Shown piece by piece: positions 1-64,000 of a DNA stretch of 64,000 nt. Both the position numbers and the translations under genes were made by a program. Each line of letters begins with the position of its first letter. Within the stretch, counting starts at the first letter, position 1. The stretch covers positions 1-64,000 of the forward strand of contig NZ_BMHD01000003.1 in assembly GCF_014640535.1 (NCBI RefSeq), in the 5' to 3' direction. Origin of the DNA: Cnuibacter physcomitrellae (GTDB lineage: Bacteria; Actinomycetota; Actinomycetes; Actinomycetales; Microbacteriaceae). Below the pieces are notes generated by a model. It saw only the letters and a list, made by a program, of their open reading frames with translations. It was not told the DNA's origin and ran no database searches.

Positions 1-106
1 CGCTGGGCTACCTCAGCCCAGCCGACTACGAACAAGAACACACCACCGCTGCTCTGGCAGCATGAACATCACAAAAGAAGCGTCCGGAGAACCGGGTCAA
101 GCTCCC
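1..106 (+). mobile_element. Right end of an IS3-family insertion sequence (transposase C-terminus)
   Basis: The frame from position 3 to the stop at 63-65 reads LGYLSPADYEQEH and ends TALAA-like residues before TGA. This matches the usual C-terminus of IS3-family OrfB (DDE integrase-type) transposases. The rest of the element lies off the left edge. The GC-rich stretch at about 80-105 probably contains the right terminal inverted repeat, because protease homology starts directly after it. The exact end of the element cannot be fixed without its left end. Confidence 0.7.
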
Positions 107-1018
107 ATCCTGTCCCCAGACGGCTACGTCGTCACCAACACCCACGTCGTCACCCTCGACGGAGCATCAGGGAACACCAGCATCCGCGTCACGGACGTCG
201 CCGGGCGCCTGTACGACGCCACCGTCGTCGGAACCGACCCGACGGCCGACCTCGCTGTCATCAAGCTCACCTCCGCCACAGACCTGACCCCGGCCACGTT
301 CGCGTCCTCCGCCGACCTGAACGTCGGGGACCTCGCCATCGCAATCGGTGCCCCTCTGGGGCTTTCAGGAACGGTCACCGACGGGATCATCAGCGCCCTG
401 AACCGCAGCATCACCGTCGCCTCCTCCGCGCCCGCGAACCCGCAGGACTCCTCCCCACAGCAGACACCGAACTGGCTCTTCGACCAGAACGGGCAGACCC
501 AGACCTCGCGTTCCACCATCGCTTTGCCCGTCATCCAGACCGACGCGGCCATCAACCCCGGCAACTCCGGAGGGGCGCTCCTCAACGCTCAAGGCGACCT
601 GATCGGCATCAACGTCGCCATCGCCAACGCCAGCAAGACCTCCTCGCAGACTGGGAACATCGGTGTCGGCTTCGCGATCCCCTCCGACCTCGTGCAGCGG
701 ATCAGCAGCGAGATCATCGCCACCGGCACCGCATCGCACGCCCTGCTCGGAGCGACCGTCGGCGACGCCACCGCCGACGCATCCGCCACCGTCGCCGGAG
801 CGGTCATCAAGTCAGTGACCACCCAGGGTGCCGCCACGCAAGCAGGCCTGCAGGCCGGGGACGTCATCACCGGGCTGGACACCATCCCCATCACGAGCGC
901 TGACGACCTCACCGCACAGATCAGAGCACACGCACCCGCCGACACGGTCACCGTGCACTACGTCCGTGGCGGGCAACAGGCCACCACGACGGTCACCCTC
1001 GGCACACTCGGAGGCTGA
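62..1018 (+). CDS. 5'-truncated HtrA/DegP-like trypsin-type serine protease with PDZ domain
   Basis: This is a periplasmic or cell-surface protease that would degrade misfolded exported proteins. The chymotrypsin-fold triad is visible: His in VVTNTHVV (about residue 28), Asp in PTADLAVIKL (about 60), and Ser in INPGNSGGALLN (about 168). A C-terminal PDZ domain (about 225-318) contains GLQAGDVITGLD. Family members normally start with a cytoplasmic tail and a transmembrane or signal segment of 50-150 residues, which is absent here. The first 15 or so codons read through the end of an IS3 element, so the native N-terminus has been replaced. Without an export signal it is probably non-functional. 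The receiver-like gene follows after 2 bp. Confidence 0.85.
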   Translation: MNITKEASGEPGQAPILSPDGYVVTNTHVVTLDGASGNTSIRVTDVAGRLYDATVVGTDPTADLAVIKLTSATDLTPATFASSADLNVGDLAIAIGAPLGLSGTVTDGIISALNRSITVASSAPANPQDSSPQQTPNWLFDQNGQTQTSRSTIALPVIQTDAAINPGNSGGALLNAQGDLIGINVAIANASKTSSQTGNIGVGFAIPSDLVQRISSEIIATGTASHALLGATVGDATADASATVAGAVIKSVTTQGAATQAGLQAGDVITGLDTIPITSADDLTAQIRAHAPADTVTVHYVRGGQQATTTVTLGTLGG

Positions 1019-1020
1019 AA

Positions 1021-1371
1021 ATGCGCACCATCGTGCACGACCCCGACCGCATCCTTCCCCGTCGCCTTCTCGAGTCCTGGGAAGGGGCGCGGCCCGTGGC
1101 GGATCTGGAGGATGTCACGGCCACGCTCGGCGACGACGCGGTACTGGTGGTCGCCGCCCCCAGCAGCCGATGCGCCGACGTCTGCCGACAACTGCGCAAA
1201 ATAGACGACTTTGTCCCTCTCCTCGCGGTCGTGGACACAGTCGACACCGACATCAGGATCGGATGTCTGCTCGCCGGCGCCGACGACGTTCTTCCCGTCG
1301 ATGCCGAGCCCTCGGAGTGGAGACTGAGGCTGAAGGCGCTCGCCCGACGGCGAGGAGTCCCATGGCTGTGA
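1021..1371 (+). CDS. Stand-alone response-regulator receiver-like protein
   Basis: A 116-residue protein with the outline of a degenerate receiver (CheY-like) domain. The later part, GADDVLPVDAEPSEWRLRLKALARR, matches the beta5/alpha5 region of OmpR-type regulators. The canonical phospho-acceptor Asp is hard to place; AVVDTVDTD (about residues 69-77) is the nearest acidic cluster. There is no DNA-binding domain, so it may be a phosphorylation-independent adaptor or the remnant of a longer regulator. Its stop overlaps the start of the LCP gene at 1362, so the two are probably co-transcribed with the upstream protease. The exact function is unknown. Confidence 0.6.
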   Translation: MRTIVHDPDRILPRRLLESWEGARPVADLEDVTATLGDDAVLVVAAPSSRCADVCRQLRKIDDFVPLLAVVDTVDTDIRIGCLLAGADDVLPVDAEPSEWRLRLKALARRRGVPWL

Positions 1372-2579
1372 CCGGACGCGGTCCCACACCCATCCGCCAT
1401 CGCCGTGCATCGCGCCGTACGCCGTGGCTGGTGCTCGTGCGATGGATGGCGATCGGGGCAGCCGTGATCGTCGCGGCGACCGTCGGCGTCGTGGGTGTAG
1501 CCGTCGCGTCGCTGTCACAGCAACTCAGCGATAACGCCGTTGACCTCGGCACCACGCCGACGGTCGCCCCGCCCTTGCTCGGCCCCTACCCAGGAGGATT
1601 CAACCTGCTGGTCGTGGGCACCGACAACGATCCCAACCAAGCCGACAGCTACGGGGCCCGATCAGCGACGCTGAACGACGTCACCATCCTCGTGCACGTC
1701 GCCTCCGACCATCAGTCCGCGACGATCGTCAGTCTTCCCCGCGACCTCGTCATTGCCCAACCCGCGTGCGTCGACCCCGCCACCGGGACCACCGCGTCCG
1801 CCGTGTCGGCCAGACCGCTGAACGAGGCGTGGGGCAGAGGAGGGCTGGCCTGCGTCGCTGCGACCGTGTCCGATCTGACCGGGATGAGCATCCCCTACGC
1901 GGCCGCAACGTCCTTCGCCGGCGTGGTGAACATCACCGACGCGATCGGAGGAGTGGACGTGTGCCTGACCGGGCCGATCACCGACCCGTACTCAGGCCTG
2001 GACCTCCCCGCGGGCCACAGCATCATCCAGGGCGACACGGCGTTGGCCTTCCTCCGATCCCGGCATGGCATCGGTGATGGCAGCGACCTGTCCCGCATCG
2101 GCAGTCAACAGCAATACCTCGCCTCCCTCGTACGGACCGTGAAAAGCCAGAGCACCCTCACCGACGTCACTAAAGTCTTCGGGCTCGCGCAGGCCGCGGC
2201 GCAGAACATTCGCCCCTCCACGTCGCTGCAGAGCGTCGACGCGATCACCTCCCTGGCCCTCACCCTCAAAGACGTCGATACCAGCCGGATCGCATTCGTG
2301 TCCTACCCGGTGACCACCTACGTCAACGACTCCAATAAGGTCCAACCCGCGCAAGCGACCGCTGATCAGCTGTTCTTGGCGATCAAGAACGATCAGTCCA
2401 TCTCCCTTTCCGGTGGCACCACCGCCACCGGGTCCACCGCCATCCCACCCGCTGCTGGTGCCCCGACCCCACCGAGCACCAACACGCCAGCTGCCGACGC
2501 GCCCCCGGCGACGGCAGTGCAGGGAATCACTGGCCAGACCGCCGACGAGCAGACATGCGCCGACCCCTTCTTCGGGTGA
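1362..2579 (+). CDS. LytR-CpsA-Psr (LCP) family protein
   Basis: LCP enzymes transfer undecaprenyl-linked glycopolymers to peptidoglycan on the outer face of the membrane. The 405-residue protein has a basic cytoplasmic tail, one transmembrane helix (about residues 25-50), and an LCP domain beginning FNLLVVGTDND, with conserved Asp and Arg in SATLNDVTILVH and TIVSLPRDL and the later FLRSRH segment. A Pro/Ala/Thr-rich tail precedes a terminal acidic stretch. ATG at 1362 is chosen because it directly precedes the basic tail and hydrophobic helix and overlaps the previous stop. The same frame is open back to 828, but that part is antisense-type sequence without homology. Confidence 0.88.
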   Translation: MAVTGRGPTPIRHRRASRRTPWLVLVRWMAIGAAVIVAATVGVVGVAVASLSQQLSDNAVDLGTTPTVAPPLLGPYPGGFNLLVVGTDNDPNQADSYGARSATLNDVTILVHVASDHQSATIVSLPRDLVIAQPACVDPATGTTASAVSARPLNEAWGRGGLACVAATVSDLTGMSIPYAAATSFAGVVNITDAIGGVDVCLTGPITDPYSGLDLPAGHSIIQGDTALAFLRSRHGIGDGSDLSRIGSQQQYLASLVRTVKSQSTLTDVTKVFGLAQAAAQNIRPSTSLQSVDAITSLALTLKDVDTSRIAFVSYPVTTYVNDSNKVQPAQATADQLFLAIKNDQSISLSGGTTATGSTAIPPAAGAPTPPSTNTPAADAPPATAVQGITGQTADEQTCADPFFG

Positions 2580-2590
2580 CCCTGCAATCC

Positions 2591-2604
2591 TGAGAGGACT
2601 CTCA
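2591..2604. promoter_or_regulatory. Palindrome TGAGAGGACTCTCA
   Basis: A perfect inverted repeat with 6-bp arms and a 2-bp centre, 47 bp before the PAP2 ATG at 2651. Near-identical copies lie at 7453-7466 and 10450-10463, each ahead of a membrane-protein gene, with consensus TGWGAGRASTCTCA. This suggests a shared operator. The binding protein is unknown. Confidence 0.5.
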
Positions 2605-2623
2605 TGACCACACCCCGAGCATC

Positions 2624-3450
2624 GTGAGCGGGCCCGCGTACGGTCGAAAGATGACTCCTGACCCTCATGGCCGCAACCATCCCGTCGGGAACGAAAGCGC
2701 GTCTGAGCCTCGCCGGGGAGTCCTAGCCGCACTGGACTGGACCGCGGCTCGCCTCGGTCCTCATGGCGCTCTGATCGTGCTACTGGCGGTCGGGCTCGCT
2801 CTGGCAGTCCTGCTCGTCGTGGGCGCCGCGCAGGTCTACGACAACGTCACCGACGCCAACGGTATCGCGGGCCTGGACCAGCCTCTGCTGCAGCTAGCGA
2901 TCTCGCTGCGTTCGCCCGCGGCCGACGCCATCGTCACCGGGTACACAGAGATCGCGGGCCCGATCGGAATGCCGATCATCGCTGTCCTGGCGTTGATGAT
3001 CCTCGCGATCAGACGTCGGTCCTGGACCCCGGTCATCGTCATCGCCTCCGCAAGTCTGGGATCGCTGGCCATGACGATTGCAGGCAAGAACTTCATCGGT
3101 CGCGTCCGTCCCCCACTCAGCGACGCCGTGCCTCCGTTCGAATACTCGCCCTCTTTCCCCAGCGGACACACCCTCAACGCCGTCGTCGTCGCCGGCGCGA
3201 TCGCCTACCTCCTCGTCGTGAACCAGACACGACGATCGGCCAAGGTGCTGACCATCAGCATCGCGGCCGGGTTCGCTCTCACCATCGGACTCTCCCGCGT
3301 GTTCCTCGGCCCCACTGGTTCACCGACGTCGTTGCAGGGTGGATCCTCGGCGCTGCATGGCTGACCATCGTGATCACCGCCCACCGGCTCTTCCTCTATA
3401 TCCAGACCCGGCACCGTGCCCGGAGGGCGCGGGCGTCGAAGACTAGCTGA
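2624..3450 (+). pseudogene. PAP2-family membrane phosphatase, frameshifted near 3310
   Basis: A membrane lipid phosphatase of the type that recycles undecaprenyl pyrophosphate or dephosphorylates phosphatidate. Motif 1 is seen in KNFIGRVRPP and motif 2 in PSFPSGHT. Several transmembrane helices are clear. After SRVFLG the frame is lost: the expected motif 3, HWFTDVVAGW, is encoded in the next frame from 3313 and continues to a stop at 3448-3450. One base is missing in the CCCC run at 3310-3313, so the uninterrupted frame ends early at 3364. It is either a genuine single-base deletion or a read error. GTG 2624 is the first start; ATG 2651 (after GAAAG) is equally likely. Confidence 0.78.
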
Positions 3451-4636
3451 CCAGGGTCGCGGTGAGGCGGCTCAACGGCTCAGACAGAGAGTTCACGCCG
3501 TCTGCTAGCTCCTTCACCTGCGCCGGCGTCAGATCGGTGTACGACGCGAACCCCGACTGCAAGTTCCCGTACCGCGACAGAGTGGCCTCCAGCTCAGCGA
3601 ACCGCTGATCCAAGGTGGCGACCAGCGCCGGATCCTTCCCCGCCGCGATATCACGGACGCCCTCATAGGCTACGCGGGCGCCTTCGAGGTTGGCCTGGAA
3701 GTCCCACAGGTCGGTGTGTGACCAGATCTCCTCCTCACCGGTGATCTTGCCGCTGGCGACCTCCTCCAGCAGCGCGATCGCGCCATTGGAGATCGCGTCG
3801 ATGCTGAGCGTGTAGCTCGGATCGTTCACCGCATCGGCGAGAGCCTGCGTGTCTGCGACGAGCCGGTCGGCATACGACGATCGTTCCGCGGCGGTCAGTG
3901 CGACGTAGGTCACGCCGCCGTTGTCGGCTGCGGCCGGGGGGAACAGGTCCTTCTCGATCCGGTGCCATCCGGTCCACGCCTCGCCCTGAGCAACGTCGGC
4001 CTCGCGGGCATCCAATGCCGGGTCGATGTCGCTGAAGGAAGACGCTACCGGTTCGATGCGCTCGTAGTTGGCCCGCACACGCGGATACAGCGCCTGTGCC
4101 GTGGCGACGTCTCCCGCCGCATAGGCGGTGGCGAGATCCTGTGTGCCCACCACGAGTTGCGCGACCTGGTCCTTGACGTAGGCGACGTAGTTCGCCGCCG
4201 CGGCATCGACCTGCTCCTGCAGGGTCCCGGGCAGCTGCACCGTGTCACCGGTGACGGTGAACACGGTCTTGCCGATGCCGTCACCGACCATGCCGGGCTT
4301 GCAGACGGTGAAGTAGTCGCCCGGCTGCGCCTGGACGACTAGGTCGCGGGAGATCCCGGGACCAATGTTCTCGATCTCCCCGACGATGCGGAGCCCGTCG
4401 TCGGCGAGGAGATAGAACTCCGTCACCTGATCGCCGCTGTTGGTCACGGTGAAGGTCACCGGGCCACTCGGCGCGGAGGCAGCGCCGACCGCGCAGTCGG
4501 TGCTCGAGCTGGTCACGGCGATCCCTCCACCGGCCGAGCCTCCGGCGGGGGTGTTGGCTACGCACCCCGCCAGGACGACGCCGGTCAGGGCGATCGGGGC
4601 GACGGCGAGGCGGCGGAAGGGCGTGCGTGCGGTCAT
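3443..4636 (-). CDS. efeO: EfeO-type iron-uptake lipoprotein (cupredoxin plus M75 domain)
   Basis: EfeO binds iron outside the membrane and delivers it to the EfeU permease. The 397-residue protein starts with a lipoprotein signal (LTGVVLAGC, Cys25), then a cupredoxin-like domain (about 35-130, with YFTVCKPGM), then an imelysin/M75 domain carrying the metal-site motif GWHRIEKDLF. The start at 4636 overlaps the EfeU stop by 4 bp (ATGA), so the two are translationally coupled. A longer in-frame extension upstream lies inside efeU and is not used. EfeB, the haem peroxidase of the usual EfeUOB system, is not found nearby. Confidence 0.9.
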   Translation of the reverse strand: MTARTPFRRLAVAPIALTGVVLAGCVANTPAGGSAGGGIAVTSSSTDCAVGAASAPSGPVTFTVTNSGDQVTEFYLLADDGLRIVGEIENIGPGISRDLVVQAQPGDYFTVCKPGMVGDGIGKTVFTVTGDTVQLPGTLQEQVDAAAANYVAYVKDQVAQLVVGTQDLATAYAAGDVATAQALYPRVRANYERIEPVASSFSDIDPALDAREADVAQGEAWTGWHRIEKDLFPPAAADNGGVTYVALTAAERSSYADRLVADTQALADAVNDPSYTLSIDAISNGAIALLEEVASGKITGEEEIWSHTDLWDFQANLEGARVAYEGVRDIAAGKDPALVATLDQRFAELEATLSRYGNLQSGFASYTDLTPAQVKELADGVNSLSEPLSRLTATLVS

Positions 4637-5487
4637 GCGGCGACTTTCTCGGGAGCGGAGGATCGGGCTACCGCGCGAGCACGGCTGTTCCGCCGGACCG
4701 TGCGCAGGAAAAAGAACATGGTCGGAACGAAGTACAGCAGCCACACGGTCAGCTCCAGCCAGGTGGTCGCCGGTGAGAAGTTCACGGTCCCCTTCAACAG
4801 CGTCCCGTACCAGCTGTCGGGCGGGATGACCGAGCTGACGTCGAAGGCGAGATCGTGCAGCCCGGGGAGGATGCCGCCCTCCTGGAGGTCGTGGATGCCG
4901 TAGGACAGGACCCCGGCGGCGAGCACGATCAGGAACGCGCCCGACCAGGCGAAGAACTTCGCCAGGTTCACCTTCACCATGCCGCGGTAGATGACGTAGC
5001 CCAGCACGACAGCGGTGGCGATTCCCAGGGCCGCGCCGACTAGTGGGAGGCTGTTCGAGCCCACCGATTGCACGGCGGCCCAGATGAACAGCGCCGTCTC
5101 GATCCCTTCGCGTCCGACTGCGAAGAACGCCACGATCACCAGGCTCCAGGCGGATGCGGCGACCGCGCGATCGATCTCACCGTGGAGAGTGCCGCGCATG
5201 TTCTGAGACGTGCGGAGCATCCAGAACACCATCCACGTCACGAACCCCGTGGCGATGATCGACAGGCCCCCGCCGATCGCCTCCTTCGCGCCGAAGCTCA
5301 GCCCGTAGGTCCCGAAGGTGAGAATGGCGCCCAGTCCCAGCGAGATCGCGATCGCGATGCCGACGCCGATCCAGATGCGCGAGGCGAGGCCCGGACGATC
5401 GAGGCGCTTGATGTACGACAGCAGGATGCCCACCACCAGGGCCGCCTCGAGACCTTCGCGGAGGCCGATCAGGTAGTTCGCGAACAT
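4633..5487 (-). CDS. efeU: EfeU/FTR1-family iron permease
   Basis: An integral membrane permease of about 284 residues that moves iron across the cytoplasmic membrane. The two ferric-binding REGLE-type motifs of the FTR1 family are present: IGLREGLEAAL near the N-terminus and VGREGIETALF near residue 145. Seven hydrophobic segments are visible. MFANYLIGLREGLEAALVVG is the family's typical start, so ATG 5487 is preferred over an in-frame start 18 codons upstream. It leads the efeU-efeO operon. A DtxR/IdeR-like box lies 30 bp upstream, so it is likely repressed under iron sufficiency. Confidence 0.92.
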   Translation of the reverse strand: MFANYLIGLREGLEAALVVGILLSYIKRLDRPGLASRIWIGVGIAIAISLGLGAILTFGTYGLSFGAKEAIGGGLSIIATGFVTWMVFWMLRTSQNMRGTLHGEIDRAVAASAWSLVIVAFFAVGREGIETALFIWAAVQSVGSNSLPLVGAALGIATAVVLGYVIYRGMVKVNLAKFFAWSGAFLIVLAAGVLSYGIHDLQEGGILPGLHDLAFDVSSVIPPDSWYGTLLKGTVNFSPATTWLELTVWLLYFVPTMFFFLRTVRRNSRARAVARSSAPEKVAA

Positions 5488-5516
5488 GCGGAGGACATCG
5501 CTTTCACTGGGGGAGG

Positions 5517-5535
5517 GAAGGTTAGGCAAACCAAT
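5517..5535. promoter_or_regulatory. DtxR/IdeR-type iron box upstream of efeU
   Basis: The 19 bp at this site match 14 of 19 positions of the IdeR consensus TTAGGTTAGGCTAACCTAA, with the core AGGTTAGGC and AAACC intact. It lies 30 bp upstream of the efeU start codon, in the expected promoter-overlapping position. Iron-dependent repression is inferred. Confidence 0.65.
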
Positions 5536-5725
5536 CTTCACCGACGGCGTCGCGCTGAACCCAATTTCCTGAGAGGTTTTTCATCCGAAGAGAAAGAGGG
5601 CGCGATCAGGGACTGTCCGCTGTAACGGTCGATCGGTAGACGGTGTTCGACCGGAGTTCACCTGACGTTGCCCTGGTGCCGCCAGTGTGTCTCGGTCGCA
5701 CATCCTCACCCCGAAGGACGGACCC

Positions 5726-7375
5726 ATGGCGCTCAGACCCCGCTCATATCTCGCAGCACTCTCGCTCGCACTCGCATTCCCCGCGTCGGCAGCACTTCTG
5801 CCTGCCGTCGCCGAGGCGGCGCCGGCCCTACCTACCCTGGTGGTCAACGAGGTCGACGCGAGCGGGAACCCGAAGGACTGGATCGAGCTGAAGAACACCG
5901 GCTCGGTTCCCGTGGACGCCTCGGGGCTCATCCTCAAGGACGATAAGGACACGGACCGCTTCGACATCCCGGCGGGCACGGTGATTCCCGCGGGTGGATA
6001 CGCGACGTTTGACGTCGCCGACTCCTTCGGTCTCGGCAAGGGCGGCGACTCGGCCCGCCTCTACCTGAGCGACAACACGACGCTGGTCGACGGCTTCACC
6101 TGGACCTCGGACTCTGTGTCGCCCGCGACTTGGGGTCGCTGCCCTGACGGCATCGGCGCTTTCGCGGTGAACCAAGCCGGCACGAAGGGCGCGGCGAATG
6201 ACTGCGGCGGCTCGACGCCTCCCACGACGCCCCCGACCGACACGCCGGCTCCGGTGATCGACGGCTGGCCTGGATCCGCGACGGTCACTGACGCGGCGGT
6301 CAAGGACTACGCGCCCTTCTCGTCGAACATGAGCGGCCTGAGCTACCAGCTCGGCGCCAACGCCTCCGCCGACACACTGTGGGCGGTGCGCAACGGCCCC
6401 GGTGCCCTCTTCGCGCTGCAGAAGAGCGGGACCACCTGGATCCCCGCAGCGGGATGGGAGCAGGGCAAGCTGCTCCACTACGTGGACGGCACCGGCAACG
6501 TCGATGCCGAGGGTGTCGCCTACACTCCGCAGGCGATCTTCGTCGGCTCCGAGCGCAACAATGACCAGAACGGCGTCAGCCGTCCCGCTGTCCTGCGCTA
6601 CGACCCAGCCTCGGGCTCAACCGACCTCTCCGCATCCGTGGAGTGGAACCTGACGTCGGCGCTGCCGACCGTGGGCGCGAACGCCGGCATCGAAGGCATC
6701 GCCGCGGTTCCGGACAGCTACCTGACCGCGAGCGGACTCATCGACCAGAACACCGGCGCCGCGTATGACCCGGCCCGCTACGCCGGTCACGGTGACAACC
6801 TGTTCTTCGTGGGCCTCGAGGGCACCGGTGGCGTCTACGCGTTCGCGCTCGACCAGACCGACGGGTCCAAGGCCACCCTCATCACGAGCTTCTCGACCGG
6901 ATTCCCGAAAGGCGTCATGGAGGTCCAGTACGACGCCGAGCGATCGGCCGTCTGGGCCGTCTGCGATGACACCTGCGGTGGCCGCTTCGCGACCTTCGCC
7001 GTCGGAGCCGACGGGACCTTCGCACAGACCGCCATCTACGCGCGTCCGGCCGGTCTCCCCGACACCAACAACGAGGGCTTCGTCGTCGCGCCTCAGGCCC
7101 GCTGCGTCGCAGGGAGCAAGAGTGTGATCTGGGCCGACGACAACGACCTCGACGGCGTCGCCTTGCGCGAGGGCACGATCGACTGCACCACCCCTGCCGT
7201 CGCCGTCCCGTCCGCTCCCTCCTCCTCGAGCGTCTCGGTCGCCGCGGGCTCGAAGGGGTCGCTGGCTGCGACGGGGTCGGATGCGGTTCCGACCCTGCTG
7301 GCCGGGATGCTCGCGCTCCTGCTCGGGGCCGGCGGGCTGGTCGTGATCCGTCGCCGGGCAGCCCGGAAGGCCTGA
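5726..7375 (+). CDS. Secreted lamin-tail-domain surface protein with LAATG sorting signal
   Basis: A 549-residue exported protein: signal peptide (about residues 1-35, ending AEAAPA), a lamin-tail domain (about 38-150, VVNEVDASGNPKDWIELKNTG), a Thr/Pro linker, then about 300 residues resembling a secreted esterase-like/phytase-like beta-propeller fold. The C-terminus has LAATG, a hydrophobic helix and RRRAARKA. This is a class-E-type sortase signal, so the protein is probably anchored to the wall. ATG 5726 follows a GAAGGACGG ribosome site. No sortase gene is in the window. The catalytic role is unproven and the substrate unknown. Confidence 0.8.
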   Translation: MALRPRSYLAALSLALAFPASAALLPAVAEAAPALPTLVVNEVDASGNPKDWIELKNTGSVPVDASGLILKDDKDTDRFDIPAGTVIPAGGYATFDVADSFGLGKGGDSARLYLSDNTTLVDGFTWTSDSVSPATWGRCPDGIGAFAVNQAGTKGAANDCGGSTPPTTPPTDTPAPVIDGWPGSATVTDAAVKDYAPFSSNMSGLSYQLGANASADTLWAVRNGPGALFALQKSGTTWIPAAGWEQGKLLHYVDGTGNVDAEGVAYTPQAIFVGSERNNDQNGVSRPAVLRYDPASGSTDLSASVEWNLTSALPTVGANAGIEGIAAVPDSYLTASGLIDQNTGAAYDPARYAGHGDNLFFVGLEGTGGVYAFALDQTDGSKATLITSFSTGFPKGVMEVQYDAERSAVWAVCDDTCGGRFATFAVGADGTFAQTAIYARPAGLPDTNNEGFVVAPQARCVAGSKSVIWADDNDLDGVALREGTIDCTTPAVAVPSAPSSSSVSVAAGSKGSLAATGSDAVPTLLAGMLALLLGAGGLVVIRRRAARKA

Positions 7376-7388
7376 CGACGCCGACGCG

Positions 7389-7421
7389 GGGGATGGACTC
7401 GGCACTGCCCGGTCCATCCCC
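7389..7421 (+). terminator. Hairpin after the lamin-tail gene
   Basis: Arms GGGGATGGAC and GTCCATCCCC form a perfect 10-bp stem 14 bp past the stop codon. There is no clear T tract, as is common for actinobacterial terminators. Confidence 0.6.
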
Positions 7422-7452
7422 TTCGTCGTCTCCGGGGCCGCTCCCGTCCCGC

Positions 7453-7466
7453 TGTGAGAAGTCTCA
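7453..7466. promoter_or_regulatory. Palindrome TGTGAGAAGTCTCA
   Basis: Second copy of the TGWGAGRASTCTCA motif, 56 bp before the start of the COG4705 gene at 7523. Its spacing to the start is nearly the same as that of the third copy, ahead of the paralogue at 10519. Confidence 0.5.
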
Positions 7467-7522
7467 GGGGCGGGGCCCCATGCTCGCAGCAGCTGGCGAG
7501 CAGAGCCTGTCAGCGTGCCCTC

Positions 7523-8788
7523 ATGAGCGAATCCAGAGCCCCGGCGTCACTTCCCCGTCAGATGGTGAGCAAGGTCCCCGAGGTCACGATCTGGTTCTGG
7601 ATCATCAAGATCCTCTGCACCACGGTCGGGGAAAGCCTCGCCGACTGGATCAACATGGCACTCGGTGTGGGACTCCTCGCCACCGCGTTGATCTTCACCG
7701 TCGTGATGGCGATCGTGCTCACGGTCCAGATGCGGCTGCGGCGATACCTTCCTGCGCCGTACTGGCTGACGGTCGTCGTGCTGAGCGTCACCGGCACCCT
7801 CTACACCGACATCCTCACCGACCAGCTGGGGGTGCCCCTCGCCGTCAGCTCAAGCATCTTCGCGGTCGTCCTCGCGGTGGTGTTCGGGATCTGGTACGCC
7901 CGGGAGCGCACCCTCTCCATCCACAGCATCACAACCACGCCGCGAGAGGCGTTTTACTGGCTAGCGATTCTGGTCACCTTTGCCCTCGGCACGGCGGTAG
8001 GCGACTGGACGCTCGAACTCACCGGATGGGGCCCTGGGTGGTCGATCCTGCTGCCGCTCGCCCTGATCGCCATCGTGGCTGGCCTCTGGCGTCTCGGCGG
8101 GAACCCCGTGCTCACGTTCTGGATCGCCTACATCCTCACCCGCCCTCTCGGCGCGAACATCGGCGACTGGCTCGGCCTGCCCCAGACGGACGGCGGTCTC
8201 GGTCTCGGAACCCTCGTGACCAGCCTCATCTTCCTCGCGGCGATCCTGGCCACCGTGATCTACCTCTCGGTGAGCAAGGTCGATGTAACGGAGCGTGCGT
8301 CCTCGAGAAACCAGCCCCCCAACACCCCGGCACGCCGGAGGTCCGCTCTCGTCGCGCTGGGGGTCGTCGCAGTCGCGACCATCGGGCTCCTGACGTTCAT
8401 CAACAGCCTTCCCCACACGAGCGCCCTTGCTGACGAGGCGGCGGCGCCGACGTGCTCCGTCGGTGGGCCGGAGCTGACCCAGGATCAGGCGAAGGCAGCA
8501 GCACAGGCGCATTTCCCCGCCGACATCATGACCGAGCTCGGCAGCATCACCAACGACATCGCCGGGCTCGTCGGGCAGGGGGACCAGACGACGGCGGCGG
8601 CAAGAGCGACCGATCTGGAGACCGTCTGGGACGACAACCAGGACGCTCTAAACGGCGCGGACTGCCAGGCCTGGTCGTTCATCGACAAGCAGATCGACCC
8701 CGTCCTGACGTCCGTCCGGTCGAGCCATCCGGATGAGGCTACCAAGCAACAGGCGCTCCAGGCGCTCCAGGCGACGCTCGGCGCCTGA
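7523..8788 (+). CDS. COG4705-family membrane protein with extra extracytoplasmic helical domain
   Basis: This family of uncharacterised membrane-anchored proteins carries internal repeats of the pattern KxxxTxxGExxxD: KILCTTVGESLADW, then GTAVGDW, and YILTRPLGANIGDW. The family part (about residues 14-260) has about eight transmembrane helices. This copy then has another helix (about 275-300) and a roughly 120-residue extracytoplasmic helical domain with two cysteines (PTCSVGG, ADCQAW), absent from its 256-residue paralogue at 10519. ATG 7523 gives 421 residues; ATG 7562 (MVSKVPEV) aligns better with the paralogue's start. A transport role is often suggested for the family but is not established. 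Confidence 0.75.
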   Translation: MSESRAPASLPRQMVSKVPEVTIWFWIIKILCTTVGESLADWINMALGVGLLATALIFTVVMAIVLTVQMRLRRYLPAPYWLTVVVLSVTGTLYTDILTDQLGVPLAVSSSIFAVVLAVVFGIWYARERTLSIHSITTTPREAFYWLAILVTFALGTAVGDWTLELTGWGPGWSILLPLALIAIVAGLWRLGGNPVLTFWIAYILTRPLGANIGDWLGLPQTDGGLGLGTLVTSLIFLAAILATVIYLSVSKVDVTERASSRNQPPNTPARRRSALVALGVVAVATIGLLTFINSLPHTSALADEAAAPTCSVGGPELTQDQAKAAAQAHFPADIMTELGSITNDIAGLVGQGDQTTAAARATDLETVWDDNQDALNGADCQAWSFIDKQIDPVLTSVRSSHPDEATKQQALQALQATLGA

Positions 8789-8900
8789 CACGCCTGGAGC
8801 GCGGTCACGGCGTCCGGGTGGCGTCGTCTGCAGGCACCTCCTCCGGGGCGGTGGTCGCTTCGGGGGCGGCGGCCTCGAAGCGCTCCGAACGCGGTCTGCT

Positions 8901-9182
8901 CTAAGCGAGATCCTGGGCGAGCATGACGATGATGCCGCTCGGGATGAGTTCCCGAAGCCGCCGACACAGTTCGAAGCCCGACATTCCCGACAGCATTACG
9001 TCCAGAACGGCCAGAACCGGTGGCGTCCGACTGGCGGCGACTAGTCCCTGGAGGCCGTCAGCGGCGACGGTGACGTCGTACCCCTCGGCTGTCAGGCCGC
9101 GCCGGAGCAGTGCCGCCATCTCTGCGTCATCTTCAACGACCAGCAGAGGTGGGGTCCCGTCGGGGGTCGCAGCCTGCGCCAT
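8901..9182 (-). CDS. Truncated response-regulator receiver domain
   Basis: A 93-residue receiver domain: acidic pocket PLLVVEDDAEM, phospho-acceptor Asp in LAVLDVMLSGMSGFE, then LREL. The domain stops before the conserved Lys of beta5, and no output domain follows. The same frame after the TAG stop runs on for about 31 codons rich in Ala, Pro and Glu, so a premature stop or decay is possible. ATG 9182 is chosen because GGGAGG lies 6 bp upstream; a GTG 15 codons earlier is possible. It faces the gene at 9311 across an inverted repeat. It may once have been the regulator of nearby genes. Confidence 0.68.
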   Translation of the reverse strand: MAQAATPDGTPPLLVVEDDAEMAALLRRGLTAEGYDVTVAADGLQGLVAASRTPPVLAVLDVMLSGMSGFELCRRLRELIPSGIIVMLAQDLA

Positions 9183-9228
9183 GCGTGGCCTCCCGTCGTG
9201 GGTCGTGTTGTCTGGGTACATCTTCACG

Positions 9229-9282
9229 GTCTCACGCTAGAAAGCCAAGGATGTCCACGGGACGCCTTCCTAGCGTGAAGAC
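9229..9282. promoter_or_regulatory. Inverted repeat between divergent genes
   Basis: Arms GTCTCACGCTAG (9229-9240) and CTAGCGTGAAGAC (9270-9282) are near-perfect inverted repeats in the gap between the receiver gene and the divergent gene at 9311. The position suits a two-site operator or two outward promoters. Confidence 0.45.
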
Positions 9283-9310
9283 TCCAACACCGAAAGGCAG
9301 GAGTACCACT

Positions 9311-9632
9311 ATGAGGAACAGTATGCGTGTCGCGATCGGGGCCGCCTCCGCGGCCGCTGTGCTTGCCGTGGCCGGTCTGGCCGTGGGTGGTACCCGCCAT
9401 CGCCGGCACCACCCACGGCCCGACGACCTCGCAAAGCGACACCACCGCCGTCGGCACCTCGTCCGGTGGCGAGAGCGCCGATGACCAGGTCGGTGAGGTC
9501 GAAGACGGGACAGCCGGTGGAGAGACCGCGGATGACCAGCCTGGGGCGGGCCAGGGCGTCGAGGACGGCACCGCCGATGGCGAGATCGCCGACGACGGCA
9601 CACCGGCGCCCGCGGTCACCAGCGCTCCGTAA
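9311..9632 (+). pseudogene. Small secreted acidic protein, frameshifted near 9394
   Basis: ATG 9311 follows a good GGCAGGAG ribosome site and encodes an N-terminal signal segment (MRVAIGAASAAAVLAVAGLA). The frame then runs into His/Arg-rich nonsense. Removing one C from the CCC at 9393-9395 restores a continuous frame that reads AIAGTTHGPTTSQ and continues through acidic Asp/Glu/Gly-rich repeats (DDQVGEVEDGTAGGETADDQ) to the stop at 9632. The mature protein would be a short disordered, strongly acidic exported peptide. Function is unknown. The indel may be real or a read error. Confidence 0.6.
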
Positions 9633-9650
9633 GTCGCCTGCGCGGCGCAA

Positions 9651-9701
9651 AGACGCAAGGAGGGGACGGGGCGCAGAGGCGCCCGTCCCCTCCTTGCGTC
9701 T
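9651..9701. terminator. Long hairpin between convergent genes (bidirectional terminator)
   Basis: A stem of about 19 bp: AGACGCAAGGAGGGGACGGG pairs with its exact complement ending at 9701, around a short GCGC loop. It sits between the 9311 gene and the 3' end of the DedA gene, which converge on it. Confidence 0.8.
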
Positions 9702-10379
9702 CAGTCATCCGACCGGGGCTCCTCGGGCGCGCCTGAGAGCTGCTCGGCACGGTGGCGTCGGCGTTCTCGGACGAAGGCCACCGCGATCGGGATGACCGAC
9801 ACCACCACGATGCCCACGGCGATGAGTTCGACGTTATCCGCGATCACGGGGATGCGACCCAGGTAGTACCCGGCCACGCCGAGCACCAGCGCCCATGCGA
9901 CCCCGCCGATCGCGTTCCAGAGGAAGAAGCGCCCGTAGTGCATCCAGGACGCGCCGATAGTGCATCCAGGACGCGCCGACGACGGGCGGGATGAAGGTGC
10001 GAACCACCCGCACGAACCGGGCCAAGACGAGCGAGTGCGGGCCGTACTTCGCGAAGAACGCATCCGCGCGTTCCAGATACCGCAGCTTCAGGACCCGGGC
10101 GTCGGGTCTGAACAGGCGGCGCCCGAAGCGGTGACCGATCCCGTACCCGACCGAGTCGCCCAGAATCGCCGCAACAGCCGCTGTCCCGACCACGGCCCAG
10201 AGCGGCAGGCCGAGCTGGGTGCTCAGCAGCGCGGCAGTGAAGATCAGCGAGTCACCGGGGAGGAAAGGGAACAGCAGCCCCGTCTCGATGAAGATCATCG
10301 CCGCGACCACGGCGAGGGCCCATGGGCCGGCCCCCACAAGCAACCCGGACGGATCTAGCAGCCCGCCACTTGCGAGCAT
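9701..10379 (-). pseudogene. DedA/SNARE-associated (VTT) family membrane protein, broken by a 22-bp duplication
   Basis: DedA proteins are multi-pass membrane proteins implicated in lipid-carrier flipping and envelope homeostasis. The intact N-terminal part has GLLFPFLPGDSLIF, SVGYGIGHRFG and the family motif RFVRVVRTFIPPVVGASWMHY. Directly after it a tandem 22-bp duplication shifts the frame. The true C-terminus (YGRFFLWNAIGGVAWALVLG and onward) lies in another frame and ends at 9701. Removing one repeat copy restores a normal protein of about 218 residues. ATG 10379 follows AAAGGGG. The palindrome at 10450 lies between this gene and the divergent COG4705 gene. Confidence 0.85.
9936..9979. 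repeat. Tandem 22-bp duplication inside the DedA gene
   Basis: Two identical 22-bp copies (9936-9957 and 9958-9979) lie head to tail. As 22 is not a multiple of three, the duplication shifts the reading frame. Replication slippage is the likely origin, and it is a reversible mutation type. Confidence 0.95.
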
Positions 10380-10449
10380 GACGCCCCTTTCCACCCGGTC
10401 GACGCTACGCACAGCGTCCCCCGCGAAGCCGCGAGCCACCACGGTTGTC

Positions 10450-10463
10450 TGTGAGGACTCTCA
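10450..10463. promoter_or_regulatory. Palindrome TGTGAGGACTCTCA
   Basis: Third copy of TGWGAGRASTCTCA, 55 bp before the COG4705 gene at 10519 and 71 bp before the divergent DedA gene. The neighbouring C extends the arms to GTGAG/CTCAC. Confidence 0.5.
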
Positions 10464-10518
10464 CGAACGGGCCCCCACATCAGGGAGCCGTCGACGGGAG
10501 CCGGGCTACCGTGGCGGC

Positions 10519-11289
10519 ATGCTGAACAAAGTGCCCGCCATCACGGCGCTGTTCTGGGTCGCGAAAGTGCTCACCACCGGCATGGGCGAGACCGCGTCCG
10601 ACTTCCTCGTCACCACGATCGACCCCGTCGTCGCCGTCGGGCTCGGGTTCGTCGTCTTCGCAGGCCTCCTCGTGCTCCAGCTGACGCGGAAGCGGTATAT
10701 CCCGTGGGTGTACTGGTCGACCGTGGCCATGGTCAGCGTGTTCGGCACCATGGCCGCCGACATCGTCCACGTCGAACTGGGCATCCCCTACACCGTCTCC
10801 ACCGCCGTCTTCGCCCTCACCCTCGCGGCAGTGTTCCTCGTCTGGTGGCTCCTCGAGGGTGACCTCTCGATCCACTCCATCACCACTACCCGCCGCGAGA
10901 TCCTCTACTGGGCTACGGTGCTCACCACCTTCGCGCTGGGCACGGCGGCAGGGGACTGGACCGCGACCGTCCTCAACCTGGGATATCTCACCTCGGGGCT
11001 CGTGTTCTTGGCCTGCATCGTCATCCCCGCGGCGGCGTACCTGTTCTTCTCCGCCAACCCGATCATCACGTTCTGGATCGCCTACATCCTCACCAGACCC
11101 CTCGGCGCGTCCTTCGCCGACTGGCTCGGCGTCACCCCCTCCCGCGGCGGCGTCGGATTGGGCACCGGCACGATCACACTGGTCCTGCTCGCAGCGATCG
11201 TCGCTTGCGTCACAGTCATGACCAGGCGCCGCTCCCGCACCGGTCTCAACGGCCCCGGGCTGCCGCCGGTTCAGCGGCTCGCCGCGTGA
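10519..11289 (+). CDS. COG4705-family membrane protein
   Basis: A 256-residue membrane protein clearly paralogous to the one at 7523. It starts MLNKVPAITALFWVAKVL, has the GETASD motif, LSIHSITTTRREI, LGTAAGDWTA and ends its core with ILTRPLGASFADWLGV. About eight hydrophobic helices are seen. Repeated Gly-Glu-(x)3-Asp motifs in helices suggest paired charged residues lining a transport path, but no substrate is established. The region just before the ATG (TACCGT 7 bp upstream) suggests a short leader. Confidence 0.78.
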   Translation: MLNKVPAITALFWVAKVLTTGMGETASDFLVTTIDPVVAVGLGFVVFAGLLVLQLTRKRYIPWVYWSTVAMVSVFGTMAADIVHVELGIPYTVSTAVFALTLAAVFLVWWLLEGDLSIHSITTTRREILYWATVLTTFALGTAAGDWTATVLNLGYLTSGLVFLACIVIPAAAYLFFSANPIITFWIAYILTRPLGASFADWLGVTPSRGGVGLGTGTITLVLLAAIVACVTVMTRRRSRTGLNGPGLPPVQRLAA

Positions 11290-11411
11290 TCTCAGGCCGC
11301 CACATCGCGATGGTGTCGTTGGCACGGCGTTGAGGACGAGTGGACATTGGGGCACCATGACCGGGGCGTCACGACGCCGGACGCCTGCAGGGCGCCCGGC
11401 ACGAGGTGACG

Positions 11412-11864
11412 TCATGGTTGCGGGTCGGTTTCGCGACGAGCGGCTCTCCACACGGCCCGGGCGGACAACCAGGCTGCTTTCGTCAGGCTCCCAGCGTGCT
11501 GCCGGTATCGGACGAGGAGAAACGCACACGCGAGGTGACGGTGAGTGCCCCCAGCGCCGTGACCGTCAGCGGCACGGGCGAGGGCGGGTACGGATCGAGG
11601 ATCTTGTTCACTGCAGCCCACACGGTCGCGAGGGCGGGCACGAGGATCACGAACGCGAGGACCGATCCCACGACTCGTCGTCGCCCGGCTGACCAGGGAA
11701 GGGCGGCGACGATGAGGAGGTTGATGGCCGTGTCCTCGAGGAAATCGACGCTGTCCGCAAACAGGGACACCGACCCGATGGACACAGCCACCACGAAACT
11801 CGACCCCGAAGTAGGCCAGGTTCAAGACCGCGACCAGCAACACGACCCGGCGCAGACCGGTCAC
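11412..11864 (-). pseudogene. Decayed CDF-family cation efflux gene
   Basis: Pieces of one cation diffusion facilitator lie in different frames. The N-terminus (GLRRVVLLVAVLNLAYFGVEF) is at 11864-11795. The metal-site region VSLFADSVDFLEDTAINLL and following helices are in a second frame. ACAFLLVRYRQHAGSLTKAA is in the first frame again, joined directly to a C-terminal tail AVWRAARRETDPQP. At least two frameshifts and an internal deletion of the last helices are needed. The start lies just past the stop of the intact CDF gene, so it was the third gene of that operon. Confidence 0.75.
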
Positions 11865-11869
11865 GGTGT

Positions 11870-12889
11870 TCAGGCCCCATCTAGTGGGCGGGCGCTGACC
11901 CGGACATCGTCCACCATCCCCAGATGCTCCACGATCTGCCGCTCCGCCTCACGAGCGATCGCATCCGCCGCAGCCAGGGGCTGGTCATCCACCCTGATGA
12001 CGGCGTCCCCTCTGAGCCGATGTCCGCTCCACCGCAACCGGACGCTCTCGATCGATCGGATCCCGTCGACGTGTTCCAGCGCATGGTGGGCGCGATCGAC
12101 GAGCTCCGGCTCGATGCCGTCCATGAGGCGACGACTGATGCTGCGCACGGTACCGATCAGGAGGACCAGGATCGCGGCCGAGATCAGCAGCCCCACGATC
12201 GGATCCGCGAGAGGCAGACCGACGATGACACCCAACGCTCCGAGCACGACAGCCAGAGAGGTGAACCCGTCGGTGCGAGCATGCACACCATCCGCAACCA
12301 GCGCAGCCGACCCGATACGCCTGCCTACCCGGATGCGGTAGACCGCCACGATCTCGTTTCCCGCGAAACCGATCACTCCGGCAGCAACCACCCACCAGAG
12401 GTTCTGCAGCGGGTGCGGGTTCAGCAGTCGGTCGATGGACTGCCACGCCGCGACGATCGCGGACACCGCCACGACCACGATGATGAACAGACCAGCCAGA
12501 TCCTCCGCGCGTCCCAACCCGTTCGGATAGCGGCGGCTGGGTGCTCGCCTAGCCAGCCGGAACGCGATCCAGAGAGGGATCGCAGTCAACGCGTCGGAGA
12601 AGTTGTGGACCGTGTCCGCCAGAAGAGCGACCGACCCGCTGATCAACACCACGGCCAGCTGCAGCAACGTAGTCCCCAACAGCAGGAACAGACTGACTTT
12701 CAGCGCCCGAATGCCCTGAGCGCTGGCCTCGAGAGCGTCATCGACGGAATCAGCCGCATCATGCGTGTGCGGCACGAACAACTCCCGAAGAAAGCCCCGA
12801 ACCCCGCCATGGCCGTGGCTGTGGCCGTGGCGGTCGTGGTGATGGTGGTCGTGACTTACGCCATGGTCATGGCCGTGATGCGCGGTCAT
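11870..12889 (-). CDS. CDF-family cation efflux transporter (CzcD/ZitB-like)
   Basis: A proton-coupled exporter of Zn(II), Co(II) or similar ions across the membrane. The 339-residue protein starts with a His-rich segment (HGHDHGVSHDHHHHDRHGHS) that probably binds metal. It then has six helices with the site-A pairs HNFSD (ADTVHNFSDA) and HARTD (ADGVHARTDG), and a C-terminal cytoplasmic domain (about 255-335, with ALEHVDGIRSIESVRLR). The start overlaps the ArsR stop by 4 bp (ATGA). Metal specificity cannot be read directly; the partner regulator suggests Zn, Co or Ni. Confidence 0.9.
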   Translation of the reverse strand: MTAHHGHDHGVSHDHHHHDRHGHSHGHGGVRGFLRELFVPHTHDAADSVDDALEASAQGIRALKVSLFLLLGTTLLQLAVVLISGSVALLADTVHNFSDALTAIPLWIAFRLARRAPSRRYPNGLGRAEDLAGLFIIVVVAVSAIVAAWQSIDRLLNPHPLQNLWWVVAAGVIGFAGNEIVAVYRIRVGRRIGSAALVADGVHARTDGFTSLAVVLGALGVIVGLPLADPIVGLLISAAILVLLIGTVRSISRRLMDGIEPELVDRAHHALEHVDGIRSIESVRLRWSGHRLRGDAVIRVDDQPLAAADAIAREAERQIVEHLGMVDDVRVSARPLDGA

Positions 12890-13251
12890 CGTTCGTCAGT
12901 GTCGCCGTGGTGATGCCGTGGGATACCGCCCAGGGAGTGCTCGGCCTGGAAGATCGCATCGGTGACGAGCTGACGAGCATGCTCGTCAGCCAGCGCATAG
13001 AACACACGGGTGCCGTCCTGTCGAGTCGTCACCATTCGGGCCAGACGGAGCTTGGCCAGATGCTGCGACACCGCAGCGGGAGACTTATCGACAACATCAG
13101 CCAGATGGTTCACCGACAACTCACCCGCATCGCGCAGCGCCAGGATGATCCGCACCCGGGTCGCATCTGCGAGCATCGCGAAAACCTCCACAGCCAGTTC
13201 CACGAACTGACTGTCGTGATCCCGCCCGCACATCCCGCTATCTGCATCCAT
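12886..13251 (-). CDS. ArsR/SmtB-family metal-sensing repressor of the CDF operon
   Basis: A 121-residue winged-helix repressor that should release DNA on metal binding. The recognition helix region is SPAAVSQHLAKLRLARMV, followed by the wing TTRQDGTRVFYAL. Possible metal ligands lie at both ends: Cys8, His12 and Asp near the N-terminus, and the C-terminal HHHGDTDE. N- and C-terminal His ligands resemble NmtR/KmtR-type nickel-cobalt sensors. It is coupled to the CDF gene. An inverted repeat overlaps its own start codon, so it probably represses itself and the exporter. Confidence 0.85.
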   Translation of the reverse strand: MDADSGMCGRDHDSQFVELAVEVFAMLADATRVRIILALRDAGELSVNHLADVVDKSPAAVSQHLAKLRLARMVTTRQDGTRVFYALADEHARQLVTDAIFQAEHSLGGIPRHHHGDTDER

Positions 13252-13259
13252 ACGCAGAT
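13240..13259. promoter_or_regulatory. Inverted repeat ATCTGC-N8-GCAGAT (probable ArsR operator)
   Basis: Perfect 6-bp arms centred on the start codon of the ArsR gene. The spacing suits a winged-helix dimer. Autorepression is inferred. Confidence 0.6.
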
Positions 13260-13371
13260 TGTTACATACTCACCGAAGTAGGGGCGCGCTCACCCCTGGT
13301 CCGTGGAGGGGGCGCGTGCCTCGCGGCATGCGCAGTCCCACGCTCGACGCAGCGACGCGCGTCGGCGCGGC

Positions 13372-13449
13372 TCAGCTGCGGGCAGCCCAGATGGCGAAGG
13401 CCACTATGGCGATCACGACGATGGCGATCACGATTCCTGAGACGAGCAC
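13372..13449 (-). CDS. Single-helix membrane micropeptide (25 residues)
   Basis: GTG at 13449 is preceded by GGGAGGGAGG and opens a 25-codon frame that is almost entirely hydrophobic: SGIVIAIVVIAIVAFAIWAA ending in RS. It would form one transmembrane helix with a short positively charged C-terminus. Such peptides often associate with a transporter or membrane enzyme. It is divergent from lgt with a 16-bp palindrome between them. No family is recognised. The good ribosome site and clean helix argue for a real gene. Confidence 0.5.
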   Translation of the reverse strand: MLVSGIVIAIVVIAIVAFAIWAARS

Positions 13450-13483
13450 GACGCGGTCCTCCCTCCCTGGGGTGTTGCTGGCG

Positions 13484-13499
13484 TACAGGAAGACCTGTA
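13484..13499. promoter_or_regulatory. Palindrome TACAGG-AAGA-CCTGTA
   Basis: Perfect 6-bp arms with a 4-bp centre, midway between the divergent micropeptide (13449) and lgt (13537). It suits a bidirectional operator. The regulator is unknown. Confidence 0.45.
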
Positions 13500-13536
13500 A
13501 CTATTTGCTCCACCCTAACGATCAAGGAGCGCTCCG

Positions 13537-14460
13537 TTGGTGACCAGCATCCCCAGCCCTGACCCTGCATGGTCACAGTTTCAGCTCGGCCCTCTCACGG
13601 TGCATACGTATGCGCTCTGCATCCTGGCCGGGATCGCCGCGGCGATCGTCATCACCGGACGCCGCATGACGGCCCGTGGAGCACCCTCGGGATTCGTCCT
13701 CGACGTCGCGATGTGGGCTGTGCCCCTCGGCATCATCGCCGCCCGGTTCTACCACGTCTTCACCCACGTGAACGACTACTTCTACCCGGGCGCGAACCTC
13801 TGGAACGTGTTCGCGATCTGGGACGGGGGCAACGCGCTCTACGGATCCATGCTCGGCGGGGCGGTCGGGATCGCGATCGCATGTCGGCGGGCGGGAGTAC
13901 GGTTCCTCTCCTTCGCGGACGCTCTGGCGCCGGGCATGTTGATCGCGCAGTCTCTGGGCCGGCTCGGGAACTGGTTCAACCACGAGCTGTTCGGCCTTCC
14001 GACGACACTGCCCTGGGGATTGCAGATCGAATCGACCAATCCGAAGTTCCCCGCCGATCTCCCCGCCGGGACCCTGTTCCACCCCCTGTTCGCCTATGAG
14101 ATCGTCTGGAACCTCGTGGGAGTCGTCATCATCGTCCTGCTCGAACGCAGGTTCGACCTCCGATGGGGGCGCACGATCGCGGTCTACCTCATCTGGTACG
14201 GGCTGGGACGCAGCTGGCTGGAGGCGATCAGGATCGACCCGACCAGCGACGGCCTGCTGGGCATCCCCGCCAACATCTGGGCATCCTTCGGCGCCATCGC
14301 GGTGGGCGCATCGATCTTCATCATCCAGACCCGACGGCATCCTGAGCGCGAGAGCAGCATCTACCGGATCACGCCCTCCACAGAAGAGAGCAGCGAGGAC
14401 GTCGACGACACCCCCGGAGCAACCTCGCCGACACTGATCACCCGGCACTCCGGCGGGTAG
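13537..14460 (+). CDS. lgt: Prolipoprotein diacylglyceryl transferase
   Basis: Lgt transfers diacylglycerol from phosphatidylglycerol to the lipobox cysteine, the first step of lipoprotein maturation. The 307-residue protein shows the family core: NALYGSMLGGAVGI, then the Lgt signature LGRLGNWFNHELFG, and the later SWLEAIRIDP. Seven helices are visible. The tail after about residue 265 is variable and acidic. An AAGGAG site lies 7 bp before TTG 13537 and 10 bp before GTG 13540; either may be the start. As an accessory copy inside a metal island with many lipoproteins, it may serve those proteins. Confidence 0.92.
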   Translation: MVTSIPSPDPAWSQFQLGPLTVHTYALCILAGIAAAIVITGRRMTARGAPSGFVLDVAMWAVPLGIIAARFYHVFTHVNDYFYPGANLWNVFAIWDGGNALYGSMLGGAVGIAIACRRAGVRFLSFADALAPGMLIAQSLGRLGNWFNHELFGLPTTLPWGLQIESTNPKFPADLPAGTLFHPLFAYEIVWNLVGVVIIVLLERRFDLRWGRTIAVYLIWYGLGRSWLEAIRIDPTSDGLLGIPANIWASFGAIAVGASIFIIQTRRHPERESSIYRITPSTEESSEDVDDTPGATSPTLITRHSGG

Positions 14461-14513
14461 CTCAGCGCCGCCGGTCAAGGCCATTCAATCGGGGCCGGAA
14501 ATTAGACCGGTTC

Positions 14514-14678
14514 TCACCGTCCCAGCAGTCGCGCCAGCAGACCACCCTCGCGCTTCTGCCGCTGGTGCCCCTCGCAGCGCTCGCTCTTGGGCACACCGCG
14601 CATCACCTGATCCACGTGCTGCCCACATCCAGCCCACGTCGTCTTACCGCACGTCTTACAGGCGACTTGTCGGCACAT
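14514..14678 (-). CDS. Small Cys-rich zinc-ribbon-like protein (54 residues)
   Basis: ATG 14678, with GGAG upstream, opens MCRQVACKTCGKTTWAGCGQ and continues HVDQVMRGVPKSERC to a basic, Leu-rich tail. Cysteines at 2, 7, 10, 18 and 35, with CKTC as a knuckle, suggest a bound zinc ion. Small proteins with this CGKTTWAGCGQH core are common in actinobacteria, but their function is not known to me. It sits alone between lgt and the sulfurtransferase operon, on the opposite strand. Confidence 0.75.
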   Translation of the reverse strand: MCRQVACKTCGKTTWAGCGQHVDQVMRGVPKSERCEGHQRQKREGGLLARLLGR

Positions 14679-14716
14679 ACTGTGATCTCCCTCAGCTCAT
14701 CGGACATTTGCATCAA

Positions 14717-14734
14717 ATATACCCCAGGGGGTAT
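14717..14734. promoter_or_regulatory. CsoR/CstR-type operator (ATACCCC-A-GGGGGTAT)
   Basis: A C-rich/G-rich inverted repeat ending 12 bp before the ATG at 14746. It is the typical operator shape of the CsoR/RcnR/CstR family. The likely ligand is the CsoR-family repressor encoded at the end of the same operon (16725). Confidence 0.72.
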
Positions 14735-14745
14735 CTTGGGTGTGT

Positions 14746-16376
14746 ATGAGGACGATCATCATCGGTGGTGTCGCCGCGGAGATGAGCGCGGCGACAAGGC
14801 TTCGACGTCTCGATGAGGGCGCGTCATCTCGGTCTACGAGAGGGGAGCCCATGTGTCATTCGCCAACTGCGGTCTGCCGTATCGCGTGGGTGGTGTAATC
14901 GCCGAGCGCTCCTCGTTGCTGCTGCAGACGCCGGAGTCCCTGGCGGCCAGGTTCGCTCTGGATATCCATGTCCACCACGAGGTCGTCGCCGTCGACACGA
15001 CGATGCGCACCGTGACGGTGCGGGATCTGGCGAACGGTATCGACCGCATCGAAGCCTACGACGAGCTGGTGGTCGCCACGGGCGCGACAGCGGCTCCGGG
15101 TATCTCCGCGGGTCATGTCCCCACGCACACGCTTCGAAGCGTGGAAGATGTCGACCGCGTCCTGGCCGTCCTAGACGGGGCAGGCCAGGCTCCACGGGTC
15201 GTGGTCGCTGGTGCGGGATTCATCGGACTGGAAGCGGTCGAGAATCTCCTCGCCCGCGGCGCACACGTCACGCTCGTGACCCGCGGCAGGCGGGTGCTCT
15301 CTCCGCTTGACCCCGAGATGGCGGCGCCCGTCCTGGCGCTTCTACGAGACTCCGGGGTCGATGTCCGTCTCGGTGTCACGATCACCGGCGCCGAACCCGG
15401 TCAGGTGCTCCTCAGTGATGGCAGCGCGATCAAGGCAGCCCTGGTCATCGAGGCCAGCGGCGTCCGCCCGGACCGCCAGATCCCCGACGACGCAGGGCTC
15501 GCGATGGGCCCCGCGGGCGGCATCGCAGTGAACGGATCGCACAGGACATCGGTGCCGGGCGTGTGGGCGGTGGGTGACGGTGTGGAGAAGCGGGACCATG
15601 TCGATGGCGAACCCACCCTGGTGACCATGGCAGGTCTGGCCAACAGGCACGGTCGCGCAGCCGCTGACGACCTCGCCGGCACAGACCCGGCCCCGGCAGC
15701 ACCGGCGCTGGGCACCGCGATCCTCGGACTGCTCGACACCACGATCGCCATGGTCGGCTGGAGCGAGCACCGTCTCCGCGCAGCCGGACGGCCACGCAGG
15801 GTGATCCACACCCATCCGACATCGCACGCGAGCTATTACCCCGGGGCCCAGGCGATGGCCATCAAGCTCCTGATCGATCCCACCACGGAGCACATCCTGG
15901 GCGCGCAGATCGTCGGCGGTGACGGCGTCGACAAACGCATCGACATCATCGCGGTGGCCATGACCGCCGGCCTTACCGCGACGGCTCTGTCGCAGCTCGA
16001 ACTCGCCTACGCCCCGCAGTACGGATCCGCGAAGGACCCGATCAACCTGCTCGGGTACGTCGCGGAGAACACCGCCAGTGGCGCCACACGCACGGTTCAA
16101 TGGCACGAACTCCCCGCAGCAATCCACGACGGCGCCGTCCTCATCGACGTGCGCACCTCCGCAGAACACGCCGCTGCAGCGATCCCTGGAGCGGTGAACA
16201 TCCCGCTGGATGATCTGCGCGCCCGACGCTCGGAGCTTCCCGACAAGCCGTTGATAGTGCACTGCCAAGTCGGCCAGCGCGGTCACACCGCCGCAAGACT
16301 GCTGACACAGCTCGGCCGAGACGTGCGCAACCTCGACGGCGGCTACCGAACCTGGGCCGCCGGAACCGCCGCCTGA
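14746..16376 (+). pseudogene. FAD-dependent disulfide reductase fused to rhodanese, frameshifted near 14820
   Basis: CoA-disulfide-reductase-like flavoprotein with a C-terminal rhodanese domain, a type linked to persulfide handling. The true start is ATG 14746 (MRTIIIGGVAAEMSAATRLR). One base is missing near 14818-14824, after which the frame resumes as SVYERGAHVSFANCGLPY. The active-site Cys in ANCGLPY, the NAD site VVVAGAGFIGLEAVENLL and the rhodanese loop HCQVGQRGH near the end are intact. An internal GTG 14853 opens 507 residues but lacks the first FAD-binding strand. The FAD motif also has Glu where Gly is usual (GGVAAEMSA). It is either a read error or a disabled gene. Confidence 0.78.
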
Positions 16377-16428
16377 CGGTCACGTCCACCCATTGACGAC
16401 CAACCCCTCTGACAACACTGGAGACACG

Positions 16429-16728
16429 ATGCTGCAGATCACCGTAGACGACCTCGCCATCCTGGCTAGCCCGACCGTCATCGACGTCCGCGAACCGGAC
16501 GAGTACGTAGCCGGCCACGTCCCCGGCGCCACCAACATCCCCCTCTCCCAGCTCTCCGCGCGACTCGGGGACATCTCCACGGCAGGCCCGGCGTACATCA
16601 TCTGCCAGTCCGGTGGCCGCAGCGCCCGCGCCACCCAGGCGCTTGCGGATGCCAGCATCAACGCAGTCGACATCGCCGGTGGCACCTCCGCCTGGCAGGC
16701 AGCGGGACACCCCGTGGATGCAGCATGA
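16429..16728 (+). CDS. Single-domain rhodanese sulfurtransferase
   Basis: A 99-residue cytoplasmic rhodanese that carries sulfane sulfur as a cysteine persulfide. It shows VIDVREPDEYVAGHVPGATNIP and the active-site loop IICQSGGRSARA with catalytic Cys at about residue 64. ATG 16429 follows a GGAG site; an upstream in-frame start lacks one. It is the second gene of an operon with the flavoprotein-rhodanese and the CstR-like repressor, whose ATG overlaps its stop. The set resembles staphylococcal cst-type persulfide-detoxification operons. Confidence 0.88.
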   Translation: MLQITVDDLAILASPTVIDVREPDEYVAGHVPGATNIPLSQLSARLGDISTAGPAYIICQSGGRSARATQALADASINAVDIAGGTSAWQAAGHPVDAA

Positions 16729-17036
16729 GCGAGCCAGACCGCTCCCTGCACGACCAGGACGCCGTGCGGAAGATCACCAACAGACTCAAACGCGCCCACG
16801 GTCAACTCTCCGCAGTCATCTCCGCAGTGGAGGGGGGCGGTGATTGCCGTGAGGTGGTCACCCAGCTCGCCGCCGTCAGCAGCGCTCTGGACCGCGCAGG
16901 GTTCGCGATCATCTCCACCGCCCTGCGCGAGTGCATCACCGACGAACCCGCCGAAGACGCCGCCGACTTGCAATCCAGCAGAGACAAGAAGCTCACGGTC
17001 AGCGAACTCGAAAAGCTCTTCCTCACCCTCGCCTGA
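16725..17036 (+). CDS. CsoR/RcnR-family repressor lacking the copper His ligand (CstR-like)
   Basis: A 103-residue all-helical DUF156 repressor. CsoR copper sensors use Cys-His-Cys. Here Cys41 and Cys70 are kept at the exact CsoR spacing (29 residues), but the His position (66) is Ala, in the stretch STALREC. Loss of His with both Cys kept is the known mark of CstR, which senses persulfides through a di- or trisulfide. The operon partners are rhodanese proteins, which fits. ATGA overlap with the rhodanese gene indicates coupling. The true CsoR of this window is at 46043. Confidence 0.85.
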   Translation: MSEPDRSLHDQDAVRKITNRLKRAHGQLSAVISAVEGGGDCREVVTQLAAVSSALDRAGFAIISTALRECITDEPAEDAADLQSSRDKKLTVSELEKLFLTLA

Positions 17037-17313
17037 CCCATGAGCGCCCGCCACCTCCTTCTCCACGCATACGGTGAAGCCGATACGCCCCTGAACCCCG
17101 CTAGGCACAACGGCGGAAGAGCGCGACGGGACGAGGGCTCAACGGGGGACACGAAAATCCAACATGCCGCCCAGGCGCACGTCACCAAGGACCCGCTCAG
17201 GGGAGGACGTGTTACCAGCTCAGGGTACGTTTTGATCACGAGGAACCAACTGTGAGGCTCCCCGGGGGCCACCACCGCGATCGGTGGATGACGCCGCGGT
17301 GACCCGGAACTGC

Positions 17314-17922
17314 CTAGGCGGACGCGAGCATGATTTGCATCTGCGCGATCTCGGCGGTCTGGTCGGTGATGATCTTCTTCGCCAGGGCAACTGCGTCGGC
17401 GTTCTCGCCGGAGTCGACCTCGGTCTGTGCCATCTCGATGGCGCCCTGGTGGTGTTGGATCATCCGCTCAAGGAACAGCTTCCCCGCGGCGGCACCATCA
17501 GCTTGCTCGAGCGCAGTCATGTCGTCCGCGCTCATCATGCCGTCACTGCCGTGGTCCATCATCATGCCGTCAGTCGATGCGCCCCACGACTCCAGCCAGC
17601 CAGTCATGGTGTCGATTTCCGGCTGCTGCGCGGCCTTGATCTTCTCGGCCAGCTGGGTGACCTTCTCATCGACCCCGGACTTTGACAGCAACGTGTCCGA
17701 CATCTCGATCGCCTGCTGGTGGTGGGCGGTCATCATCTGGGCGAACATCACGTCCTGGTCATTGAAGGTAGCTGATTCCGAGCTGCCCGAGGACATCATC
17801 GTAGAGCTACCGGAGCCGTGGTCCATTCCGGACATCGAACCGGAACCGGACGAGCAGCCGGCGAGCGTGATAGCGGCGGCGAGGACGCCGGTGAGCATGA
17901 GCGTGGTGCGAATTCGAGACAT
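17314..17922 (-). CDS. DUF305-family lipoprotein (copy 1)
   Basis: A 202-residue exported lipoprotein with lipobox LAGC (Cys at about residue 21). A Met/His/Ser-rich linker (GMDHGSGSS) is followed by two DUF305 repeats, each a helical hairpin with TAHHQQAIEMSD and IQHHQGAIEMAQ. The His-His and Met-rich pattern suggests copper binding outside the membrane, and DUF305 genes commonly sit with copper exporters; direct function is unproven. It follows a DUF6153 gene on the same strand. It is about 90 per cent alike by eye to the copy at 49949. Confidence 0.85.
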   Translation of the reverse strand: MSRIRTTLMLTGVLAAAITLAGCSSGSGSMSGMDHGSGSSTMMSSGSSESATFNDQDVMFAQMMTAHHQQAIEMSDTLLSKSGVDEKVTQLAEKIKAAQQPEIDTMTGWLESWGASTDGMMMDHGSDGMMSADDMTALEQADGAAAGKLFLERMIQHHQGAIEMAQTEVDSGENADAVALAKKIITDQTAEIAQMQIMLASA

Positions 17923-17993
17923 AGCAAAAGTCCATTCAGTCAAGGGAGTGAAAGTGGTTCGGGGCATGCCGCCGAAAGGCGGCTGGCCGCGAA

Positions 17994-18425
17994 TCAGGTC
18001 CGACTGATGGAGAGCTTGAGAAGGTCTGGAGGATCTCGGAAAGCTGCGGAGCGCGCAGCCGCGCCGAGCAGGCGGGCATGGACCGTGGACCGGGTGTGGG
18101 GTTGGATGCCCCGCAGGACGCCAGCAACAATTAGGAAAGCACCGACGAGCAGGGCGAGCACGCAGACCATCGCTGTCATGTCGTGGCTCGGCGCACAGTC
18201 GGCGCATCCGTCTTCCATCGGAGCAGGGTGCGTTTGATCCGCGAAGTGGCTGTCAGCGACCACCATGGCGGTGGTACCCGGCTCGCCGTGACCGGTCATG
18301 CCAGAGGCGATGGTGTGCATGGCCAGCAGGCCCGCGACGACTGCCAGGACGACGCCGAGAAGCAGGACCGTTCGCTGAAGCGCAGTGGGGCGCAAGACTA
18401 CGGCCCGTAGCGATCGCAGACTCAT
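17994..18425 (-). CDS. DUF6153-like exported protein (copy 1)
   Basis: A 143-residue protein with an N-terminal basic region and helix (about 18-42, ending LLAMHTIAS), a His/Met/Asp-rich middle (GMTGHGEPG, THPAPMEDGC), a CADC motif (Cys78, Cys81), a second helix (about 86-106) and the C-terminal motif LLKLSISRT. The pattern suggests a membrane protein presenting metal ligands outside the cell. It shares its C-terminal SISRT motif with three other proteins in the window. It is upstream of, and probably co-transcribed with, DUF305. Confidence 0.75.
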   Translation of the reverse strand: MSLRSLRAVVLRPTALQRTVLLLGVVLAVVAGLLAMHTIASGMTGHGEPGTTAMVVADSHFADQTHPAPMEDGCADCAPSHDMTAMVCVLALLVGAFLIVAGVLRGIQPHTRSTVHARLLGAAARSAAFRDPPDLLKLSISRT

Positions 18426-18589
18426 CCGCCGTCCACACCTCCCGTCATCTTGACCGTAGCGTCCGCTACCGAGATACCGCTGTGGGTTGCCGCGCCGGAG
18501 CCACGGTTCGGAGTCGGTGGCGATGAGCGCGCCCCATCCCCGCCAGCCCCAAATCTATGAAAAGTCATGCTCAGCAGAAACCCAGAAGG

Positions 18590-18617
18590 ACCGCTGATAA
18601 CCCCAATTATGTCAACA
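18590..18617 (+). other. dif-like XerC/XerD site A
   Basis: A 28-bp site with XerC-like arm ACCGCTGATAA, 6-bp centre CCCCAA and XerD-like arm TTATGTCAACA. The 11-6-11 layout and the TTATGTCAA arm match actinobacterial dif. The site lies outside genes, 22 bp from the membrane-protein operon, and shares CGCTGATAA with site C. Confidence 0.6.
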
Positions 18618-18639
18618 GATCTTTTCTGAGACGTCATCC

Positions 18640-18912
18640 CTATGGAAAATCGTCCTCGTTTGCAGCCTGCACCGCGCTCTCCTCCGCTCGCTTTGTATGG
18701 CGATACAGAAGCCAGGCGCGCACGCTCCAGGCGATGCCCAACCCGCCGAACATCAGAGCAGCGAACCATGGACGGTGAAAGCCGAGCGCGAGCATGATCA
18801 CCACGATCAGGACGCCGACCCCGAATAGCACACCCGCGAAGAAGAGGGTGCCTTGCCAGGTGTAGCCCCCGTCGTAGAGCCGGTTCCGTTTCGGCCGCTC
18901 CATGCCACTCAC
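18640..18912 (-). CDS. Small two-helix membrane protein
   Basis: A 90-residue protein with hydrophobic helices at about 20-45 (TLFFAGVLFGVGVLIVVIML) and 48-68, then a charged tail ending DDFP. No family is recognised. GTG 18912 overlaps the upstream stop (GTGA) and has GGTGAGG before it, so translation is coupled. It is the last of three genes that form a compact module between dif-like sites A and B. Confidence 0.65.
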   Translation of the reverse strand: MSGMERPKRNRLYDGGYTWQGTLFFAGVLFGVGVLIVVIMLALGFHRPWFAALMFGGLGIAWSVRAWLLYRHTKRAEESAVQAANEDDFP

Positions 18913-19178
18913 CGCCTCACCGGCATCTGCTGCCCTGCGTCTCGGCCATGCTCAGCGACGAAACGTCGACGTCGCCTCTCCACGGAGACGAGATGCACGA
19001 CCCCATACACGGCCATTCCCGCGAGAGGAAGCCACAGAAAGCTGGGAACGCCACGGCTGAGCTGACCAATCCCCAGGATCAGCGCCAAGACAGCGGGAAA
19101 CGCAATCCGGACAATCGCAACATTGCGCGCGCGGCCAAGCGCGATGCGCTGCTGAATCAGACCCGGCTCGTCGCTCAC
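18909..19178 (-). CDS. Small membrane protein, middle gene of the dif-flanked operon
   Basis: An 89-residue protein: a short N-terminal helix (EPGLIQQRIALGRARN), two hydrophobic segments (about 22-62) and a basic tail RRRRRFVAEHG. GTG 19178 overlaps the previous stop. The family is unknown. All three genes of this operon have the same design, with two helices and a charged tail, so they may act together at the membrane. Confidence 0.6.
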   Translation of the reverse strand: MSDEPGLIQQRIALGRARNVAIVRIAFPAVLALILGIGQLSRGVPSFLWLPLAGMAVYGVVHLVSVERRRRRFVAEHGRDAGQQMPVRR

Positions 19179-19414
19179 CGTCCGATCCCAGGGCCCCTCT
19201 GACACTTGCGCGGCCTGCCTTTGCGGAGGGCGAGCCTGAGCCACCATGCGGTGAAAGCGGCGAGCCCCAACGACGCGATCCCGAGCATTACAAAGACCAG
19301 CGGAACACGCGCAGACCCAGCCATAACGAAGAACACGCCCGCAAGCACGACCCCTAGAACGATCGCTATGGCCCCATTCAGCCACCCGAACGTTGACGGC
19401 TTGTACAACCCCAT
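19175..19414 (-). CDS. Small membrane protein, first gene of the dif-flanked operon
   Basis: A 79-residue protein starting MGLYKPSTFGWLNGAIAIVL with two helices (about 10-34 and 38-60) and an Arg/Lys-rich end. ATG 19414 is preferred to longer in-frame starts, which lack hydrophobic character. The promoter must lie in the 50 bp up to dif-like site B. Function is unknown. Confidence 0.6.
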   Translation of the reverse strand: MGLYKPSTFGWLNGAIAIVLGVVLAGVFFVMAGSARVPLVFVMLGIASLGLAAFTAWWLRLALRKGRPRKCQRGPGIGR

Positions 19415-19464
19415 GACGTGGACAGTACGCCGGGGACCCCTCGAGACCAAGGTCCGAGCATCCA

Positions 19465-19492
19465 TGCACCGATACACGACGTTATGTCAACA
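19465..19492 (+). other. dif-like XerC/XerD site B
   Basis: XerC-like arm TGCACCGATAC, centre ACGACG, XerD-like arm TTATGTCAACA. It is in the same orientation as site A, 875 bp away. The XerC arm is less perfect than at A and C (ends GATAC, not GATAA). It resembles site D in its centre and XerC arm end. Confidence 0.5.
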
Positions 19493-19500
19493 GCGGCGGA

Positions 19501-19761
19501 TTAGCTCCCCGCGGTCGCCTGGTTGCCGAGGTCACGCAGGAACTCCCCCCAGCGGGTGTCGGCGTCCGCTCCGGAGTCGAATTTGCCCAGCCAGGCGTCG
19601 AAGGCCGGCGTGCCGACGAGCTTGATCTCGACCCTCAGGATGTGGTGGGCGCCATCCCGGTGGACTTTCGGCACGAGCGACACGACGTGCTCGGGATTGA
19701 TCCACATCCGGGCACTGCCGGCAGGGCCGTCCCTGTCTGGCAGAGGGACGAAGCGCGGCAT
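19501..19761 (-). CDS. Hypothetical protein, 86 residues
   Basis: Starts MPRFVPLPDRDGPAGSARMW and continues INPEHVVSLVPKV; ends WGEFLRDLGNQATAGS. Alternating hydrophobic strands and a terminal amphipathic helix suggest a small alpha/beta cytosolic protein. The phrase NPEHVVSLVPK is echoed by NTDHVSHFTVVK in the protein at 53887, so they may share a fold. No known function. Confidence 0.55.
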   Translation of the reverse strand: MPRFVPLPDRDGPAGSARMWINPEHVVSLVPKVHRDGAHHILRVEIKLVGTPAFDAWLGKFDSGADADTRWGEFLRDLGNQATAGS

Positions 19762-19866
19762 AGGCCCCACTGTGCCGGTGCGGGCACCATCGTCGCAATA
19801 CTCACGCACTCAGGACGCCTGCGCCGCGAAAAGTGGAACTGAGCGAGCTGGGAGTACGCTGGGCGC

Positions 19867-20019
19867 ATGCTCAAAGATACTTCATCCTCCATGACCGCCC
19901 TCGAACGCCTGCTGACGTCGCCGTTCCTGATCTCCACGCCGCGGGGCCGCTTCGCAGGCCCAGCTTGGCTGGCGCTCGCTCTCGTTGCAACGATTTGCCT
20001 CGTGCGGCCGTTCAGCTAA
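19867..20019 (+). CDS. Possible 50-residue membrane protein
   Basis: ATG 19867 opens MLKDTSSSMTALERLLTSPF, followed by a hydrophobic C-terminal helix (AWLALALVATICLV). GAGCTGGGAG lies upstream at a longer spacing. It ends inside the last codons of the convergent flavoprotein gene. Small size and no recognised family keep confidence low. Confidence 0.4.
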   Translation: MLKDTSSSMTALERLLTSPFLISTPRGRFAGPAWLALALVATICLVRPFS

Positions 20020-21406
20020 CCGGCGCGGCCGCCGCTCGGAGCTGCCGGCTCCATGCCTGGGTGGCGACCTGCACGGCGTCCCACGGCGAGCCAAGCGGGG
20101 GCGTGTAGGAGAGGTCGAGGTCGCTCATCGCGTCGACGGTCATGCCGTGATGCAGGGCGGTGGCGTAGGTGTCGACGCGCTTGGCGATCTCCGCTCCCCG
20201 GGCGCCGACGAGCTGCGCGCCGAGCAGCAGCCCGGAGTCGGTGTCGCCGGTGATGCGGATGCTGAGGGGCTTTGCGCCCGGGTAGTAGGCCTTGTGGTCG
20301 TCCGCGATCGCGGTGCCGCTCAGGGGTGCATGTCCGGCGGTGTTGGCTTCGTGGTCGCGGAGGCCGGTGCGGGCGGCGACAAGGTCGAAGACCTTCACGA
20401 CCTGGGTGCCGAGGCTGCCGGCGAACCGAGCATCGCCACCGATCGCGTTCTCGCCGGCCACCCGTCCCTGCTTGTGCGAAGTGGTGCCGAGGGGCAGGTA
20501 GGTGACGCCGAGCAGGCGGTGGTGGGTGACCACGCCGTCGCCTGCCGCCCAGACGTGAGGCAGGCCAGTGCGCATCTGCTCGTCTACGACGACCGCTCCC
20601 CCGGCCCCGACGCTCGCGCCAGCATCCGTGAGGAGGCTCGTGTTGGGTCGCACGCCCACCACGACGAGCACCAAGTCGGCGATGCGGGCGTATTCGTTCC
20701 CATCCTTGAATCCGGTAACGGTGAGGCCGTTGCTGTCACGGGTGATGCCTTCGACGCGGGCGCCGGTGACGACGTCGACGCCGTGGCGGGTGAGTTCGTC
20801 GTGAACAAGCGAGCCAAGTTCCGGGTCGAGGGTGGAGAGCACTTCGGGTCCACGCTGCAACTGCGTGACCTGGAGCCCGCGGACGGTGAGGGCTTCGGCC
20901 ATTTCGAGGCCGACGTAGCCGGCGCCGACTATGATCGCGGTCGCGGGCTGGTGCTCGTCGAGGTAGCGCTCGAGCGCGAAGGTGTCACCCATCGAGTGCA
21001 GCACGTGCACGCCGTCGTCCGGGCCGAGCCCGTCGGGGCCGATGCCGGCGATGCCCGCGGTCGACGGGGATGCTCCGGTGCCGACCATCAGCTCGTCGTA
21101 GGCGATCGTCGATTCCTGCCCGTTGGCGTCCCGCACGGTGAGCTGCTGGCCGGCGACGTCGATGCTCGAGGCGAGGGTGTCGAGCCGGAGCTGCATCCCG
21201 GTCGCTTCGAGATCGGCGTGGGTGCGGTGCGCGAGCGACTGCCACGGGTTCACCTCGCGGGAGAAGTAGTACGGGATGCCGCAGATCGAGAAATTCGGAT
21301 AGGCGTCCGCGACGACGACGGTCACGTCGACGGAGGGATCGAGTTCACGGGCGCGGAGCGCGGTGGAGATTCCGGCGTCGCTTCCGCCGATCGCTACGAG
21401 GTGCAT
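20012..21406 (-). CDS. CoA-disulfide-reductase-like FAD/NAD(P) oxidoreductase
   Basis: A 464-residue single-cysteine flavoprotein of the pyridine-nucleotide disulfide reductase family. Landmarks: FAD site VAIGGSDAGISTALRA, redox Cys42 in NFSICGIPYYF, NAD site AIIVGAGYVGLEMAEAL, second FAD site HVWAAGDGV, and the C-terminal dimerisation domain. The family reduces CoA disulfide or oxidises NAD(P)H. It follows the aquaporin remnant and lies divergent from the ArsR-fusion gene, so it is probably part of the arsenic-responsive locus. ATG 21406 starts at the FAD motif; longer in-frame codons upstream are discarded. Confidence 0.85.
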   Translation of the reverse strand: MHLVAIGGSDAGISTALRARELDPSVDVTVVVADAYPNFSICGIPYYFSREVNPWQSLAHRTHADLEATGMQLRLDTLASSIDVAGQQLTVRDANGQESTIAYDELMVGTGASPSTAGIAGIGPDGLGPDDGVHVLHSMGDTFALERYLDEHQPATAIIVGAGYVGLEMAEALTVRGLQVTQLQRGPEVLSTLDPELGSLVHDELTRHGVDVVTGARVEGITRDSNGLTVTGFKDGNEYARIADLVLVVVGVRPNTSLLTDAGASVGAGGAVVVDEQMRTGLPHVWAAGDGVVTHHRLLGVTYLPLGTTSHKQGRVAGENAIGGDARFAGSLGTQVVKVFDLVAARTGLRDHEANTAGHAPLSGTAIADDHKAYYPGAKPLSIRITGDTDSGLLLGAQLVGARGAEIAKRVDTYATALHHGMTVDAMSDLDLSYTPPLGSPWDAVQVATQAWSRQLRAAAAPVS

Positions 21407-21431
21407 GAGGGTGTGCCTTTCAAGGGGTGGA

Positions 21432-21695
21432 TCAGTGGGTTTCGGCAGGGTGTGGGACCGCGACGTCGCCGGTCGTGCGGGCGGCGATCGGGTAGAGCAC
21501 GAGCAGCAGGCCGAGCCCGAGGGCGATGCTGTTCTGCAGCAGTTGCAAGCCGACGTCACCGGCCGAGAGCTGCTGCGCGGCGATCCCGGAGCCGACGACG
21601 ACCGTCACGAGCAGGCCGGTGCCGACGAACTCGGCGGTGACCCGGCGCGCCAAATGCGGGCGGGACAGCTCGGGGTGAAGGTGTGGGGTTTTCAT
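21432..21695 (-). pseudogene. MIP/aquaporin-family channel with large internal deletion
   Basis: The first helix (RRVTAEFVGTGLLVTVVVGSG) and second helix (LLQNSIALGLGLL) match actinobacterial aquaporins found in ars operons. The frame then jumps directly to what looks like the family C-terminus (LYPIAARTTGDVAVPHPAET). Both NPA motifs and four helices are gone. The 87-residue product cannot form a channel. In intact operons this channel is thought to let arsenite out after ArsC reduction. The reading frame is retained, so the deletion was in frame. Confidence 0.75.
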
Positions 21696-21704
21696 GTCGG
21701 CCCC

Positions 21705-21737
21705 ATCTTGACTCGAACCAACTAGTTCAGTCAAGAT
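21705..21737. promoter_or_regulatory. Inverted repeat ATCTTGACT-N15-AGTCAAGAT (ars operator)
   Basis: Perfect 9-bp arms in the 49-bp gap between the divergent aquaporin remnant and the ArsR-fusion gene. It suits control of both directions by the ArsR domain encoded at 21745. Confidence 0.65.
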
Positions 21738-21744
21738 TGAAACA

Positions 21745-22419
21745 ATGAACATTGAGCGAAGTGAAGAGTTGGAGCGGCGGGCAGCGAAGCACGCCGCGCT
21801 CAGCGAGCCGGCACGGCTGCGCATCGTCGACCTGCTCACGCTGGGCGACCTCTCCCCCACCGAAATCCAGGTCGCGCTCGGCATCCGATCGAACCTCATC
21901 ACCCATCACCTGAACGCCCTCGAAGCCGTCGGCATGATCGCCCGGACCCGCTCGGAGGCCGACAAGCGCCGCTCCTACGTGCACCTGACCACCACCGCGC
22001 TTGCCGGGCTCACGCCGGGTGCGGTGGAACGGGCCGACCGGGTGGTGTTCGTCTGCACCGCGAACTCTGCCCGGTCACAGCTCGCGGCCGCGCTCTGGGA
22101 GCAGCAGTCGACCATCCCGGCCGCATCCGGGGGCACGCATCCGGCCGAGCAGATCGACGCCGGAGCGATCGCGGCCGCGCAGCGCCACCACCTCACCCTC
22201 GCAGACGTGCAGCCGCGCGTGCTCGATGACGTACTCACCGGCACCGATTTCGTGGTCACCGTCTGCGACAACGCCCACGAAGAGCTGGGCGCGACCGGGA
22301 ACCTCCACTGGTCGATCCCGGACCCGGTTCGAATCGGCACCGCCGCCGCATTCGACACCACCTATGCCGAGCTGCACCGACGCATCTCGGACCTCGCTCC
22401 GCGGCTCGCCGCATCCTGA
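21745..22419 (+). CDS. ArsR repressor fused to low-MW phosphatase/arsenate-reductase-like domain
   Basis: A 224-residue fusion. Residues about 1-90 form a winged helix (SPTEIQVALGIRSNLITHHLNAL). Residues about 95-224 form a low-molecular-weight phosphatase fold with P-loop VFVCTANSARSQLA and later FVVTVCDNAHEE and WSIPDP. Fusions of this kind occur in actinobacterial ars loci. The phosphatase-like part could reduce arsenate or act as a sensing domain. The P-loop Cys and Arg are intact (C-T-A-N-S-A-R-S). It is divergent from the flavoprotein operon and followed by stand-alone ArsC. Confidence 0.88.
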   Translation: MNIERSEELERRAAKHAALSEPARLRIVDLLTLGDLSPTEIQVALGIRSNLITHHLNALEAVGMIARTRSEADKRRSYVHLTTTALAGLTPGAVERADRVVFVCTANSARSQLAAALWEQQSTIPAASGGTHPAEQIDAGAIAAAQRHHLTLADVQPRVLDDVLTGTDFVVTVCDNAHEELGATGNLHWSIPDPVRIGTAAAFDTTYAELHRRISDLAPRLAAS

Positions 22420-22446
22420 ACCCCCTGCACCGAACGGAAGCGATTC

Positions 22447-22842
22447 ATGACCGTCACACCTACCGTCCTGTTCATCTGCCAGCACAACGCCGGCCGCTCC
22501 CAGCTCGGGGCCGCGCTCCTCGACCACCTGGCCGGGGGTCGGTTCACCGCGGCCTCGGCCGGGCTCTCGCCCGCCGATGTGGTGAACCCGGCCGTGGCCG
22601 CGACGGTCGCTGAGCTGGGTGTCGATATCTCGGGCAACGTCCCGCGCGAAGTCACGACCGCAGACCTCGACGAGGCCGACATTGTGGTGCTGATGAAACC
22701 AGGACTCGCACTGCCCTCGACGCCGCGCGGCGAGGTGCTGGAATGGTCATTCCCCAACCCGGAAGCGTGGGACGCCGACGCGGTGCGGCCGCTGCGCGAG
22801 GCCGTGGGCGCGCAGATTCAGTCGACGCTCCTGACCCGCTGA
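22447..22842 (+). CDS. arsC: Arsenate reductase (low-MW phosphatase type)
   Basis: A 131-residue cytosolic enzyme that reduces As(V) to As(III) through a nucleophilic cysteine. P-loop: LFICQHNAGRSQLGAA (Cys at about residue 13). The DP-type acid loop is replaced by EWSFPNPEAW near residue 100. In actinobacteria such enzymes use thioredoxin or mycothiol. It lies 27 bp after the ArsR-fusion gene, in the same operon. No ArsB/Acr3 exporter is in the window, and the neighbouring aquaporin is deleted, so the route for arsenite exit is missing here. Confidence 0.88.
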   Translation: MTVTPTVLFICQHNAGRSQLGAALLDHLAGGRFTAASAGLSPADVVNPAVAATVAELGVDISGNVPREVTTADLDEADIVVLMKPGLALPSTPRGEVLEWSFPNPEAWDADAVRPLREAVGAQIQSTLLTR

Positions 22843-22942
22843 GCCTGGCCCGCTAGACGGAGGCCGGGGCACGGCCGATCTGGATCAGGAGCTGCTCCGG
22901 GGACGCGAAGTAGCTCCCGCCGATCGCGGGCGTGGCAGGTCG

Positions 22943-23542
22943 TCACAGACCAAAGGCGCCACCGCTGACGAGGATAAATATACCCAGGCCGATGAGGACG
23001 ATCGGGAACAGTATGTGTTCACCGCGTTCTAGTAGTTCTGCAATGGGCCGACGCGTGGTGATGAACTTCGCAAGGCCGACAAGGCCAGCGACCAGGGCCA
23101 GGAACACGAGGCAATATGCGATCACGGCCGCGGGGCCGATATTGAGAAAGACGGGGACGTAAACGCCAATGTTGTCGCCGCCGTTGGCGAAGGTGACCCC
23201 GGCTACCGTCCACGCCGCGACTTTCTTGCCCTGGACTTTCGCGTCATCATCGTCATCTCGCCGCCGCCGCCAAGCCTGCCAGGCAGCCCACAGCCCTAAT
23301 CCGAGCGGAATGAGGCCGAAGTAGGGGATGACCTCTGGTGGCAGGAACGCCCCGGCGCCGAGCGCCACCAAGACGGAAGCGCCCAGGATGCCGGCGAACC
23401 CGAGGTACTGTCCGACCAGAATGCGGCTCGTGGTTCCTTGCTGCCCCGCCCCTCGCGCGAAAAACAGTGAGAGCACGATGATGTCATCGATGTTCGTGGC
23501 CACGAACAGTCCAACGGCTTGTAGTACCGATGACAGGATCAC
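22943..23542 (-). CDS. CadD-family cadmium resistance transporter
   Basis: A 199-residue membrane protein of the LysE-like CadD family that exports Cd(II). It shows FVATNIDDIIVLSLFFARG at the N-terminus, where the paired acidic residues are typical, and FANGGDNIGVYVPVF in the second half. About five helices are separated by a cytoplasmic acidic loop (RRRRDDDDDAK). GTG 23542 overlaps the LspA stop (GTGA) and is the last gene of the CmtR-CadA-LspA-CadD operon. Two kinds of cadmium exporter in one operon give both ATP- and ion-driven export. Confidence 0.85.
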   Translation of the reverse strand: MILSSVLQAVGLFVATNIDDIIVLSLFFARGAGQQGTTSRILVGQYLGFAGILGASVLVALGAGAFLPPEVIPYFGLIPLGLGLWAAWQAWRRRRDDDDDAKVQGKKVAAWTVAGVTFANGGDNIGVYVPVFLNIGPAAVIAYCLVFLALVAGLVGLAKFITTRRPIAELLERGEHILFPIVLIGLGIFILVSGGAFGL

Positions 23543-24123
23543 GCGTCTACCGCCGCGCCGCGTCGTTCTCCGTCGCGGGACCGCTGTGCACCCAGGAGAT
23601 AGAGCAGCAGGCCGAGACCGACGCCGACGCCGATGAGGACATCGGCGAGGTTGCCGATGAATAGGTTGCCGTAGGCGAGAAAGTCGGTGACATGCCCCAC
23701 TCCAAACCCGGGGGGTGCCAGCAGCCGGTCGAGGAGGTTGCCGACCGCGCCCCCCAATAGCAGCCCAATCACAACCGCCCACCCGGCTGCCCGGGCGCGC
23801 GTAGCGGCGATGAGCAGTGCCACGGATGCCGCTGCCGCGACGAGGGTGAGCAGCCAAGTTGAGCCGGATCCCAGTGACATGACGGTGCCGGGGTTGAACG
23901 CGAGCTGGAGGCCGAGCCAGTCCCCGAAAAGTGGGATGCGATTTTGCTGGCTGAGCCGTGCGAGGGCGAGTGCTTTGGTACCCTGGTCGATCAGCACGGC
24001 ACTGGCGGCGACGGCGACCGCAAGTAGGAATAGTCGGGGTCGCACACGCACTCCGACAGAGTTGGCGGGAATTACCACGGCATCCGCGTTCCCGGGAGCG
24101 CGGCCGTCAGCAGGCCCGGTCAT
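23539..24123 (-). CDS. lspA: Lipoprotein signal peptidase II (accessory copy)
   Basis: A 194-residue aspartyl protease with four helices that removes lipoprotein signal peptides after Lgt. The catalytic Asp pair lies in GNLLDRL and NLADVLIG; the conserved LAFNPGTVMS is present. The start overlaps the CadA stop by 4 bp. LspA genes inside cadmium operons occur in mobile metal islands of Gram-positive bacteria; their specific need is unknown. With lgt at 13537, the window holds both lipoprotein-processing enzymes. Confidence 0.92.
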   Translation of the reverse strand: MTGPADGRAPGNADAVVIPANSVGVRVRPRLFLLAVAVAASAVLIDQGTKALALARLSQQNRIPLFGDWLGLQLAFNPGTVMSLGSGSTWLLTLVAAAASVALLIAATRARAAGWAVVIGLLLGGAVGNLLDRLLAPPGFGVGHVTDFLAYGNLFIGNLADVLIGVGVGLGLLLYLLGAQRSRDGERRGAAVDA

Positions 24124-26027
24124 GGTTGAGTGCGCCGCGCCGCGCGGAGCCCGTTGAGGATGACGAAGACTTCCGCGACCTCGTGCACGAGCACTACCGC
24201 GGCGAGCCCGAGGATTCCTGAGATCGCCAACGGCAGCAGCACAGCGATGATCGCGATGGAGAGCACGACGTTCTGGTTGATGATGCTACGGCCGCGGCGA
24301 GCGTGGGCGAGGGCCTGCGGGATCAGGCGGAGGTCATGGCCAGTGAAAGCTACGTCGGCCGACTCAATCGCGGCATCGGCGCCCTTAGCTCCCATCGCGA
24401 TCCCTAGGTCTGCGGCCGCGAGAGCGGGGGCGTCGTTGATGCCGTCCCCGATCATGGCGGTGGGCTGTGACGTCGACAGTTGCGTGACAGCGGCCGCCTT
24501 ATCCTCGGGGCGCAGTTCGGCGCGCACGTCGTTGATGCCGGCTTGTGCCGCCAGCGCTGCTGCGGTTCGGGCGTTATCCCCCGTGAGCATTGTCACACCG
24601 ATCCCGCGGCGGTTCAGCGTGGCGATAACCTCGGGCACCTCGGGGCGCAGCTCGTCCCGCACCCCGATCGCGCCAACTGGCTCATCGTCGCGGTAGACGA
24701 TGACGACAGTCATCCCCTCGGACTCCATTGCTTGAACATTGGTGGCCATTCTGCCGGCGTCGAGCCACCGTGGGCTCCCTACCGCGAGACGGACGCCGTT
24801 GAGGGTGCCGACGATGCCGTGCCCGGCGGTCTCCGTGACGTCTGCGGCGATCGGAGCGTCGGGAACCGCGTTGGTGATCGCTGCGGCGAGGGGGTGTGTG
24901 CTGTGACCTTCGAGGCTCGCCGCCCATGCCAACACATCACCCTCGGTCGCCCCGGTGGTGACGACACGGGTGACGGTGGGTTCGTTGCGGGTCAGGGTGC
25001 CGGTCTTGTCGACGGCGAGGTGACGGATGCCGCCGAATCGCTCGAAGGCGGCCCCGGATTTCACGACCACGCCAAACTTGGAGGCCGCACCGATCGCGGA
25101 GACGACGGTGACCGGGACGGCGATCGCCAGCGCGCACGGAGAGGCCGCAACCAGCACGACCAGGGCGCGGGTGATCCACAGCCCCCAGTCGCCGGTGAGC
25201 AGCGACCCGAGTACGCCGACAAGTACGGCGAGAATCATCACACCGGGAACGAGGGGGCGGGCGATCCGGTCGGCCAGGCGGGCGCGATCCCCCTTCTCGG
25301 CCTGGGCTTGCTCGACCAGCTCGACGATGGTAGTGAGGGAGTTGTCGGTGCCGGCGGCGGTGGCTTCGACTTCGAGGACGCCGCTGGTGTTGATCGACCC
25401 GGCCGACACGTCGGTGCCGGGCTCGACTTCGACCGGGATTGACTCGCCTGTGATCGCGGACGTGTCTAGGCTGCTTCGACCGGCGCGCACGGTGCCGTCC
25501 GTGGCGATTCGTTCGCCCGGCCGGACCACGAGCACGTCACCGACGCGCAGCTCCTTCGCCTCCACCTCGGCCGTGGCGTCGCCTTGCTTGACGAGTGCGG
25601 TGTCGGGGACGAGCTTCAACAGCGCCCGCAATCCTGCGCGGGCACGGTCCATCGCTTTGTCTTCCAACGCCTCTGCGATGGAGTACAGGAACGCCAGCGC
25701 GGCGGCCTCCTCGACATAGCCGAGGATCACCGCGCCGGTCGCACTGATTGTCATCAGAAGACCGATGCCGAGCTTGCCCTTGGTGAACAGCTTGCGCAAC
25801 GCGCCCGGCACGAACGTGTAGGCGCCCAGCAGCAGGCCGATCCAGAACAGCACCAGACCCGCGGTCTCCGCGCCGGTCCACTCGCAGATCAGGCCGGCGG
25901 CGAACGCGACACCGGAAGCGATCGGGATCAGAACGCTCGGGCTCCGATACCACGGCCGATCGTCATCGTCATCATCATCATCATCGAGGTCGACGTGCTC
26001 GACCTGCGAACCCGTGACGGCGCTCAC
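24120..26027 (-). CDS. cadA: P1B-type Zn/Cd/Pb-exporting ATPase
   Basis: A 635-residue P-type ATPase. Metal-site motif SPC (VVLVAASPCALAIAVPV), phosphorylation site LAVDKTGTLT, ATP-domain HP pair (STHPLAAA), hinge MIGDGINDAPALAAAD. The N-terminus lacks the usual CxxC metal-binding domain. Instead it has a run of nine Asp after HVDLDD, which may act as a low-affinity cation collector. SPC and the CmtR partner point to Cd(II)/Pb(II)/Zn(II). ATGA overlap links it to the regulator upstream and to lspA downstream. Confidence 0.9.
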   Translation of the reverse strand: MSAVTGSQVEHVDLDDDDDDDDDRPWYRSPSVLIPIASGVAFAAGLICEWTGAETAGLVLFWIGLLLGAYTFVPGALRKLFTKGKLGIGLLMTISATGAVILGYVEEAAALAFLYSIAEALEDKAMDRARAGLRALLKLVPDTALVKQGDATAEVEAKELRVGDVLVVRPGERIATDGTVRAGRSSLDTSAITGESIPVEVEPGTDVSAGSINTSGVLEVEATAAGTDNSLTTIVELVEQAQAEKGDRARLADRIARPLVPGVMILAVLVGVLGSLLTGDWGLWITRALVVLVAASPCALAIAVPVTVVSAIGAASKFGVVVKSGAAFERFGGIRHLAVDKTGTLTRNEPTVTRVVTTGATEGDVLAWAASLEGHSTHPLAAAITNAVPDAPIAADVTETAGHGIVGTLNGVRLAVGSPRWLDAGRMATNVQAMESEGMTVVIVYRDDEPVGAIGVRDELRPEVPEVIATLNRRGIGVTMLTGDNARTAAALAAQAGINDVRAELRPEDKAAAVTQLSTSQPTAMIGDGINDAPALAAADLGIAMGAKGADAAIESADVAFTGHDLRLIPQALAHARRGRSIINQNVVLSIAIIAVLLPLAISGILGLAAVVLVHEVAEVFVILNGLRAARRTQP

Positions 26028-26383
26028 GCCGGAACCTCTCCGGCGACGCAGCCCTCGACTCCGCAGTCAGGGTCCATGCACGGCACGCTCTCGTCGACCG
26101 CGAGCGCCACGTCAACCAGGGCCGTCAGGGCCCGCGCCAGGTGCGGGTCTGCGATCTCATAACGGGTCTGCCTGCCTTCAGGCTCGGCCACCACGATCCC
26201 ACACCCCCGCAGACACGTCAGATGGTTCGAGACATTCGAGCGCGACAGCCCAAGATCACGAGATAACACGGCCGGATAGCTCGGGCCAGTCAGAAGGGTC
26301 AAGAGGATGCGAGAGCGCGTCGGATCGGCCATAGCTCGGCCGAGCCGATTCATCACATCAAGTCGATCTGCAATAGTCAGCAC
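26024..26383 (-). CDS. cmtR: CmtR-type Cd(II)/Pb(II)-sensing ArsR-family repressor
   Basis: A winged-helix repressor. With GTG 26383 as start, the cysteines fall at 57, 61 (HLTCLRGCG) and 102 (VPCMDPDC), exactly the Cd/Pb ligands known for mycobacterial CmtR. The paralogue at 29846 starts at the same place, MLT. A further ATG at 26398 in the same frame is possible but sits beyond the operator. It leads the cadA-lspA-cadD operon with an ATGA overlap. The operator overlaps its start, so it represses itself. Confidence 0.9.
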   Translation of the reverse strand: MLTIADRLDVMNRLGRAMADPTRSRILLTLLTGPSYPAVLSRDLGLSRSNVSNHLTCLRGCGIVVAEPEGRQTRYEIADPHLARALTALVDVALAVDESVPCMDPDCGVEGCVAGEVPA

Positions 26384-26394
26384 ACAGTGACTAT
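26373..26394. promoter_or_regulatory. Inverted repeat ATAGTCA-N8-TGACTAT (CmtR operator)
   Basis: Perfect 7-bp arms overlapping the cmtR start. A different sequence from the operator of the second CmtR at 29814-29839, so each regulator probably binds its own site. Confidence 0.65.
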
Positions 26395-27082
26395 ACATCG
26401 TCTAGTGTACAAGGAAGGAGCAAAACAAACCGACGATGAATCAGGAACGGCTCGAGCCGACCTCTCTAGGAGCTGCGATGCCTTTCCTACCCACTCAGCA
26501 CACGGGGGAACAGTCGATGACCCTCGCGGCTCGCTCGTTCCCTGGCCTAAGGGTGTGCCCTTGTTTGTAACAGCTATTCGCTCTCCCCTGCATTTGTGGG
26601 GCGCGACTTACCTCAGCCTCAGTGATCTTCTCAGCGTCCGCTCAACGTTCACGGTGCTGGTCTTTCTGCCCGGTACGTCGATCGAGGATGCGCAGGCTGC
26701 AATGCAATACCTGTCCCGGCGTAGCTTCGACGTCTTATTGTGCATCGCCGCGATGCCACTAATTCTGGGCGCAATGCTGCTTTCTGGAATATTCGAATCC
26801 GCAGTATTGGCACTATGCCTGAGTGTGACCATCACTGCGAGCACGGCGGCGATTCTTATAGGAGCCCACGGTAGCCGTCCTGTTCATAGGCTGCTTCGTC
26901 AGTCGGTTCGGTTTCGACTCGCAGCTCATGGAACGCGTTCAAAGGACGTCTCCGCTGAGGTGCTCGTGAGAGAGATTGAACACCTCCGTCAGACATCCAT
27001 CGTGAGCGCACGCGACCCCGTGTCAGACGAAGAGCTGTGGGGCCGCGCGTGGAGGGCCGTGCGTGGTTCGGCCAACCGCTAA
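26387..27082 (+). CDS. Hypothetical membrane protein, start uncertain
   Basis: The open frame of 231 codons is divergent from cmtR. The first 55 residues look non-coding. GTG 26555 (VPLFVTAIRSPL) may be the real start. Two helices follow (about residues 110-155: FDVLLCIAAMPLILGAMLL, AVLALCLSVTITASTAAILI), then a charged C-terminal region with HLRQTSIVSARDPVSDEE. Local GC is lower than in neighbours, suggesting foreign origin. No family is recognised. Confidence 0.45.
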   Translation: MTIHRLVYKEGAKQTDDESGTARADLSRSCDAFPTHSAHGGTVDDPRGSLVPWPKGVPLFVTAIRSPLHLWGATYLSLSDLLSVRSTFTVLVFLPGTSIEDAQAAMQYLSRRSFDVLLCIAAMPLILGAMLLSGIFESAVLALCLSVTITASTAAILIGAHGSRPVHRLLRQSVRFRLAAHGTRSKDVSAEVLVREIEHLRQTSIVSARDPVSDEELWGRAWRAVRGSANR

Positions 27083-27174
27083 TTGGTGCCATGCGGCTGC
27101 TCTTACCGGCACCCGCCTGTCGCTGAGGCTGTGTCTGTGCGTTGGTACCATCCGCGAGGTGCGGCTGTGGGTGT

Positions 27175-27903
27175 TCAGATGGGGGTAACGAAACCACCTA
27201 TCCAGCCTTGAATTTGGTAGATGATTGCGGTCCACGCGCCAGTGACCATGAAAACTCCGAGCAGAATGAGCAAGGTCCCGCCGGCGATGTTCAGGGGCCG
27301 GATCAGGCGGCGCAACGAGGCAATGGCGCGTGTGGCCCACACGAATCCCCCGGCGATGAGCAGAAATGGGAGGCCGAGACCAAGGCAGTAGGCGAAGCCG
27401 AGGAGGGCGCCGCGGCCGGCGGAGCCGCTTTCGAGACTGAGGGCCGAGATCGCGACGAGAGTGGGGCCGAAGCAGGGCGTCCAGCCGAGTCCGAAGACGA
27501 CTCCGAGGATTGGTGCGCCAACGAGGCCAACTGCCGGTTTCACGGGCAGCTTGACCGTGCGTTGCAGGCCGGGGATGAAACCCAGGAAGACGATTCCGAC
27601 GAGGATAACGATGACGCCGAGCACCCGGGTGATGACGTCTTGCCACTGCACGAGCCAGGCGCCGAGCGCACCGAAGAGGGCGCCGTAGGCGACAAATACC
27701 ACGGCGAAGCCGAGGACGAACAAGGCTGCTCCCAGGATGGTGCGGCCTCGGTTACGTGTGTGCTCTGCGGAGCCGGAGACATAGGCGAGATATCCCGGCA
27801 CCAGCGGGAGCACGCACGGTGACACGAAGGACACCAGCCCGGCCAACACCGCGAGGGGCAGGGCGACGGCAAGCTGTCCACTGAAGACAAGCTCGGGAAT
27901 CAC
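27175..27903 (-). CDS. ccdA: CcdA/DsbD-family thiol electron carrier (membrane)
   Basis: A 242-residue protein with six helices that passes electrons from cytoplasmic thioredoxin to exported thiol proteins. The redox cysteines are in FVSPCVLPLVPGYLAYVSG (helix 1) and GWTPCFGPTLVAIS (helix 4). GTG 27903 overlaps the TlpA stop (GTGA). The DsbA-TlpA-CcdA order makes a complete extracytoplasmic thiol system, probably to protect or mature exported Cys proteins under metal stress, or to support c-type cytochrome assembly. Confidence 0.9.
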   Translation of the reverse strand: MIPELVFSGQLAVALPLAVLAGLVSFVSPCVLPLVPGYLAYVSGSAEHTRNRGRTILGAALFVLGFAVVFVAYGALFGALGAWLVQWQDVITRVLGVIVILVGIVFLGFIPGLQRTVKLPVKPAVGLVGAPILGVVFGLGWTPCFGPTLVAISALSLESGSAGRGALLGFAYCLGLGLPFLLIAGGFVWATRAIASLRRLIRPLNIAGGTLLILLGVFMVTGAWTAIIYQIQGWIGGFVTPI

Positions 27904-28499
27904 TGCTGCTCGTCCAATGCTGATTCGATCAGAGCGCGAAGGATTGAAAGCTCTGTCACGCGGCCAAGAATCCGAGCGGAAACCCGCCCCTGCCGGTCCA
28001 GCACGAGGGTCGTAGGTACTGCGTTGGGTGCGACCTCTCCGGCGAAGCTGAACTGCACTCCCCCATCGGTGTCCACCAGTGACGGGTAGGTGACGCCAAA
28101 CGTCTCGGCGAACCCGCGCGCTGTTGCCGGCTGATCTCGCACGTTGACTCCGAGGAACGCCACCTGCTGCGGAAGATACTGCTGGTAGGTCGCTTCGAGG
28201 TCTTTGGCCTCCAGCCGGCATGGGGCGCACGCCGCGTACCAGAAGTTCACCACGAGTACCTGGCCCACGAAATCTGCCGAGGTCAGCTCCGCGGCATCGT
28301 CGGTGGTCCCGGTGAACACGATTGGTTCACCGCGATCAGCCGGACGAATCTCGACAACAGACCCATCGCCGGCAATGAAGCCTTTACTGTCGCCGGCAGC
28401 GTACTGCTCGGCCAGCGGATCGGCAGCGCACCCGCTCAGCAGCGCCACGACGACGACGGCCGCGGCTACCGCGACTGCGTTACTCGGCCAGCGCGGCAT
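27900..28499 (-). CDS. TlpA/ResA-like thioredoxin lipoprotein
   Basis: A membrane-anchored extracytoplasmic thiol reductase. Lipobox LLSGC (Cys24), then a thioredoxin-like domain (about 70-195) with active site CAPC (Cys91, Cys94) in FWYAACAPCRLEA and the cis-Pro region NAVPTTLVLD. ATG 28499 (MPRWPSNAV) gives 199 residues and overlaps dsbA by 20 bp; ATG 28520 would add seven residues. Its partner CcdA directly follows. Confidence 0.87.
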   Translation of the reverse strand: MPRWPSNAVAVAAAVVVVALLSGCAADPLAEQYAAGDSKGFIAGDGSVVEIRPADRGEPIVFTGTTDDAAELTSADFVGQVLVVNFWYAACAPCRLEAKDLEATYQQYLPQQVAFLGVNVRDQPATARGFAETFGVTYPSLVDTDGGVQFSFAGEVAPNAVPTTLVLDRQGRVSARILGRVTELSILRALIESALDEQQ

Positions 28500-29205
28500 C
28501 GATCTGCGCCCGGAAGTCATCGATTGAGGTGATGGTCATCATTTCGCCGTTCAAGAAGAACGTCGGGGTGCTCTGGATTCCCAGAGCAACGCCGTCGTTG
28601 AAGTCGACCAGCACACGATCCAAGGTCGCCGGATCGGCCACCGCCGCGTCGAATTCGGTCATGTCTAAGCCGATTTCCTCGGCGAAGCCGCGGAAGATGG
28701 CGGCCTGCGTCTCCTGCCGTTCGCCCCATTGCGGCTGCGTCTCGAACATCATTCGGTACATCTGCTCGAACTCGCCCTGCGCCGCTGCGGCCTCCGCCGC
28801 AATTGCGGCCGGCTTCGAGTTCTGATGACCAGGCAATGGGAAGTAGCGGGTTACAAACGTAATCCGACCGGCATAGTCCTCGCGTAACTGCTCGACATGG
28901 GGGTACAACGCCCCGCACGCCTCACACTCGAAGTCGAGGAACTCGACCAACGTGACCTTCCCGTCCGCCGCCTCACCCAGAACATGACTGTTGGCCCGCA
29001 CTACGGCTGTCCCGCCCTCGGGCGCGGTCGCAGCACGATTCACCGTGCTCTGCGCCACGCTGATCGCGATAATCGCGATCGCCGCTGCCACGGCTAGAGA
29101 CACGGCAGCGAGGATGACAATTTTGGTGCGCCCAGTCAATGCTGGCGCGGCGGCGATGCCGTGGCGCCGGGTCACGCCGGCGATCGTTTTTTTCTTCGAA
29201 CTCAT
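28480..29205 (-). CDS. DsbA-family membrane-anchored thiol oxidoreductase
   Basis: A 241-residue protein with a basic N-terminus, a helix (about 28-51) as anchor, and a DsbA-type thioredoxin domain with CEAC (Cys94, Cys97, in FLDFECEACGALYP) and cis-Pro loop IQSTPTFFLNG. It could make or isomerise disulfides in exported proteins. It leads the dsbA-tlpA-ccdA operon. The next gene upstream on this strand is the DUF6153-like gene at 29318. Confidence 0.87.
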   Translation of the reverse strand: MSSKKKTIAGVTRRHGIAAAPALTGRTKIVILAAVSLAVAAAIAIIAISVAQSTVNRAATAPEGGTAVVRANSHVLGEAADGKVTLVEFLDFECEACGALYPHVEQLREDYAGRITFVTRYFPLPGHQNSKPAAIAAEAAAAQGEFEQMYRMMFETQPQWGERQETQAAIFRGFAEEIGLDMTEFDAAVADPATLDRVLVDFNDGVALGIQSTPTFFLNGEMMTITSIDDFRAQIDAALAE

Positions 29206-29317
29206 GGAGGTTCCCTTCGATTCTCAGCTCCAGCGAGGTAAGCGCGCCCAAGTGGGCGCGCGAAGGCACACCGCAACTCACACTTGGCGGGAGGAGTTGC
29301 GGGAGCCTGACCAGCTT

Positions 29318-29734
29318 CTAAATGCGGAGGAGGCTGAGAGCGTGAAGTGACGGCCCTTCGGGCATTGCATTGCGCACGATCCGGAGTGGGACAGCGCGGA
29401 TGAGTAGTCCTAGCTGCGTTATGGGAATTGTGCCGGGCGAAAATCGTAGCGCGAGCAGCGCCACGACACCGACTATGCAGATCAAGCCGACTGCAGCGCA
29501 GCCGACTAGGCCATCCGTCACTGGCTGCTCGGTGTCACTCATCGAAGAGCCGACGTCGTCCAGGTGTGCCACCGTCATAGCGTTCATTGGCGCATCGCCA
29601 GTGCTTGTTGAGGCTGCACCGAGAAAGTGGAGGCAGAAGGCGGCGAGAACGATCGTCAGGAGACTCAGGAGACCCCCGACAACTCGATTCGGCCGCAAGG
29701 GGCGATTCACGGTCGCGGCGTCATCTCGTCGCAC
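29318..29734 (-). CDS. DUF6153-like exported protein ending LSLLRI
   Basis: A 138-residue protein: helix at about 18-40 (GGLLSLLTIVLAAFCLHFLG), a Met/His/Asp-containing loop (NAMTVAHLDDVGSS), a second helix with Cys (about 77-96) and the C-terminus LHALSLLRI. The design matches the DUF6153-like proteins at 17994, 49354 and 50631, though it is more diverged. It lies just upstream of the dsbA operon on the same strand. Membership of the family is inferred from layout. Confidence 0.5.
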   Translation of the reverse strand: MRRDDAATVNRPLRPNRVVGGLLSLLTIVLAAFCLHFLGAASTSTGDAPMNAMTVAHLDDVGSSMSDTEQPVTDGLVGCAAVGLICIVGVVALLALRFSPGTIPITQLGLLIRAVPLRIVRNAMPEGPSLHALSLLRI

Positions 29735-29813
29735 CGTGTGTCCTTCCGCCCGATCTTCGTCTTAGGTATCGGCAACGATCGTACAGTAGGGCCTGAACAG
29801 TATGTTGAGGTTG

Positions 29814-29839
29814 ATTAATACAGCAGTAGCTGTATTAAT
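29814..29839. promoter_or_regulatory. Inverted repeat ATTAATACAG-N6-CTGTATTAAT (second CmtR operator)
   Basis: Perfect 10-bp arms, AT-rich, ending 7 bp before the ATG at 29846. One of the cleanest operators in the window. It is expected to bind the CmtR-like protein encoded right after it. Confidence 0.72.
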
Positions 29840-29845
29840 TGGTTT

Positions 29846-30190
29846 ATGCTGACGCTCGCAACCCGGCTCGACGTGATGAATAGGCTCGGACGCGCGATGG
29901 CCGACCCGACTCGTTCCCGCATTCTGCTGATGCTTCTCGAAACACCGGCCTACCCTGCCGGGATTGCGGAAGCCCTTGATCTGACGCGTCAGAACGTCTC
30001 CAACCATCTGACCTGTCTCCGCGATTGCGGCATTGTCGTAGCGGAGCCGGAAGGCCGACAGAACCGGTACGAGATCGCGGATGCACACCTCGCAAAAGCG
30101 CTAAACGATCTGGTGGACGTCGTCCTGGCCATCGACACCTCAGCGCCGTGCAACGACGAGTCCTGCGCCGTGCCTGGATGCTGCGAGTGA
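29846..30190 (+). CDS. Second CmtR-type Cd/Pb-sensing repressor
   Basis: A 114-residue ArsR-family protein with Cys57, Cys61 (HLTCLRDCG) and Cys102 (APCNDESC) at the CmtR positions, plus extra Cys at the end (GCCE). DNA-binding helix LTRQNVSNHLTCL. It is not next to an exporter. The only genes downstream on its strand are a doubtful 43-codon frame and the Cys-rich micropeptide at 30343, which are therefore its probable targets. Confidence 0.88.
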   Translation: MLTLATRLDVMNRLGRAMADPTRSRILLMLLETPAYPAGIAEALDLTRQNVSNHLTCLRDCGIVVAEPEGRQNRYEIADAHLAKALNDLVDVVLAIDTSAPCNDESCAVPGCCE

Positions 30191-30318
30191 GCCCCGCGAC
30201 GGCCACGATCGAACGCATTGGCGGCGAAAGTCGGGCGGTTCTGCATAAATGCGTCCGCCCGATCGACGCTGCGCCACGTCAGCAACCACGCTGCTCGATG
30301 ACCCCAACCAACCGATGA
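30187..30318 (+). CDS. Possible 43-codon frame coupled to the second CmtR gene
   Basis: GTG 30187 overlaps the CmtR stop (GTGA) and opens 43 codons (MSPATATIERIGGESRAVLH and a Cys/Pro/Arg-rich end). There is no hydrophobic pattern or family. The overlap is the only argument for translation; it may simply be leader sequence to the micropeptide. Confidence 0.22.
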   Translation: MSPATATIERIGGESRAVLHKCVRPIDAAPRQQPRCSMTPTNR

Positions 30319-30342
30319 ATTACCGCCCCGAAGGAGAACCTC

Positions 30343-30408
30343 ATGTCTGATTGCTGCGACGGAAGCTGCTGCACCACCGAATGCACCGACGGCTGCACCT
30401 GCTGCTGA
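30343..30408 (+). CDS. Cysteine-rich metallothionein-like micropeptide (21 residues, 8 Cys)
   Basis: ATG 30343 is preceded at ideal spacing by GAAGGAG. The 21-residue product has Cys at positions 4, 5, 9, 10, 14, 18, 20 and 21, with Ser, Asp, Thr, Gly and Glu between them and no hydrophobic residue. This composition suits a cluster of Cd(II), Cu(I) or Zn(II). It ends with CTCC. It lies downstream of a CmtR-type cadmium/lead sensor with a strong operator, so metal-induced expression is likely. I do not recognise a named family; mycobacterial MymT is longer and different. It is shorter than usual gene-calling limits. Confidence 0.72.
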   Translation: MSDCCDGSCCTTECTDGCTCC

Positions 30409-30446
30409 GGTACAACCTGCGCCGTTTTCCGGCGTAGCGTGCAGCT

Positions 30447-31172
30447 ATGTGCGGACGGTTCGCGATTGACGGCAAGGTCAACGAGGCCATCACCGCCTAC
30501 GTCCACGCCGGCGGCCGACCGCAGGACTGGAGCCCTTCTGACTGGGACGCCAACTACAACGTCGCCCCCACGAACACCTCCGTGATCGTCCGCGACCGCG
30601 TCGACGACGACTCCGGCGAGCTGCGCCGCGAGGTCGACTGGGACGCGGTCTGGGACTTCCGGCCGCCATGGTTGAAGACGCCGGCGCCGCAGATCAATGC
30701 TCGGATCGAGAACCTGACCAGCTCGAACCTTTGGAAAAAGGCGTTCATCGGCCGGCGCGCGATCGTGCCGATGCTGGGCTACTACGAGTGGAAGACGATC
30801 GCAGGCAAGAAGCAGCCCTACTTCATCCACTCCCCCGCCGACTTCCTCTCCGCCGCCGGCATCTACGTGCCCGTCAAGACCGGCGACGGGTGGGATGTGC
30901 GGTTCGCAATCATCACCCGCGAGGCCCGCGACGCCTCCGGCGAGATCCACGACCGCATGCCAGCCTTCCTCACCCCCGACACCTGGGACGCGTGGCTCTC
31001 CCCCACCGACCTCGAGGACCCATCCGAGACGGTCGAGATGCTCATGGCCACATCAGAGACCGTGGCCTCTACGATCACCACGTACCCGGTGAGCAAGGCG
31101 ATCAACAACGTCCGCGCCCGGCCCGTCTGGGACGACCCCGCGCTCTTGGAGCCTGTCGAGGTGGCTGACTAG
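30447..31172 (+). CDS. SOS-response-associated peptidase (SRAP/HMCES-YedK family)
   Basis: SRAP proteins form a thiazolidine crosslink with abasic sites in single-stranded DNA through Cys2. The 241-residue protein has MCGRFAI (Cys2 after Met removal), YNVAPTNTSVIV, INARIEN (catalytic Asn and Glu region), GYYEWKT and the late HDRMPAFL with the active-site His. It is the usual length. It begins 39 bp after the Cys-rich micropeptide, so read-through from the metal-responsive promoter is possible. Confidence 0.92.
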   Translation: MCGRFAIDGKVNEAITAYVHAGGRPQDWSPSDWDANYNVAPTNTSVIVRDRVDDDSGELRREVDWDAVWDFRPPWLKTPAPQINARIENLTSSNLWKKAFIGRRAIVPMLGYYEWKTIAGKKQPYFIHSPADFLSAAGIYVPVKTGDGWDVRFAIITREARDASGEIHDRMPAFLTPDTWDAWLSPTDLEDPSETVEMLMATSETVASTITTYPVSKAINNVRARPVWDDPALLEPVEVAD

Positions 31173-31184
31173 AGCACGGACGGG

Positions 31185-32027
31185 TCAGCGCTCCCGCTCG
31201 GCGACGTCGACGGGGTCGAGCTCGGGTCGAGCTCGCAGGTAGCGGACGGCGTGCCGGAAGGAGCGACCCGACCAGGCGACGTCGGCGGAGATCTCGACCA
31301 CGATCGGCTTGACGAGCGTGAGGTCGACGAGCTCGCGGCCGCTGTTGCCGAATCGGTCCAGGGCGCCGGGCTTGATCTGTGCCGGCCAGGGATGCCCCTC
31401 CCCCACCGCTGGCCGTAGCAAGCGGCCGAGGGCACGAGCCGGGGCCGCGCGCAGCGGCGTGCTGCGGCCCACGATGCGCAGCTCTCCCTCGACGGGCAGG
31501 CCGACGATGATCTCCTGGGGCTGATGGGCGGGGCCGATGACGGCGGCGCAGACGACGTCGAGGGTGTCGCGGTGCTTGACCTTCACCCACTGCCGTACTC
31601 CCCCGCTGTACCGGTCGCCGGCACCCTTGACGACGAGCCCCTCGATCCCCGCCGTGTGCAGCTGCTCGAACCATGTCACGGCCTCGTCGTAGTCGGTGGT
31701 GGCGGGCGAGAGGTTCAGGGGCGGGGTCCAGTCCCGGGCGAGCTGCTCGAGGAGGGCCCGGCGATCGCGCAGCGGTAGCGACCGCGCATCCTGGCCGTCG
31801 ACGGCGAGGAGGTCGAACGCGGCATAGGACGCCGGCCGCTGGTGGGCGAGGCGCTGCACCGCGGCGGGGCTGGTGGTGAGCCGCATCTGCAGCGCGTCAA
31901 AGTCCAGCCGGTCCACGGCCCACACGACCGCTTCACCGTCGACCCTGTCCGCCGCACCACCGTCAGCACCCGAAACCGTCGTCTCTGCAAGGCGGCCGAC
32001 CTGTCCACACGTCTCGATAGACGATCG
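31185..32027 (-). pseudogene. ATP-dependent DNA ligase, 5'-truncated
   Basis: Residual nucleotidyltransferase motifs are VDGEAVVW, YAAFDLLAVDG, EGLVVKG and QWVKVKHRDTLDVV, followed by an OB-fold (about the last 100 residues, ending LRARPELDPVDVAERER). The open frame begins at 32027 without the N-terminal KxDG catalytic lysine region or a good start codon; the first ATG-type start (GTG 31925) is inside motif III. It is thus a remnant, convergent with the SRAP gene. Intact relatives act in bacterial end joining or repair. Confidence 0.78.
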
Positions 32028-32150
32028 CTATCCGAAGTGTTTCGCGCACTCCCGGAGGCAGCGGAGTCCCGCGGTTCGAGTCCTCTCAGAAGACCCTCCC
32101 GTTGAGCACTTCGGTGAGGGGGCGCCGACCGGCATAGTAGGGGAGCGGCT

Positions 32151-32981
32151 CTATGGCGACTCGTTCTGACCGTTTGGATTTTCCCGGCTCCTGCGTCTCA
32201 ATCGGACGTTAAGGAATCGATTGATGCCGCCGCTTGAGAAGACGATGTCAGCGGAGTCCCCCAGGAACTCGAGGCTTCTCAGGACCAGATGTGGCTCGCA
32301 GTCCTGAGAGGTCATCAAACGCATGTACTCCTGGAGTATCTGGCTGTCCAACCGTCCGCAGTAGGCCTCGACGGCCGCGCTTCCGCCCAGCCAACCCCAG
32401 CAGTCCACGTCGAAAGGCGCGAACGAGTCGAGGAGCCCGATCCTGCGGACCAGTGCGCTCAATGCTCGGCGGGTCCTCACACGGCCTTCATGGGAAGGTG
32501 GCCGCTCCATGGTCGGAGCTGCGGCCACAGTGGACTGCAGATAGTCGGCCAGCGCTGCCGTGTCAGCACCCTCGATGAGTATTCGTCCTGTCGAACGATC
32601 ATCTCTGTAGTCGAATCGCACGACATCGGGGGAGAGGACCGCCACCTGTGCCCCGGGGATCCCGACTGAACCTCCTTCGTCGGAGAAGGGCAGAGCCGCC
32701 TCGACCCATTCAAGAATCGAGGTGCTCGGGCTGAGTCGTATTGTCAGGCTGCTGGGCGCCGGCAGGAGTTGGAGGATTGCCAGCTCCCCTCCTGGGGTCT
32801 CAGTGAGGTGTCTCAGGAAGCGGACCTGTTCGAAAAAGCACCCCTCCAGATCCCTTTGAGCTGTCGAAGCTTCGGGAATAACGGGCTCGTCGGCATGGAC
32901 GATGTGCTGGGCAGCCGAGAGTGGCGTCCTCGTTGCTTCTGAGAAGAGGCGGTGGCGGCGTGTTGCACGCGAGGTAGGCAT
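32151..32981 (-). CDS. Hypothetical protein, 276 residues
   Basis: A soluble mixed alpha/beta protein without signal or membrane segments. Notable stretches: LEGCFFEQVRFLRHLTE, VVRFDYRDDRSTGRILIEG, DVDCWGWLGGSAAVEAYCG, VFSSGGINRFLNVRLRRR. I recognise no family. Codon use is less GC-biased than that of the metal genes. It could be an immunity or defence-associated gene given its position beside a nuclease-like gene and the restriction system, but nothing in the sequence proves it. Confidence 0.6.
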   Translation of the reverse strand: MPTSRATRRHRLFSEATRTPLSAAQHIVHADEPVIPEASTAQRDLEGCFFEQVRFLRHLTETPGGELAILQLLPAPSSLTIRLSPSTSILEWVEAALPFSDEGGSVGIPGAQVAVLSPDVVRFDYRDDRSTGRILIEGADTAALADYLQSTVAAAPTMERPPSHEGRVRTRRALSALVRRIGLLDSFAPFDVDCWGWLGGSAAVEAYCGRLDSQILQEYMRLMTSQDCEPHLVLRSLEFLGDSADIVFSSGGINRFLNVRLRRRSRENPNGQNESP

Positions 32982-33174
32982 GGACTCTCCCGACCGGCCG
33001 GTCCCGGAGAAAGTCAGTGCTCAAGAGCATGCGATCGTGTCGAACCTGAGAGCCGAGCTCCGCTCCGCTTAGTGCAGCCGACCGGGGATGCGCGGATGGT
33101 GAGGTTGTCCCGCCGTCCAATATAGCCAACGCGTCATCAGAGCTGCCGGAGATCCTCGAGGACGGCGGGTCCGT

Positions 33175-33564
33175 GTGTCGATCAACGATGGGCACAACAC
33201 CCTTCCGTCATTCCAGTTCGCGGTCGCCACCGTTCCAGCGTTTGGCGGCCCCGTGGAGGCTTCTGTGGCTGCTGTGCCTCGTCCGGCGAAGCTCGCGTTT
33301 GTGGTTCTGGCCCTCGTGGCAGAGCCAGCAGGAGCAGATGTTCACGCCATCGAACCGCCATTCCCAACGGCATATGGCTGGACCACCCAAGCGGTCGTCG
33401 ACGCGATCGCGCGGGGGAAGATCGCAGGCGCGATCGACGTGATTGTGAACGGCGATAGCGCGCACGCTGCCATGGGCGATAAGAACGCGTACTGGCTGAT
33501 GGGCGTCGGTGCGAGACATAGAGACTCCGAGGGTCGAACGCGCCGACCCGCTGCCCCTCGGTGA
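33175..33564 (+). CDS. Doubtful hypothetical protein in a 680-bp gap
   Basis: GTG 33175 opens 129 codons: FVVLALVAEPAGADVHAIEP, TAYGWTTQAVVDAIARGKIA, then a His/Arg-rich end. There is no signal or family. The remaining parts of 32982-33662 show nothing else I can support. The antisense frame at 33208-33519 is equally open, so coding is uncertain. Confidence 0.3.
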   Translation: MSINDGHNTLPSFQFAVATVPAFGGPVEASVAAVPRPAKLAFVVLALVAEPAGADVHAIEPPFPTAYGWTTQAVVDAIARGKIAGAIDVIVNGDSAHAAMGDKNAYWLMGVGARHRDSEGRTRRPAAPR

Positions 33565-33662
33565 GGGCGAGCCGGCGCTACGGCTTTCGGAGCTTCGACA
33601 TGGCTGTCACATTCCAATATTTGCAGGAGACTGCGCAACCGGGGAAACTCAGCGGTCCCTGA

Positions 33663-34112
33663 CTATGCCTGCAGCTCGACCGACCCGTCAGCGGCCACCC
33701 AGAACACCTGAACACCGATCATGCGGAGAGCTACGGCGATCCGGGTTACCTCGGATCGGTGTAGCACGTTGGAAGGCAGTGCGATCGCGGCCGCCGCGTG
33801 GGCGCTGGACACGACTTGCATGGCTCGCACGACTGCCACGGAAACGTGCGTGCGCACCTGGTTACGGTTGAAGGCAAGCCCATGCCTGCGGGATCCAACC
33901 CGGGAGCTTCCTTCCCCCTTGGCCTCTACGAGAAGCTTCTCCATGCCGCGCACGGCCACGATGTCATCGCCGTGCTGATGGCTGAGTGCGAACGATTCGA
34001 TCGTCCAACCGCCCGCCTTGAGGTGAGCCATCACTGATCGCACAACGTCATCCTCGGAGAGCAGGCCAGCCGCCACCGCCGACTGAGAATGGTCTGCAGG
34101 ATCCTTCACCAA
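33663..34112 (-). CDS. Small protein with PD-(D/E)xK nuclease-like motif
   Basis: A 149-residue protein: an N-terminal helix (SEDDVVRSVMAHLKAGGW), then HGDDIVAVRGMEKLLVEAKG, which has the Asp50 ... Glu63-x-Lys65 pattern of restriction-endonuclease-like folds, followed by helices and a final strand pair (GVQVFWVAADGSVEL). The layout resembles minimal Mrr/VRR-type nuclease domains. It may act as a restriction or repair nuclease. It lies next to a restriction-modification system but on the other strand. Confidence 0.62.
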   Translation of the reverse strand: MVKDPADHSQSAVAAGLLSEDDVVRSVMAHLKAGGWTIESFALSHQHGDDIVAVRGMEKLLVEAKGEGSSRVGSRRHGLAFNRNQVRTHVSVAVVRAMQVVSSAHAAAAIALPSNVLHRSEVTRIAVALRMIGVQVFWVAADGSVELQA

Positions 34113-34165
34113 AGAAAGCTACCTCCCCCCTCCTCCACAGGACCATTGCCCTTCTGAACCGACAA

Positions 34166-34855
34166 CTACATCGTCTTGTCCCACTTTGCAGGCGGCGTCC
34201 CGAAGGCGCGGCGACTAGTCCGGATGGTGACCTCCGACATCGCGAGGTTCGCTCCGCCACCAATCACGGTCCCGATCCCGAACGGTATGACCCTTCCCAG
34301 GACCAGGATCCCCTGCTTCGTGCCGTACTTGGTGATGAAGTTTCGTCCAAGTATCCGGTTGATCTGGAGCAGTTTGGACGCCGGTATCTGAGCGACGATG
34401 TTCTTCGCCCAATGCTGGCCTGTGCGCTCCGCTACCCGCGAGATGGTCTCTGTGGTGCCGCCCCCGAGCAGGATGCCCATCACAAGAGTTCTGCGCCGTT
34501 CAAGCTCTTGGATTGGGACTCCATGAATCTCCGCAAGAGAGAGCGCGAAGACGGCCGTCATCTCCAGTGTGGTGAACACTTCGCCCCCAGATACGACTAG
34601 CGCAGCACCGGTTCCAACGGCTGGCAGCGCCGCCACGCCGCCTACGGCGGCGCCGCTCCCAGCGAGCGCGGCTCGATACATGCGCTCAAGCGTCTTGATC
34701 ACCTCTGCTGGTGTTGCATCGGGCCGACGCTGGCGAGCACGGGCGATGAAGTTCTCTATCGCTGGCTGTTGGATGCGGAGTGCCGCGTCTAGAGCGCGGA
34801 TAGCGAGGTTGCTGGGCTCGTATGTACCGGCAGCTTCGCCTTGAGAATAAGCCAT
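34166..34855 (-). CDS. EcsC-like hypothetical membrane-associated protein
   Basis: A 229-residue protein with an N-terminal helical region (ALRIQQPAIENFIARARQRR), Gly/Ala-rich segments AALAGSGAAVGGVAALPAVG and GFGIGTVIGGGANLAMSEV, and a basic C-terminus. The paired small-residue segments around helices recall EcsC-family proteins. Function is unknown. No signal peptide. It faces the restriction operon across about 145 bp. Confidence 0.55.
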   Translation of the reverse strand: MAYSQGEAAGTYEPSNLAIRALDAALRIQQPAIENFIARARQRRPDATPAEVIKTLERMYRAALAGSGAAVGGVAALPAVGTGAALVVSGGEVFTTLEMTAVFALSLAEIHGVPIQELERRRTLVMGILLGGGTTETISRVAERTGQHWAKNIVAQIPASKLLQINRILGRNFITKYGTKQGILVLGRVIPFGIGTVIGGGANLAMSEVTIRTSRRAFGTPPAKWDKTM

Positions 34856-35000
34856 GGCGACACGCTAGTCCGCCGATCCAAACGCGTGACGGACCCAGGT
34901 CAGAGCTGATCGGCGTGGTCTGCGCCACTAGGCCCCGCGACACGGGATCTGTGCTGCAGCGGTGCCGCGATGTCGGTGGTGTAGCCAATAGTGTGGTGAC

Positions 35001-36665
35001 GTGCTGTCCGACTCACCTGACCTCGAAGAGGGCATCGACTCTGCGTCGGCGCGGAAGGCACGCGGGGCGTTCTTCACCCCTTCTGGCATCACCGAGCACA
35101 TCGTCGCGTGGGCCATCCGAGGTGCCGGCGATCATGTCCTTGAACCGAGCACCGGCGAGGCTGCCTTCCTCACCGCCGCCGTTAAGCGTCTGACCAGTCT
35201 GGGCACCGCCACGCCCGTCGTTCATGGCGTCGAGATACATCCGCCGAGCGCCCTAGCCGCCGAGAAGGTGGTTCAGGATGCCGGGGGTCGCGGGGAGATC
35301 GCAGTCCAAGACTTCTTCCTCGTCGATGCTGTCCCGGAATTCGACGCCATCATCGGCAATCCTCCGTTCATCCGCTATCAGGAGTGGACCGGAGCGCAAC
35401 GCGATCGGGCCCGGTTTGCCGCGCTGCAGCAGGGCGTGGCGCTGACCGGGCTTTCCTCCAGCTGGGCGGCCTTCGTGGTCCATTCCGCAGGCTTTCTCAA
35501 GCCCGGTGGTCGGCTTGGGTTGGTCCTGCCCGCCGAGCTGCTGAGCGTGAACTATGCCGCGCCCGTACGCCGGTTCCTCCTTGAGAGATTCGCCAGCGTT
35601 GAGCTCGTCGTGTTCGACGAGCAGGTCTTTCCCGACGCCGAGGCCGACACCGTCCTGGTCAAGGCCGACGGCTGGGGACAGGCGCCGTCCGGCCGCGCGT
35701 CCCTGCGTCAGACACGGAACGCCGCCACGCTCGACTCCCTAGAAGCGGGAACGACGTGGGCGCCGATCAGCACTGCTGACCGTTGGACCCCCTTGGCTCT
35801 CTCCGACACGACCGAATCGGCGCTTCGCCGACTCAGCGCACAGGCCTTCGTCCCCCTGTCGAGCTACGGGGATGTGTCCCTCGGCGCCGTGACCGGCGGA
35901 AACCGCTTCTTCGCGCTGTCACCGTCTCGTGTGCGTGAACTCGGCATTCCGCGACGTGACCTCCTGCGCATCAGCCCCCCAGGCAGTGGGCACCTTCGTG
36001 GACTGGCGCTGACCGACAGCGCCATGACCAGGCTCGGACAGGCAGGCCAAGCCACCTGGCTGCTCTACCCGAGTAACCATCCGGCCGAAGCCACGAAGCG
36101 GTACATCGAGCTCGGCCACGCGACCGGTGTCGACACTGCCTACAAGTGCAGGGTACGAATCCCCTGGTGGAAGGTGCCGGTGCTAGCAGCCCCCGACCTT
36201 CTCTTGACCTACATGAACGCAGACACCGCGCGTCTGACCACCAACGCCGCCGGCGTACGGCACCTCAACAGCGTGCACGGCGTCTACATCAAGGCCGAGT
36301 ACCGGGACCTCGCCCGAAGCATCCTGCCGATCGCTTCCCTGAACTCCCTGACCCTTCTGTCCGCGGAAATGGTGGGTCGGTCGTACGGGGGCGGCATCCT
36401 CAAGATCGAGCCAAGAGAAGCAGACCGCTGGTGGATGCCCGCGATCGATCTTCTGGCGCGGCACCAGGAGGCGCTGATTGCCATCAAGCCGCGGGTCCAA
36501 CGGCTGCTGCAGTCCAAGCGGCTCGCCGCCGCCGTCGCGGCCGTGGACGACGTCCTCTTCGCGGGGGTCCTGGAGGGTCGAGAGCTGGATGGGTTGCGCG
36601 CGGACCATGCCGCGCTCTCAACCCGGCGGACCGTCCGCGGCCGCAGCAGCGGGCAGAACATCTGA
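35001..36665 (+). CDS. N6-adenine DNA methyltransferase of a type II restriction system
   Basis: A 554-residue methyltransferase. Motif X/I region: GAFFTPSGITEHIVAWAI and VLEPSTGEAAFL. Catalytic motif IV: IIGNPPFIRYQ (NPPF, residues 120-123), placing it with gamma-type Eco57I/TaqI-like adenine methylases. The C-terminal half (about 260-550) is a target-recognition region. It would protect host DNA against the partner nuclease. The nuclease ATG at 36665 overlaps its stop (TGATG), so they are translated together. Confidence 0.88.
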   Translation: MLSDSPDLEEGIDSASARKARGAFFTPSGITEHIVAWAIRGAGDHVLEPSTGEAAFLTAAVKRLTSLGTATPVVHGVEIHPPSALAAEKVVQDAGGRGEIAVQDFFLVDAVPEFDAIIGNPPFIRYQEWTGAQRDRARFAALQQGVALTGLSSSWAAFVVHSAGFLKPGGRLGLVLPAELLSVNYAAPVRRFLLERFASVELVVFDEQVFPDAEADTVLVKADGWGQAPSGRASLRQTRNAATLDSLEAGTTWAPISTADRWTPLALSDTTESALRRLSAQAFVPLSSYGDVSLGAVTGGNRFFALSPSRVRELGIPRRDLLRISPPGSGHLRGLALTDSAMTRLGQAGQATWLLYPSNHPAEATKRYIELGHATGVDTAYKCRVRIPWWKVPVLAAPDLLLTYMNADTARLTTNAAGVRHLNSVHGVYIKAEYRDLARSILPIASLNSLTLLSAEMVGRSYGGGILKIEPREADRWWMPAIDLLARHQEALIAIKPRVQRLLQSKRLAAAVAAVDDVLFAGVLEGRELDGLRADHAALSTRRTVRGRSSGQNI

Positions 36666-37570
36666 TGGCGGCCCGTGGGGACTCCTTCGAGCCTTTCGAC
36701 GAAACGCTCGCGTCAACCCCGCTGACAGACCCCTGGGTCCACGCACTCGGCGAATCGCCCGTCTACGCCCCGGACTACGCCGCCTTCGAGCGCCTCCTTG
36801 CTATTCCGCTCAGCTCAGACAAGGGCTGGCAATCCGGCGGTCTCGCCAACGGGGTCGACTCCTGGCTCGCACACGAGTTGCGCCGCGCGGGCTTCGGCGC
36901 GGACGAGGTCTGGCCCAGAGCATCACGTCCCAGAATCGTTCCCCGCGACATCGCCGCGCTGCTCGAACTACTGCCGAAGGATCTCTCCTCAGAGATACGA
37001 CGTCGCCTTACCGGAGGCGGTTTCGCGTCGATCGTCCCCACCGACGCACGAATCCTGGGACGGGCATACGAGAAGCAGGTCGACGTCGCCATCGCCCGCT
37101 GGGACCGCGGACCCGAGCTCATGCTCAGCACCAAGACCATGGTCTCGTCCTTCGGCAAGAACCTCGCGAACAGGTTCGAGGAGGCATATGGCGACGCCGG
37201 CAACCTCCGCGGCCGCTACCCGCTCGCTGCAGTCGGGTTCTTCTTCCTCCAGCGCTCAACGATCCTCGACGACGAACCGGATGCGTTCGAGAAGACCGTC
37301 GACATGATGAGGAAGCTCCGCGACCTCGGCGGCGCAAATGGGTACACCGCCACAGGGTTAGCCCTCGTAAATCACGCGACGGACGGCGCCGTTCGCATCG
37401 AACTCGAACGGATCCCGGCCGATGTGCGCCCGGAGCAATTCTTGATCAAGATGATCGAGCAGGTCCTCGCAGCGACTCCCGTGGCGCACCATGTCGATGT
37501 CCGGAGCAAGATGGAACGTCGCAATATCCCCGTCGCCGAGGAAGACAACGCGGATCCATCAGACCGGTAG
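36665..37570 (+). CDS. Type II restriction endonuclease (PD-(D/E)xK-like)
   Basis: A 301-residue protein directly coupled to the methyltransferase. The core ILGRAYEKQVDVAIARWDRG followed by ELMLSTKTM has an acidic pair and a terminal Lys (S-T-K157) in the order of a PD-(D/E)xK site, with Glu136 and Asp140 as possible metal ligands. FGKNLANRFEEAYGDAGNLRGR then matches the helix after the core in several restriction enzymes. Target sequence cannot be predicted. Gene order and overlap make this assignment fairly safe. Confidence 0.78.
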   Translation: MAARGDSFEPFDETLASTPLTDPWVHALGESPVYAPDYAAFERLLAIPLSSDKGWQSGGLANGVDSWLAHELRRAGFGADEVWPRASRPRIVPRDIAALLELLPKDLSSEIRRRLTGGGFASIVPTDARILGRAYEKQVDVAIARWDRGPELMLSTKTMVSSFGKNLANRFEEAYGDAGNLRGRYPLAAVGFFFLQRSTILDDEPDAFEKTVDMMRKLRDLGGANGYTATGLALVNHATDGAVRIELERIPADVRPEQFLIKMIEQVLAATPVAHHVDVRSKMERRNIPVAEEDNADPSDR

Positions 37571-37605
37571 AGACCGGCGCTGAGCCCGTTGATCGCTACG
37601 ATCCC

Positions 37606-38157
37606 TTACGGCGCAGGAGAGGGCGTTCCTGTTGGTTGCACCGAGCCGAGAACGACTTCCCAATTGAGCGTCAGGGCGAATACGCCTAAGGCGACTAGCA
37701 AGAGTATCCCGGTTCCAGAGCCATAGAAGATATTGAGCTTGCGGGTGGAGTTCATCTCCCTCCCAAACCACTTTTCGTGACTCGCCTCCGTGATCGCCGT
37801 CGACAGCCCCGCATCTATCCCATGCGCCTTCAGCGCATCCTCGATCGGCCCAGCGGCCTTTTGGGCGCCCCTGAGTAGCCGGTGATACCAGATGCCGTCG
37901 GCAAACCAGAAGAGTGCCCAGATAGACAGTCCCAGCACGGGAACGAAGACGCTTGGGTTAAACGTCCATGTCCCAACGTTGACTGACTTCGCATTCAGAT
38001 AGCCGAAAAACGTCGCACCGAGTGCGAAGGTGAGCGCCGTGATTGCTAATGACCTGATTCGCCAGCCGATGTCGTTGAAGTGCTGTTGTACTCCAACGAT
38101 GGTTTTCCAGATGTCAATGGACGTCGCGACATCAAATTCGTCAGCCTTGCGAGGCAT
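37606..38157 (-). CDS. Membrane protein paired with HAD hydrolase
   Basis: A 183-residue protein with helices at about 35-55 (LAITALTFALGATFFGYL), 70-90 (VFVPVLGLSIWALFWFADGI) and near the end (GILLLVALGVFALTL), with a cytoplasmic helical region (HRLLRGAQKAAGPIEDALKA) between. ATG 38157 overlaps the HAD gene by 17 bp. The pattern recalls membrane effector proteins in defence or nucleotide-signalling loci (for example SLATT-type), but I cannot assign a family. Confidence 0.6.
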   Translation of the reverse strand: MPRKADEFDVATSIDIWKTIVGVQQHFNDIGWRIRSLAITALTFALGATFFGYLNAKSVNVGTWTFNPSVFVPVLGLSIWALFWFADGIWYHRLLRGAQKAAGPIEDALKAHGIDAGLSTAITEASHEKWFGREMNSTRKLNIFYGSGTGILLLVALGVFALTLNWEVVLGSVQPTGTPSPAP

Positions 38158-39046
38158 CGCTTCTCCTAGTGGGCCGGAAGTCGAACATGCCCAGCAGCTC
38201 ATCAAACCCTCGTTCGAGCACCCAGGTAGCGGTCGGATTCACGCCGGGACGTTCATCCTGCTCTTTCCTCACCATCTCATCTGTCCAGTGGGACACGGAC
38301 TGGAGTAGCCCGTAGCGGGGATCCGCATGGTTCACTCCGTATTTTGCCCAGACATCATGGACTCCGACCCGCTGGGCCATCTCGATGTCTTTCATCAGGG
38401 TGTCGCCGACGTAGACAGTCTCCTCAGGGCTCACGCCGTAATCGGCGATGATCTGCGAAAGGACTTCTGAGGAGGGCTTAAGGACACCCCTCGCCACATG
38501 GCGGTGTTCTGTCACCTGAAGTTGGTATGAGTCGTCAGAGAACCGTCTCAACGCGCTCGGGTCGAGTCCGAGTGGGGCGTCGTGATCGGGGGAGGAATAG
38601 TACGCGTCGAGCAATCCATCGGTTTCAGTTCGGAGGATTCTCCACCGAGTCCAGAACTCGAGGGACTCCGTGTATGCAACGATCTTCGTCCCCGCCGTAC
38701 GAATGCTTTCCAACGACTCACGAACTCCCTCGCGAAGTCCCGTATGAACGAGACGAGCTGAGTTCTGCGCGTGAAGCGCAGGGTCGAAGTATTCGCGAGC
38801 CGTCATACCCTCTGGGACGGCCGGCCTGAGAACCTCCAACTCGTCGACAAGCCACGAGTACTCCGACGTTCCTCGCTTCTGATGGATTTGCCGAATCTCA
38901 GGAAGCAGCTCATGCTCGGCCAGCCCGGACTGCCCCGCGAGGCCACCGAGAAGCGCCCGAAACGACGCGTACCAGGGCTCGAACCAGTACCACAAGGTGT
39001 CATCAAGATCGACCACGAGAAGCCGAGCAGGTACAGGGTCCGCCAT
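38141..39046 (-). CDS. HAD-superfamily hydrolase
   Basis: A 301-residue phosphatase-type enzyme. Motif I LLVVDLDDTLWYW (nucleophile Asp and acid/base Asp), motif II VAYTES, Lys in GVLKPSSEVL, motif IV VYVGDTLMKDIEMA. A cap domain lies between motifs I and II. The substrate is unknown. ATG 39046 immediately precedes motif I; earlier in-frame codons lack homology. It is the first gene of a two-gene operon with the membrane protein. Confidence 0.82.
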   Translation of the reverse strand: MADPVPARLLVVDLDDTLWYWFEPWYASFRALLGGLAGQSGLAEHELLPEIRQIHQKRGTSEYSWLVDELEVLRPAVPEGMTAREYFDPALHAQNSARLVHTGLREGVRESLESIRTAGTKIVAYTESLEFWTRWRILRTETDGLLDAYYSSPDHDAPLGLDPSALRRFSDDSYQLQVTEHRHVARGVLKPSSEVLSQIIADYGVSPEETVYVGDTLMKDIEMAQRVGVHDVWAKYGVNHADPRYGLLQSVSHWTDEMVRKEQDERPGVNPTATWVLERGFDELLGMFDFRPTRRSDASQG

Positions 39047-39749
39047 GGAGCCCACCCTATTGGGAGCATCCGACAGCAGATGGCCTATCGCTGGAGTTCC
39101 ATTGCGAGCTGGGGCCAACAAGCCTGAACGCACCAGTCCGACGAAACGGTGTGGCGGGGCCAGCTGGCGGTTCAGACCGCCGACAACCTCGTTATGTCGA
39201 CGACGCTGGGTGGAGCGAAGCATGCGCGCTGACTCGCGACCCGATGGAGGCACCACTTGTTGCCCTTCTCTTAGGCAGCACGTCGTCGAAGTACCCCGAC
39301 GTGGTGCCCGTGATGACCTTCAGGTCACGTTCAATTTCGCCGCCCGCGTCAACGAACTTCACGGCCTGGAGCCGGTCGGGGGATGACCGTACCAGGACTG
39401 TCTCGCACGTCGACCGGCGCGGCACGAACGAATCCACGAACCGGCTGCTCCGGGCCCCCGAAAATTGACAGTCGGATCATGACGCACCGCCCCTCCGAGG
39501 GCAGTCAATGGTCACCGGGCCACCCGCAACGGCGCTCCGATATGTGCCGTCACGGGTTCCGCCCGGAACACGGAGGGGGCTCTCTGGCCTAGAGGGTGAG
39601 GCGAAGTCACAACGGTGACCGCTATCTCGACCGAAGAGGGCTGAGCTGGCGGGACGCGCTCTGCACCTTGAGCGAAGGCTCTACCGTCCTTGCCTGCCAA
39701 AGTAGAACACCCATAACCTAGGCCGAGTTTCATCAATTGGGGGAGCAAC
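39047..39749. other. 703-bp gap with no convincing gene
   Basis: The best candidate is a minus-strand frame at 39192-39437 (81 codons; VLVRSSPDRLQAVKFVDAGG), which has plausible strand patterns but no clear ribosome site. The end of the gap (about 39690-39749) is AT-richer and should hold the promoter of the AIPR gene; GGGGGAG lies just before its ATG. Confidence 0.4.
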
Positions 39750-41462
39750 ATGACCAAGGCCGCTGATCGCCAAAGTAAGTACGAATCGATCGCCAGAGTC
39801 GCAAATCCTGATGCTTCCGAAGGCCTCAATCGCCAGCGATCTATTCTGGTCCTCTGGTACTTACGCAATATCGTCGGCTTCGATGACCTCGACGCTTACG
39901 AGTACATCAGTGATGGGACCGATGATCGGGGAATCGACGCCCTATACCTAGAGAACGGGCTCTCCGACGACGACGAGCAGACTCTCATACTAGTTCAGTC
40001 GAAATACCCTGAGTCACCTAAAGAGGTGAGCGAAGGAGAACTCGCTCTGCTCGTGGGGTACGCGGGTCATTTTGCGAATGTCGAGAGCCTCGATGCCCTC
40101 ATGAATGATGGTCCGTTAGAACCGGCCCTGAAAGCGCTTATTCTTCGACTTCAATTGCGATCCAAGCTCGCCGCGCAGAAGCTCAAGATCCGTCTCGTTT
40201 TCATCACAGCTGGATGGTTGAACAAGAAGGCCATTCAGCTCAAGACGGCGACCAACGCCCAGCTTGGATCCGACTACCTCACGACCTACGATCTAGACCG
40301 TTTAGCGCCTCTTTGCGATGCATTCCTTGAGCCACGACCTGTCTCAGTGAATGCAGTGGTACTGGTACCCAAATCTCAGAGATTTGAGGTGACCGTCGAT
40401 GGCCGTAAGCATGTTATAGCTGCCGTGCCAGCTAAGGCGATCGTGAAATGGCCGGGAATCGAAGATCGGACCCTGTTCGATATGAACGTTCGGAAAGAAC
40501 TTCGTCCCAACCGAGTCAGCCGCTCACTTCGGAAGGCTCTCGAGAAGGAGATCGATCACAAGAACTTTCTCGCATTTCACAACGGACTGACTGTCGTTTC
40601 CGACAGCATTGTGACGACCCCTTCGCGAATCAAGCTTGAGGGTATCTCCGTTGTCAACGGAGCCCAGAGCGTCTTGGCCCTAAGGGACCGGGAGGCTCAG
40701 CTGACCGAGGCACTACTTCTTATGGTGAAATTCGTCGAGATCGGGGAGCACATCCAGGTTGCTCGCGAGGTGGCACGGCGAAGCAACAGCCAGAACCCTG
40801 TCAATGCGCGGAATCTTCGGGCGTTGTCGGGAATACAGCTGAGACTCAAAGCCGATTTCGAAGCCAACTATCCCCTCTTCCACTACATTACCCATCCTGA
40901 CGCGGGCGCCAAGTACCCAGGAACCCAGATCCCTAACGACCTTGCAGCTCAATGGCTCTGCGCTGTCTACGTACAGCAGCCGTGGCTTGCCGTGAAGCTG
41001 CTTGCGCTGTTCGAAGAGGAAAATTACAGAACGATCTTTCGCGAGAACATCACGGCCGCTCACATCATTCTCTGCCAGCGCATCGTTGAGGCCGTTGAAC
41101 GCAATGAGGCCGAAATTCCGGAACAGTATCTTGACGCAAAGAAGCTCACCCACCTAGTGGTCACGTTCTTGATCGCAGAGCTCATGCGAACGAATGCGGA
41201 TACGCAAAAGATACTCGACGAACCCGCTGACGCAGTCGCAGACCTTCCCGCGCTAGACGCGCGACTCGACGAGCTCGTGAGTCACGCCGCAGGAACCCTT
41301 GCGATGAGGGTCGAGAGCAAGAAGACGGAGGATTCCTTTGATGACTACAAGATCGACTTCAAGAACCGCGATGAACTTCTTCAGCTGGCCGGCAAAGCGC
41401 GTGAGCAGTACGCATATCTTCAGCGAGTTTCCAAAAAGGCCATGGCTAAGCAAGCCAAATAG
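39750..41462 (+). CDS. AIPR-family abortive-infection phage-resistance protein
   Basis: A 570-residue cytosolic protein. The N-terminus has a nuclease-like core, DDRGIDALYLENG followed by LILVQSKY, matching the GIDA...VQSKY pattern of AIPR N-terminal domains. The AIPR domain shows LFDMNVRKEL, NFLAFHNGLTVVSD, VVNGAQSVLAL and RRSNSQNPVNARNL. These proteins are linked to phage abortive infection. GGGGGAG precedes the ATG. Base composition is clearly less GC-rich than in neighbours, a sign of transfer. It stands alone between the HAD pair and two dif-like sites. Confidence 0.88.
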   Translation: MTKAADRQSKYESIARVANPDASEGLNRQRSILVLWYLRNIVGFDDLDAYEYISDGTDDRGIDALYLENGLSDDDEQTLILVQSKYPESPKEVSEGELALLVGYAGHFANVESLDALMNDGPLEPALKALILRLQLRSKLAAQKLKIRLVFITAGWLNKKAIQLKTATNAQLGSDYLTTYDLDRLAPLCDAFLEPRPVSVNAVVLVPKSQRFEVTVDGRKHVIAAVPAKAIVKWPGIEDRTLFDMNVRKELRPNRVSRSLRKALEKEIDHKNFLAFHNGLTVVSDSIVTTPSRIKLEGISVVNGAQSVLALRDREAQLTEALLLMVKFVEIGEHIQVAREVARRSNSQNPVNARNLRALSGIQLRLKADFEANYPLFHYITHPDAGAKYPGTQIPNDLAAQWLCAVYVQQPWLAVKLLALFEEENYRTIFRENITAAHIILCQRIVEAVERNEAEIPEQYLDAKKLTHLVVTFLIAELMRTNADTQKILDEPADAVADLPALDARLDELVSHAAGTLAMRVESKKTEDSFDDYKIDFKNRDELLQLAGKAREQYAYLQRVSKKAMAKQAK

Positions 41463-41544
41463 TTGCTGCGCCCGAGATCTCTCTCTCACGGTTGATCTAT
41501 GTCTGTCGATGAGGTCTTCTACGCGGTGCGAGGTCGATATTTAA

Positions 41545-41572
41545 GACGCTGATAACAATTATTATGTCAAGA
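41545..41572 (+). other. dif-like XerC/XerD site C
   Basis: XerC-like arm GACGCTGATAA, centre CAATTA, XerD-like arm TTATGTCAAGA, with exact 11-6-11 spacing. It is 83 bp after the AIPR stop, in an AT-rich stretch. This is the best match of the four to dif. Confidence 0.62.
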
Positions 41573-41713
41573 GCGACTCTCTCGAGCCCCTCTTCCAAGC
41601 GCGGCATCGGTCTGAAGGGCGGCACATGACGACGTCGTGGCGAACACTCGGGATTTGAAGTTTTGAAGCCCTTATGCCGTCTCAATAAAGTCGATCCGAA
41701 CCGTAAATCGAGA

Positions 41714-41741
41714 CCGCCTGGTACATGACGTTATGTCAATA
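41714..41741 (+). other. dif-like XerC/XerD site D
   Basis: XerC-like arm CCGCCTGGTAC, centre ATGACG, XerD-like arm TTATGTCAATA. It is in the same orientation as A-C and 169 bp from C. The XerC arm is weak, but its centre and arm end resemble site B. Confidence 0.45.
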
Positions 41742-41781
41742 AACACAATTGACCTTCCCGAGACCACCCAGCACGGCGGTC

Positions 41782-41964
41782 TCAGCCCCGCGGGGTGGGG
41801 CCGCCGGGTGGCATGCTCTTCGGGCTCACTTGTCGGCCGAGGAAAACGTCGATGCGGTCGCTGACTAGGGCACTAAGGTAGCCGGCGGCCCATCTGAGAG
41901 CGGCCAGCACCTGCCCGTTCCCCGCTGCGCGCGAGTCGGTCGTCCTGGGAATGCTGTAGGAGAG
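41782..41964 (-). pseudogene. C-terminal gene remnant
   Basis: An open frame without a start codon reads SYSIPRTTDSRAAGNGQVLA, then ALRWAAGYLSALVSDRID and FLGRQVSPKSMPPGG to a stop. The regular helix pattern suggests the tail of a real gene whose 5' part is gone. I do not recognise the family. Confidence 0.3.
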
Positions 41965-41979
41965 TCACCGAGAATTTGG

Positions 41980-42441
41980 ATGCCTCCTTCGATCGGGGGA
42001 CGATGGAACTGGTTGGAGGTCATAGTGCAGGGTGGTGTTGCTTTTCGCTCTGCGCGCCCGATGGGGGTTCTTCTCGTCGCGGTGATGACCTTGGCGCTAA
42101 TCATCTCCACCGCGCTCGCCCACGTTGTTCCTCTGCCCTCGGTCGATGGTGCGAGCCATGTGGCCGGCATCACGAATCCCACCTCCGGGTCTTCCCTGGG
42201 ATCGGTTGACTCTCAAAACGATGCCCCCGCACCCGGACACCACGACCACGAACACGTCGAGGTCGATCACGACGGGACTGTGCCCGCGCGCGCCGTCGTG
42301 ACAGTGGGCGCCCTGGCTGACACGCCCACCGTGCTGTCTCAGATCTCCGTGGTCGCAGACGAGAGCCCCGATGAGGGCCAGGTGAACCATCGAGATGCCG
42401 AAGGCCCGTCTCTGGCCGCGCTCTCGATCAGCCGAACCTAG
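41980..42441 (+). CDS. DUF6153-like His-rich exported protein ending SISRT
   Basis: A 153-residue protein: helix at about 28-47 (MGVLLVAVMTLALIISTALA), an extracytoplasmic loop with HHDHEHVEVDHDG (His-rich), a weak second hydrophobic segment and the C-terminus LAALSISRT shared with the proteins at 17994 and 50631. It probably binds metal outside the membrane. The start is uncertain: ATG 41980, or ATG 42061 just before the helix. It lies upstream of the copB region. Confidence 0.6.
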   Translation: MPPSIGGRWNWLEVIVQGGVAFRSARPMGVLLVAVMTLALIISTALAHVVPLPSVDGASHVAGITNPTSGSSLGSVDSQNDAPAPGHHDHEHVEVDHDGTVPARAVVTVGALADTPTVLSQISVVADESPDEGQVNHRDAEGPSLAALSISRT

Positions 42442-42608
42442 AGGCCAGAGCCGTTACTTGAGCCCTGCCCGGGCTCTCCTCGGTGTCCCGCTTGAGCTCC
42501 GCGCCGTTGACCTCCGTCCGGTGCAAGTTGCACGCGCCCGCGCCCCGTCGGCGCGCCCTCTTCTGGTCTCTGAATGCAAGGGCTTTTCTCGTGCTTTCCC
42601 TCCGCGGC

Positions 42609-43826
42609 ATGTCATCGCGCAATCGCAGTTCCCCCACCGCATCAGCTCATCCCATTTCGCCTCGAATTCCGTCACTTGATGGTCTGCGCGCGTTGGCAGT
42701 CTTGGTGGTGTTCGTCGGTCACGGCCGCACCGACCAGGGGCAATGGCCCGGCTATGCCGGGGTGACGGTATTTTTCTTTCTCAGCGGCTTTCTCATTACG
42801 ACCCTTCTCCGCCGCGAGTTGGAGAAGTCGGGGCGAATCCAATTGACCCGGTTTTATCTTCGACGAACGTTCCGCATTCTGCCGGCGGCGTACTTCACGA
42901 TCGTGGTCTCGTTAGCCTTGGCGACAGCAGGCCTGCTGCCCTCGTCAATCAGCGGCTGGGGAGTCCTTTCGGAGTTCCTGAACTACACGAACTACTACAT
43001 CGTCGCGAGGGGATACGAGAGCCTTCCGCCGGAGACGAGCCAGATGTGGTCGCTCGCGGTTGAAGAGCAGTATTACCTCGTCGTACCGGTGGCGTTGTTG
43101 GTGGCCTACCGCCTAGGTGCCCGACGCACACTGGTGGGCTGGTGTTTGGTCAGCGTGGGTCTTCTGATTGCGGGATGGCGGGTGTTCCTCGGGCTCAACG
43201 GTGCGGATTTCGATCGGCTCTACTTCTCGACCGACACCCGTATCGACAGCATCTTGTGGGGTGCGGCGTTAGCCCTTCTGATGAATCCGGTGATGGGCGA
43301 CGCAGCTGCTCTCAGGGGCCGTCTCGTACGATGGATCGCACGTCATCTGGGCTTGATCGCTGCTGTCGCCATTGGGACGCTCGTGTTTAGCGCCGTCGTG
43401 CCTGCGTTGTCGTTCCGCTTGAGCGTCGCGACCACGCTTCAGTGCCTTGCTCTGGTCCCGATCTTCTGGTTCGTCATCACTCGCCCGTCTGGCGTTATCG
43501 GCAAGCTGCTGAACAGCCGGGTGCTTGTGCACCTGGGTGTGCTGTCTTTCTCGTTCTACCTGTTGCACAAGATCGTGCTGGCAGTGATCGGCCCGCTGAT
43601 CGACGCCCCGATCCTCACCGACAGCATCTCGCTGCTTGTGTCTGTGTTGGTCTCGCAACTCGTCTTCTGGAGCATTGAGCGTCCCTTCACCAACCTGCGG
43701 GTACGGATAGAACGTCGATTTCTCTCCCGAGCGGCGACGAGAACTGGGAATAGCGGGGCGGCGCAGCCACTTACACACCTTACCCCTAGGGGGTATAGTG
43801 GAATGGGCAGGAGAATTCATGGATAA
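42609..43826 (+). CDS. Acyltransferase-3 family membrane protein (OafA/YrhL-like)
   Basis: A 405-residue multi-pass acyltransferase that O-acylates surface glycans or lipids. It shows SLDGLRALAVLVVFVGHGR (catalytic His region), GVTVFFFLSGFLITTLL, FYLRRTFRILPAAY and MWSLAVEEQYYLVVP. ATG 42609 starts directly before the family core; a longer in-frame start is not favoured. The last 15 codons run through the copB operator, so its natural end may once have been earlier. Substrate unknown. Confidence 0.85.
   Translation: MSSRNRSSPTASAHPISPRIPSLDGLRALAVLVVFVGHGRTDQGQWPGYAGVTVFFFLSGFLITTLLRRELEKSGRIQLTRFYLRRTFRILPAAYFTIVVSLALATAGLLPSSISGWGVLSEFLNYTNYYIVARGYESLPPETSQMWSLAVEEQYYLVVPVALLVAYRLGARRTLVGWCLVSVGLLIAGWRVFLGLNGADFDRLYFSTDTRIDSILWGAALALLMNPVMGDAAALRGRLVRWIARHLGLIAAVAIGTLVFSAVVPALSFRLSVATTLQCLALVPIFWFVITRPSGVIGKLLNSRVLVHLGVLSFSFYLLHKIVLAVIGPLIDAPILTDSISLLVSVLVSQLVFWSIERPFTNLRVRIERRFLSRAATRTGNSGAAQPLTHLTPRGYSGMGRRIHG
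43780..43796. promoter_or_regulatory. CsoR operator upstream of copB
   Basis: TACCCC-TAG-GGGGTA inverted repeat, 23 bp before the copB ATG at 43819 and inside the 3' end of the acyltransferase gene. It should be bound by the CsoR encoded downstream of copB. Confidence 0.75.
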
Positions 43827-46017
43827 CCACTCAGAACATGAGCACCCGACGACAGGTGAGCACATGCCGCAGGCCGTTCCCAATCCCCACGCAGCGCACC
43901 AGATGGCCAACAGTCACGACGGTCACGCAGATCACTCCGGACATGACGCGCAGTCCGGGGACGGCGGTCACAGTGGGCACGGTGGCCACTCGGGGCACGG
44001 CGATCATGTGGGTCAGTTCCGCAGGCTGTTCTGGATCATGCTGGTCGTGGCGATTCCGGTGGTCGTGTTCTCGCCGATGTTCGCCATGATTATCGGCTAT
44101 TCCCTCCCGGATGCCGCGTGGGTGGGCTGGGTTTCCCCGGTCCTTGGAACGGTCATGTATGTCTGGGGTGGCCGGCCCTTCCTGACCGGTGCGGTGAGTG
44201 AGCTGCGGGCTCTCAAGCCCGGGATGATGTTGTTGATCGCTCTGGCGATCACGGTGGCGTTCTTCGCCTCTTGGGGCGCGACCCTTGGTCTTGTCGATCA
44301 CGAGCTGGACTTCTGGTGGGAGCTTGCGCTGCTGATCGTGATCATGCTCTTGGGCCACTGGATCGAGATGAGGTCGTTGGCGCAGACGACGTCGGCACTC
44401 GATTCGCTCGCTGCGCTGCTGCCCGATGAAGCCGAGCGCGTCGACGGGGATTCCACAGTCGTGGTCTCCCCCGCCGATCTGGCGCTTGGCGACGTGGTGG
44501 TCGTGAGGCCGGGTGGTCGGGTGCCGGCAGACGGCAAGATCGTGTCGGGGTCGGCGAGCATGGATGAGTCTATGATCACCGGCGAGTCTCGTCCCGTCCG
44601 AAAAGGTGAAGGCCAAACGGTTGTCGCAGGGACCGTCGCCACGGACTCCGGGCTCCGGGTCGAGATCACGGCAGTGGGCGCGGACACCGCCCTCGCCGGC
44701 ATCCAACGACTGGTTACGGATGCTCAGAGCTCGTCCTCGCGTGCGCAGCGCATCGCCGACACGGCCGCTGGCTGGCTGTTCTGGTTCGCGCTCGGCGCCG
44801 GGGTCATCACCGCCATCGTGTGGACGGCGCTGGGACTCCCGGACGAAGCGGTAGTGCGGACTATCACCGTGCTCGTGATCGCGTGCCCGCACGCTCTTGG
44901 ACTGGCAATTCCGCTTGTGGTGTCGATCGCGACCGAGCGCGCCGCCCGAGGTGGGGTGCTGATCAAGGACCGCCTGGCCCTCGAGAGCATGCGCACCGTC
45001 GACACGGTGCTGTTCGACAAGACCGGGACGCTCACCAAGGGTGAGCCAACCGTAACGGCGATCGAAGCGGAGGATGGCCGCTCAGACGACGAGGTGCTTG
45101 CCCTGGCTGCGGCGGTGGAGGCGGACTCAGAGCACCCGTTGGCCCGTGCTATCGTCAACGCCGCGCGGACACGGAACCTGTCAGTGCCGGCCGTGACCGA
45201 TTTCGCGTCGTCGCCCGCGGTTGGGGTGACCGGGACGGTGAATGGGTCTCGCGTTCAGGTCGGAGGACCGCACCTGCTCGATCAAGAGCACCAGGCCGAA
45301 CTCGCAGTGGCGGACTCGTGGCGGCAGGATGGCGCGATCATCCTTCACGTCCTCGTCGACGGCTCGGTGGTCGGTGCCTTGAAGCTCGCCGACGAGATCC
45401 GGGAGGAGTCTCGGCAGGCCATCGAGGCACTTCGCGCGCAAGGCGTGGGAGTGGTGATGATCACCGGAGACGCCGAAGCGGTTGCCCACTCGGTGGCTAC
45501 CGAATTGGGAATTGAACGCTACTTCGCCGGGGTGCGCCCGGAGGACAAGTCGAGCAAGGTCAAGGAACTCCAGGCCGAGCATCGACGGGTGGCGATGGTC
45601 GGGGATGGCGTCAACGACGCGCCCGCGCTAGCGCAGGCAGACGTCGGAATAGCTATTGGTGCCGGCACCGACGTGGCGATCGCTTCCGCGGGCGTCATCC
45701 TGGCAAGTGATGACCCGCGATCGGTCCTCAGTGTCATCGAGCTGTCTCGTGCCAGCTACCGGAAGATGAAGCAGAACCTTTGGTGGGCAGCGGGATACAA
45801 CCTGATCTCGGTGCCGCTCGCGGCAGGGGTCCTGGCCCCGATTGGTTTCGTTCTGCCGATGTCCGTGGGTGCGATCTTGATGTCGTTGTCTACGATCGTG
45901 GTGGCGGTGAACGCTCAGCTCCTGCGCCGGCTGCAACTTGACCCTGACACCAGTGTCCGGGCGGCTCTTGATCACTCGGCCCCCGCTGATCGCCTGTCAG
46001 AAACGCCGTCCCGATGA
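43819..46017 (+). CDS. copB: CopB-type copper-exporting P1B ATPase
   Basis: A 732-residue pump. The N-terminus is a His/Gly/Ser-rich segment (about 1-70, GHSGHGGHSGHGDHVG) in place of CxxC domains. Metal site CPH (VIACPHALGLAIP), phosphorylation site LFDKTGTLTKGE, HP pair SEHPLARA, and [19 protein letters not shown] plus a His-rich tail defines the CopB (P1B-3) group, associated with Cu(II)/Cu(I). ATG 43819 follows GGAG; an ATG seven codons earlier is less likely. CsoR follows after 25 bp. Confidence 0.93.
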   Translation: MDNHSEHEHPTTGEHMPQAVPNPHAAHQMANSHDGHADHSGHDAQSGDGGHSGHGGHSGHGDHVGQFRRLFWIMLVVAIPVVVFSPMFAMIIGYSLPDAAWVGWVSPVLGTVMYVWGGRPFLTGAVSELRALKPGMMLLIALAITVAFFASWGATLGLVDHELDFWWELALLIVIMLLGHWIEMRSLAQTTSALDSLAALLPDEAERVDGDSTVVVSPADLALGDVVVVRPGGRVPADGKIVSGSASMDESMITGESRPVRKGEGQTVVAGTVATDSGLRVEITAVGADTALAGIQRLVTDAQSSSSRAQRIADTAAGWLFWFALGAGVITAIVWTALGLPDEAVVRTITVLVIACPHALGLAIPLVVSIATERAARGGVLIKDRLALESMRTVDTVLFDKTGTLTKGEPTVTAIEAEDGRSDDEVLALAAAVEADSEHPLARAIVNAARTRNLSVPAVTDFASSPAVGVTGTVNGSRVQVGGPHLLDQEHQAELAVADSWRQDGAIILHVLVDGSVVGALKLADEIREESRQAIEALRAQGVGVVMITGDAEAVAHSVATELGIERYFAGVRPEDKSSKVKELQAEHRRVAMVGDGVNDAPALAQADVGIAIGAGTDVAIASAGVILASDDPRSVLSVIELSRASYRKMKQNLWWAAGYNLISVPLAAGVLAPIGFVLPMSVGAILMSLSTIVVAVNAQLLRRLQLDPDTSVRAALDHSAPADRLSETPSR

Positions 46018-46042
46018 TCGGGCTATCAGGAAGAAGCACACG

Positions 46043-46345
46043 ATGACCGACGTCGCCTCCGCGCACCACGGCTACATCACCGACAAGGAAAAGTACCTCG
46101 CTCGCATGAAGCGCATCGAGGGTCAGGCCCGCGGTATCGCCCGTATGGTCGATGACGAGAAGTACTGCATCGACATCCTTACCCAGATCTCCGCCCTCAC
46201 CTCCGCGCTGGAAAGCGTCGCGCTTGGACTGCTCGACGACCATCTGAAGCACTGCGTCGTTGACGCTGTGCAGCTCGGCGGCGAAGAGGGCGAGGCGAAG
46301 ATCAAAGAGGCATCGGACGCGATCGCTCGGTTGGTGCGCTCGTAG
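46043..46345 (+). CDS. csoR: CsoR copper-sensing repressor
   Basis: A 100-residue DUF156 repressor with the complete Cu(I) ligand set Cys42, His67, Cys71 (YCIDILTQ; DDHLKHC) at standard spacing. It releases DNA when Cu(I) binds. AGGAAG precedes the ATG. It forms an operon with copB and probably also governs the boxes at 49844, 53683 and 53705. Contrast with the His-less relative at 16725. Confidence 0.93.
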   Translation: MTDVASAHHGYITDKEKYLARMKRIEGQARGIARMVDDEKYCIDILTQISALTSALESVALGLLDDHLKHCVVDAVQLGGEEGEAKIKEASDAIARLVRS

Positions 46346-46380
46346 CAGTCCGACTGTGCGCGAGAGAGGTCAGCGGCTCG

Positions 46381-46785
46381 TTACAGGCTGGCGAGGAGCT
46401 CAGCGCATGCCTGCTCGCAACGTCGGCACGCCTCGGCACAGATCCGGCAGTGCTCGTGCATGTCGGCGTGCTTCTCGCACTCTGCTGCACAACTGGCGCA
46501 CGCGGCGCGGCAGGCTTCAACGATCGCCCGAAGTGTCGTCTCGTTGGAGCCTGTATGCCGAGAAAGGATCGTAGCCGTCGCCGCGCAGACGTCGGCGCAA
46601 TCGAGATTGGTGCGGATGCAGAGGGTGAGTTCGCTCACCATGTCTTCACTGAGGCACGCGTCGGCGCACGCGGTGCACGATTGGCTGCACTCCAGACAGG
46701 CCGCGATACAGGCTGCGAACGCAGCCTTATCAACGCTGCCGAGGTCAGCGGGGTGGGTGCTCAGCATTTCTTCGATGACAGACAC
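46381..46785 (-). CDS. Csp-type four-helix-bundle copper storage protein
   Basis: A 134-residue cytosolic helical protein with 18 Cys arranged CxxxC along helices (CIAACLECSQSCTACADAC; CRAACASCAAEC; HCRICAEACRRCEQAC). Csp proteins store many Cu(I) ions inside the bundle through thiolates. No signal peptide is seen, as in the cytosolic Csp3 group. GTG 46785 lies 5 bp after GAAGGAG. It converges with csoR, so copper storage, export and sensing sit together. Confidence 0.88.
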   Translation of the reverse strand: MSVIEEMLSTHPADLGSVDKAAFAACIAACLECSQSCTACADACLSEDMVSELTLCIRTNLDCADVCAATATILSRHTGSNETTLRAIVEACRAACASCAAECEKHADMHEHCRICAEACRRCEQACAELLASL

Positions 46786-46876
46786 GAGATCTCCTTCGAT
46801 TGATTGGTCACCGGGTTTGCCGTCGACGCTACGCCTGAAGAGCAGATGCGTCATGGGGCAGCCGGCAGCAGTGGGG

Positions 46877-47794
46877 TCACTGTGCTTTCACGAGCGGGAC
46901 GGTGGTGGCGCCCAGATCGGCGGTGGCCACCACGCCTCGGTCGTCGCTGATGAGCAGCCAGGGGGCGGAGCCACTGACGAAGGCGAGAGCCTGTGGCTCC
47001 CCCGTCACGGTGCCGCCTTGAATCCATCCAGCGCCGTCGCTCGCCCAGATGACTCCTGAAGTGTCGATCCCGACGAGGCCGGTGTCGGTAGTGGCGATCA
47101 GGAACAAGGCCGGGGCATCGGGCATGGCGGTGAAGGTGCGCGCGGCGTCGTCGCTGATCTGCACGCCGGATGCGGTCGTGGCGTACACCCGGTCGGGGTT
47201 GGTGGAATCGATGGTGAGATCTCGGAGGTCCATTGTGGCGCCGTCTGACCAGGTCGTTCCGCCGTCGTCGCTGATTCTGATCAGACCCCGGGTGGCGTCA
47301 TAGCCGTAGATGCGTGAGGCGCCGGTGGAGGTTGTGGTGGCAGCGATGTCATGGAAGTCTGCCTCGCCAGCGAGAGACACGGTCGTCCATTCCCTAGCGG
47401 CGGTGTCGCTGCTGATCAGACCGAGGTTGGTGGGGGCGGCGGTGTCGGTGGGGTCGGGGTGCCCGGACGCGAGCAGGAGGCCGTCGTTCGTGACGAAGAA
47501 GCCCATCGTGTCTTGCCGGCGATCTTCGATGAGTAGTGGAACACCGTCAGGCGGACTGGCAAGGCTTCCTGCTCCGAACGAAGAGGGAAGCTCGCTGGCG
47601 GGTAGCGCCCATACGCCGAGGTGGGTGGCCGCAAACACGATCCCGGCCCCAGGGTCATACCCCAGCCCGTGAACGTGCCCGAACTCGGACGCGGTGTCCC
47701 CGGGGGGCGCGTCCTGGGATGTGCAGCCGGTCAGCATGACTCCTGACATTGCGATGGCGGTGACGGCGATGATGGCTCGGGGTCGGGTTTTCAA
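46877..47794 (-). CDS. Beta-propeller lipoprotein of the F510_1955/exo-sialidase-like type
   Basis: A 305-residue exported lipoprotein (lipobox MLTGC) followed by repeats typical of Asp-box propellers: HVHGLGYDPGAGIVFAATH, RISDDGGTTWSDG, VQISDDAARTF. Proteins of this layout are often annotated as glycosyl hydrolases but are commonly found with copper genes, and their activity is unproven. TTG 47794 overlaps the previous stop (TTGA). It is the third gene of the M23-small membrane protein-propeller operon. Confidence 0.8.
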   Translation of the reverse strand: MKTRPRAIIAVTAIAMSGVMLTGCTSQDAPPGDTASEFGHVHGLGYDPGAGIVFAATHLGVWALPASELPSSFGAGSLASPPDGVPLLIEDRRQDTMGFFVTNDGLLLASGHPDPTDTAAPTNLGLISSDTAAREWTTVSLAGEADFHDIAATTTSTGASRIYGYDATRGLIRISDDGGTTWSDGATMDLRDLTIDSTNPDRVYATTASGVQISDDAARTFTAMPDAPALFLIATTDTGLVGIDTSGVIWASDGAGWIQGGTVTGEPQALAFVSGSAPWLLISDDRGVVATADLGATTVPLVKAQ

Positions 47795-48186
47795 TAGCTT
47801 TGTCCTGGTCGTCTGACGGCTCGGGGGGATTTTCGGTGCCGTACGGCTGAGGCGATGAGGGTGAGGGAGAGCACCAGCGCTGGAAGAGCGATCACAGTGC
47901 CTGCCAGCCACCAGGCGAGGAGGGCAGGAGCGCCGAGGCTCGACAGTTGCGGTGTGACCGATTCACCCGGGCTGGTGGGCAAGAGCACCACCTGCGCCGC
48001 CGGCACTGCCGGCACCGCCGAGGCATGGGTTTCGGCGATCTGAACGGGAAGCGTGACGAGGAATGTGCTCACAGCCAGGACTAGGGCGGAGGTGGCTATC
48101 GTCGTCCACCGTCGCACCCGGCCCCCCTCCCGACGTCGCAGCTGACTGCGAGGGGGTCGGCTGGGGGCCTGCTCAGCCTCGCTCAC
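47791..48186 (-). CDS. Two-helix membrane protein of the copper region
   Basis: A 131-residue protein: basic N-terminus, helix at about 28-50 (IATSALVLAVSTFLVTLPVQ), an extracytoplasmic Ala/Pro/Val-rich loop with HASAVPAVPAAQVVLLP, a second helix (about 88-115) and a basic tail ending GQSY. GTG 48186 overlaps the peptidase stop (GTGA). No family is recognised. Its position suggests a role with the peptidase and the propeller lipoprotein at the cell surface. Confidence 0.65.
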   Translation of the reverse strand: MSEAEQAPSRPPRSQLRRREGGRVRRWTTIATSALVLAVSTFLVTLPVQIAETHASAVPAVPAAQVVLLPTSPGESVTPQLSSLGAPALLAWWLAGTVIALPALVLSLTLIASAVRHRKSPRAVRRPGQSY

Positions 48187-49250
48187 GGGAGGACGTGAGC
48201 GCTCATCCACGCGTAGGGATCGATGGGCGTTCCGTCGACGTGGATCTCGAAGTGAAGATGCGCGCCGGTGCTGGTCCCGGTATTGCCGACGTTCCCGACC
48301 TGCTCCCCCACCGTCACGACCTGGCCCTCGCTGAGTTGAAGCGAGCCTTCCAGCATGTGCCCGTAGACGCTCGTGATGCGCTGACCGTCGATGACGTGCT
48401 CGATCTCGGCGTACACACCCAAGCCGCCGTTGTCGCTGGCTTGAGCGACGGTAACGACTCCATCTGCGATGACTTGGATCGGGGTGCCTTGACCAGGGTT
48501 CATGTCGAGACCCTTGTGGTAACTGGAGCAGCCTCCACAGGGTGCAGCTCGGGGACCGAACCCGTCGCTGATGGGCACTCCGGTGGTGAACGGCCATTGG
48601 ATCGGCGACGCGGGGTTGTTGGTGAAGGTATCCGCCGTCCTCGCGAACGCGTTTGAAGCAGCCGGCACAACCACCACGGGCGGGGGCGGGGGCGGCGGCG
48701 CCTCGGTGACGGCGTATCCGTCGCGCTGTACCGCGGCGATCGTCCCGCCTGCGACGAGTGTCTGGGTCGACCATGCAGCCGACGTCGCGAGACCCTCATC
48801 TGGACCTGGTGCGGCCGCAGCCGGTATGGCGAAAGTGACCGCCAGGAGACCGATGAACGTCATCGCTAGGCTCGCCTGCACGCGGCGCGCTCTATTTGGC
48901 GCCTGGCGGACGGGACGCCCGTTACGGGCTGGTGCCGGCTGTGATGCCTTGTTGTCGAGGTGGTTTCGAAGAGTGCGCTCCACCGTGGGTGGAAGGACCG
49001 GTGAGGACATGACCGACGTGGTGATGGGGGCCGGGGAGATGGCGACCGTTTGGCGATGAGTGTCCTCAACCGGAGTCTGCGCTTCGGGCAGGTGCCGGAG
49101 ATCGCGTCGCCGGGTGGGTGCGGAACCGGTAGAGGAATCGCGGAGGTCGCGGCGGCGGGGGAATTTCCCCTCATCGATTTGGGGAGCTGGGGTGCGGAGA
49201 GAGCGCCGGCTGGGGTAGGCGGCGTCGGGGTTCGGGTTAGTCAAAAGCAC
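48183..49250 (-). CDS. M23-family (LytM-type) zinc peptidase
   Basis: A 355-residue membrane-anchored or secreted cell-wall endopeptidase. A long basic cytoplasmic N-terminus precedes a helix (about 128-150, LAMTFIGLLAVTFAIPAAAA), a Pro-rich linker (PPPPPPP) and the LytM domain. Zinc ligands lie in YHKGLDMNPG (His, Asp) and HLHFEIHVDG (HxH). A CGGC pair (APCGGCSSYH) just before the first His is notable. M23 genes recur beside actinobacterial copper genes; the reason is unknown. An earlier helix start cannot be excluded. Confidence 0.87.
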   Translation of the reverse strand: MLLTNPNPDAAYPSRRSLRTPAPQIDEGKFPRRRDLRDSSTGSAPTRRRDLRHLPEAQTPVEDTHRQTVAISPAPITTSVMSSPVLPPTVERTLRNHLDNKASQPAPARNGRPVRQAPNRARRVQASLAMTFIGLLAVTFAIPAAAAPGPDEGLATSAAWSTQTLVAGGTIAAVQRDGYAVTEAPPPPPPPVVVVPAASNAFARTADTFTNNPASPIQWPFTTGVPISDGFGPRAAPCGGCSSYHKGLDMNPGQGTPIQVIADGVVTVAQASDNGGLGVYAEIEHVIDGQRITSVYGHMLEGSLQLSEGQVVTVGEQVGNVGNTGTSTGAHLHFEIHVDGTPIDPYAWMSAHVLP

Positions 49251-49353
49251 ATTTCGTCAGAAGAACAGGAGAACGAGCAGACGAGTCGGCAATGCACGCA
49301 CACGTCACATGCCGACACGGCGACATGATGGGGCCACGAAGAAGTGGCCGGCT

Positions 49354-49809
49354 CTAGGTTCTGCTGATGCCTAACGCGAGGGGCGCTGGAGTGAGACTTC
49401 GAGGTATCGCCGCTACGGCGAGGATCAATACGCGTCCACGGTCGATAAGGGGACCGAAGACGGCAGGCCTGGGTCCCAGAATGAAGGCCACCGCGGAGAC
49501 GAGGAGCAACAAGGCGGCTCCCGTCGCGCCGGCCACAGTTCCGAGGGCGCACCCCTCGCAGGTGGCGAGGAACCCGGAGTCGATGCCCGCTTGCAGGGAG
49601 CCGGAGGCGGTCGCTGCTCCGTTCGGGGCGACGTCCGAGTGATCGTGGGCGCCGCTGATTCCGGCGTGGGAATGGGCGGCGTCGTGACTGGTTGTCGCGT
49701 GCATCGTGACCAGTCCGAGGCAGGCCCCTGCGATGGCGAGCATGACGACGAGGAGCCGGGCCATGAACGGTAGGCGAGGTAGAGAAACGCGGTGCGTCTT
49801 CTCCGTCAT
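49354..49809 (-). CDS. DUF6153-like exported protein ending LGISRT
   Basis: A 151-residue protein with helix at about 17-38 (RLLVVMLAIAGACLGLVTMH), a His/Asp/Ser-rich loop (SHDAAHSHAGISGAHDHSD), a CEGC motif (LATCEGCALG), a second helix (about 92-110) and the end ALGISRT. ATG 49809 has GAGG upstream. A CsoR-type box lies 35 bp upstream, so it is probably copper-induced as a single gene. The CxxC and His patterns indicate metal binding outside the membrane. Confidence 0.72.
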   Translation of the reverse strand: MTEKTHRVSLPRLPFMARLLVVMLAIAGACLGLVTMHATTSHDAAHSHAGISGAHDHSDVAPNGAATASGSLQAGIDSGFLATCEGCALGTVAGATGAALLLLVSAVAFILGPRPAVFGPLIDRGRVLILAVAAIPRSLTPAPLALGISRT

Positions 49810-49843
49810 CTTGTCCTCATCCGATAGTCGAGCCGCTCGGGCA

Positions 49844-49858
49844 TACCGCCCTAGGGTA
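49844..49858. promoter_or_regulatory. CsoR-type box TACCGCCCTAGGGTA
   Basis: Inverted repeat in the promoter of the DUF6153-like gene at 49809. A degenerate copy of the same site (TACCAGCTCAGGGTA) lies at 17213-17227, where the downstream gene is missing. Confidence 0.6.
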
Positions 49859-49900
49859 ACGGTTTGGTCACGAAGAACCAACTGTGCGTTCTCTTGAGAG

Positions 49901-49938
49901 GGCCACCGCGGCGGCCGGTTATCGCCGACGCGGTGGCC
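49901..49938 (-). terminator. Hairpin after the DUF305 gene
   Basis: GGCCACCGCG (49901-49910) and CGCGGTGGCC (49929-49938) form a perfect 10-bp stem just past the stop of the DUF305 gene at 49949. Confidence 0.65.
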
Positions 49939-49948
49939 CAAGTACGGG

Positions 49949-50563
49949 CTAGGCGGACGCGAGCAGAGACTGCATCTCCGCGATTTCAGCGGTCTGATCG
50001 GTGATGATCTTCTGTGCCAGGGCGACAGCGTCGGCGTTCGTGCCGGAGTCAACCTCGGTCTGGGCCATCTCGATAGCGCCCTGGTGGTGTTGGATCATCT
50101 GCTCGAGGAACAGCTTCCCCGCGGCGGCGCCGTCAGCCTGCTCAAGCGCGGTCATGTCGTCAGCGCTCATCATGCCGTCACCGCCGTGGTCCATCCCCGA
50201 CATGCCGTCGGTTGATGCTCCCCACGACTCAAGCCACCCGGTCATGGTGTCGATCTCCGGCTGCTGAGCGGCCTTGATCTTTTCGGCCAATTGGGTGATC
50301 TTCTCGTCGACCCCGGACTTCGCCAGCAGCGTGTCCGACATCTCGATGGCCTGCTGGTGGTGGGCGGTCATCATCTGGGCGAACATGACGTCCTGGTCGT
50401 TGAAGGTCGCTGTTTCCGAGCTGTCCGTGGGTGCCATCGAGCTACCGGAACCGTGGTCCATTCCGGGCATCGAGCCGGAGCCGGAGCCGGATGAGCATCC
50501 GGCGAGCGTGATAGCGGCGGCGAGAACGCCGGTGAGGATGAGGGTGGTGCGGAATCGAGACAT
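49949..50563 (-). CDS. DUF305-family lipoprotein (copy 2)
   Basis: A 204-residue lipoprotein with lipobox LAGC, a GMDHGSGSS linker and two DUF305 helical hairpins (TAHHQQAIEMSD, IQHHQGAIEMAQ). It is closely similar to copy 1 at 17314. Here the full context is kept: DUF6153 and copA upstream on the same strand. The paired His and Met residues suggest exported copper binding. A terminator follows. ATG 50563 aligns with copy 1; four upstream codons are ignored. Confidence 0.86.
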   Translation of the reverse strand: MSRFRTTLILTGVLAAAITLAGCSSGSGSGSMPGMDHGSGSSMAPTDSSETATFNDQDVMFAQMMTAHHQQAIEMSDTLLAKSGVDEKITQLAEKIKAAQQPEIDTMTGWLESWGASTDGMSGMDHGGDGMMSADDMTALEQADGAAAGKLFLEQMIQHHQGAIEMAQTEVDSGTNADAVALAQKIITDQTAEIAEMQSLLASA

Positions 50564-50630
50564 GGTGAAGTCCATTCAGTTAGTGAGGGAAGTGGTTCAG
50601 GGCATGCCGCAGCGAGGCGGTGGCCGTGAA

Positions 50631-51062
50631 TCAGGTCCGACTGATGGAGAGCTTGAGGAGGTCGGGGGGATCTCGGAAGGCTGCAGAGCGCACGGCCGCG
50701 CCGAGAAGGGAGGAGCGGACCGCGGATCGCGCGTGGGGTTGGATGCCATGCAGGAGGCCGGGAAGGATCAGGACTGTTCCGACGAGCAGAGCGAGGACGC
50801 ACACCATCACTGTCATGTCATGGCTGGGTGCACAGTCAGCGCACCCGTGTTCCATCGGGACGGGGTGCGTTGGATCAGTGCGGTGGTCATCGGTGACCGT
50901 CATGGCGGCGGTGCCTGGGTCGCCGTGGCCGGTCATGCCGGTTGCGATGGTGTGCATCGCTAGAAGGCCGGCGACGATGGCCAGGACGACGCCGAGAAGC
51001 AGAACAGTCCGTTGCAGGGCGGTGGGGCGCAGGATTGCGGCGCGCAACGCTCTAAGACTCAC
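50631..51062 (-). CDS. DUF6153-like exported protein (copy 2)
   Basis: A 143-residue protein equal in length to copy 1. N-terminal helix ending LLAMHTIATG, loop GMTGHGDPGTAAM, THPVPMEHGCADCAPSHD (CxxC with His), second helix and LLKLSISRT. GTG 51062 matches the copy-1 start and has GGAGGTGG upstream. It begins 37 bp after copA, so it is likely part of the copZ-copA-DUF6153-DUF305 transcription unit. Confidence 0.76.
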   Translation of the reverse strand: MSLRALRAAILRPTALQRTVLLLGVVLAIVAGLLAMHTIATGMTGHGDPGTAAMTVTDDHRTDPTHPVPMEHGCADCAPSHDMTVMVCVLALLVGTVLILPGLLHGIQPHARSAVRSSLLGAAVRSAAFRDPPDLLKLSISRT

Positions 51063-51099
51063 CTTCTTCCACCTCCCGTCACCTTGACCGTATCCCCCG

Positions 51100-53334
51100 C
51101 TACCGGGATGCCGCTGTGGGGTTGCGGGGAGCGAACCGGCGCAGACGAAGACTGTTCGAGACCACGAACACCGAGGAGAATGCCATCGCCGCTCCGGCGA
51201 CAAGCGGGTTCAGAAGGCCCAGCATCGCGATCGGGATGGCGGCGATGTTGTAGGCGAACGCCCAGAACAGGTTGCCTTTGATGATCCCGAAAGTGCGTCG
51301 CGACAGACGCAGCGCATCTGCGGCCGCTCCGAGGTCATCGCGCATGACGGTGATGTCCGCCGCGGCGATGGCCGCGTCGGTTCCGGTCCCCATAGCGATG
51401 CCAAGATCCGCAGCAGCGAGAGCGGCGGCGTCGTTGACCCCATCCCCGACCATTGCCACCGTCCGGCCCTCCGCTTGGAGCTCACGAATGACATTGAGCT
51501 TGCCCTCCGGGGTCACTTCAGACCGGATGTCCGCGATGCCCGCGGCCGCGCCGATCAGCTGTGCCGCGCCGGCGTTGTCGCCCGTCAGCAGAACGGGACG
51601 CAGACCGAGCTTCCGGAATTCCGTGACCGCGACCACACTGCCCGGCTTAAGGACGTCCCCCACGACAGCGAGCCCTCTCACGTTGCCATCCCACGCGACC
51701 GCGATGACGGTCTTACCGTCGTTCTCGGCGGCATCCTGGGCCGTGGTCAAGGTCGATTCTGTGTCGAGGCCCCACTGTTCGCGGAGCCAACTGGACCGCC
51801 CGGCGAGGACAACGCGGCCATCGACGATCGCTTGCACTCCGTAACCGCTGTGCGACTGGAAGGACTCGACGGCGTGCGGACCGACCGCGGCGGCACTGAT
51901 GGCTCGAGCGATGGGATGCTCTGAGCCACTCTCCGCTGCTGCGGCAAGACGACCAACCTCGCCGGCATCTTCGCCGGGCGCGGCGATGACATCAAGAAGG
52001 GTCATGTGGCCGGTGGTCACCGTGCCGGTCTTGTCGAGAACGATGGTGTCGATGCGTCGGGTTTCCTCGAGCACTTGGGGTCCGCGGATCAGGATTCCAA
52101 GCTGTGATCCGCGACCGGTGCCGACCAGCAGGGCCGTCGGAGTAGCAAGGCCCAGCGCGCAGGGACACGCGATGATCAATGTCGCGACCGACGCGGTGAA
52201 CGCTGCCTCGACGGACCCCGACGCGATCAGCCATCCGATGAAGGTGAGGACCGCGAGTCCGATCACCACAGGGACAAAGATGCCGGACACCCGGTCTGCC
52301 AGGCGCTGCACGTTCGCTTTGCCGGTCTGTGCGTCCTCCACGAGGCGACTCATTCGAGCCAGCTCCGTGTCGGCACCGGTGCGAGTGACTTCAACGACCA
52401 GTCGGCCTCCAACATTCACGCTCGCTCCCACCACGCGATCGCCCGTGCTCACCTCGACGGGTACCGTCTCTCCGGTCAGCATGCTGAGATCGACCGCGGA
52501 GGCGCCGTCCGTGATCAGCCCGTCGGTGGCGATCTTCTCCCCCGGGCGGACTACGAACAGATCCCCGGGCCTCAAGGCCGATACCGCGACGGGGGTCTCG
52601 CGCCCGTCGCGGAGCTGGGTCGCGTCTTTGGCACCAAGCTCCAGCATTGCCCGCAATGCCGCGCTCGAGTCGCGCTTCGCCTTCGCTTCGAAATAGCGTC
52701 CGGCAAGGATGAACACCGTCACGGCGGCGGCGACCTCGAGGTAGATCTCGTCTCCGTGCCCGGTGCCGAACAGCGTAAAAGCCATCTGCATCCCCGGCTC
52801 GCCGGCAGTGCCGAAGAACAGGGCGTACAGCGACCATCCGAAGGCGGCGAGCACACCAACGCTGATGAGAGTGTCCATCGTCGCAGCTCGGTGACGGGCG
52901 TTAATCCACGCGGCCCTATGGAACGGCCAGGCACCCCACACCGCGACCGGCGCCGCGAGCGTGAGCGCTAGCCATTGCCAATTCGTGACCTGTAGTGCCG
53001 GGACCATGGACAGGACCACGACCGGCAGAGCCAGGGCGGTCGACACCAGTAGTCGGCGGCGCAGCCCGTCAACCGCCGAGACGGCGGCATCCCCTGAGTC
53101 CGCGGGTTCTGACCACGGCGGGGCCGGAACAGCGGCCGTGTAGCCGGCTGCCTCGACCACTGCAATCAACTCATCGGGTGTGAGCCCAGCTGAGGCATGG
53201 ATGCGAGCCTTCTCCGTCGCATAATTCACGGTCGCTTCGACACCCGGGACCTTATTGAGTTTGCGCTCGATCCGGTTCGCGCAGGATGCACACGTCATCC
53301 CGCCGATATCGAGTTCCACATCCGCGAAGGTCAT
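51100..53334 (-). CDS. copA: CopA-type Cu(I)-exporting P1B ATPase
   Basis: A 744-residue pump. One N-terminal heavy-metal-associated domain with GMTCASC (about residues 12-18), then helices, the metal site CPC ([14 protein letters not shown]), phosphorylation site [14 protein letters not shown] pair SEHPIARA and hinge [19 protein letters not shown] marks Cu(I)/Ag(I) specificity. Its start overlaps the chaperone-like gene's stop (ATGA). Two CsoR boxes lie upstream of the operon. Confidence 0.95.
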
Positions 53335-53660
53335 GCTTCCGCGGTGGCGATCGAATACCCCGCCTCTTCCACGGCAGCCGCGATCCTGGAGTCTTCGATG
53401 GCCTTCTCGCTGCGCACGGCTACTCGCGATGCTCCACCAACGCGAAGGTCGACGTGGACGCTACGAACACCGTCAATGGTGGCGATCTCTTCGCTGACGC
53501 TAGAGACGCAGTGAGAACACGTCATGCCCGTCACGAGGTACTCCTGCGTGATGATGTCGTTCTGTGCGGGAGCGGGGCTCGAAGCCTCATGGGCCCCAGC
53601 TGAACAGGTACAGCCGCTGTTGACGTCAGAGAGGCCGAGGTCCTTGCGTGAGATGTGCAT
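53331..53660 (-). CDS. copZ: CopZ-like copper chaperone with Cys-bearing N-terminal extension
   Basis: A 109-residue protein: residues about 38-109 form a heavy-metal-associated domain with [15 protein letters not shown] and a typical ferredoxin-like pattern. The first 35 residues are an extension with CTCSAG, an additional possible metal site not found in standard 70-residue CopZ. It would carry Cu(I) to CopA, whose gene overlaps by 4 bp. ATG 53660 is directly downstream of the two CsoR boxes. Confidence 0.86.
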
Positions 53661-53682
53661 GATGCTCCTTGGGTCGATCGGA

Positions 53683-53719
53683 TACCCCCTAAGGGTACAC
53701 CCTCTACCCCATAGGGGTA
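53683..53719. promoter_or_regulatory. Two CsoR boxes ahead of copZ-copA
   Basis: TACCCCCTAAGGGTA (53683-53697) and TACCCCATAGGGGTA (53705-53719), 22 bp centre to centre, or about two helical turns. Tandem sites suggest cooperative CsoR binding and tight repression of the operon. Confidence 0.78.
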
Positions 53720-53734
53720 TGAGGGACAGCCAGA

Positions 53735-53890
53735 TCAGCCTGGTGGGGGCATCGTGATGGTCGGATGTTTCGGCACGGGTGGACGGGACTCGTCGATGGG
53801 TTGCGGGGTGCTGTGGCAGCCCGTGACGACGAGGAGGAGGATTCCGGCTCCGATCACCGCGGATCGGAGCCGAGCAGGTATGGCCGTCAC
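53735..53890 (-). CDS. 51-residue lipoprotein
   Basis: GTG 53890 overlaps the upstream stop (GTGA) and encodes a signal segment SAVIGAGILLLVVTGC with a lipobox Cys at about 25, then a short Pro-rich mature part (PPVPKHPTITMPPPG). It ends 16 bp before the CsoR boxes of copZ on the same strand. It is too short for most gene finders. Function is unknown. Confidence 0.6.
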   Translation of the reverse strand: MTAIPARLRSAVIGAGILLLVVTGCHSTPQPIDESRPPVPKHPTITMPPPG

Positions 53891-54216
53891 GCGCTCGCCT
53901 CACCCGACGCGTCGTTTTCCGGGGCCGTGTCCTCGCCCGGGCTCCACAGCGGGCGGCTTGCCCGTCCCGCCCCCGCGCCCGTGATCGCTTCTCGCAGCTC
54001 CGCTAGGCGCTCGGAGATCTCGTCCGCGGAGAGCGTCGCCGGCCCCAGGTAGACCCGCGGGATGATCCCGCCGCCCGTGGCCACGAACGCCACTTCGCAG
54101 TTCGTGGCGGTCTTCACGACGGTGAAGTGCGAGACATGGTCCGTGTTTACGACGAACGGGGTCGGGGCGTTGAGGGCTGTGACGTCTTGCGCCAACAGGA
54201 AGCGAACGAAGGTCAC
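53887..54216 (-). CDS. Hypothetical 109-residue protein
   Basis: Starts TFVRFLLAQDVTALNAPTPF and continues FVVNTDHVSHFTVVK, FVATGGGIIPRVYLGP and LSADEISERLAELREAI. A beta-rich N-terminus is followed by a helix and an acidic tail. GTG 54216 overlaps the upstream stop (GTGA). The NTDHVSHFTVVK stretch resembles NPEHVVSLVPKV in the protein at 19501. No known family. Confidence 0.6.
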   Translation of the reverse strand: MTFVRFLLAQDVTALNAPTPFVVNTDHVSHFTVVKTATNCEVAFVATGGGIIPRVYLGPATLSADEISERLAELREAITGAGAGRASRPLWSPGEDTAPENDASGEASA

Positions 54217-54443
54217 GGCTGGGCCTCCCAATCGTGTGCGGCGTCGGGGCGCGGTCCTCGGCGGGTCGCGCCCGTCGCGACCGGCATGCTCTCGTAGAGC
54301 GTGACGTAGGTGTGGTGGTCGCGCAGCGCCCTTCTGACGCCGAGCCGGATCGCCCAGGTGAGCAGGTAAAAGACCACGGCGACGGTCACAATCAGCAGCG
54401 CGATGCTGGTGAGCAGTGCTCCGGGAGAGTCGAACACTGGCAT
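54213..54443 (-). CDS. Small single-helix membrane protein (76 residues)
   Basis: MPVFDSPGALLTSIALLIVT begins the protein; the helix covers about residues 8-32 and a cytoplasmic basic/His tail follows (GVRRALRDHHTYVTLYE). It is first of a three-gene coupled operon (54443-53735). AGGAAAC precedes the ATG. Family unknown. Confidence 0.6.
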   Translation of the reverse strand: MPVFDSPGALLTSIALLIVTVAVVFYLLTWAIRLGVRRALRDHHTYVTLYESMPVATGATRRGPRPDAAHDWEAQP

Positions 54444-54522
54444 GGGGTTTCCTTCCTCGAAAAGGCTGACACGGACGTGTCAACCGGCGCGCCGGCCTCG
54501 GCCGACAGATCGTCGTTGACCG

Positions 54523-54900
54523 CTACCCTCGGGCGGTGTCGGCAGCGGCTTGGGTTAGCTGGGCGAACTCCTCATCGCTCACCCTCTCGCCTGCGCCGGA
54601 GATGACGTTGGTGACGATGAGCAGTCCGTCGCCCGCTACGAAGTACATCGGGAGCGACGTCGAGACGTAGTTGACGGTGGCGTTCATCACGTATCCCTTG
54701 GCCGTCCCCTGGACGCCAGACGCGGGGGCGGGCTCCCACTCCATCGTCGCCGTCTTTCCGTTGATGGACGTCTCTGCCTCCTGCCCGTAGCAGGCCGAGA
54801 TCGCGTCGTCGATGGTGGCGATGGTCTTCTCGGGGTCGCTCACCAGGACCAGGGCCTCATTGAAAGTGGTGTTGGACCGCTCGAAGCTGACTGATGGCTC
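54523..54900 (-). pseudogene. Secreted-type protein truncated by the IS21 element
   Basis: The open frame enters from the IS21 left end and reads PSVSFERSNTTFNEALVLVS, continuing through AISACYGQEAETSINGKTA and YVMNATVNYVSTSLPMYFVAG to a stop at 54523. The pattern resembles extracellular sensor-like lipoprotein domains of actinobacteria. Its N-terminus, including any signal, was removed by the insertion. GTG 54843 could be used as an internal start but would give a partial domain. Confidence 0.6.
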
Positions 54901-55036
54901 TGTCAGTCTGTTTTGGCCCCGGAGTGACGGCTAGGAGTGGCCCCACTTTCTGACTTGCCGGGGCGGTTCTGACGGTTTGATCTGGCCCCACCTGAGCGTG
55001 TGTTTCGTGTTGCTTCAGGATGAGCGGGCCCGGCAG

Positions 55037-56703
55037 GTGTCGAAAGTGGAATTGTTCGCGGATATCCGCCGTGCCTCGCGCGTCGACGGGCTATCGGTGC
55101 GCGCGTTGGCAGACAGGTTCGGGGTCCACCGTCGCACGGTGCGGCAGGCCTTGGCGTCGCCAATTCCGCCGCCGCGGAAGATACCGTCACGGATGTCTCC
55201 ACGGCTGGGGCCGTACAAGGCGGTGATCGACGCGATGCTCACTCAGGATCTGGACGCGCCTCGTAAGCAGCGGCACACGGCGACAAGGGTTCTCGCGCGG
55301 CTGGTCGACGGCACGAAGCGGCGGGACTGTCGTACTCGACGGTCCGCGACTACGTGCGCGTACGTCGTGCCCAGATCGATGCCGCAGCCGGGCGCCGCGT
55401 CGAGGTGTTCGTCCCACAGGAACACGCACCTGGTGAGGAAGCCGAAGTCGATTTCGGCGAGGTCTGGGTGATCCTTGGCGGGGTGAAAACGAAGTGCCAC
55501 ATGTTCACGTTCCGGCTCTCGCACTCGGGGAAGGCGGTGCACCGGGTGTACTCGACGCAATCGCAGGAAGCGTTCCTGGAAGGACATATCGACGCGTTCG
55601 ACGAGATAGGTGGGATCCCGACCCGGCACATCCGGTACGACAATCTCACTGCCGCGGTACAGACGGTGCTGTATGGGAAGGGCCGTAGCCGAGTAGAGAA
55701 CGACCGATGGGTACTGTTCCGCTCGCACTACGGGTTCGACTCGTTCTATTGCCAGCCCGGAATCGACGGCGCCCACGAGAAGGGTGGCGTCGAAGGCGAA
55801 GTTGGTCGGTTTCGCCGCACCTGGCTGTCGCCGATGCCGGTCATCGACTCGCTCGCCGAGTTGAACGAGCAGATCCGCCGGTGGGACGCCCGCGACAACG
55901 AGCGACGCATCAACACCCGGATCCGCACTGTCGGGCAAGACTTCATCGACGAACAAGCCCGCCTTACGCCATTGCCAGGCGAGCGGTTCGATCCTGGCCT
56001 GGTGCTCTACCCGCGGGTAGACCGCTCGAGCCTGATCACCGTGCGGATGGCGAGGTACTCCGTGCCCGCCCGTCTGATCGGGCGGAAGGTGCGGGTCTCG
56101 TTGCGGGCGTCTGAACTCGTGGTGTTCGACGGCCACGCCGAGGTCGCTCGGCACGAGCGGGTCGTGGCCCGCGGCGGGGAGTCGATCAACCTTGACCACT
56201 ACCTCGAGGTCCTCAGGCGCAAGCCCGGCGCGTTGCCCGGGTCCACCGCGCTGGCCCGTGCACGCGAAGCCGGCGTGTTCACGACAGCGCATGACGCGTT
56301 CTGGCAGCAAGCGCGGAAGGTCGATGGCGACAGCGCCGGCACAAGGGCTCTGATCGATGTGCTCCTGCTCCACAGGACCATGCGAACCGTCGACGTGATC
56401 GCGGGGATCCGTGCCGCCCTCACGGTCGGGGCGGTGTCCGCCGACGTCGTCGCGGTCGAAGCCCGACTGTACGCCGCCGGGCCCGAGTCAGACCGTCATC
56501 GCGTTGAACAACCACGACGTGACGTGCAGCGAGTTGTCAGCCTGACCCAGCGTCGCCTCATGGATCCGGCCGCGGTGATCGCCGGACTCCCAGCCGACCG
56601 GCGGCCACTGCCATCCGTCGCGCACTACGACGAACTCCTTAACCGACGTTCCGAACCAGAACCGCCGGTCACCGATGAGAGAGAAGGAATCGCCGGATCA
56701 TGA
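55037..56703 (+). pseudogene. istA: IstA transposase, frameshifted near 55310
   Basis: IstA is the DDE transposase of IS21. The N-terminal helix-turn-helix (LSVRALADRFGVHRRTVRQA) is in one frame up to LARLVD. One base is missing at about 55309-55312, and the protein resumes in the next frame as AGLSYSTVRDYVRVRRAQI, followed by the DDE core EEAEVDFGEVWV, YDNLTAAV and HEKGGVEGEVGRFR. The rest to 56703 is intact. Either the element cannot move by itself or this is a read error. The stop overlaps istB (ATGA). Confidence 0.82.
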
Positions 56704-57500
56704 GCAACCCCACGAATGTCACCACGACCCTGCGTCGGCAGCGCGGGCTGACCGAAGAAGCCGCCGCGGCCGCAGTTGACCAAGCCTGCCGCAGGCTCCG
56801 TTTACCCACCATGCGGGCGGTGATGCACGAAGCGATCACGGCCGCGGAACGTGAGCAGCTGACCTACCAAGGGTTCCTTGCCGAGCTCCTCCTCGCCGAG
56901 TGCGACGACCGGGACCGCCGGTCCGTTGTCCGCCGCGTGTCGGCAGCCGGGTTCCCGAGGAACAAGTGGCTCGGGGACTTCGATTTCGACGCGAATCCGA
57001 ACGTCAACCCTGCAACGACCCATACGCTCGCGAACGGGGACTGGATCCGCCGCGGCGATCCGCTGTGTCTGATCGGGGACTCCGGCACCGGGAAGTCGCA
57101 TCTCCTCATCGGCCTCGGCACCGCCGCTGCAGAGAAGGGCTTCCGCGTCCGGTACACCCTGGCGACGAAGCTCGTGAACGAGCTCGTTGAAGCCGCCGAC
57201 GAGAAACAACTCACCCGCACCATCAACCGGTACGGACGCGTTGACCTGCTCCTGATCGACGAGCTCGGCTACATGGAACTCGACCGACGCGGCGCCGAAC
57301 TCCTGTTCCAGGTCCTCACAGAGCGGGAAGAGAAGAACTCCGTCGCGATCGCATCCAACGAGTCGTTCAGCGGGTGGACGAAGACCTTCACTGACCCGCG
57401 CCTGTGTGCGGCAATCGTCGACCGGCTCACGTTCAACGGCACCATCATCGAAACCGGCACCACCTCGTACCGCCTCAACCACACCCGTCAGCGGCAGTAG
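56700..57500 (+). CDS. istB: IstB transposition helper ATPase
   Basis: A 266-residue AAA+ ATPase, related to DnaA/DnaC, which aids IS21 target selection. Walker A GDSGTGKSHL, Walker B LLLIDELGYM, sensor-type IASNESFSGW and the C-terminal TFNGTIIETGTTSYRL. The full family length is present. The ATG overlaps the istA stop by 4 bp. Confidence 0.93.
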   Translation: MSNPTNVTTTLRRQRGLTEEAAAAAVDQACRRLRLPTMRAVMHEAITAAEREQLTYQGFLAELLLAECDDRDRRSVVRRVSAAGFPRNKWLGDFDFDANPNVNPATTHTLANGDWIRRGDPLCLIGDSGTGKSHLLIGLGTAAAEKGFRVRYTLATKLVNELVEAADEKQLTRTINRYGRVDLLLIDELGYMELDRRGAELLFQVLTEREEKNSVAIASNESFSGWTKTFTDPRLCAAIVDRLTFNGTIIETGTTSYRLNHTRQRQ

Positions 57501-57514
57501 CGATCCGAAAGTCA

Positions 57515-57904
57515 TCAGAGGTAGCGGCAGATGGACTCCGGCGTGCAGGCTTCGGACGCCGTTGCCGTCGCGTGCGCCCGAAGCTCGACGATGCTCCCTC
57601 GTAGGGCGCGCAGCTGCTCGAGCTGCTCATCAATCTCCACGAGCCGGCGGTCAAGGAGATCCAGCACGTGAGCGCACGGCGAACCACCCGTGTCGCGAAC
57701 ATCGAGGATCTCCGCGGTCTGCGCAAGGGTGAGCCCCGCCGCGCGAGCCCGATCGATGAACTCGAGCCGCTGCACCGTCTCGTCACCATAGCTGCGGTAC
57801 CCGGCCGGGGTGCGCTCCGGCGGTTGCAGCAGCCCGCGCTCCTCGTAGTACCGCAGCGTCGACGGTCTCGTCCTCGCCTTCTCCGCGAGTTCTCCGATCC
57901 GCAT
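57515..57904 (-). CDS. merR: MerR-family metal-responsive activator
   Basis: A 129-residue regulator: winged helix MRIGELAEKARTRPSTLRYY, ERGLL and RTPAGYRSYG, then the dimerisation helix. Cys in GGSPCAHVLD and a C-terminal pair in SEACTPESICRYL are placed like the three Hg-binding Cys of MerR, though the last two are closer together. It is divergent from merA with a 24-bp palindromic operator between. It lies inside the IS21 ends, directly after istB on the opposite strand. Mercury response is inferred from the merA partner. Confidence 0.82.
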   Translation of the reverse strand: MRIGELAEKARTRPSTLRYYEERGLLQPPERTPAGYRSYGDETVQRLEFIDRARAAGLTLAQTAEILDVRDTGGSPCAHVLDLLDRRLVEIDEQLEQLRALRGSIVELRAHATATASEACTPESICRYL

Positions 57905-57927
57905 CGTGACACCTCCACCGTCAGTTT

Positions 57928-57951
57928 GACCTTCAAGCATGCTTGAAGGTC
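57928..57951. promoter_or_regulatory. MerR-type operator between merR and merA
   Basis: A perfect 24-bp palindrome (arms GACCTTCAAGC and GCTTGAAGGTC) overlapping a TTGACC -35 element at 57926-57931. MerR-family activators bind such sites in the over-long spacer of their target promoter. A -10 is weak (about 57951-57957). Confidence 0.72.
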
Positions 57952-58003
57952 CATTCTGTCGCATAGGGCCGCACGTGCGGCCCGGTCCACCCGAGGAGGC
58001 ATC

Positions 58004-59380
58004 ATGACTCAGCACAACGAGTTCGATCTTGCGGTGGTCGGGACGGGCGGCGCGGCGATGTCCGCGGCGATCCACGCCCGACTCGAGGGGGCGAGCGTGG
58101 TCGCCATCGAATCGGGCACGCTCGGTGGCACCTGCGTGAACGTGGGTTGCGTGCCCTCCAAGACACTCCTCGCGGCCGCGCACACCCGCCACGCCGCGCT
58201 CACGAACCCGTTCCCCGGCGCCGCCACCTCCGCTGGGGCCGTCGACCTCGGCGCGCTCGTGCAGCAGAAGGATGAGCTGGTCGGCATGCTCCGCCAGACC
58301 AAGTACGCCGACATCGCCGCCGCCTACGGGTTCGACATCCTCCCCGGCACCGCAACATTCACCGATCCCTCAACACTGCTCGTCGATGGACGACCGGTTC
58401 GCGCCAAGTCGTATCTCATCGCCACCGGCGCCGAACCGACCATCCCAACGATCCCCGGCCTCGAGCAGATCGATTACCTCACGTCGACCACGGCGATGGA
58501 ACTCACCGAGCTGCCCGCTTCGCTCGTGGTGATCGGCGGCGGATTCGTCGGCCTCGAACAGGCCCAGCTGTTCGCCCGGCTCGGGGTCGAGGTCACCATC
58601 ATCGGCCGGCTCGCCCCGCACGCCGAACCAGAACTCTCCTCCGAGCTCCGCAAAGCCTTCCTGACCGACGGAATCACCGTCATAGGCGACCGCGCCGCAA
58701 CGATCACCCCACACGACGACCTGGTCCGAGTCCTCACCCGCACCGGGAAAGTAGCTACCGGTGAACGCGTCCTCGTCGCCACCGGCCGCACCCCCCGCAC
58801 CGACGGGCTCGGCCTCGCCACTGCGGGCATCGCGACCGACACCCGCGGCTTCATCATTGTCGACGAACAACAGCGGACCACGAACCCGGCGGTGTTCGCC
58901 GCCGGCGACGTCACCGACGTGCCCCAGTACGTGTACGTCGCCGCGAGGACCGGGAAGATCGCCGCACACAACGCCCTCGGTCACTCTGAGCAGGTCGACT
59001 ACACCGGGTTGCCCTCCGTCCTGTTCACCTCACCCCAACTCGCCTCGGCCGGGATCACCGAAGCCGAAGCCATCGCCGCCGGATACAGATGCGCCTGCCG
59101 ATACCTGCGACTGGCCGACGTGCCCAGAGCCATCGCCAACCACAACACCCGCGGCGGCATCAAGATCGTCGCCGACGCCGACACCGGCAAAGTCCTCGGA
59201 GTCCACGCCCTCGCCGACACCGCCGGCGAGATGATGCTCGCCGCGACCTACGCCATCAAAGCCGGATTCACCGTCACCCAACTCGCCGACACCTGGGCCC
59301 CGTACCTCACCATGGCCGAAGGCATCCGCCTCACTGCGAACCTCTTCCGCAACGAACTCCCCACTTCCTGCTGCGCCTGA
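58004..59380 (+). CDS. merA: Mercuric reductase (short form, no N-terminal HMA domain)
   Basis: A 458-residue FAD/NADPH enzyme that reduces Hg(II) to volatile Hg(0). Active-site GGTCVNVGCVPSK (Cys44, Cys49), FAD site VVGTGGAAMSAA, NADPH site LVVIGGGFVGLEQAQL, and FAAGDVTDVPQYVYVAA. The C-terminal NELPTSCCA has the vicinal Cys pair that hands over Hg(II) from the partner subunit; this marks MerA among disulfide reductases. No merT, merP or merB is present in the element. Confidence 0.92.
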   Translation: MTQHNEFDLAVVGTGGAAMSAAIHARLEGASVVAIESGTLGGTCVNVGCVPSKTLLAAAHTRHAALTNPFPGAATSAGAVDLGALVQQKDELVGMLRQTKYADIAAAYGFDILPGTATFTDPSTLLVDGRPVRAKSYLIATGAEPTIPTIPGLEQIDYLTSTTAMELTELPASLVVIGGGFVGLEQAQLFARLGVEVTIIGRLAPHAEPELSSELRKAFLTDGITVIGDRAATITPHDDLVRVLTRTGKVATGERVLVATGRTPRTDGLGLATAGIATDTRGFIIVDEQQRTTNPAVFAAGDVTDVPQYVYVAARTGKIAAHNALGHSEQVDYTGLPSVLFTSPQLASAGITEAEAIAAGYRCACRYLRLADVPRAIANHNTRGGIKIVADADTGKVLGVHALADTAGEMMLAATYAIKAGFTVTQLADTWAPYLTMAEGIRLTANLFRNELPTSCCA

Positions 59381-59461
59381 CAACAGACAGCCACCCACAT
59401 CGACCCGCCGCCACGACGGGGCCACTTCAAACCGTCACCCCGGGGCCAAATCAGGTTGACA

Positions 59462-59587
59462 AAGTCAGACGACGTCGACGGCATTGCCAGGATCGCGGTC
59501 CCGCTCGCCGAGATCTACGCGCGGGGCCTGTTCATCGGCGAGGACACCGGCGCCGCGGCTCGCTCGGGGAGTGACGGTCGGGCGTGA
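59462..59587 (+). pseudogene. C-terminal remnant of a gene cut by the IS21 element
   Basis: The frame directly after the right end reads DDVDGIARIAVPLAEIYARG and LFIGEDTGAAARSGSDGRA to a stop at 59585-59587. Its stop overlaps the glycosyltransferase start (GTGA), so it was the first gene of that operon. The family cannot be told from 41 codons. It is not the missing half of the gene at 54523, which reads on the other strand. Confidence 0.45.
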
Positions 59588-60774
59588 GACTGCTGCTCGT
59601 CACCGCGGGAACCAGGGGCGACGTCGAGCCCTTCCTCGCACTGGCTCGCGCGGCCGCCGCCTCGGGTCTCGACGTCCGGGTAGCGGTCCCCGTGAACTCC
59701 GGTGCCTCGGTCGAGGGGCTCAACGTCGTGAGTCTCGCTGCCGACTTCTCCTCCATGGTGCGACAGCAGGGCGCATCGGTGCTCGCCGCGGCTCGCAGCT
59801 TTCGGGCGATCGTGAGACCGGCGATGCGCAACGTGATCGTCGGCGCCGCGAGGACGGCGCTCGCCTATCGACCTGATGTGATCGTCGCTCACCCCAAGGT
59901 CCTGTCCGCTCCCCTGATCGCCGCAGCCCTCGACATTCCGCATGTGCTCGTCGAGTTGGCCCCGACGGTCACCCCGACGCGCGCATTCCCCGCCGCAGGC
60001 ACGGTGACAGCAGACCTGGGATCGCTGAATCGGTCGACCTATCGCGCCGCGTCCCTGGCGTCCGCGCTCTTCGTCGACGCCCTCGATGAGGCCGCCGGTC
60101 TGCTCGGAGTGACTCGCAGCGCCACACCATCGCCGACGTCGACGCTGATGCCCATCAGCCCCGCTCTGCTCCCAAGACCGGACGATTGGCCCTCCGAGGT
60201 GCACATGACAGGACCCTGGCTTCACGACGAAGCGGCCGCAGCCGTGGATCCGGATGTCGCCGCGTTCCTCGCAGGCGGCCCCTTCATATACGCCGGCTTC
60301 GGGTCCATGGCCTCGGGCGACCCTGCAGCTCGCGGCCGGAGCCTGGTCCTCGCCGCTCGCGACCGCGGGCTGCGGCTGCTCGTCGCGACCGGGCTCGGCG
60401 GCATCGAGGTACCGGCTCGTCTGCGGGGCGACGATGTCCTCACCGTCGGATCGGTTTCGCACGCACAGGTGCTCCCTCATGCGGTCAGCGCCGTTCATCA
60501 TGGCGGCATCGGCACGATCCAGGCGGCCATGCGAGCGAGCACCCCCTCCGTTGTCGTCCCGTTCATGGCCGATCAGCCTTTCTGGGGTGCGCTGCTGCAC
60601 CGGCAGGGCCTCGCACCCGCAGCCATCCGACCAGGCCAATTGACGAGCACGCGAGTCGGACGCGCACTTGACGCCGCGACCCTGCATCGCCCGGCGGTGG
60701 AGGGTCTCAGTCGACAACTCGGTGCCGAGGACGGCACCGCCGCCGCCCTAGCGACGATCATCAGCTACGGCTGA
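59584..60774 (+). CDS. GT1-family (UGT/sterol-glucosyltransferase-like) glycosyltransferase
   Basis: A 396-residue GT-B enzyme that transfers sugar from a nucleotide donor to a lipid or small molecule. N-terminal RLLLVTAGTRGDVEPFLALA is the family hallmark. The donor-binding C-terminal domain has FIYAGFGSMA and HHGGIGTIQAAMRASTPSV with VVPFMADQPFW. The acceptor is unknown. GTG 59584 overlaps the truncated upstream gene, so its native operon promoter has been separated from it by the IS21 insertion. Confidence 0.85.
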   Translation: MRLLLVTAGTRGDVEPFLALARAAAASGLDVRVAVPVNSGASVEGLNVVSLAADFSSMVRQQGASVLAAARSFRAIVRPAMRNVIVGAARTALAYRPDVIVAHPKVLSAPLIAAALDIPHVLVELAPTVTPTRAFPAAGTVTADLGSLNRSTYRAASLASALFVDALDEAAGLLGVTRSATPSPTSTLMPISPALLPRPDDWPSEVHMTGPWLHDEAAAAVDPDVAAFLAGGPFIYAGFGSMASGDPAARGRSLVLAARDRGLRLLVATGLGGIEVPARLRGDDVLTVGSVSHAQVLPHAVSAVHHGGIGTIQAAMRASTPSVVVPFMADQPFWGALLHRQGLAPAAIRPGQLTSTRVGRALDAATLHRPAVEGLSRQLGAEDGTAAALATIISYG

Positions 60775-60803
60775 AGGATTCCCGGGAGCGAGGGAAGAGG
60801 TGG

Positions 60804-61263
60804 TTAGCGGGTGCGGATTGCAGAGACGATTTCGACGGTGACGGGGGCGTTTCCGGGTAGGGATGCGACGCCGTGGATGCAATGTCGGGCTGGTTGTCGG
60901 TGTCGAGGATGTGGCCGTGGTCGGTGAAGGTCGGTTCGACGGCGACGGTGCCGGTGATGGTGATGATCTGGTCGATGTCGTCGACGCTGCCAAGTGTGGC
61001 GGCGGTGTCGGCGATCGCGTTCGGGGTGGCGGAGAGCGCCAGATCGTTGGGCGGTGGCGATGTCCACGGGCTGGGGGCCCATGCTTCCTCGCTGAACGAC
61101 GCGGCCGGTGGCCAGGAGTGCTCCGTTGCGGAGGGGTGCCACGGCGCAGGTGCGGGCACGTCCGTCGTGCAGTGCGACGGGTTGCCCTCGGGGTGGTGGG
61201 GAGTGTGAGGCCGAGGACGTCCAGTCGGGTAGAGGGGAGGATGCGGGTGTCGCTGGCAGTCAT
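60804..61263 (-). pseudogene. RidA/YjgF-family gene with several frameshifts
   Basis: RidA proteins hydrolyse reactive enamines. The start (ATG 61263, DVLGLTLPTTPR) is in one frame, VAPLRNGALLATGRVVQRG in a second, ALSATPNAIADTAATLGSVD and DIDQIITITGTVAVEPTFTD in a third, and the true C-terminus ASLPGNAPVTVEIVSAIRT back in the second frame, ending at 60804. At least three indels are required, so this gene is dead rather than misread at one base. Confidence 0.7.
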
Positions 61264-61317
61264 GAGGGTGGTCCGTTCTGTGGTGGCGGCGTACGCCACA
61301 GCGGCAACGATCGGCGG

Positions 61318-62478
61318 TTACCGACCGCGCGAGGTGTGGATCGCGCGGGGGTGCGCGGAGCCGCTCAGAAGAAGGGTGAGAGCGACTCCAAGCAGCACGC
61401 AGAGACCTCCCACGGGCAGCAGCGTCGAGAGGCTGTCCCCCGTGTCCGCCAGATGGGGAGTGTCGTAAGCGGGAGGATTACCCGCCGATGAAGCCGATGT
61501 CTGCACGGTGATGAGGACAGGCAGGGAGGGTTCTGAGATGACTTGGACGAAGCGGCCTGCCTGGTCCAGTTCTGCCACGCCGACCACGATCCGGTAGGAC
61601 CCGGGGGTGAGCTGCACGTCGGATGTCCATCGGCCGGATCCATCGACAGTGACGGGGTCCTGGGGTCCCTGCGTGTCGTCGATGACGTCGGACGGGACCC
61701 GGGGGCTGGCGAAGACGACGACGACGGTGCCCGGCTGCCCGGTGCCCGTGATGGTGAACGTCTCCCCCGCGAGGGTGGCGCCGGTGGGCGGGGAGGTGAT
61801 GACGGGTGCGGGCAGCAGCACGATGGGCAGCTGGAACGTCACGACCGCCTGGCTGTGTACTCCTTCGGCTGTGGCCTGGTCGACGGTGGCCGTCTGGGCA
61901 CGGGCAGCATCCTCGGGATACGTGGCTATGACTGTCCACGTGCCGTCCGTGACCGTGGTCGGGTTGCTGCCGGGCACGGGTGCGCCGTCGGGGCCGAGAA
62001 CGGTGATGGTCGATCCGGTCTCCCCCGTCCCGGAGAAGGTGACCGTGCGGGCCAGAAGCTCCTCCCCCGGCGACGGTGTCGCCACCGTGAGCTGCGCCGG
62101 GTCCGGGTCCGGGAGCATGAAGGAGACGGTCTCCTCACCGGCGCCGGATCCGCCGGTGACCTGCCTGACGGTGACGGTCTGCCGAGTCGCTGCCGCTGCG
62201 GGGAACGTCACGGTGATGGACCATCTGTCGTCGGCGACCACGACCGCGGTCGTTCCTTCCAGCCTCGTCCCGTCAGGGTCGAGCACGTTGACGACGGCCC
62301 CGTCGGTACCCGCGCCGGCGAAGGTCACGGTGCGCGAGGCCAGCACCTCACCTTCGGTGGGGCTGTCCACGGTGAGGGTGTCTTCGGCCGCTTCGGCAAT
62401 GGATGAGGGTCCCGCCAGGAGAGCTGCTCCGACCAGAGCCGAGGCGGCGAGGATGAGCGGGCGAACCAGCGAGCGCAT
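61318..62478 (-). CDS. Cell-wall protein with Ig-like repeats and LADTG sorting signal
   Basis: A 386-residue exported protein: signal peptide (about 1-30, ending AEA), three bacterial Ig-like repeats, each with a T-pattern such as RTVTFSGTGETGSTITVLGP (about 38-118, 124-205, 210-310), a linker and a C-terminal LADTG, helix and basic tail. It should be linked to the wall by a class-E-type sortase. No sortase is nearby. It may be an adhesin or a stalk domain. Divergent from the 62681 operon. Confidence 0.8.
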   Translation of the reverse strand: MRSLVRPLILAASALVGAALLAGPSSIAEAAEDTLTVDSPTEGEVLASRTVTFAGAGTDGAVVNVLDPDGTRLEGTTAVVVADDRWSITVTFPAAAATRQTVTVRQVTGGSGAGEETVSFMLPDPDPAQLTVATPSPGEELLARTVTFSGTGETGSTITVLGPDGAPVPGSNPTTVTDGTWTVIATYPEDAARAQTATVDQATAEGVHSQAVVTFQLPIVLLPAPVITSPPTGATLAGETFTITGTGQPGTVVVVFASPRVPSDVIDDTQGPQDPVTVDGSGRWTSDVQLTPGSYRIVVGVAELDQAGRFVQVISEPSLPVLITVQTSASSAGNPPAYDTPHLADTGDSLSTLLPVGGLCVLLGVALTLLLSGSAHPRAIHTSRGR

Positions 62479-62548
62479 GAGGCACCTCCCACGGCCAGCC
62501 GCTCGTGACGGTCACCAACGGCCGCGAATCCATGTCCACACCAAACTA

Positions 62549-62562
62549 ATGCTGTACAGCAT
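62549..62562. promoter_or_regulatory. Palindrome ATGCTGTACAGCAT
   Basis: A perfect 14-bp palindrome between the Ig-repeat gene and the operon starting at 62681. A second inverted repeat (CCTAC...GTAGG) spans 62620-62638. Either may be the operator for the MarR-like protein at 63002. Confidence 0.5.
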
Positions 62563-62680
62563 GTTTTCGGGGGAATCCGCGACCCCGGGGCCGTCATTCG
62601 ACGCGGTCGCGCTGCGGCGCCTACCCTATTGGTGTAGGACGGCAAGTATTGTGCGTGGGCACGGCTGCGGTGGTGCCGGG

Positions 62681-62998
62681 ATGGAGACGGCGATGGTGGA
62701 GATGACTGAGGCAGCGGCACGAGCGGCCTCGAAAATGCTGCGGCATCACCCCGACGATTCGAGAGTGCGGATCACCCTGGATCCGGGAGACGAGTCGAAG
62801 GCGCTGGTGAAGATCGTTGACAGCGTCCGCCCCGGCGATGTCCCCGCCGCCCCGGAGGCGCAGAGCGAGGTCGTGCTCTCCCCCGCGGCCGCGGCTGCTC
62901 TGACCGACCTGACCCTGGACGTGAGGGATCACCGGTTCGTGCTCGAGCCAGCCGACGGCGACGCAGCGGCAGGCGGCGTCGAGCAGGCTGGAGGGTGA
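62681..62998 (+). CDS. Hypothetical 105-residue protein, HesB/IscA-like fold without cysteines
   Basis: The protein has the pattern of the HesB/IscA family: MTEAAARAASKMLRHHPDDS, then VRITLDPGDESKALVKIVD and VVLSPAAAAALTDLTLDVRD, but none of the cluster-binding Cys. Such Cys-free relatives are common in actinobacteria and unassigned. ATG 62681 gives 105 residues; ATG 62693 is possible. It is 3 bp before the next gene, so they form an operon with 63002 and 63451. Confidence 0.65.
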   Translation: METAMVEMTEAAARAASKMLRHHPDDSRVRITLDPGDESKALVKIVDSVRPGDVPAAPEAQSEVVLSPAAAAALTDLTLDVRDHRFVLEPADGDAAAGGVEQAGG

Positions 62999-63001
62999 GG
63001 G

Positions 63002-63451
63002 ATGTGCGCGGCTGAGGCTCCTGCGGAGGGGACGGAGAGCGTCATCGCGGGTTCTCGCGCCCTTCTGGGGGTGATCGCCCGGTCGCTTGCTCCGATCGTG
63101 GAGCAGGTGCCGTTGCCGGACTACCGGCTGCTGGTGCTGCTGTGCAGCCGTGGGCTGCTGTCCCGGGTGGAGATCGTGCCGCTTCTGGATGTGACGGGTC
63201 TGGGGTTGGATGAGATGCTTCGTCGGCTCGCCGCGGGTCATCTGATCGACTATCAGGATGGTGGTGTCGCCGCGACGTCCAAAGGGAGGGCGCTGGTGGA
63301 TGAGGTCACGGAACGGCGCCGCGCGGAGGTGGCGCGGCTGCTGGGCGGGATGAGCATGGCGGAGCGGCGGACGGTCACGGAGGGGCTGGCGTTGATCGCG
63401 GCGGCGGCGGGTGAGCCGCGGCCCGAGGAGCTGCTCATCCTCGGTCTCTGA
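63002..63451 (+). CDS. MarR-like winged-helix regulator
   Basis: A 149-residue all-alpha/winged-helix protein: LAPIVEQVPLPDYRLLVLLC, then LDVTGLGLDEMLRRLAAGHL as recognition region, DYQDGGVAATSKGRALVDEV as wing, and a terminal helix pair (MSMAERRTVTEGLALIAAAA). The layout is that of MarR regulators. No catalytic or ligand residues can be named. Its stop overlaps the next ATG (TGATG). Confidence 0.7.
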   Translation: MCAAEAPAEGTESVIAGSRALLGVIARSLAPIVEQVPLPDYRLLVLLCSRGLLSRVEIVPLLDVTGLGLDEMLRRLAAGHLIDYQDGGVAATSKGRALVDEVTERRRAEVARLLGGMSMAERRTVTEGLALIAAAAGEPRPEELLILGL

Positions 63452-64000
63452 TGCCCCCACCCCAGGACGCTTCGCGTAGCGGCCGACGACCGGGGTGGCC
63501 GTGGCAGCTGGGCGGGTCGGCGTGGCGTTATCTGTTGCGTCGGACCGGGCATGAGTTCCTGCGCTCGCGCGGCGTCGATCAGGCGGCAGCGTTGACGTTC
63601 TTCGCGGTGCTGTCCGTGTTCCCGGCGGCGTTGGCGGTGGTGTCGGTGATCGGTGTCGTCGGGGATGGACCGGCGACGGCGTCTCGGGTGCTGGACCTTG
63701 TGGAGCAGGTCGCGCCCGGGCAGGTCGCGGAGACGCTGCGTGGTCCGGTGACGCAGCTCGCGTCGACGCCGTCTGCGCCGGCGGCATTCATCGGCGGGGT
63801 GGTGGTGGCGTTGTGGTCGGCGTCGACGTACGTCAGCGCGTTCGGGCGGGCGATGAACGTCGTCTACCAGGTGGAGGAGGGGCGCCCGTTCTGGCGCCGG
63901 AAGCTCGCCCAGTTGGCGGTGACCGTGCTTCTGGTGCTGCTGGTGACCGTCGTGGCCGCGATCGTGGCCGTGTCCGGCCCGGTTCTTCGATGGGTCGGTG
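63451..64000 (+). CDS. YihY/BrkB-family membrane protein (3' end outside window)
   Basis: The frame from ATG 63451 is open to the window end (183 codons). After a basic start it has helices and the family stretch EFLRSRGVDQAAALTFFAVL, SVFPAALAVVSVIGVVG, WSASTYVSAFGRAMNVVYQV and FWRRKLAQLAVTVLLVLL. BrkB-family proteins are six-helix membrane proteins of unclear function, sometimes annotated as ribonuclease BN in error. It is translationally coupled to the regulator gene. Confidence 0.88.
   Translation, partial: MPPPQDASRSGRRPGWPWQLGGSAWRYLLRRTGHEFLRSRGVDQAAALTFFAVLSVFPAALAVVSVIGVVGDGPATASRVLDLVEQVAPGQVAETLRGPVTQLASTPSAPAAFIGGVVVALWSASTYVSAFGRAMNVVYQVEEGRPFWRRKLAQLAVTVLLVLLVTVVAAIVAVSGPVLRWVG

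Follow-up and report, generated by a model that had tools for sequence, protein, structure and literature searches.

Which gene does a cadmium- and lead-sensing repressor serve when no exporter gene adjoins it, and could a frame of 21 codons be the answer? This question is raised by the window (the whole stretch of 64,000 nucleotides that was analysed), which corresponds in PLSDB to plasmid unnamed1 (NZ_CP020716.1) of Cnuibacter physcomitrellae XA(T), a member of Microbacteriaceae. In an earlier note, a short Cys-rich frame was described downstream of a CmtR-type repressor gene and was read as a metal-chelating micropeptide controlled by Cd/Pb. The two genes and the ribosome-binding site are as follows.

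29846-30190, plus strand: cmtR, gene of a Cd(II)/Pb(II)-sensing ArsR/SmtB repressor with Cys57, Cys61 and Cys102 and an extra Cys-rich tail, CNDESCAVPGCCE (NF047906, 2jsc, WP_085021700.1)
30330-30336, plus strand: Shine-Dalgarno sequence GAAGGAG, 6 nt ahead of the peptide ATG, read from the sequence
30343-30408, plus strand: 21-codon, 8-Cys micro-metallothionein-like gene, MSDCCDGSCCTTECTDGCTCC (translation, 15 further copies, pN/pS 0.30)

The frame of MSDCCDGSCCTTECTDGCTCC starts with the ATG at 30343 and ends with the stop TGA at 30406-30408. Translation placed its eight Cys residues at positions 4, 5, 9, 10, 14, 18, 20 and 21 (CCx3CCx3Cx3CxCC), exactly where the earlier note had put them, and the GAAGGAG site which it had claimed ahead of the ATG was located as well. 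The peptide is acidic (calculated pI 4.05), has a mass of 2.14 kDa, consists of Cys to 38% and contains no Lys, Arg, His or aromatic residues. Its size, its Cys richness and the absence of aromatics are those of a metallothionein in the broad sense, with three CC motifs and one CxC motif. Zero genes are listed in PLSDB between cmtR and the SRAP gene, and the 21-codon gene is therefore unannotated, as had been expected for a frame that gene callers would skip. Being unannotated and only 21 codons long, it could be taken for a chance open reading frame. However, none of 60 dinucleotide shuffles of the window contained an ORF (15-60 aa) in which Cys numbered 6 or more and made up at least 30% of the residues, while the real window held two, i.e., 30343-30408 and an implausible TTG frame near 43525; moreover, 15 further conserved copies were found, nearly all with purine-rich Shine-Dalgarno-like sites ahead of them. 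A chance origin was ruled out by this conservation, its probability being next to nil, and 30343-30408 is a real gene.

The relatives were collected stepwise. When 250 family genomes were searched with this one peptide, five clear relatives emerged, all 21 residues long, with Cys in register and a purine-rich ribosome-binding site. With the profile built from these five, 13 of 400 family genomes, belonging to 8 of 85 genera, yielded 15 loci, and a genus-level search contributed one more, so that the family comprises 16 loci in 14 genomes and eight genera of Microbacteriaceae, with members of 20-22 residues. The weak single-sequence matches L014 and L016-L022 were discarded as they had no corresponding short Cys-rich gene, and the order-level matches L287-L289 were discarded as they were located within long open frames. 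The earlier note had made its reading depend on the Cys pattern being conserved among relatives, and such conservation was found: the full set of eight Cys is in register at 15 of the 16 loci, over eight genera. Among the 14 distinct sequences, Met1 and the Cys residues at 4, 5, 9, 10, 14, 18 and 20 are invariant, Cys21 is absent from L285 (= L271) alone, and most remaining positions are variable. The mean pN/pS across the family is 0.30, indicating purifying selection; the minor-base fractions at codon positions 1, 2 and 3 are 0.09, 0.12 and 0.29, the third being two to three times the others, and switching between TGC and TGT was seen at Cys codons. It is therefore the amino acids on which selection acts.

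The family is rare, with members in 13 of the 400 sampled family genomes, and it is apparently restricted to Microbacteriaceae, as judged from genome samples and a loose first-look filter: when 396 genomes of the phylum and 347 of the order were searched with profiles, the only convincing member was that of the window. Scans with the Cys spacing only, genome-wide and viral, carry no information on spread beyond Microbacteriaceae, since apparently low-complexity poly-Cys frames were among the matches listed. The statement in the earlier note that no named family was known held, as no family model matches the peptide. None of 14 members matched a Pfam model, even at E 10, and NCBIfam gave no match for the peptide of the window; the power of HMMs on sequences of 21 residues is small. 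The peptide profile had no meaningful match in PDB, and no paper describing the 21-residue peptide was found in the open-licence PMC literature. A tblastn search of plasmids with the 21-mer was uninformative, for it did not match even the plasmid record of the window itself.

Conserved elements also surround the peptide gene. A stable hairpin lies 5-14 nt past the stop in 11 of 15 loci, with energies of -22 to -37 kcal/mol. Its sequence varies between loci while the arrangement is kept, and the peptide is therefore usually the last gene of its transcript and not a leader peptide. The counterpart in the window is as follows.

30421-30459, plus strand: weak hairpin after the stop, -18.5 kcal/mol, overlapping the SRAP gene start

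Unlike the hairpins of the relatives, it is not convincing as a terminator, and the terminator scan of the window found none. A second element, the stem-loop CCRCCCG-N3-ACAA-CGG.. (CCRCCCG-loop-CGGRYGG), stands just ahead of the Shine-Dalgarno site, about 40 nt before the ATG, in 11 of 16 loci (L273, L275, L276, L278-L282, L285, L286 and L356), including loci with CDF or without cmtR directly upstream. Its pairing holds in 89% of cells in the eight rows counted, and covariation is only suggestive, a single pair being changed on both sides in 2 sequences. In most copies, a cassette would consist of leader stem-loop, Shine-Dalgarno site, 21 codons and terminator hairpin. The conserved stem-loop could mean that the 21 codons form a leader peptide with a regulatory role, or belong to a structured RNA, instead of encoding a working protein. 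However, the downstream genes are unrelated and none is conserved, a hairpin mostly follows right after the stop, the substitutions are mostly synonymous with Cys fixed, Rfam has no match for the stretch holding the peptide, and the copy of the window lacks the stem-loop. A leader or RNA function is accordingly very improbable, and the peptide itself is regarded as the functional product.

The neighbouring gene is a CmtR, in agreement with the earlier note. The product of 29846-30190 scores 173.5 bits against the NCBIfam CmtR equivalog NF047906 (cut-off 150), its best PDB match is 2jsc, which is Rv1994c of M. tuberculosis (E 1.2e-35), and Cys57, Cys61 and Cys102 are in register with 2jsc in a gapless alignment. 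Three peptide-linked CmtRs, including that of the window, were scored against the equivalog and all are above the cut-off. Many CmtRs of Micrococcales, including 29846-30190, end with the tail PCxDxSCxVPGCC, which is absent in the CmtR of M. tuberculosis; metal ligands beyond Cys102 are possible in this Cys-rich tail. A further element precedes the gene.

29814-29839, no strand: putative CmtR operator, a perfect inverted repeat of 11 bp that overlaps the likely cmtR -10 region

This repeat reads ATTAATACAGC-AGTA-GCTGTATTAAT, and none of 500 shuffles of the stretch upstream of cmtR gave such a repeat. The earlier note was right in calling it perfect but had given its length as 10 bp. A related core, CAGYNNNNRCTGTATAGTCA, was recognized by eye upstream of cmtR in most relatives, finishing a few bases ahead of the cmtR ATG; the palindromes of the relatives are shorter and mostly not individually significant. 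By eye, the core overlaps a -10 box, and this points to a cmtR mRNA without a leader. No promoter reached the threshold of the automatic scan, and a separate one for the peptide was likewise not found. A second operator-like palindrome, TACAGACGGTGCTGTA, is present at 55658-55673, with one mismatch against the cmtR operator half-sites. A divergent hypothetical frame of 138 aa (29318-29734, minus strand), with probable membrane segments by eye, shares the upstream region in which the operator lies. This frame is absent from the PLSDB gene table and is matched by neither Pfam nor NCBIfam, and it could be another target of CmtR.

How constant the company of CmtR and peptide is was read from the other loci. 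In 12 of the 16, cmtR is directly upstream on the same strand, the gap being 33-84 nt at ten of them and 152-164 nt at two. Four copies (L277, L284, L286 and L356) are not directly behind CmtR, and CmtR control is therefore not universal. L286 has the order CmtR-like gene (49% identical, 112.6 bits, under the cut-off), CDF transporter (PF01545) and peptide, and no regulator gene is directly upstream of the peptide at L284 and L356. At L277, the peptide is preceded by an arsenate-reductase-like gene (LMWPc; under the NCBIfam equivalog cut-offs), with a divergent ArsR gene and an aquaporin-like gene in the surroundings, and at L273 a divergent gene, judged by its sequence to encode a heavy-metal P-type ATPase, lies upstream. 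The contexts of L277 and L273 would suit a thiol sink for Cu(I), As(III) or Hg(II), or else a redox peptide, the link to a Cd/Pb sensor then being incidental, and small fungal metallothioneins, e.g., the 25-residue one of PDB 1t2y, bind copper. However, CmtR is paired with three quarters of the copies, and the window is located in a cadmium gene cluster: a complete CadA-type ATPase gene, accompanied by its own CmtR, is found about 4 kb away, and within about 7 kb there are genes for a cadmium resistance transporter and for CcdA/TlpA/thioredoxin-like proteins, all on the other strand. A role with another ion is regarded as unlikely but not far-fetched, and a peptide under a Cd/Pb sensor is preferred.

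In the converse search, short Cys-rich frames were looked for downstream of the cmtR loci that had been fetched from 200 genomes of the family, 129 of the order and 149 of the phylum. The peptide was found behind cmtR only at L311 (= L011), which was already known, and in the cmtR loci that were read further, CDF or P-type ATPase exporters came next. CmtR-like genes of any kind are present in just 93 of the 200 family genomes. In the CmtR tree, which was built on few columns and has many open forks, the peptide-linked CmtRs do not form one clade, at least three changes being implied by the starred branches; the pairing of cmtR and peptide has therefore been made or broken more than once. The CmtR of the window nests among CmtRs of cmtR-CDF operons.

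The gap of 152 bases between cmtR and the peptide gene in the window explains why the repressor is without an adjoining exporter, since it holds the start and end fragments, in different frames, of a deleted gene for a CDF (cation diffusion facilitator) exporter.

30187-30270, plus strand: relic, start of the CDF exporter gene, overlapping the cmtR end, VSPATATIERIGGESRAVLHKCVRPIDA
30231-30262, plus strand: inverted repeat TCGGGCGG/CCGCCCGA, located within the CDF relic
30270-30305, plus strand: relic, 3' end of that CDF gene, read in a different frame, CATSATTLLDDP (alignment with CDF C-termini)

The first fragment, VSPATATIERIGGESRAVLHKCVRPIDA, opens with GTG at 30187 and aligns with the start of the CDF of L290, which lies behind the most similar CmtR found (90% identical to that of the window), with a score of 48 that none of 2000 shuffles reached. 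Matches to other CDFs are weaker, the score being reached by 1 (L292), 40 (L291), 52 (L293) and 716 (L286) of 2000 shuffles. In the second fragment, CATSATTLLDD (CATSxxxLLDD) corresponds to CATSVGMLLD at CDF C-termini; this fragment matches the CDFs of L286, L290, L291 and L292 at the corresponding position, with 0-1 of 1000 shuffles doing as well. By the alignment positions in L290, about 180 codons are missing between the two fragments. The window therefore descends from a cmtR-CDF arrangement, and by analogy with L286 the ancestral order was probably cmtR, CDF exporter, peptide. As the CDF gene was deleted while the peptide with its ribosome-binding site was kept, the peptide has outlived its exporter. 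The claim that the repressor adjoins no exporter is thus true of the window today, yet what lies in the gap is the remnant of one. The argument built on it, namely that the peptide should be the target for want of an exporter, led to an outcome that stands but was incomplete, because a deleted CDF gene lies between the two and L286 still has CmtR-like gene, CDF and peptide in this order. At the second long-gap locus, L283 (about 164 nt), the frames VTALETAETARLTHRGLRL and FTLAHNVAKGIVSG...LLEDDEDD were seen; their alignment with CDF was not significant, and this gap may be a second CDF relic.

The former presence of an exporter raises the possibility that the peptide is a metallochaperone or accessory subunit which passes metal to an exporter, ancestrally the CDF and now the nearby CadA or other pumps. 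The gene order of L286 and the CDF ruin immediately before the peptide in the window would agree with this. In M. tuberculosis, cmtR heads the cadmium-induced cmtR-pacL2-ctpG operon, in which a CmtR-family sensor likewise comes first and a small metal-handling protein next; PacL2 is membrane-anchored, contains Ala/Glu repeats and serves a P-type ATPase, being required for the pump (PMC13043812). In contrast, the peptide has 21 residues with neither a transmembrane segment like the anchor of PacL nor Ala/Glu repeats, and mostly no pump gene lies between it and cmtR or behind it. Sequestration is favoured over chaperoning because of the dense Cys residues (eight in 21 fit a multi-metal cluster better than single-ion transfer), the ten loci in which the peptide follows cmtR at 33-84 nt with no exporter gene between, and the persistence of the peptide after loss of the exporter, which would mean that sequestration is valuable without a pump of its own. 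A chaperone function is considered improbable.

CmtR and the peptide, as a Cd/Pb-inducible thiolate micro-metallothionein, probably form a two-part unit for metal detoxification, as far as can be judged from sequence. CmtR would occupy the palindrome at 29814-29839 and repress its own promoter. Binding of Cd(II) or Pb(II) at Cys57, Cys61 and Cys102 would free it from the palindrome, and cmtR and the peptide would then be on one transcript, the strong Shine-Dalgarno site raising the output of peptide above that of the repressor. The acidic peptide would wrap the soft metal through the thiolates of CCx3CCx3Cx3CxCC into a small metal-thiolate cluster, perhaps with two or three divalent ions per peptide, and the bound metal would be retained in the cytoplasm, detoxification being the expected phenotype. 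In the window, read-through across the 152-nt gap could be hindered by the relic and the inverted repeat in it. We infer Cd/Pb control of the peptide, and the metal range may be wider, as L277 is behind an arsenate-reductase-like gene and two copies have no adjoining regulator. On balance, though with less assurance, the copies seem to represent an undescribed family of gene-encoded micro-metallothionein cassettes, among the smallest anywhere, which in Microbacteriaceae has become joined to genes for CmtR, CDF and arsenic-related functions and can outlive the exporter.

Control of metallothioneins by ArsR/SmtB repressors is established in the BxmR-BmtA operon of Oscillatoria and the SmtB-SmtA divergon of Synechococcus, each of which combines, like the unit proposed here, a metal-sensing ArsR/SmtB repressor and a small Cys-rich metal-sequestering protein (PMC8790569). 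The operon arrangement of BxmR-BmtA, with the repressor gene directly beside the peptide gene, recurs at 12 of the 16 loci, whereas SmtB-SmtA is divergent and the cmtR-peptide unit, with CmtR as its repressor, is co-directional. Homology of the peptide to BmtA or SmtA is not supported, there being no Pfam match. The metallothioneins BmtA and SmtA have more than twice the length of the 21-residue peptide, and His is used in them in addition to Cys. Judged by Pfam, the peptide unit would be analogous to these systems and not a relative of them.

Only two bacterial metallothioneins had an investigated function as of 2020, and MymT, the copper metallothionein of M. tuberculosis, is needed for copper detoxification (PMC7387436); those studied are SmtA, MymT and Pseudomonas MT (PMC11599972). 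The peptide is similar to MymT in being a small Cys-rich actinobacterial protein. MymT is longer and has another Cys layout. The metallothionein of PDB 1t2y (25 residues, 7 Cys) is the nearest in size and Cys density among those checked, but it has CxC-type spacing, is eukaryotic, presumably from Neurospora crassa, and does not match the peptide profile. The peptide thus appears to belong to a new sequence family, an extreme size variant of the known repressor-metallothionein systems, and it most likely ranks among the smallest metallothionein-like proteins for metal sequestration that are encoded by bacteria. If it is true that a ribosomal peptide of 21 residues suffices, such genes are systematically missed, because they are under the length limits of gene callers and because their products, lacking Lys, Arg and aromatics, are neither cut into useful peptides by trypsin nor visible in the UV. 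The locus would then also offer a minimal genetically encoded Cd/Pb chelator together with its sensor, and a natural experiment on whether sequestration is protective by itself once the exporter is gone.

Other CmtR-like genes occur in the same genome (G000). Five further ones (L002-L006) are all on contigs C3, which is the plasmid of the window, and C4, while the large contig C1 has no CmtR-like gene at E < 1e-20. At L328, the gene behind an exporter-type cmtR opens with MSDECCGVDEP, and L003 and L004 are similar by eye. The start of the peptide, M[ST][DE]CC, resembles these Cys-Cys starts, and a common origin is possible.
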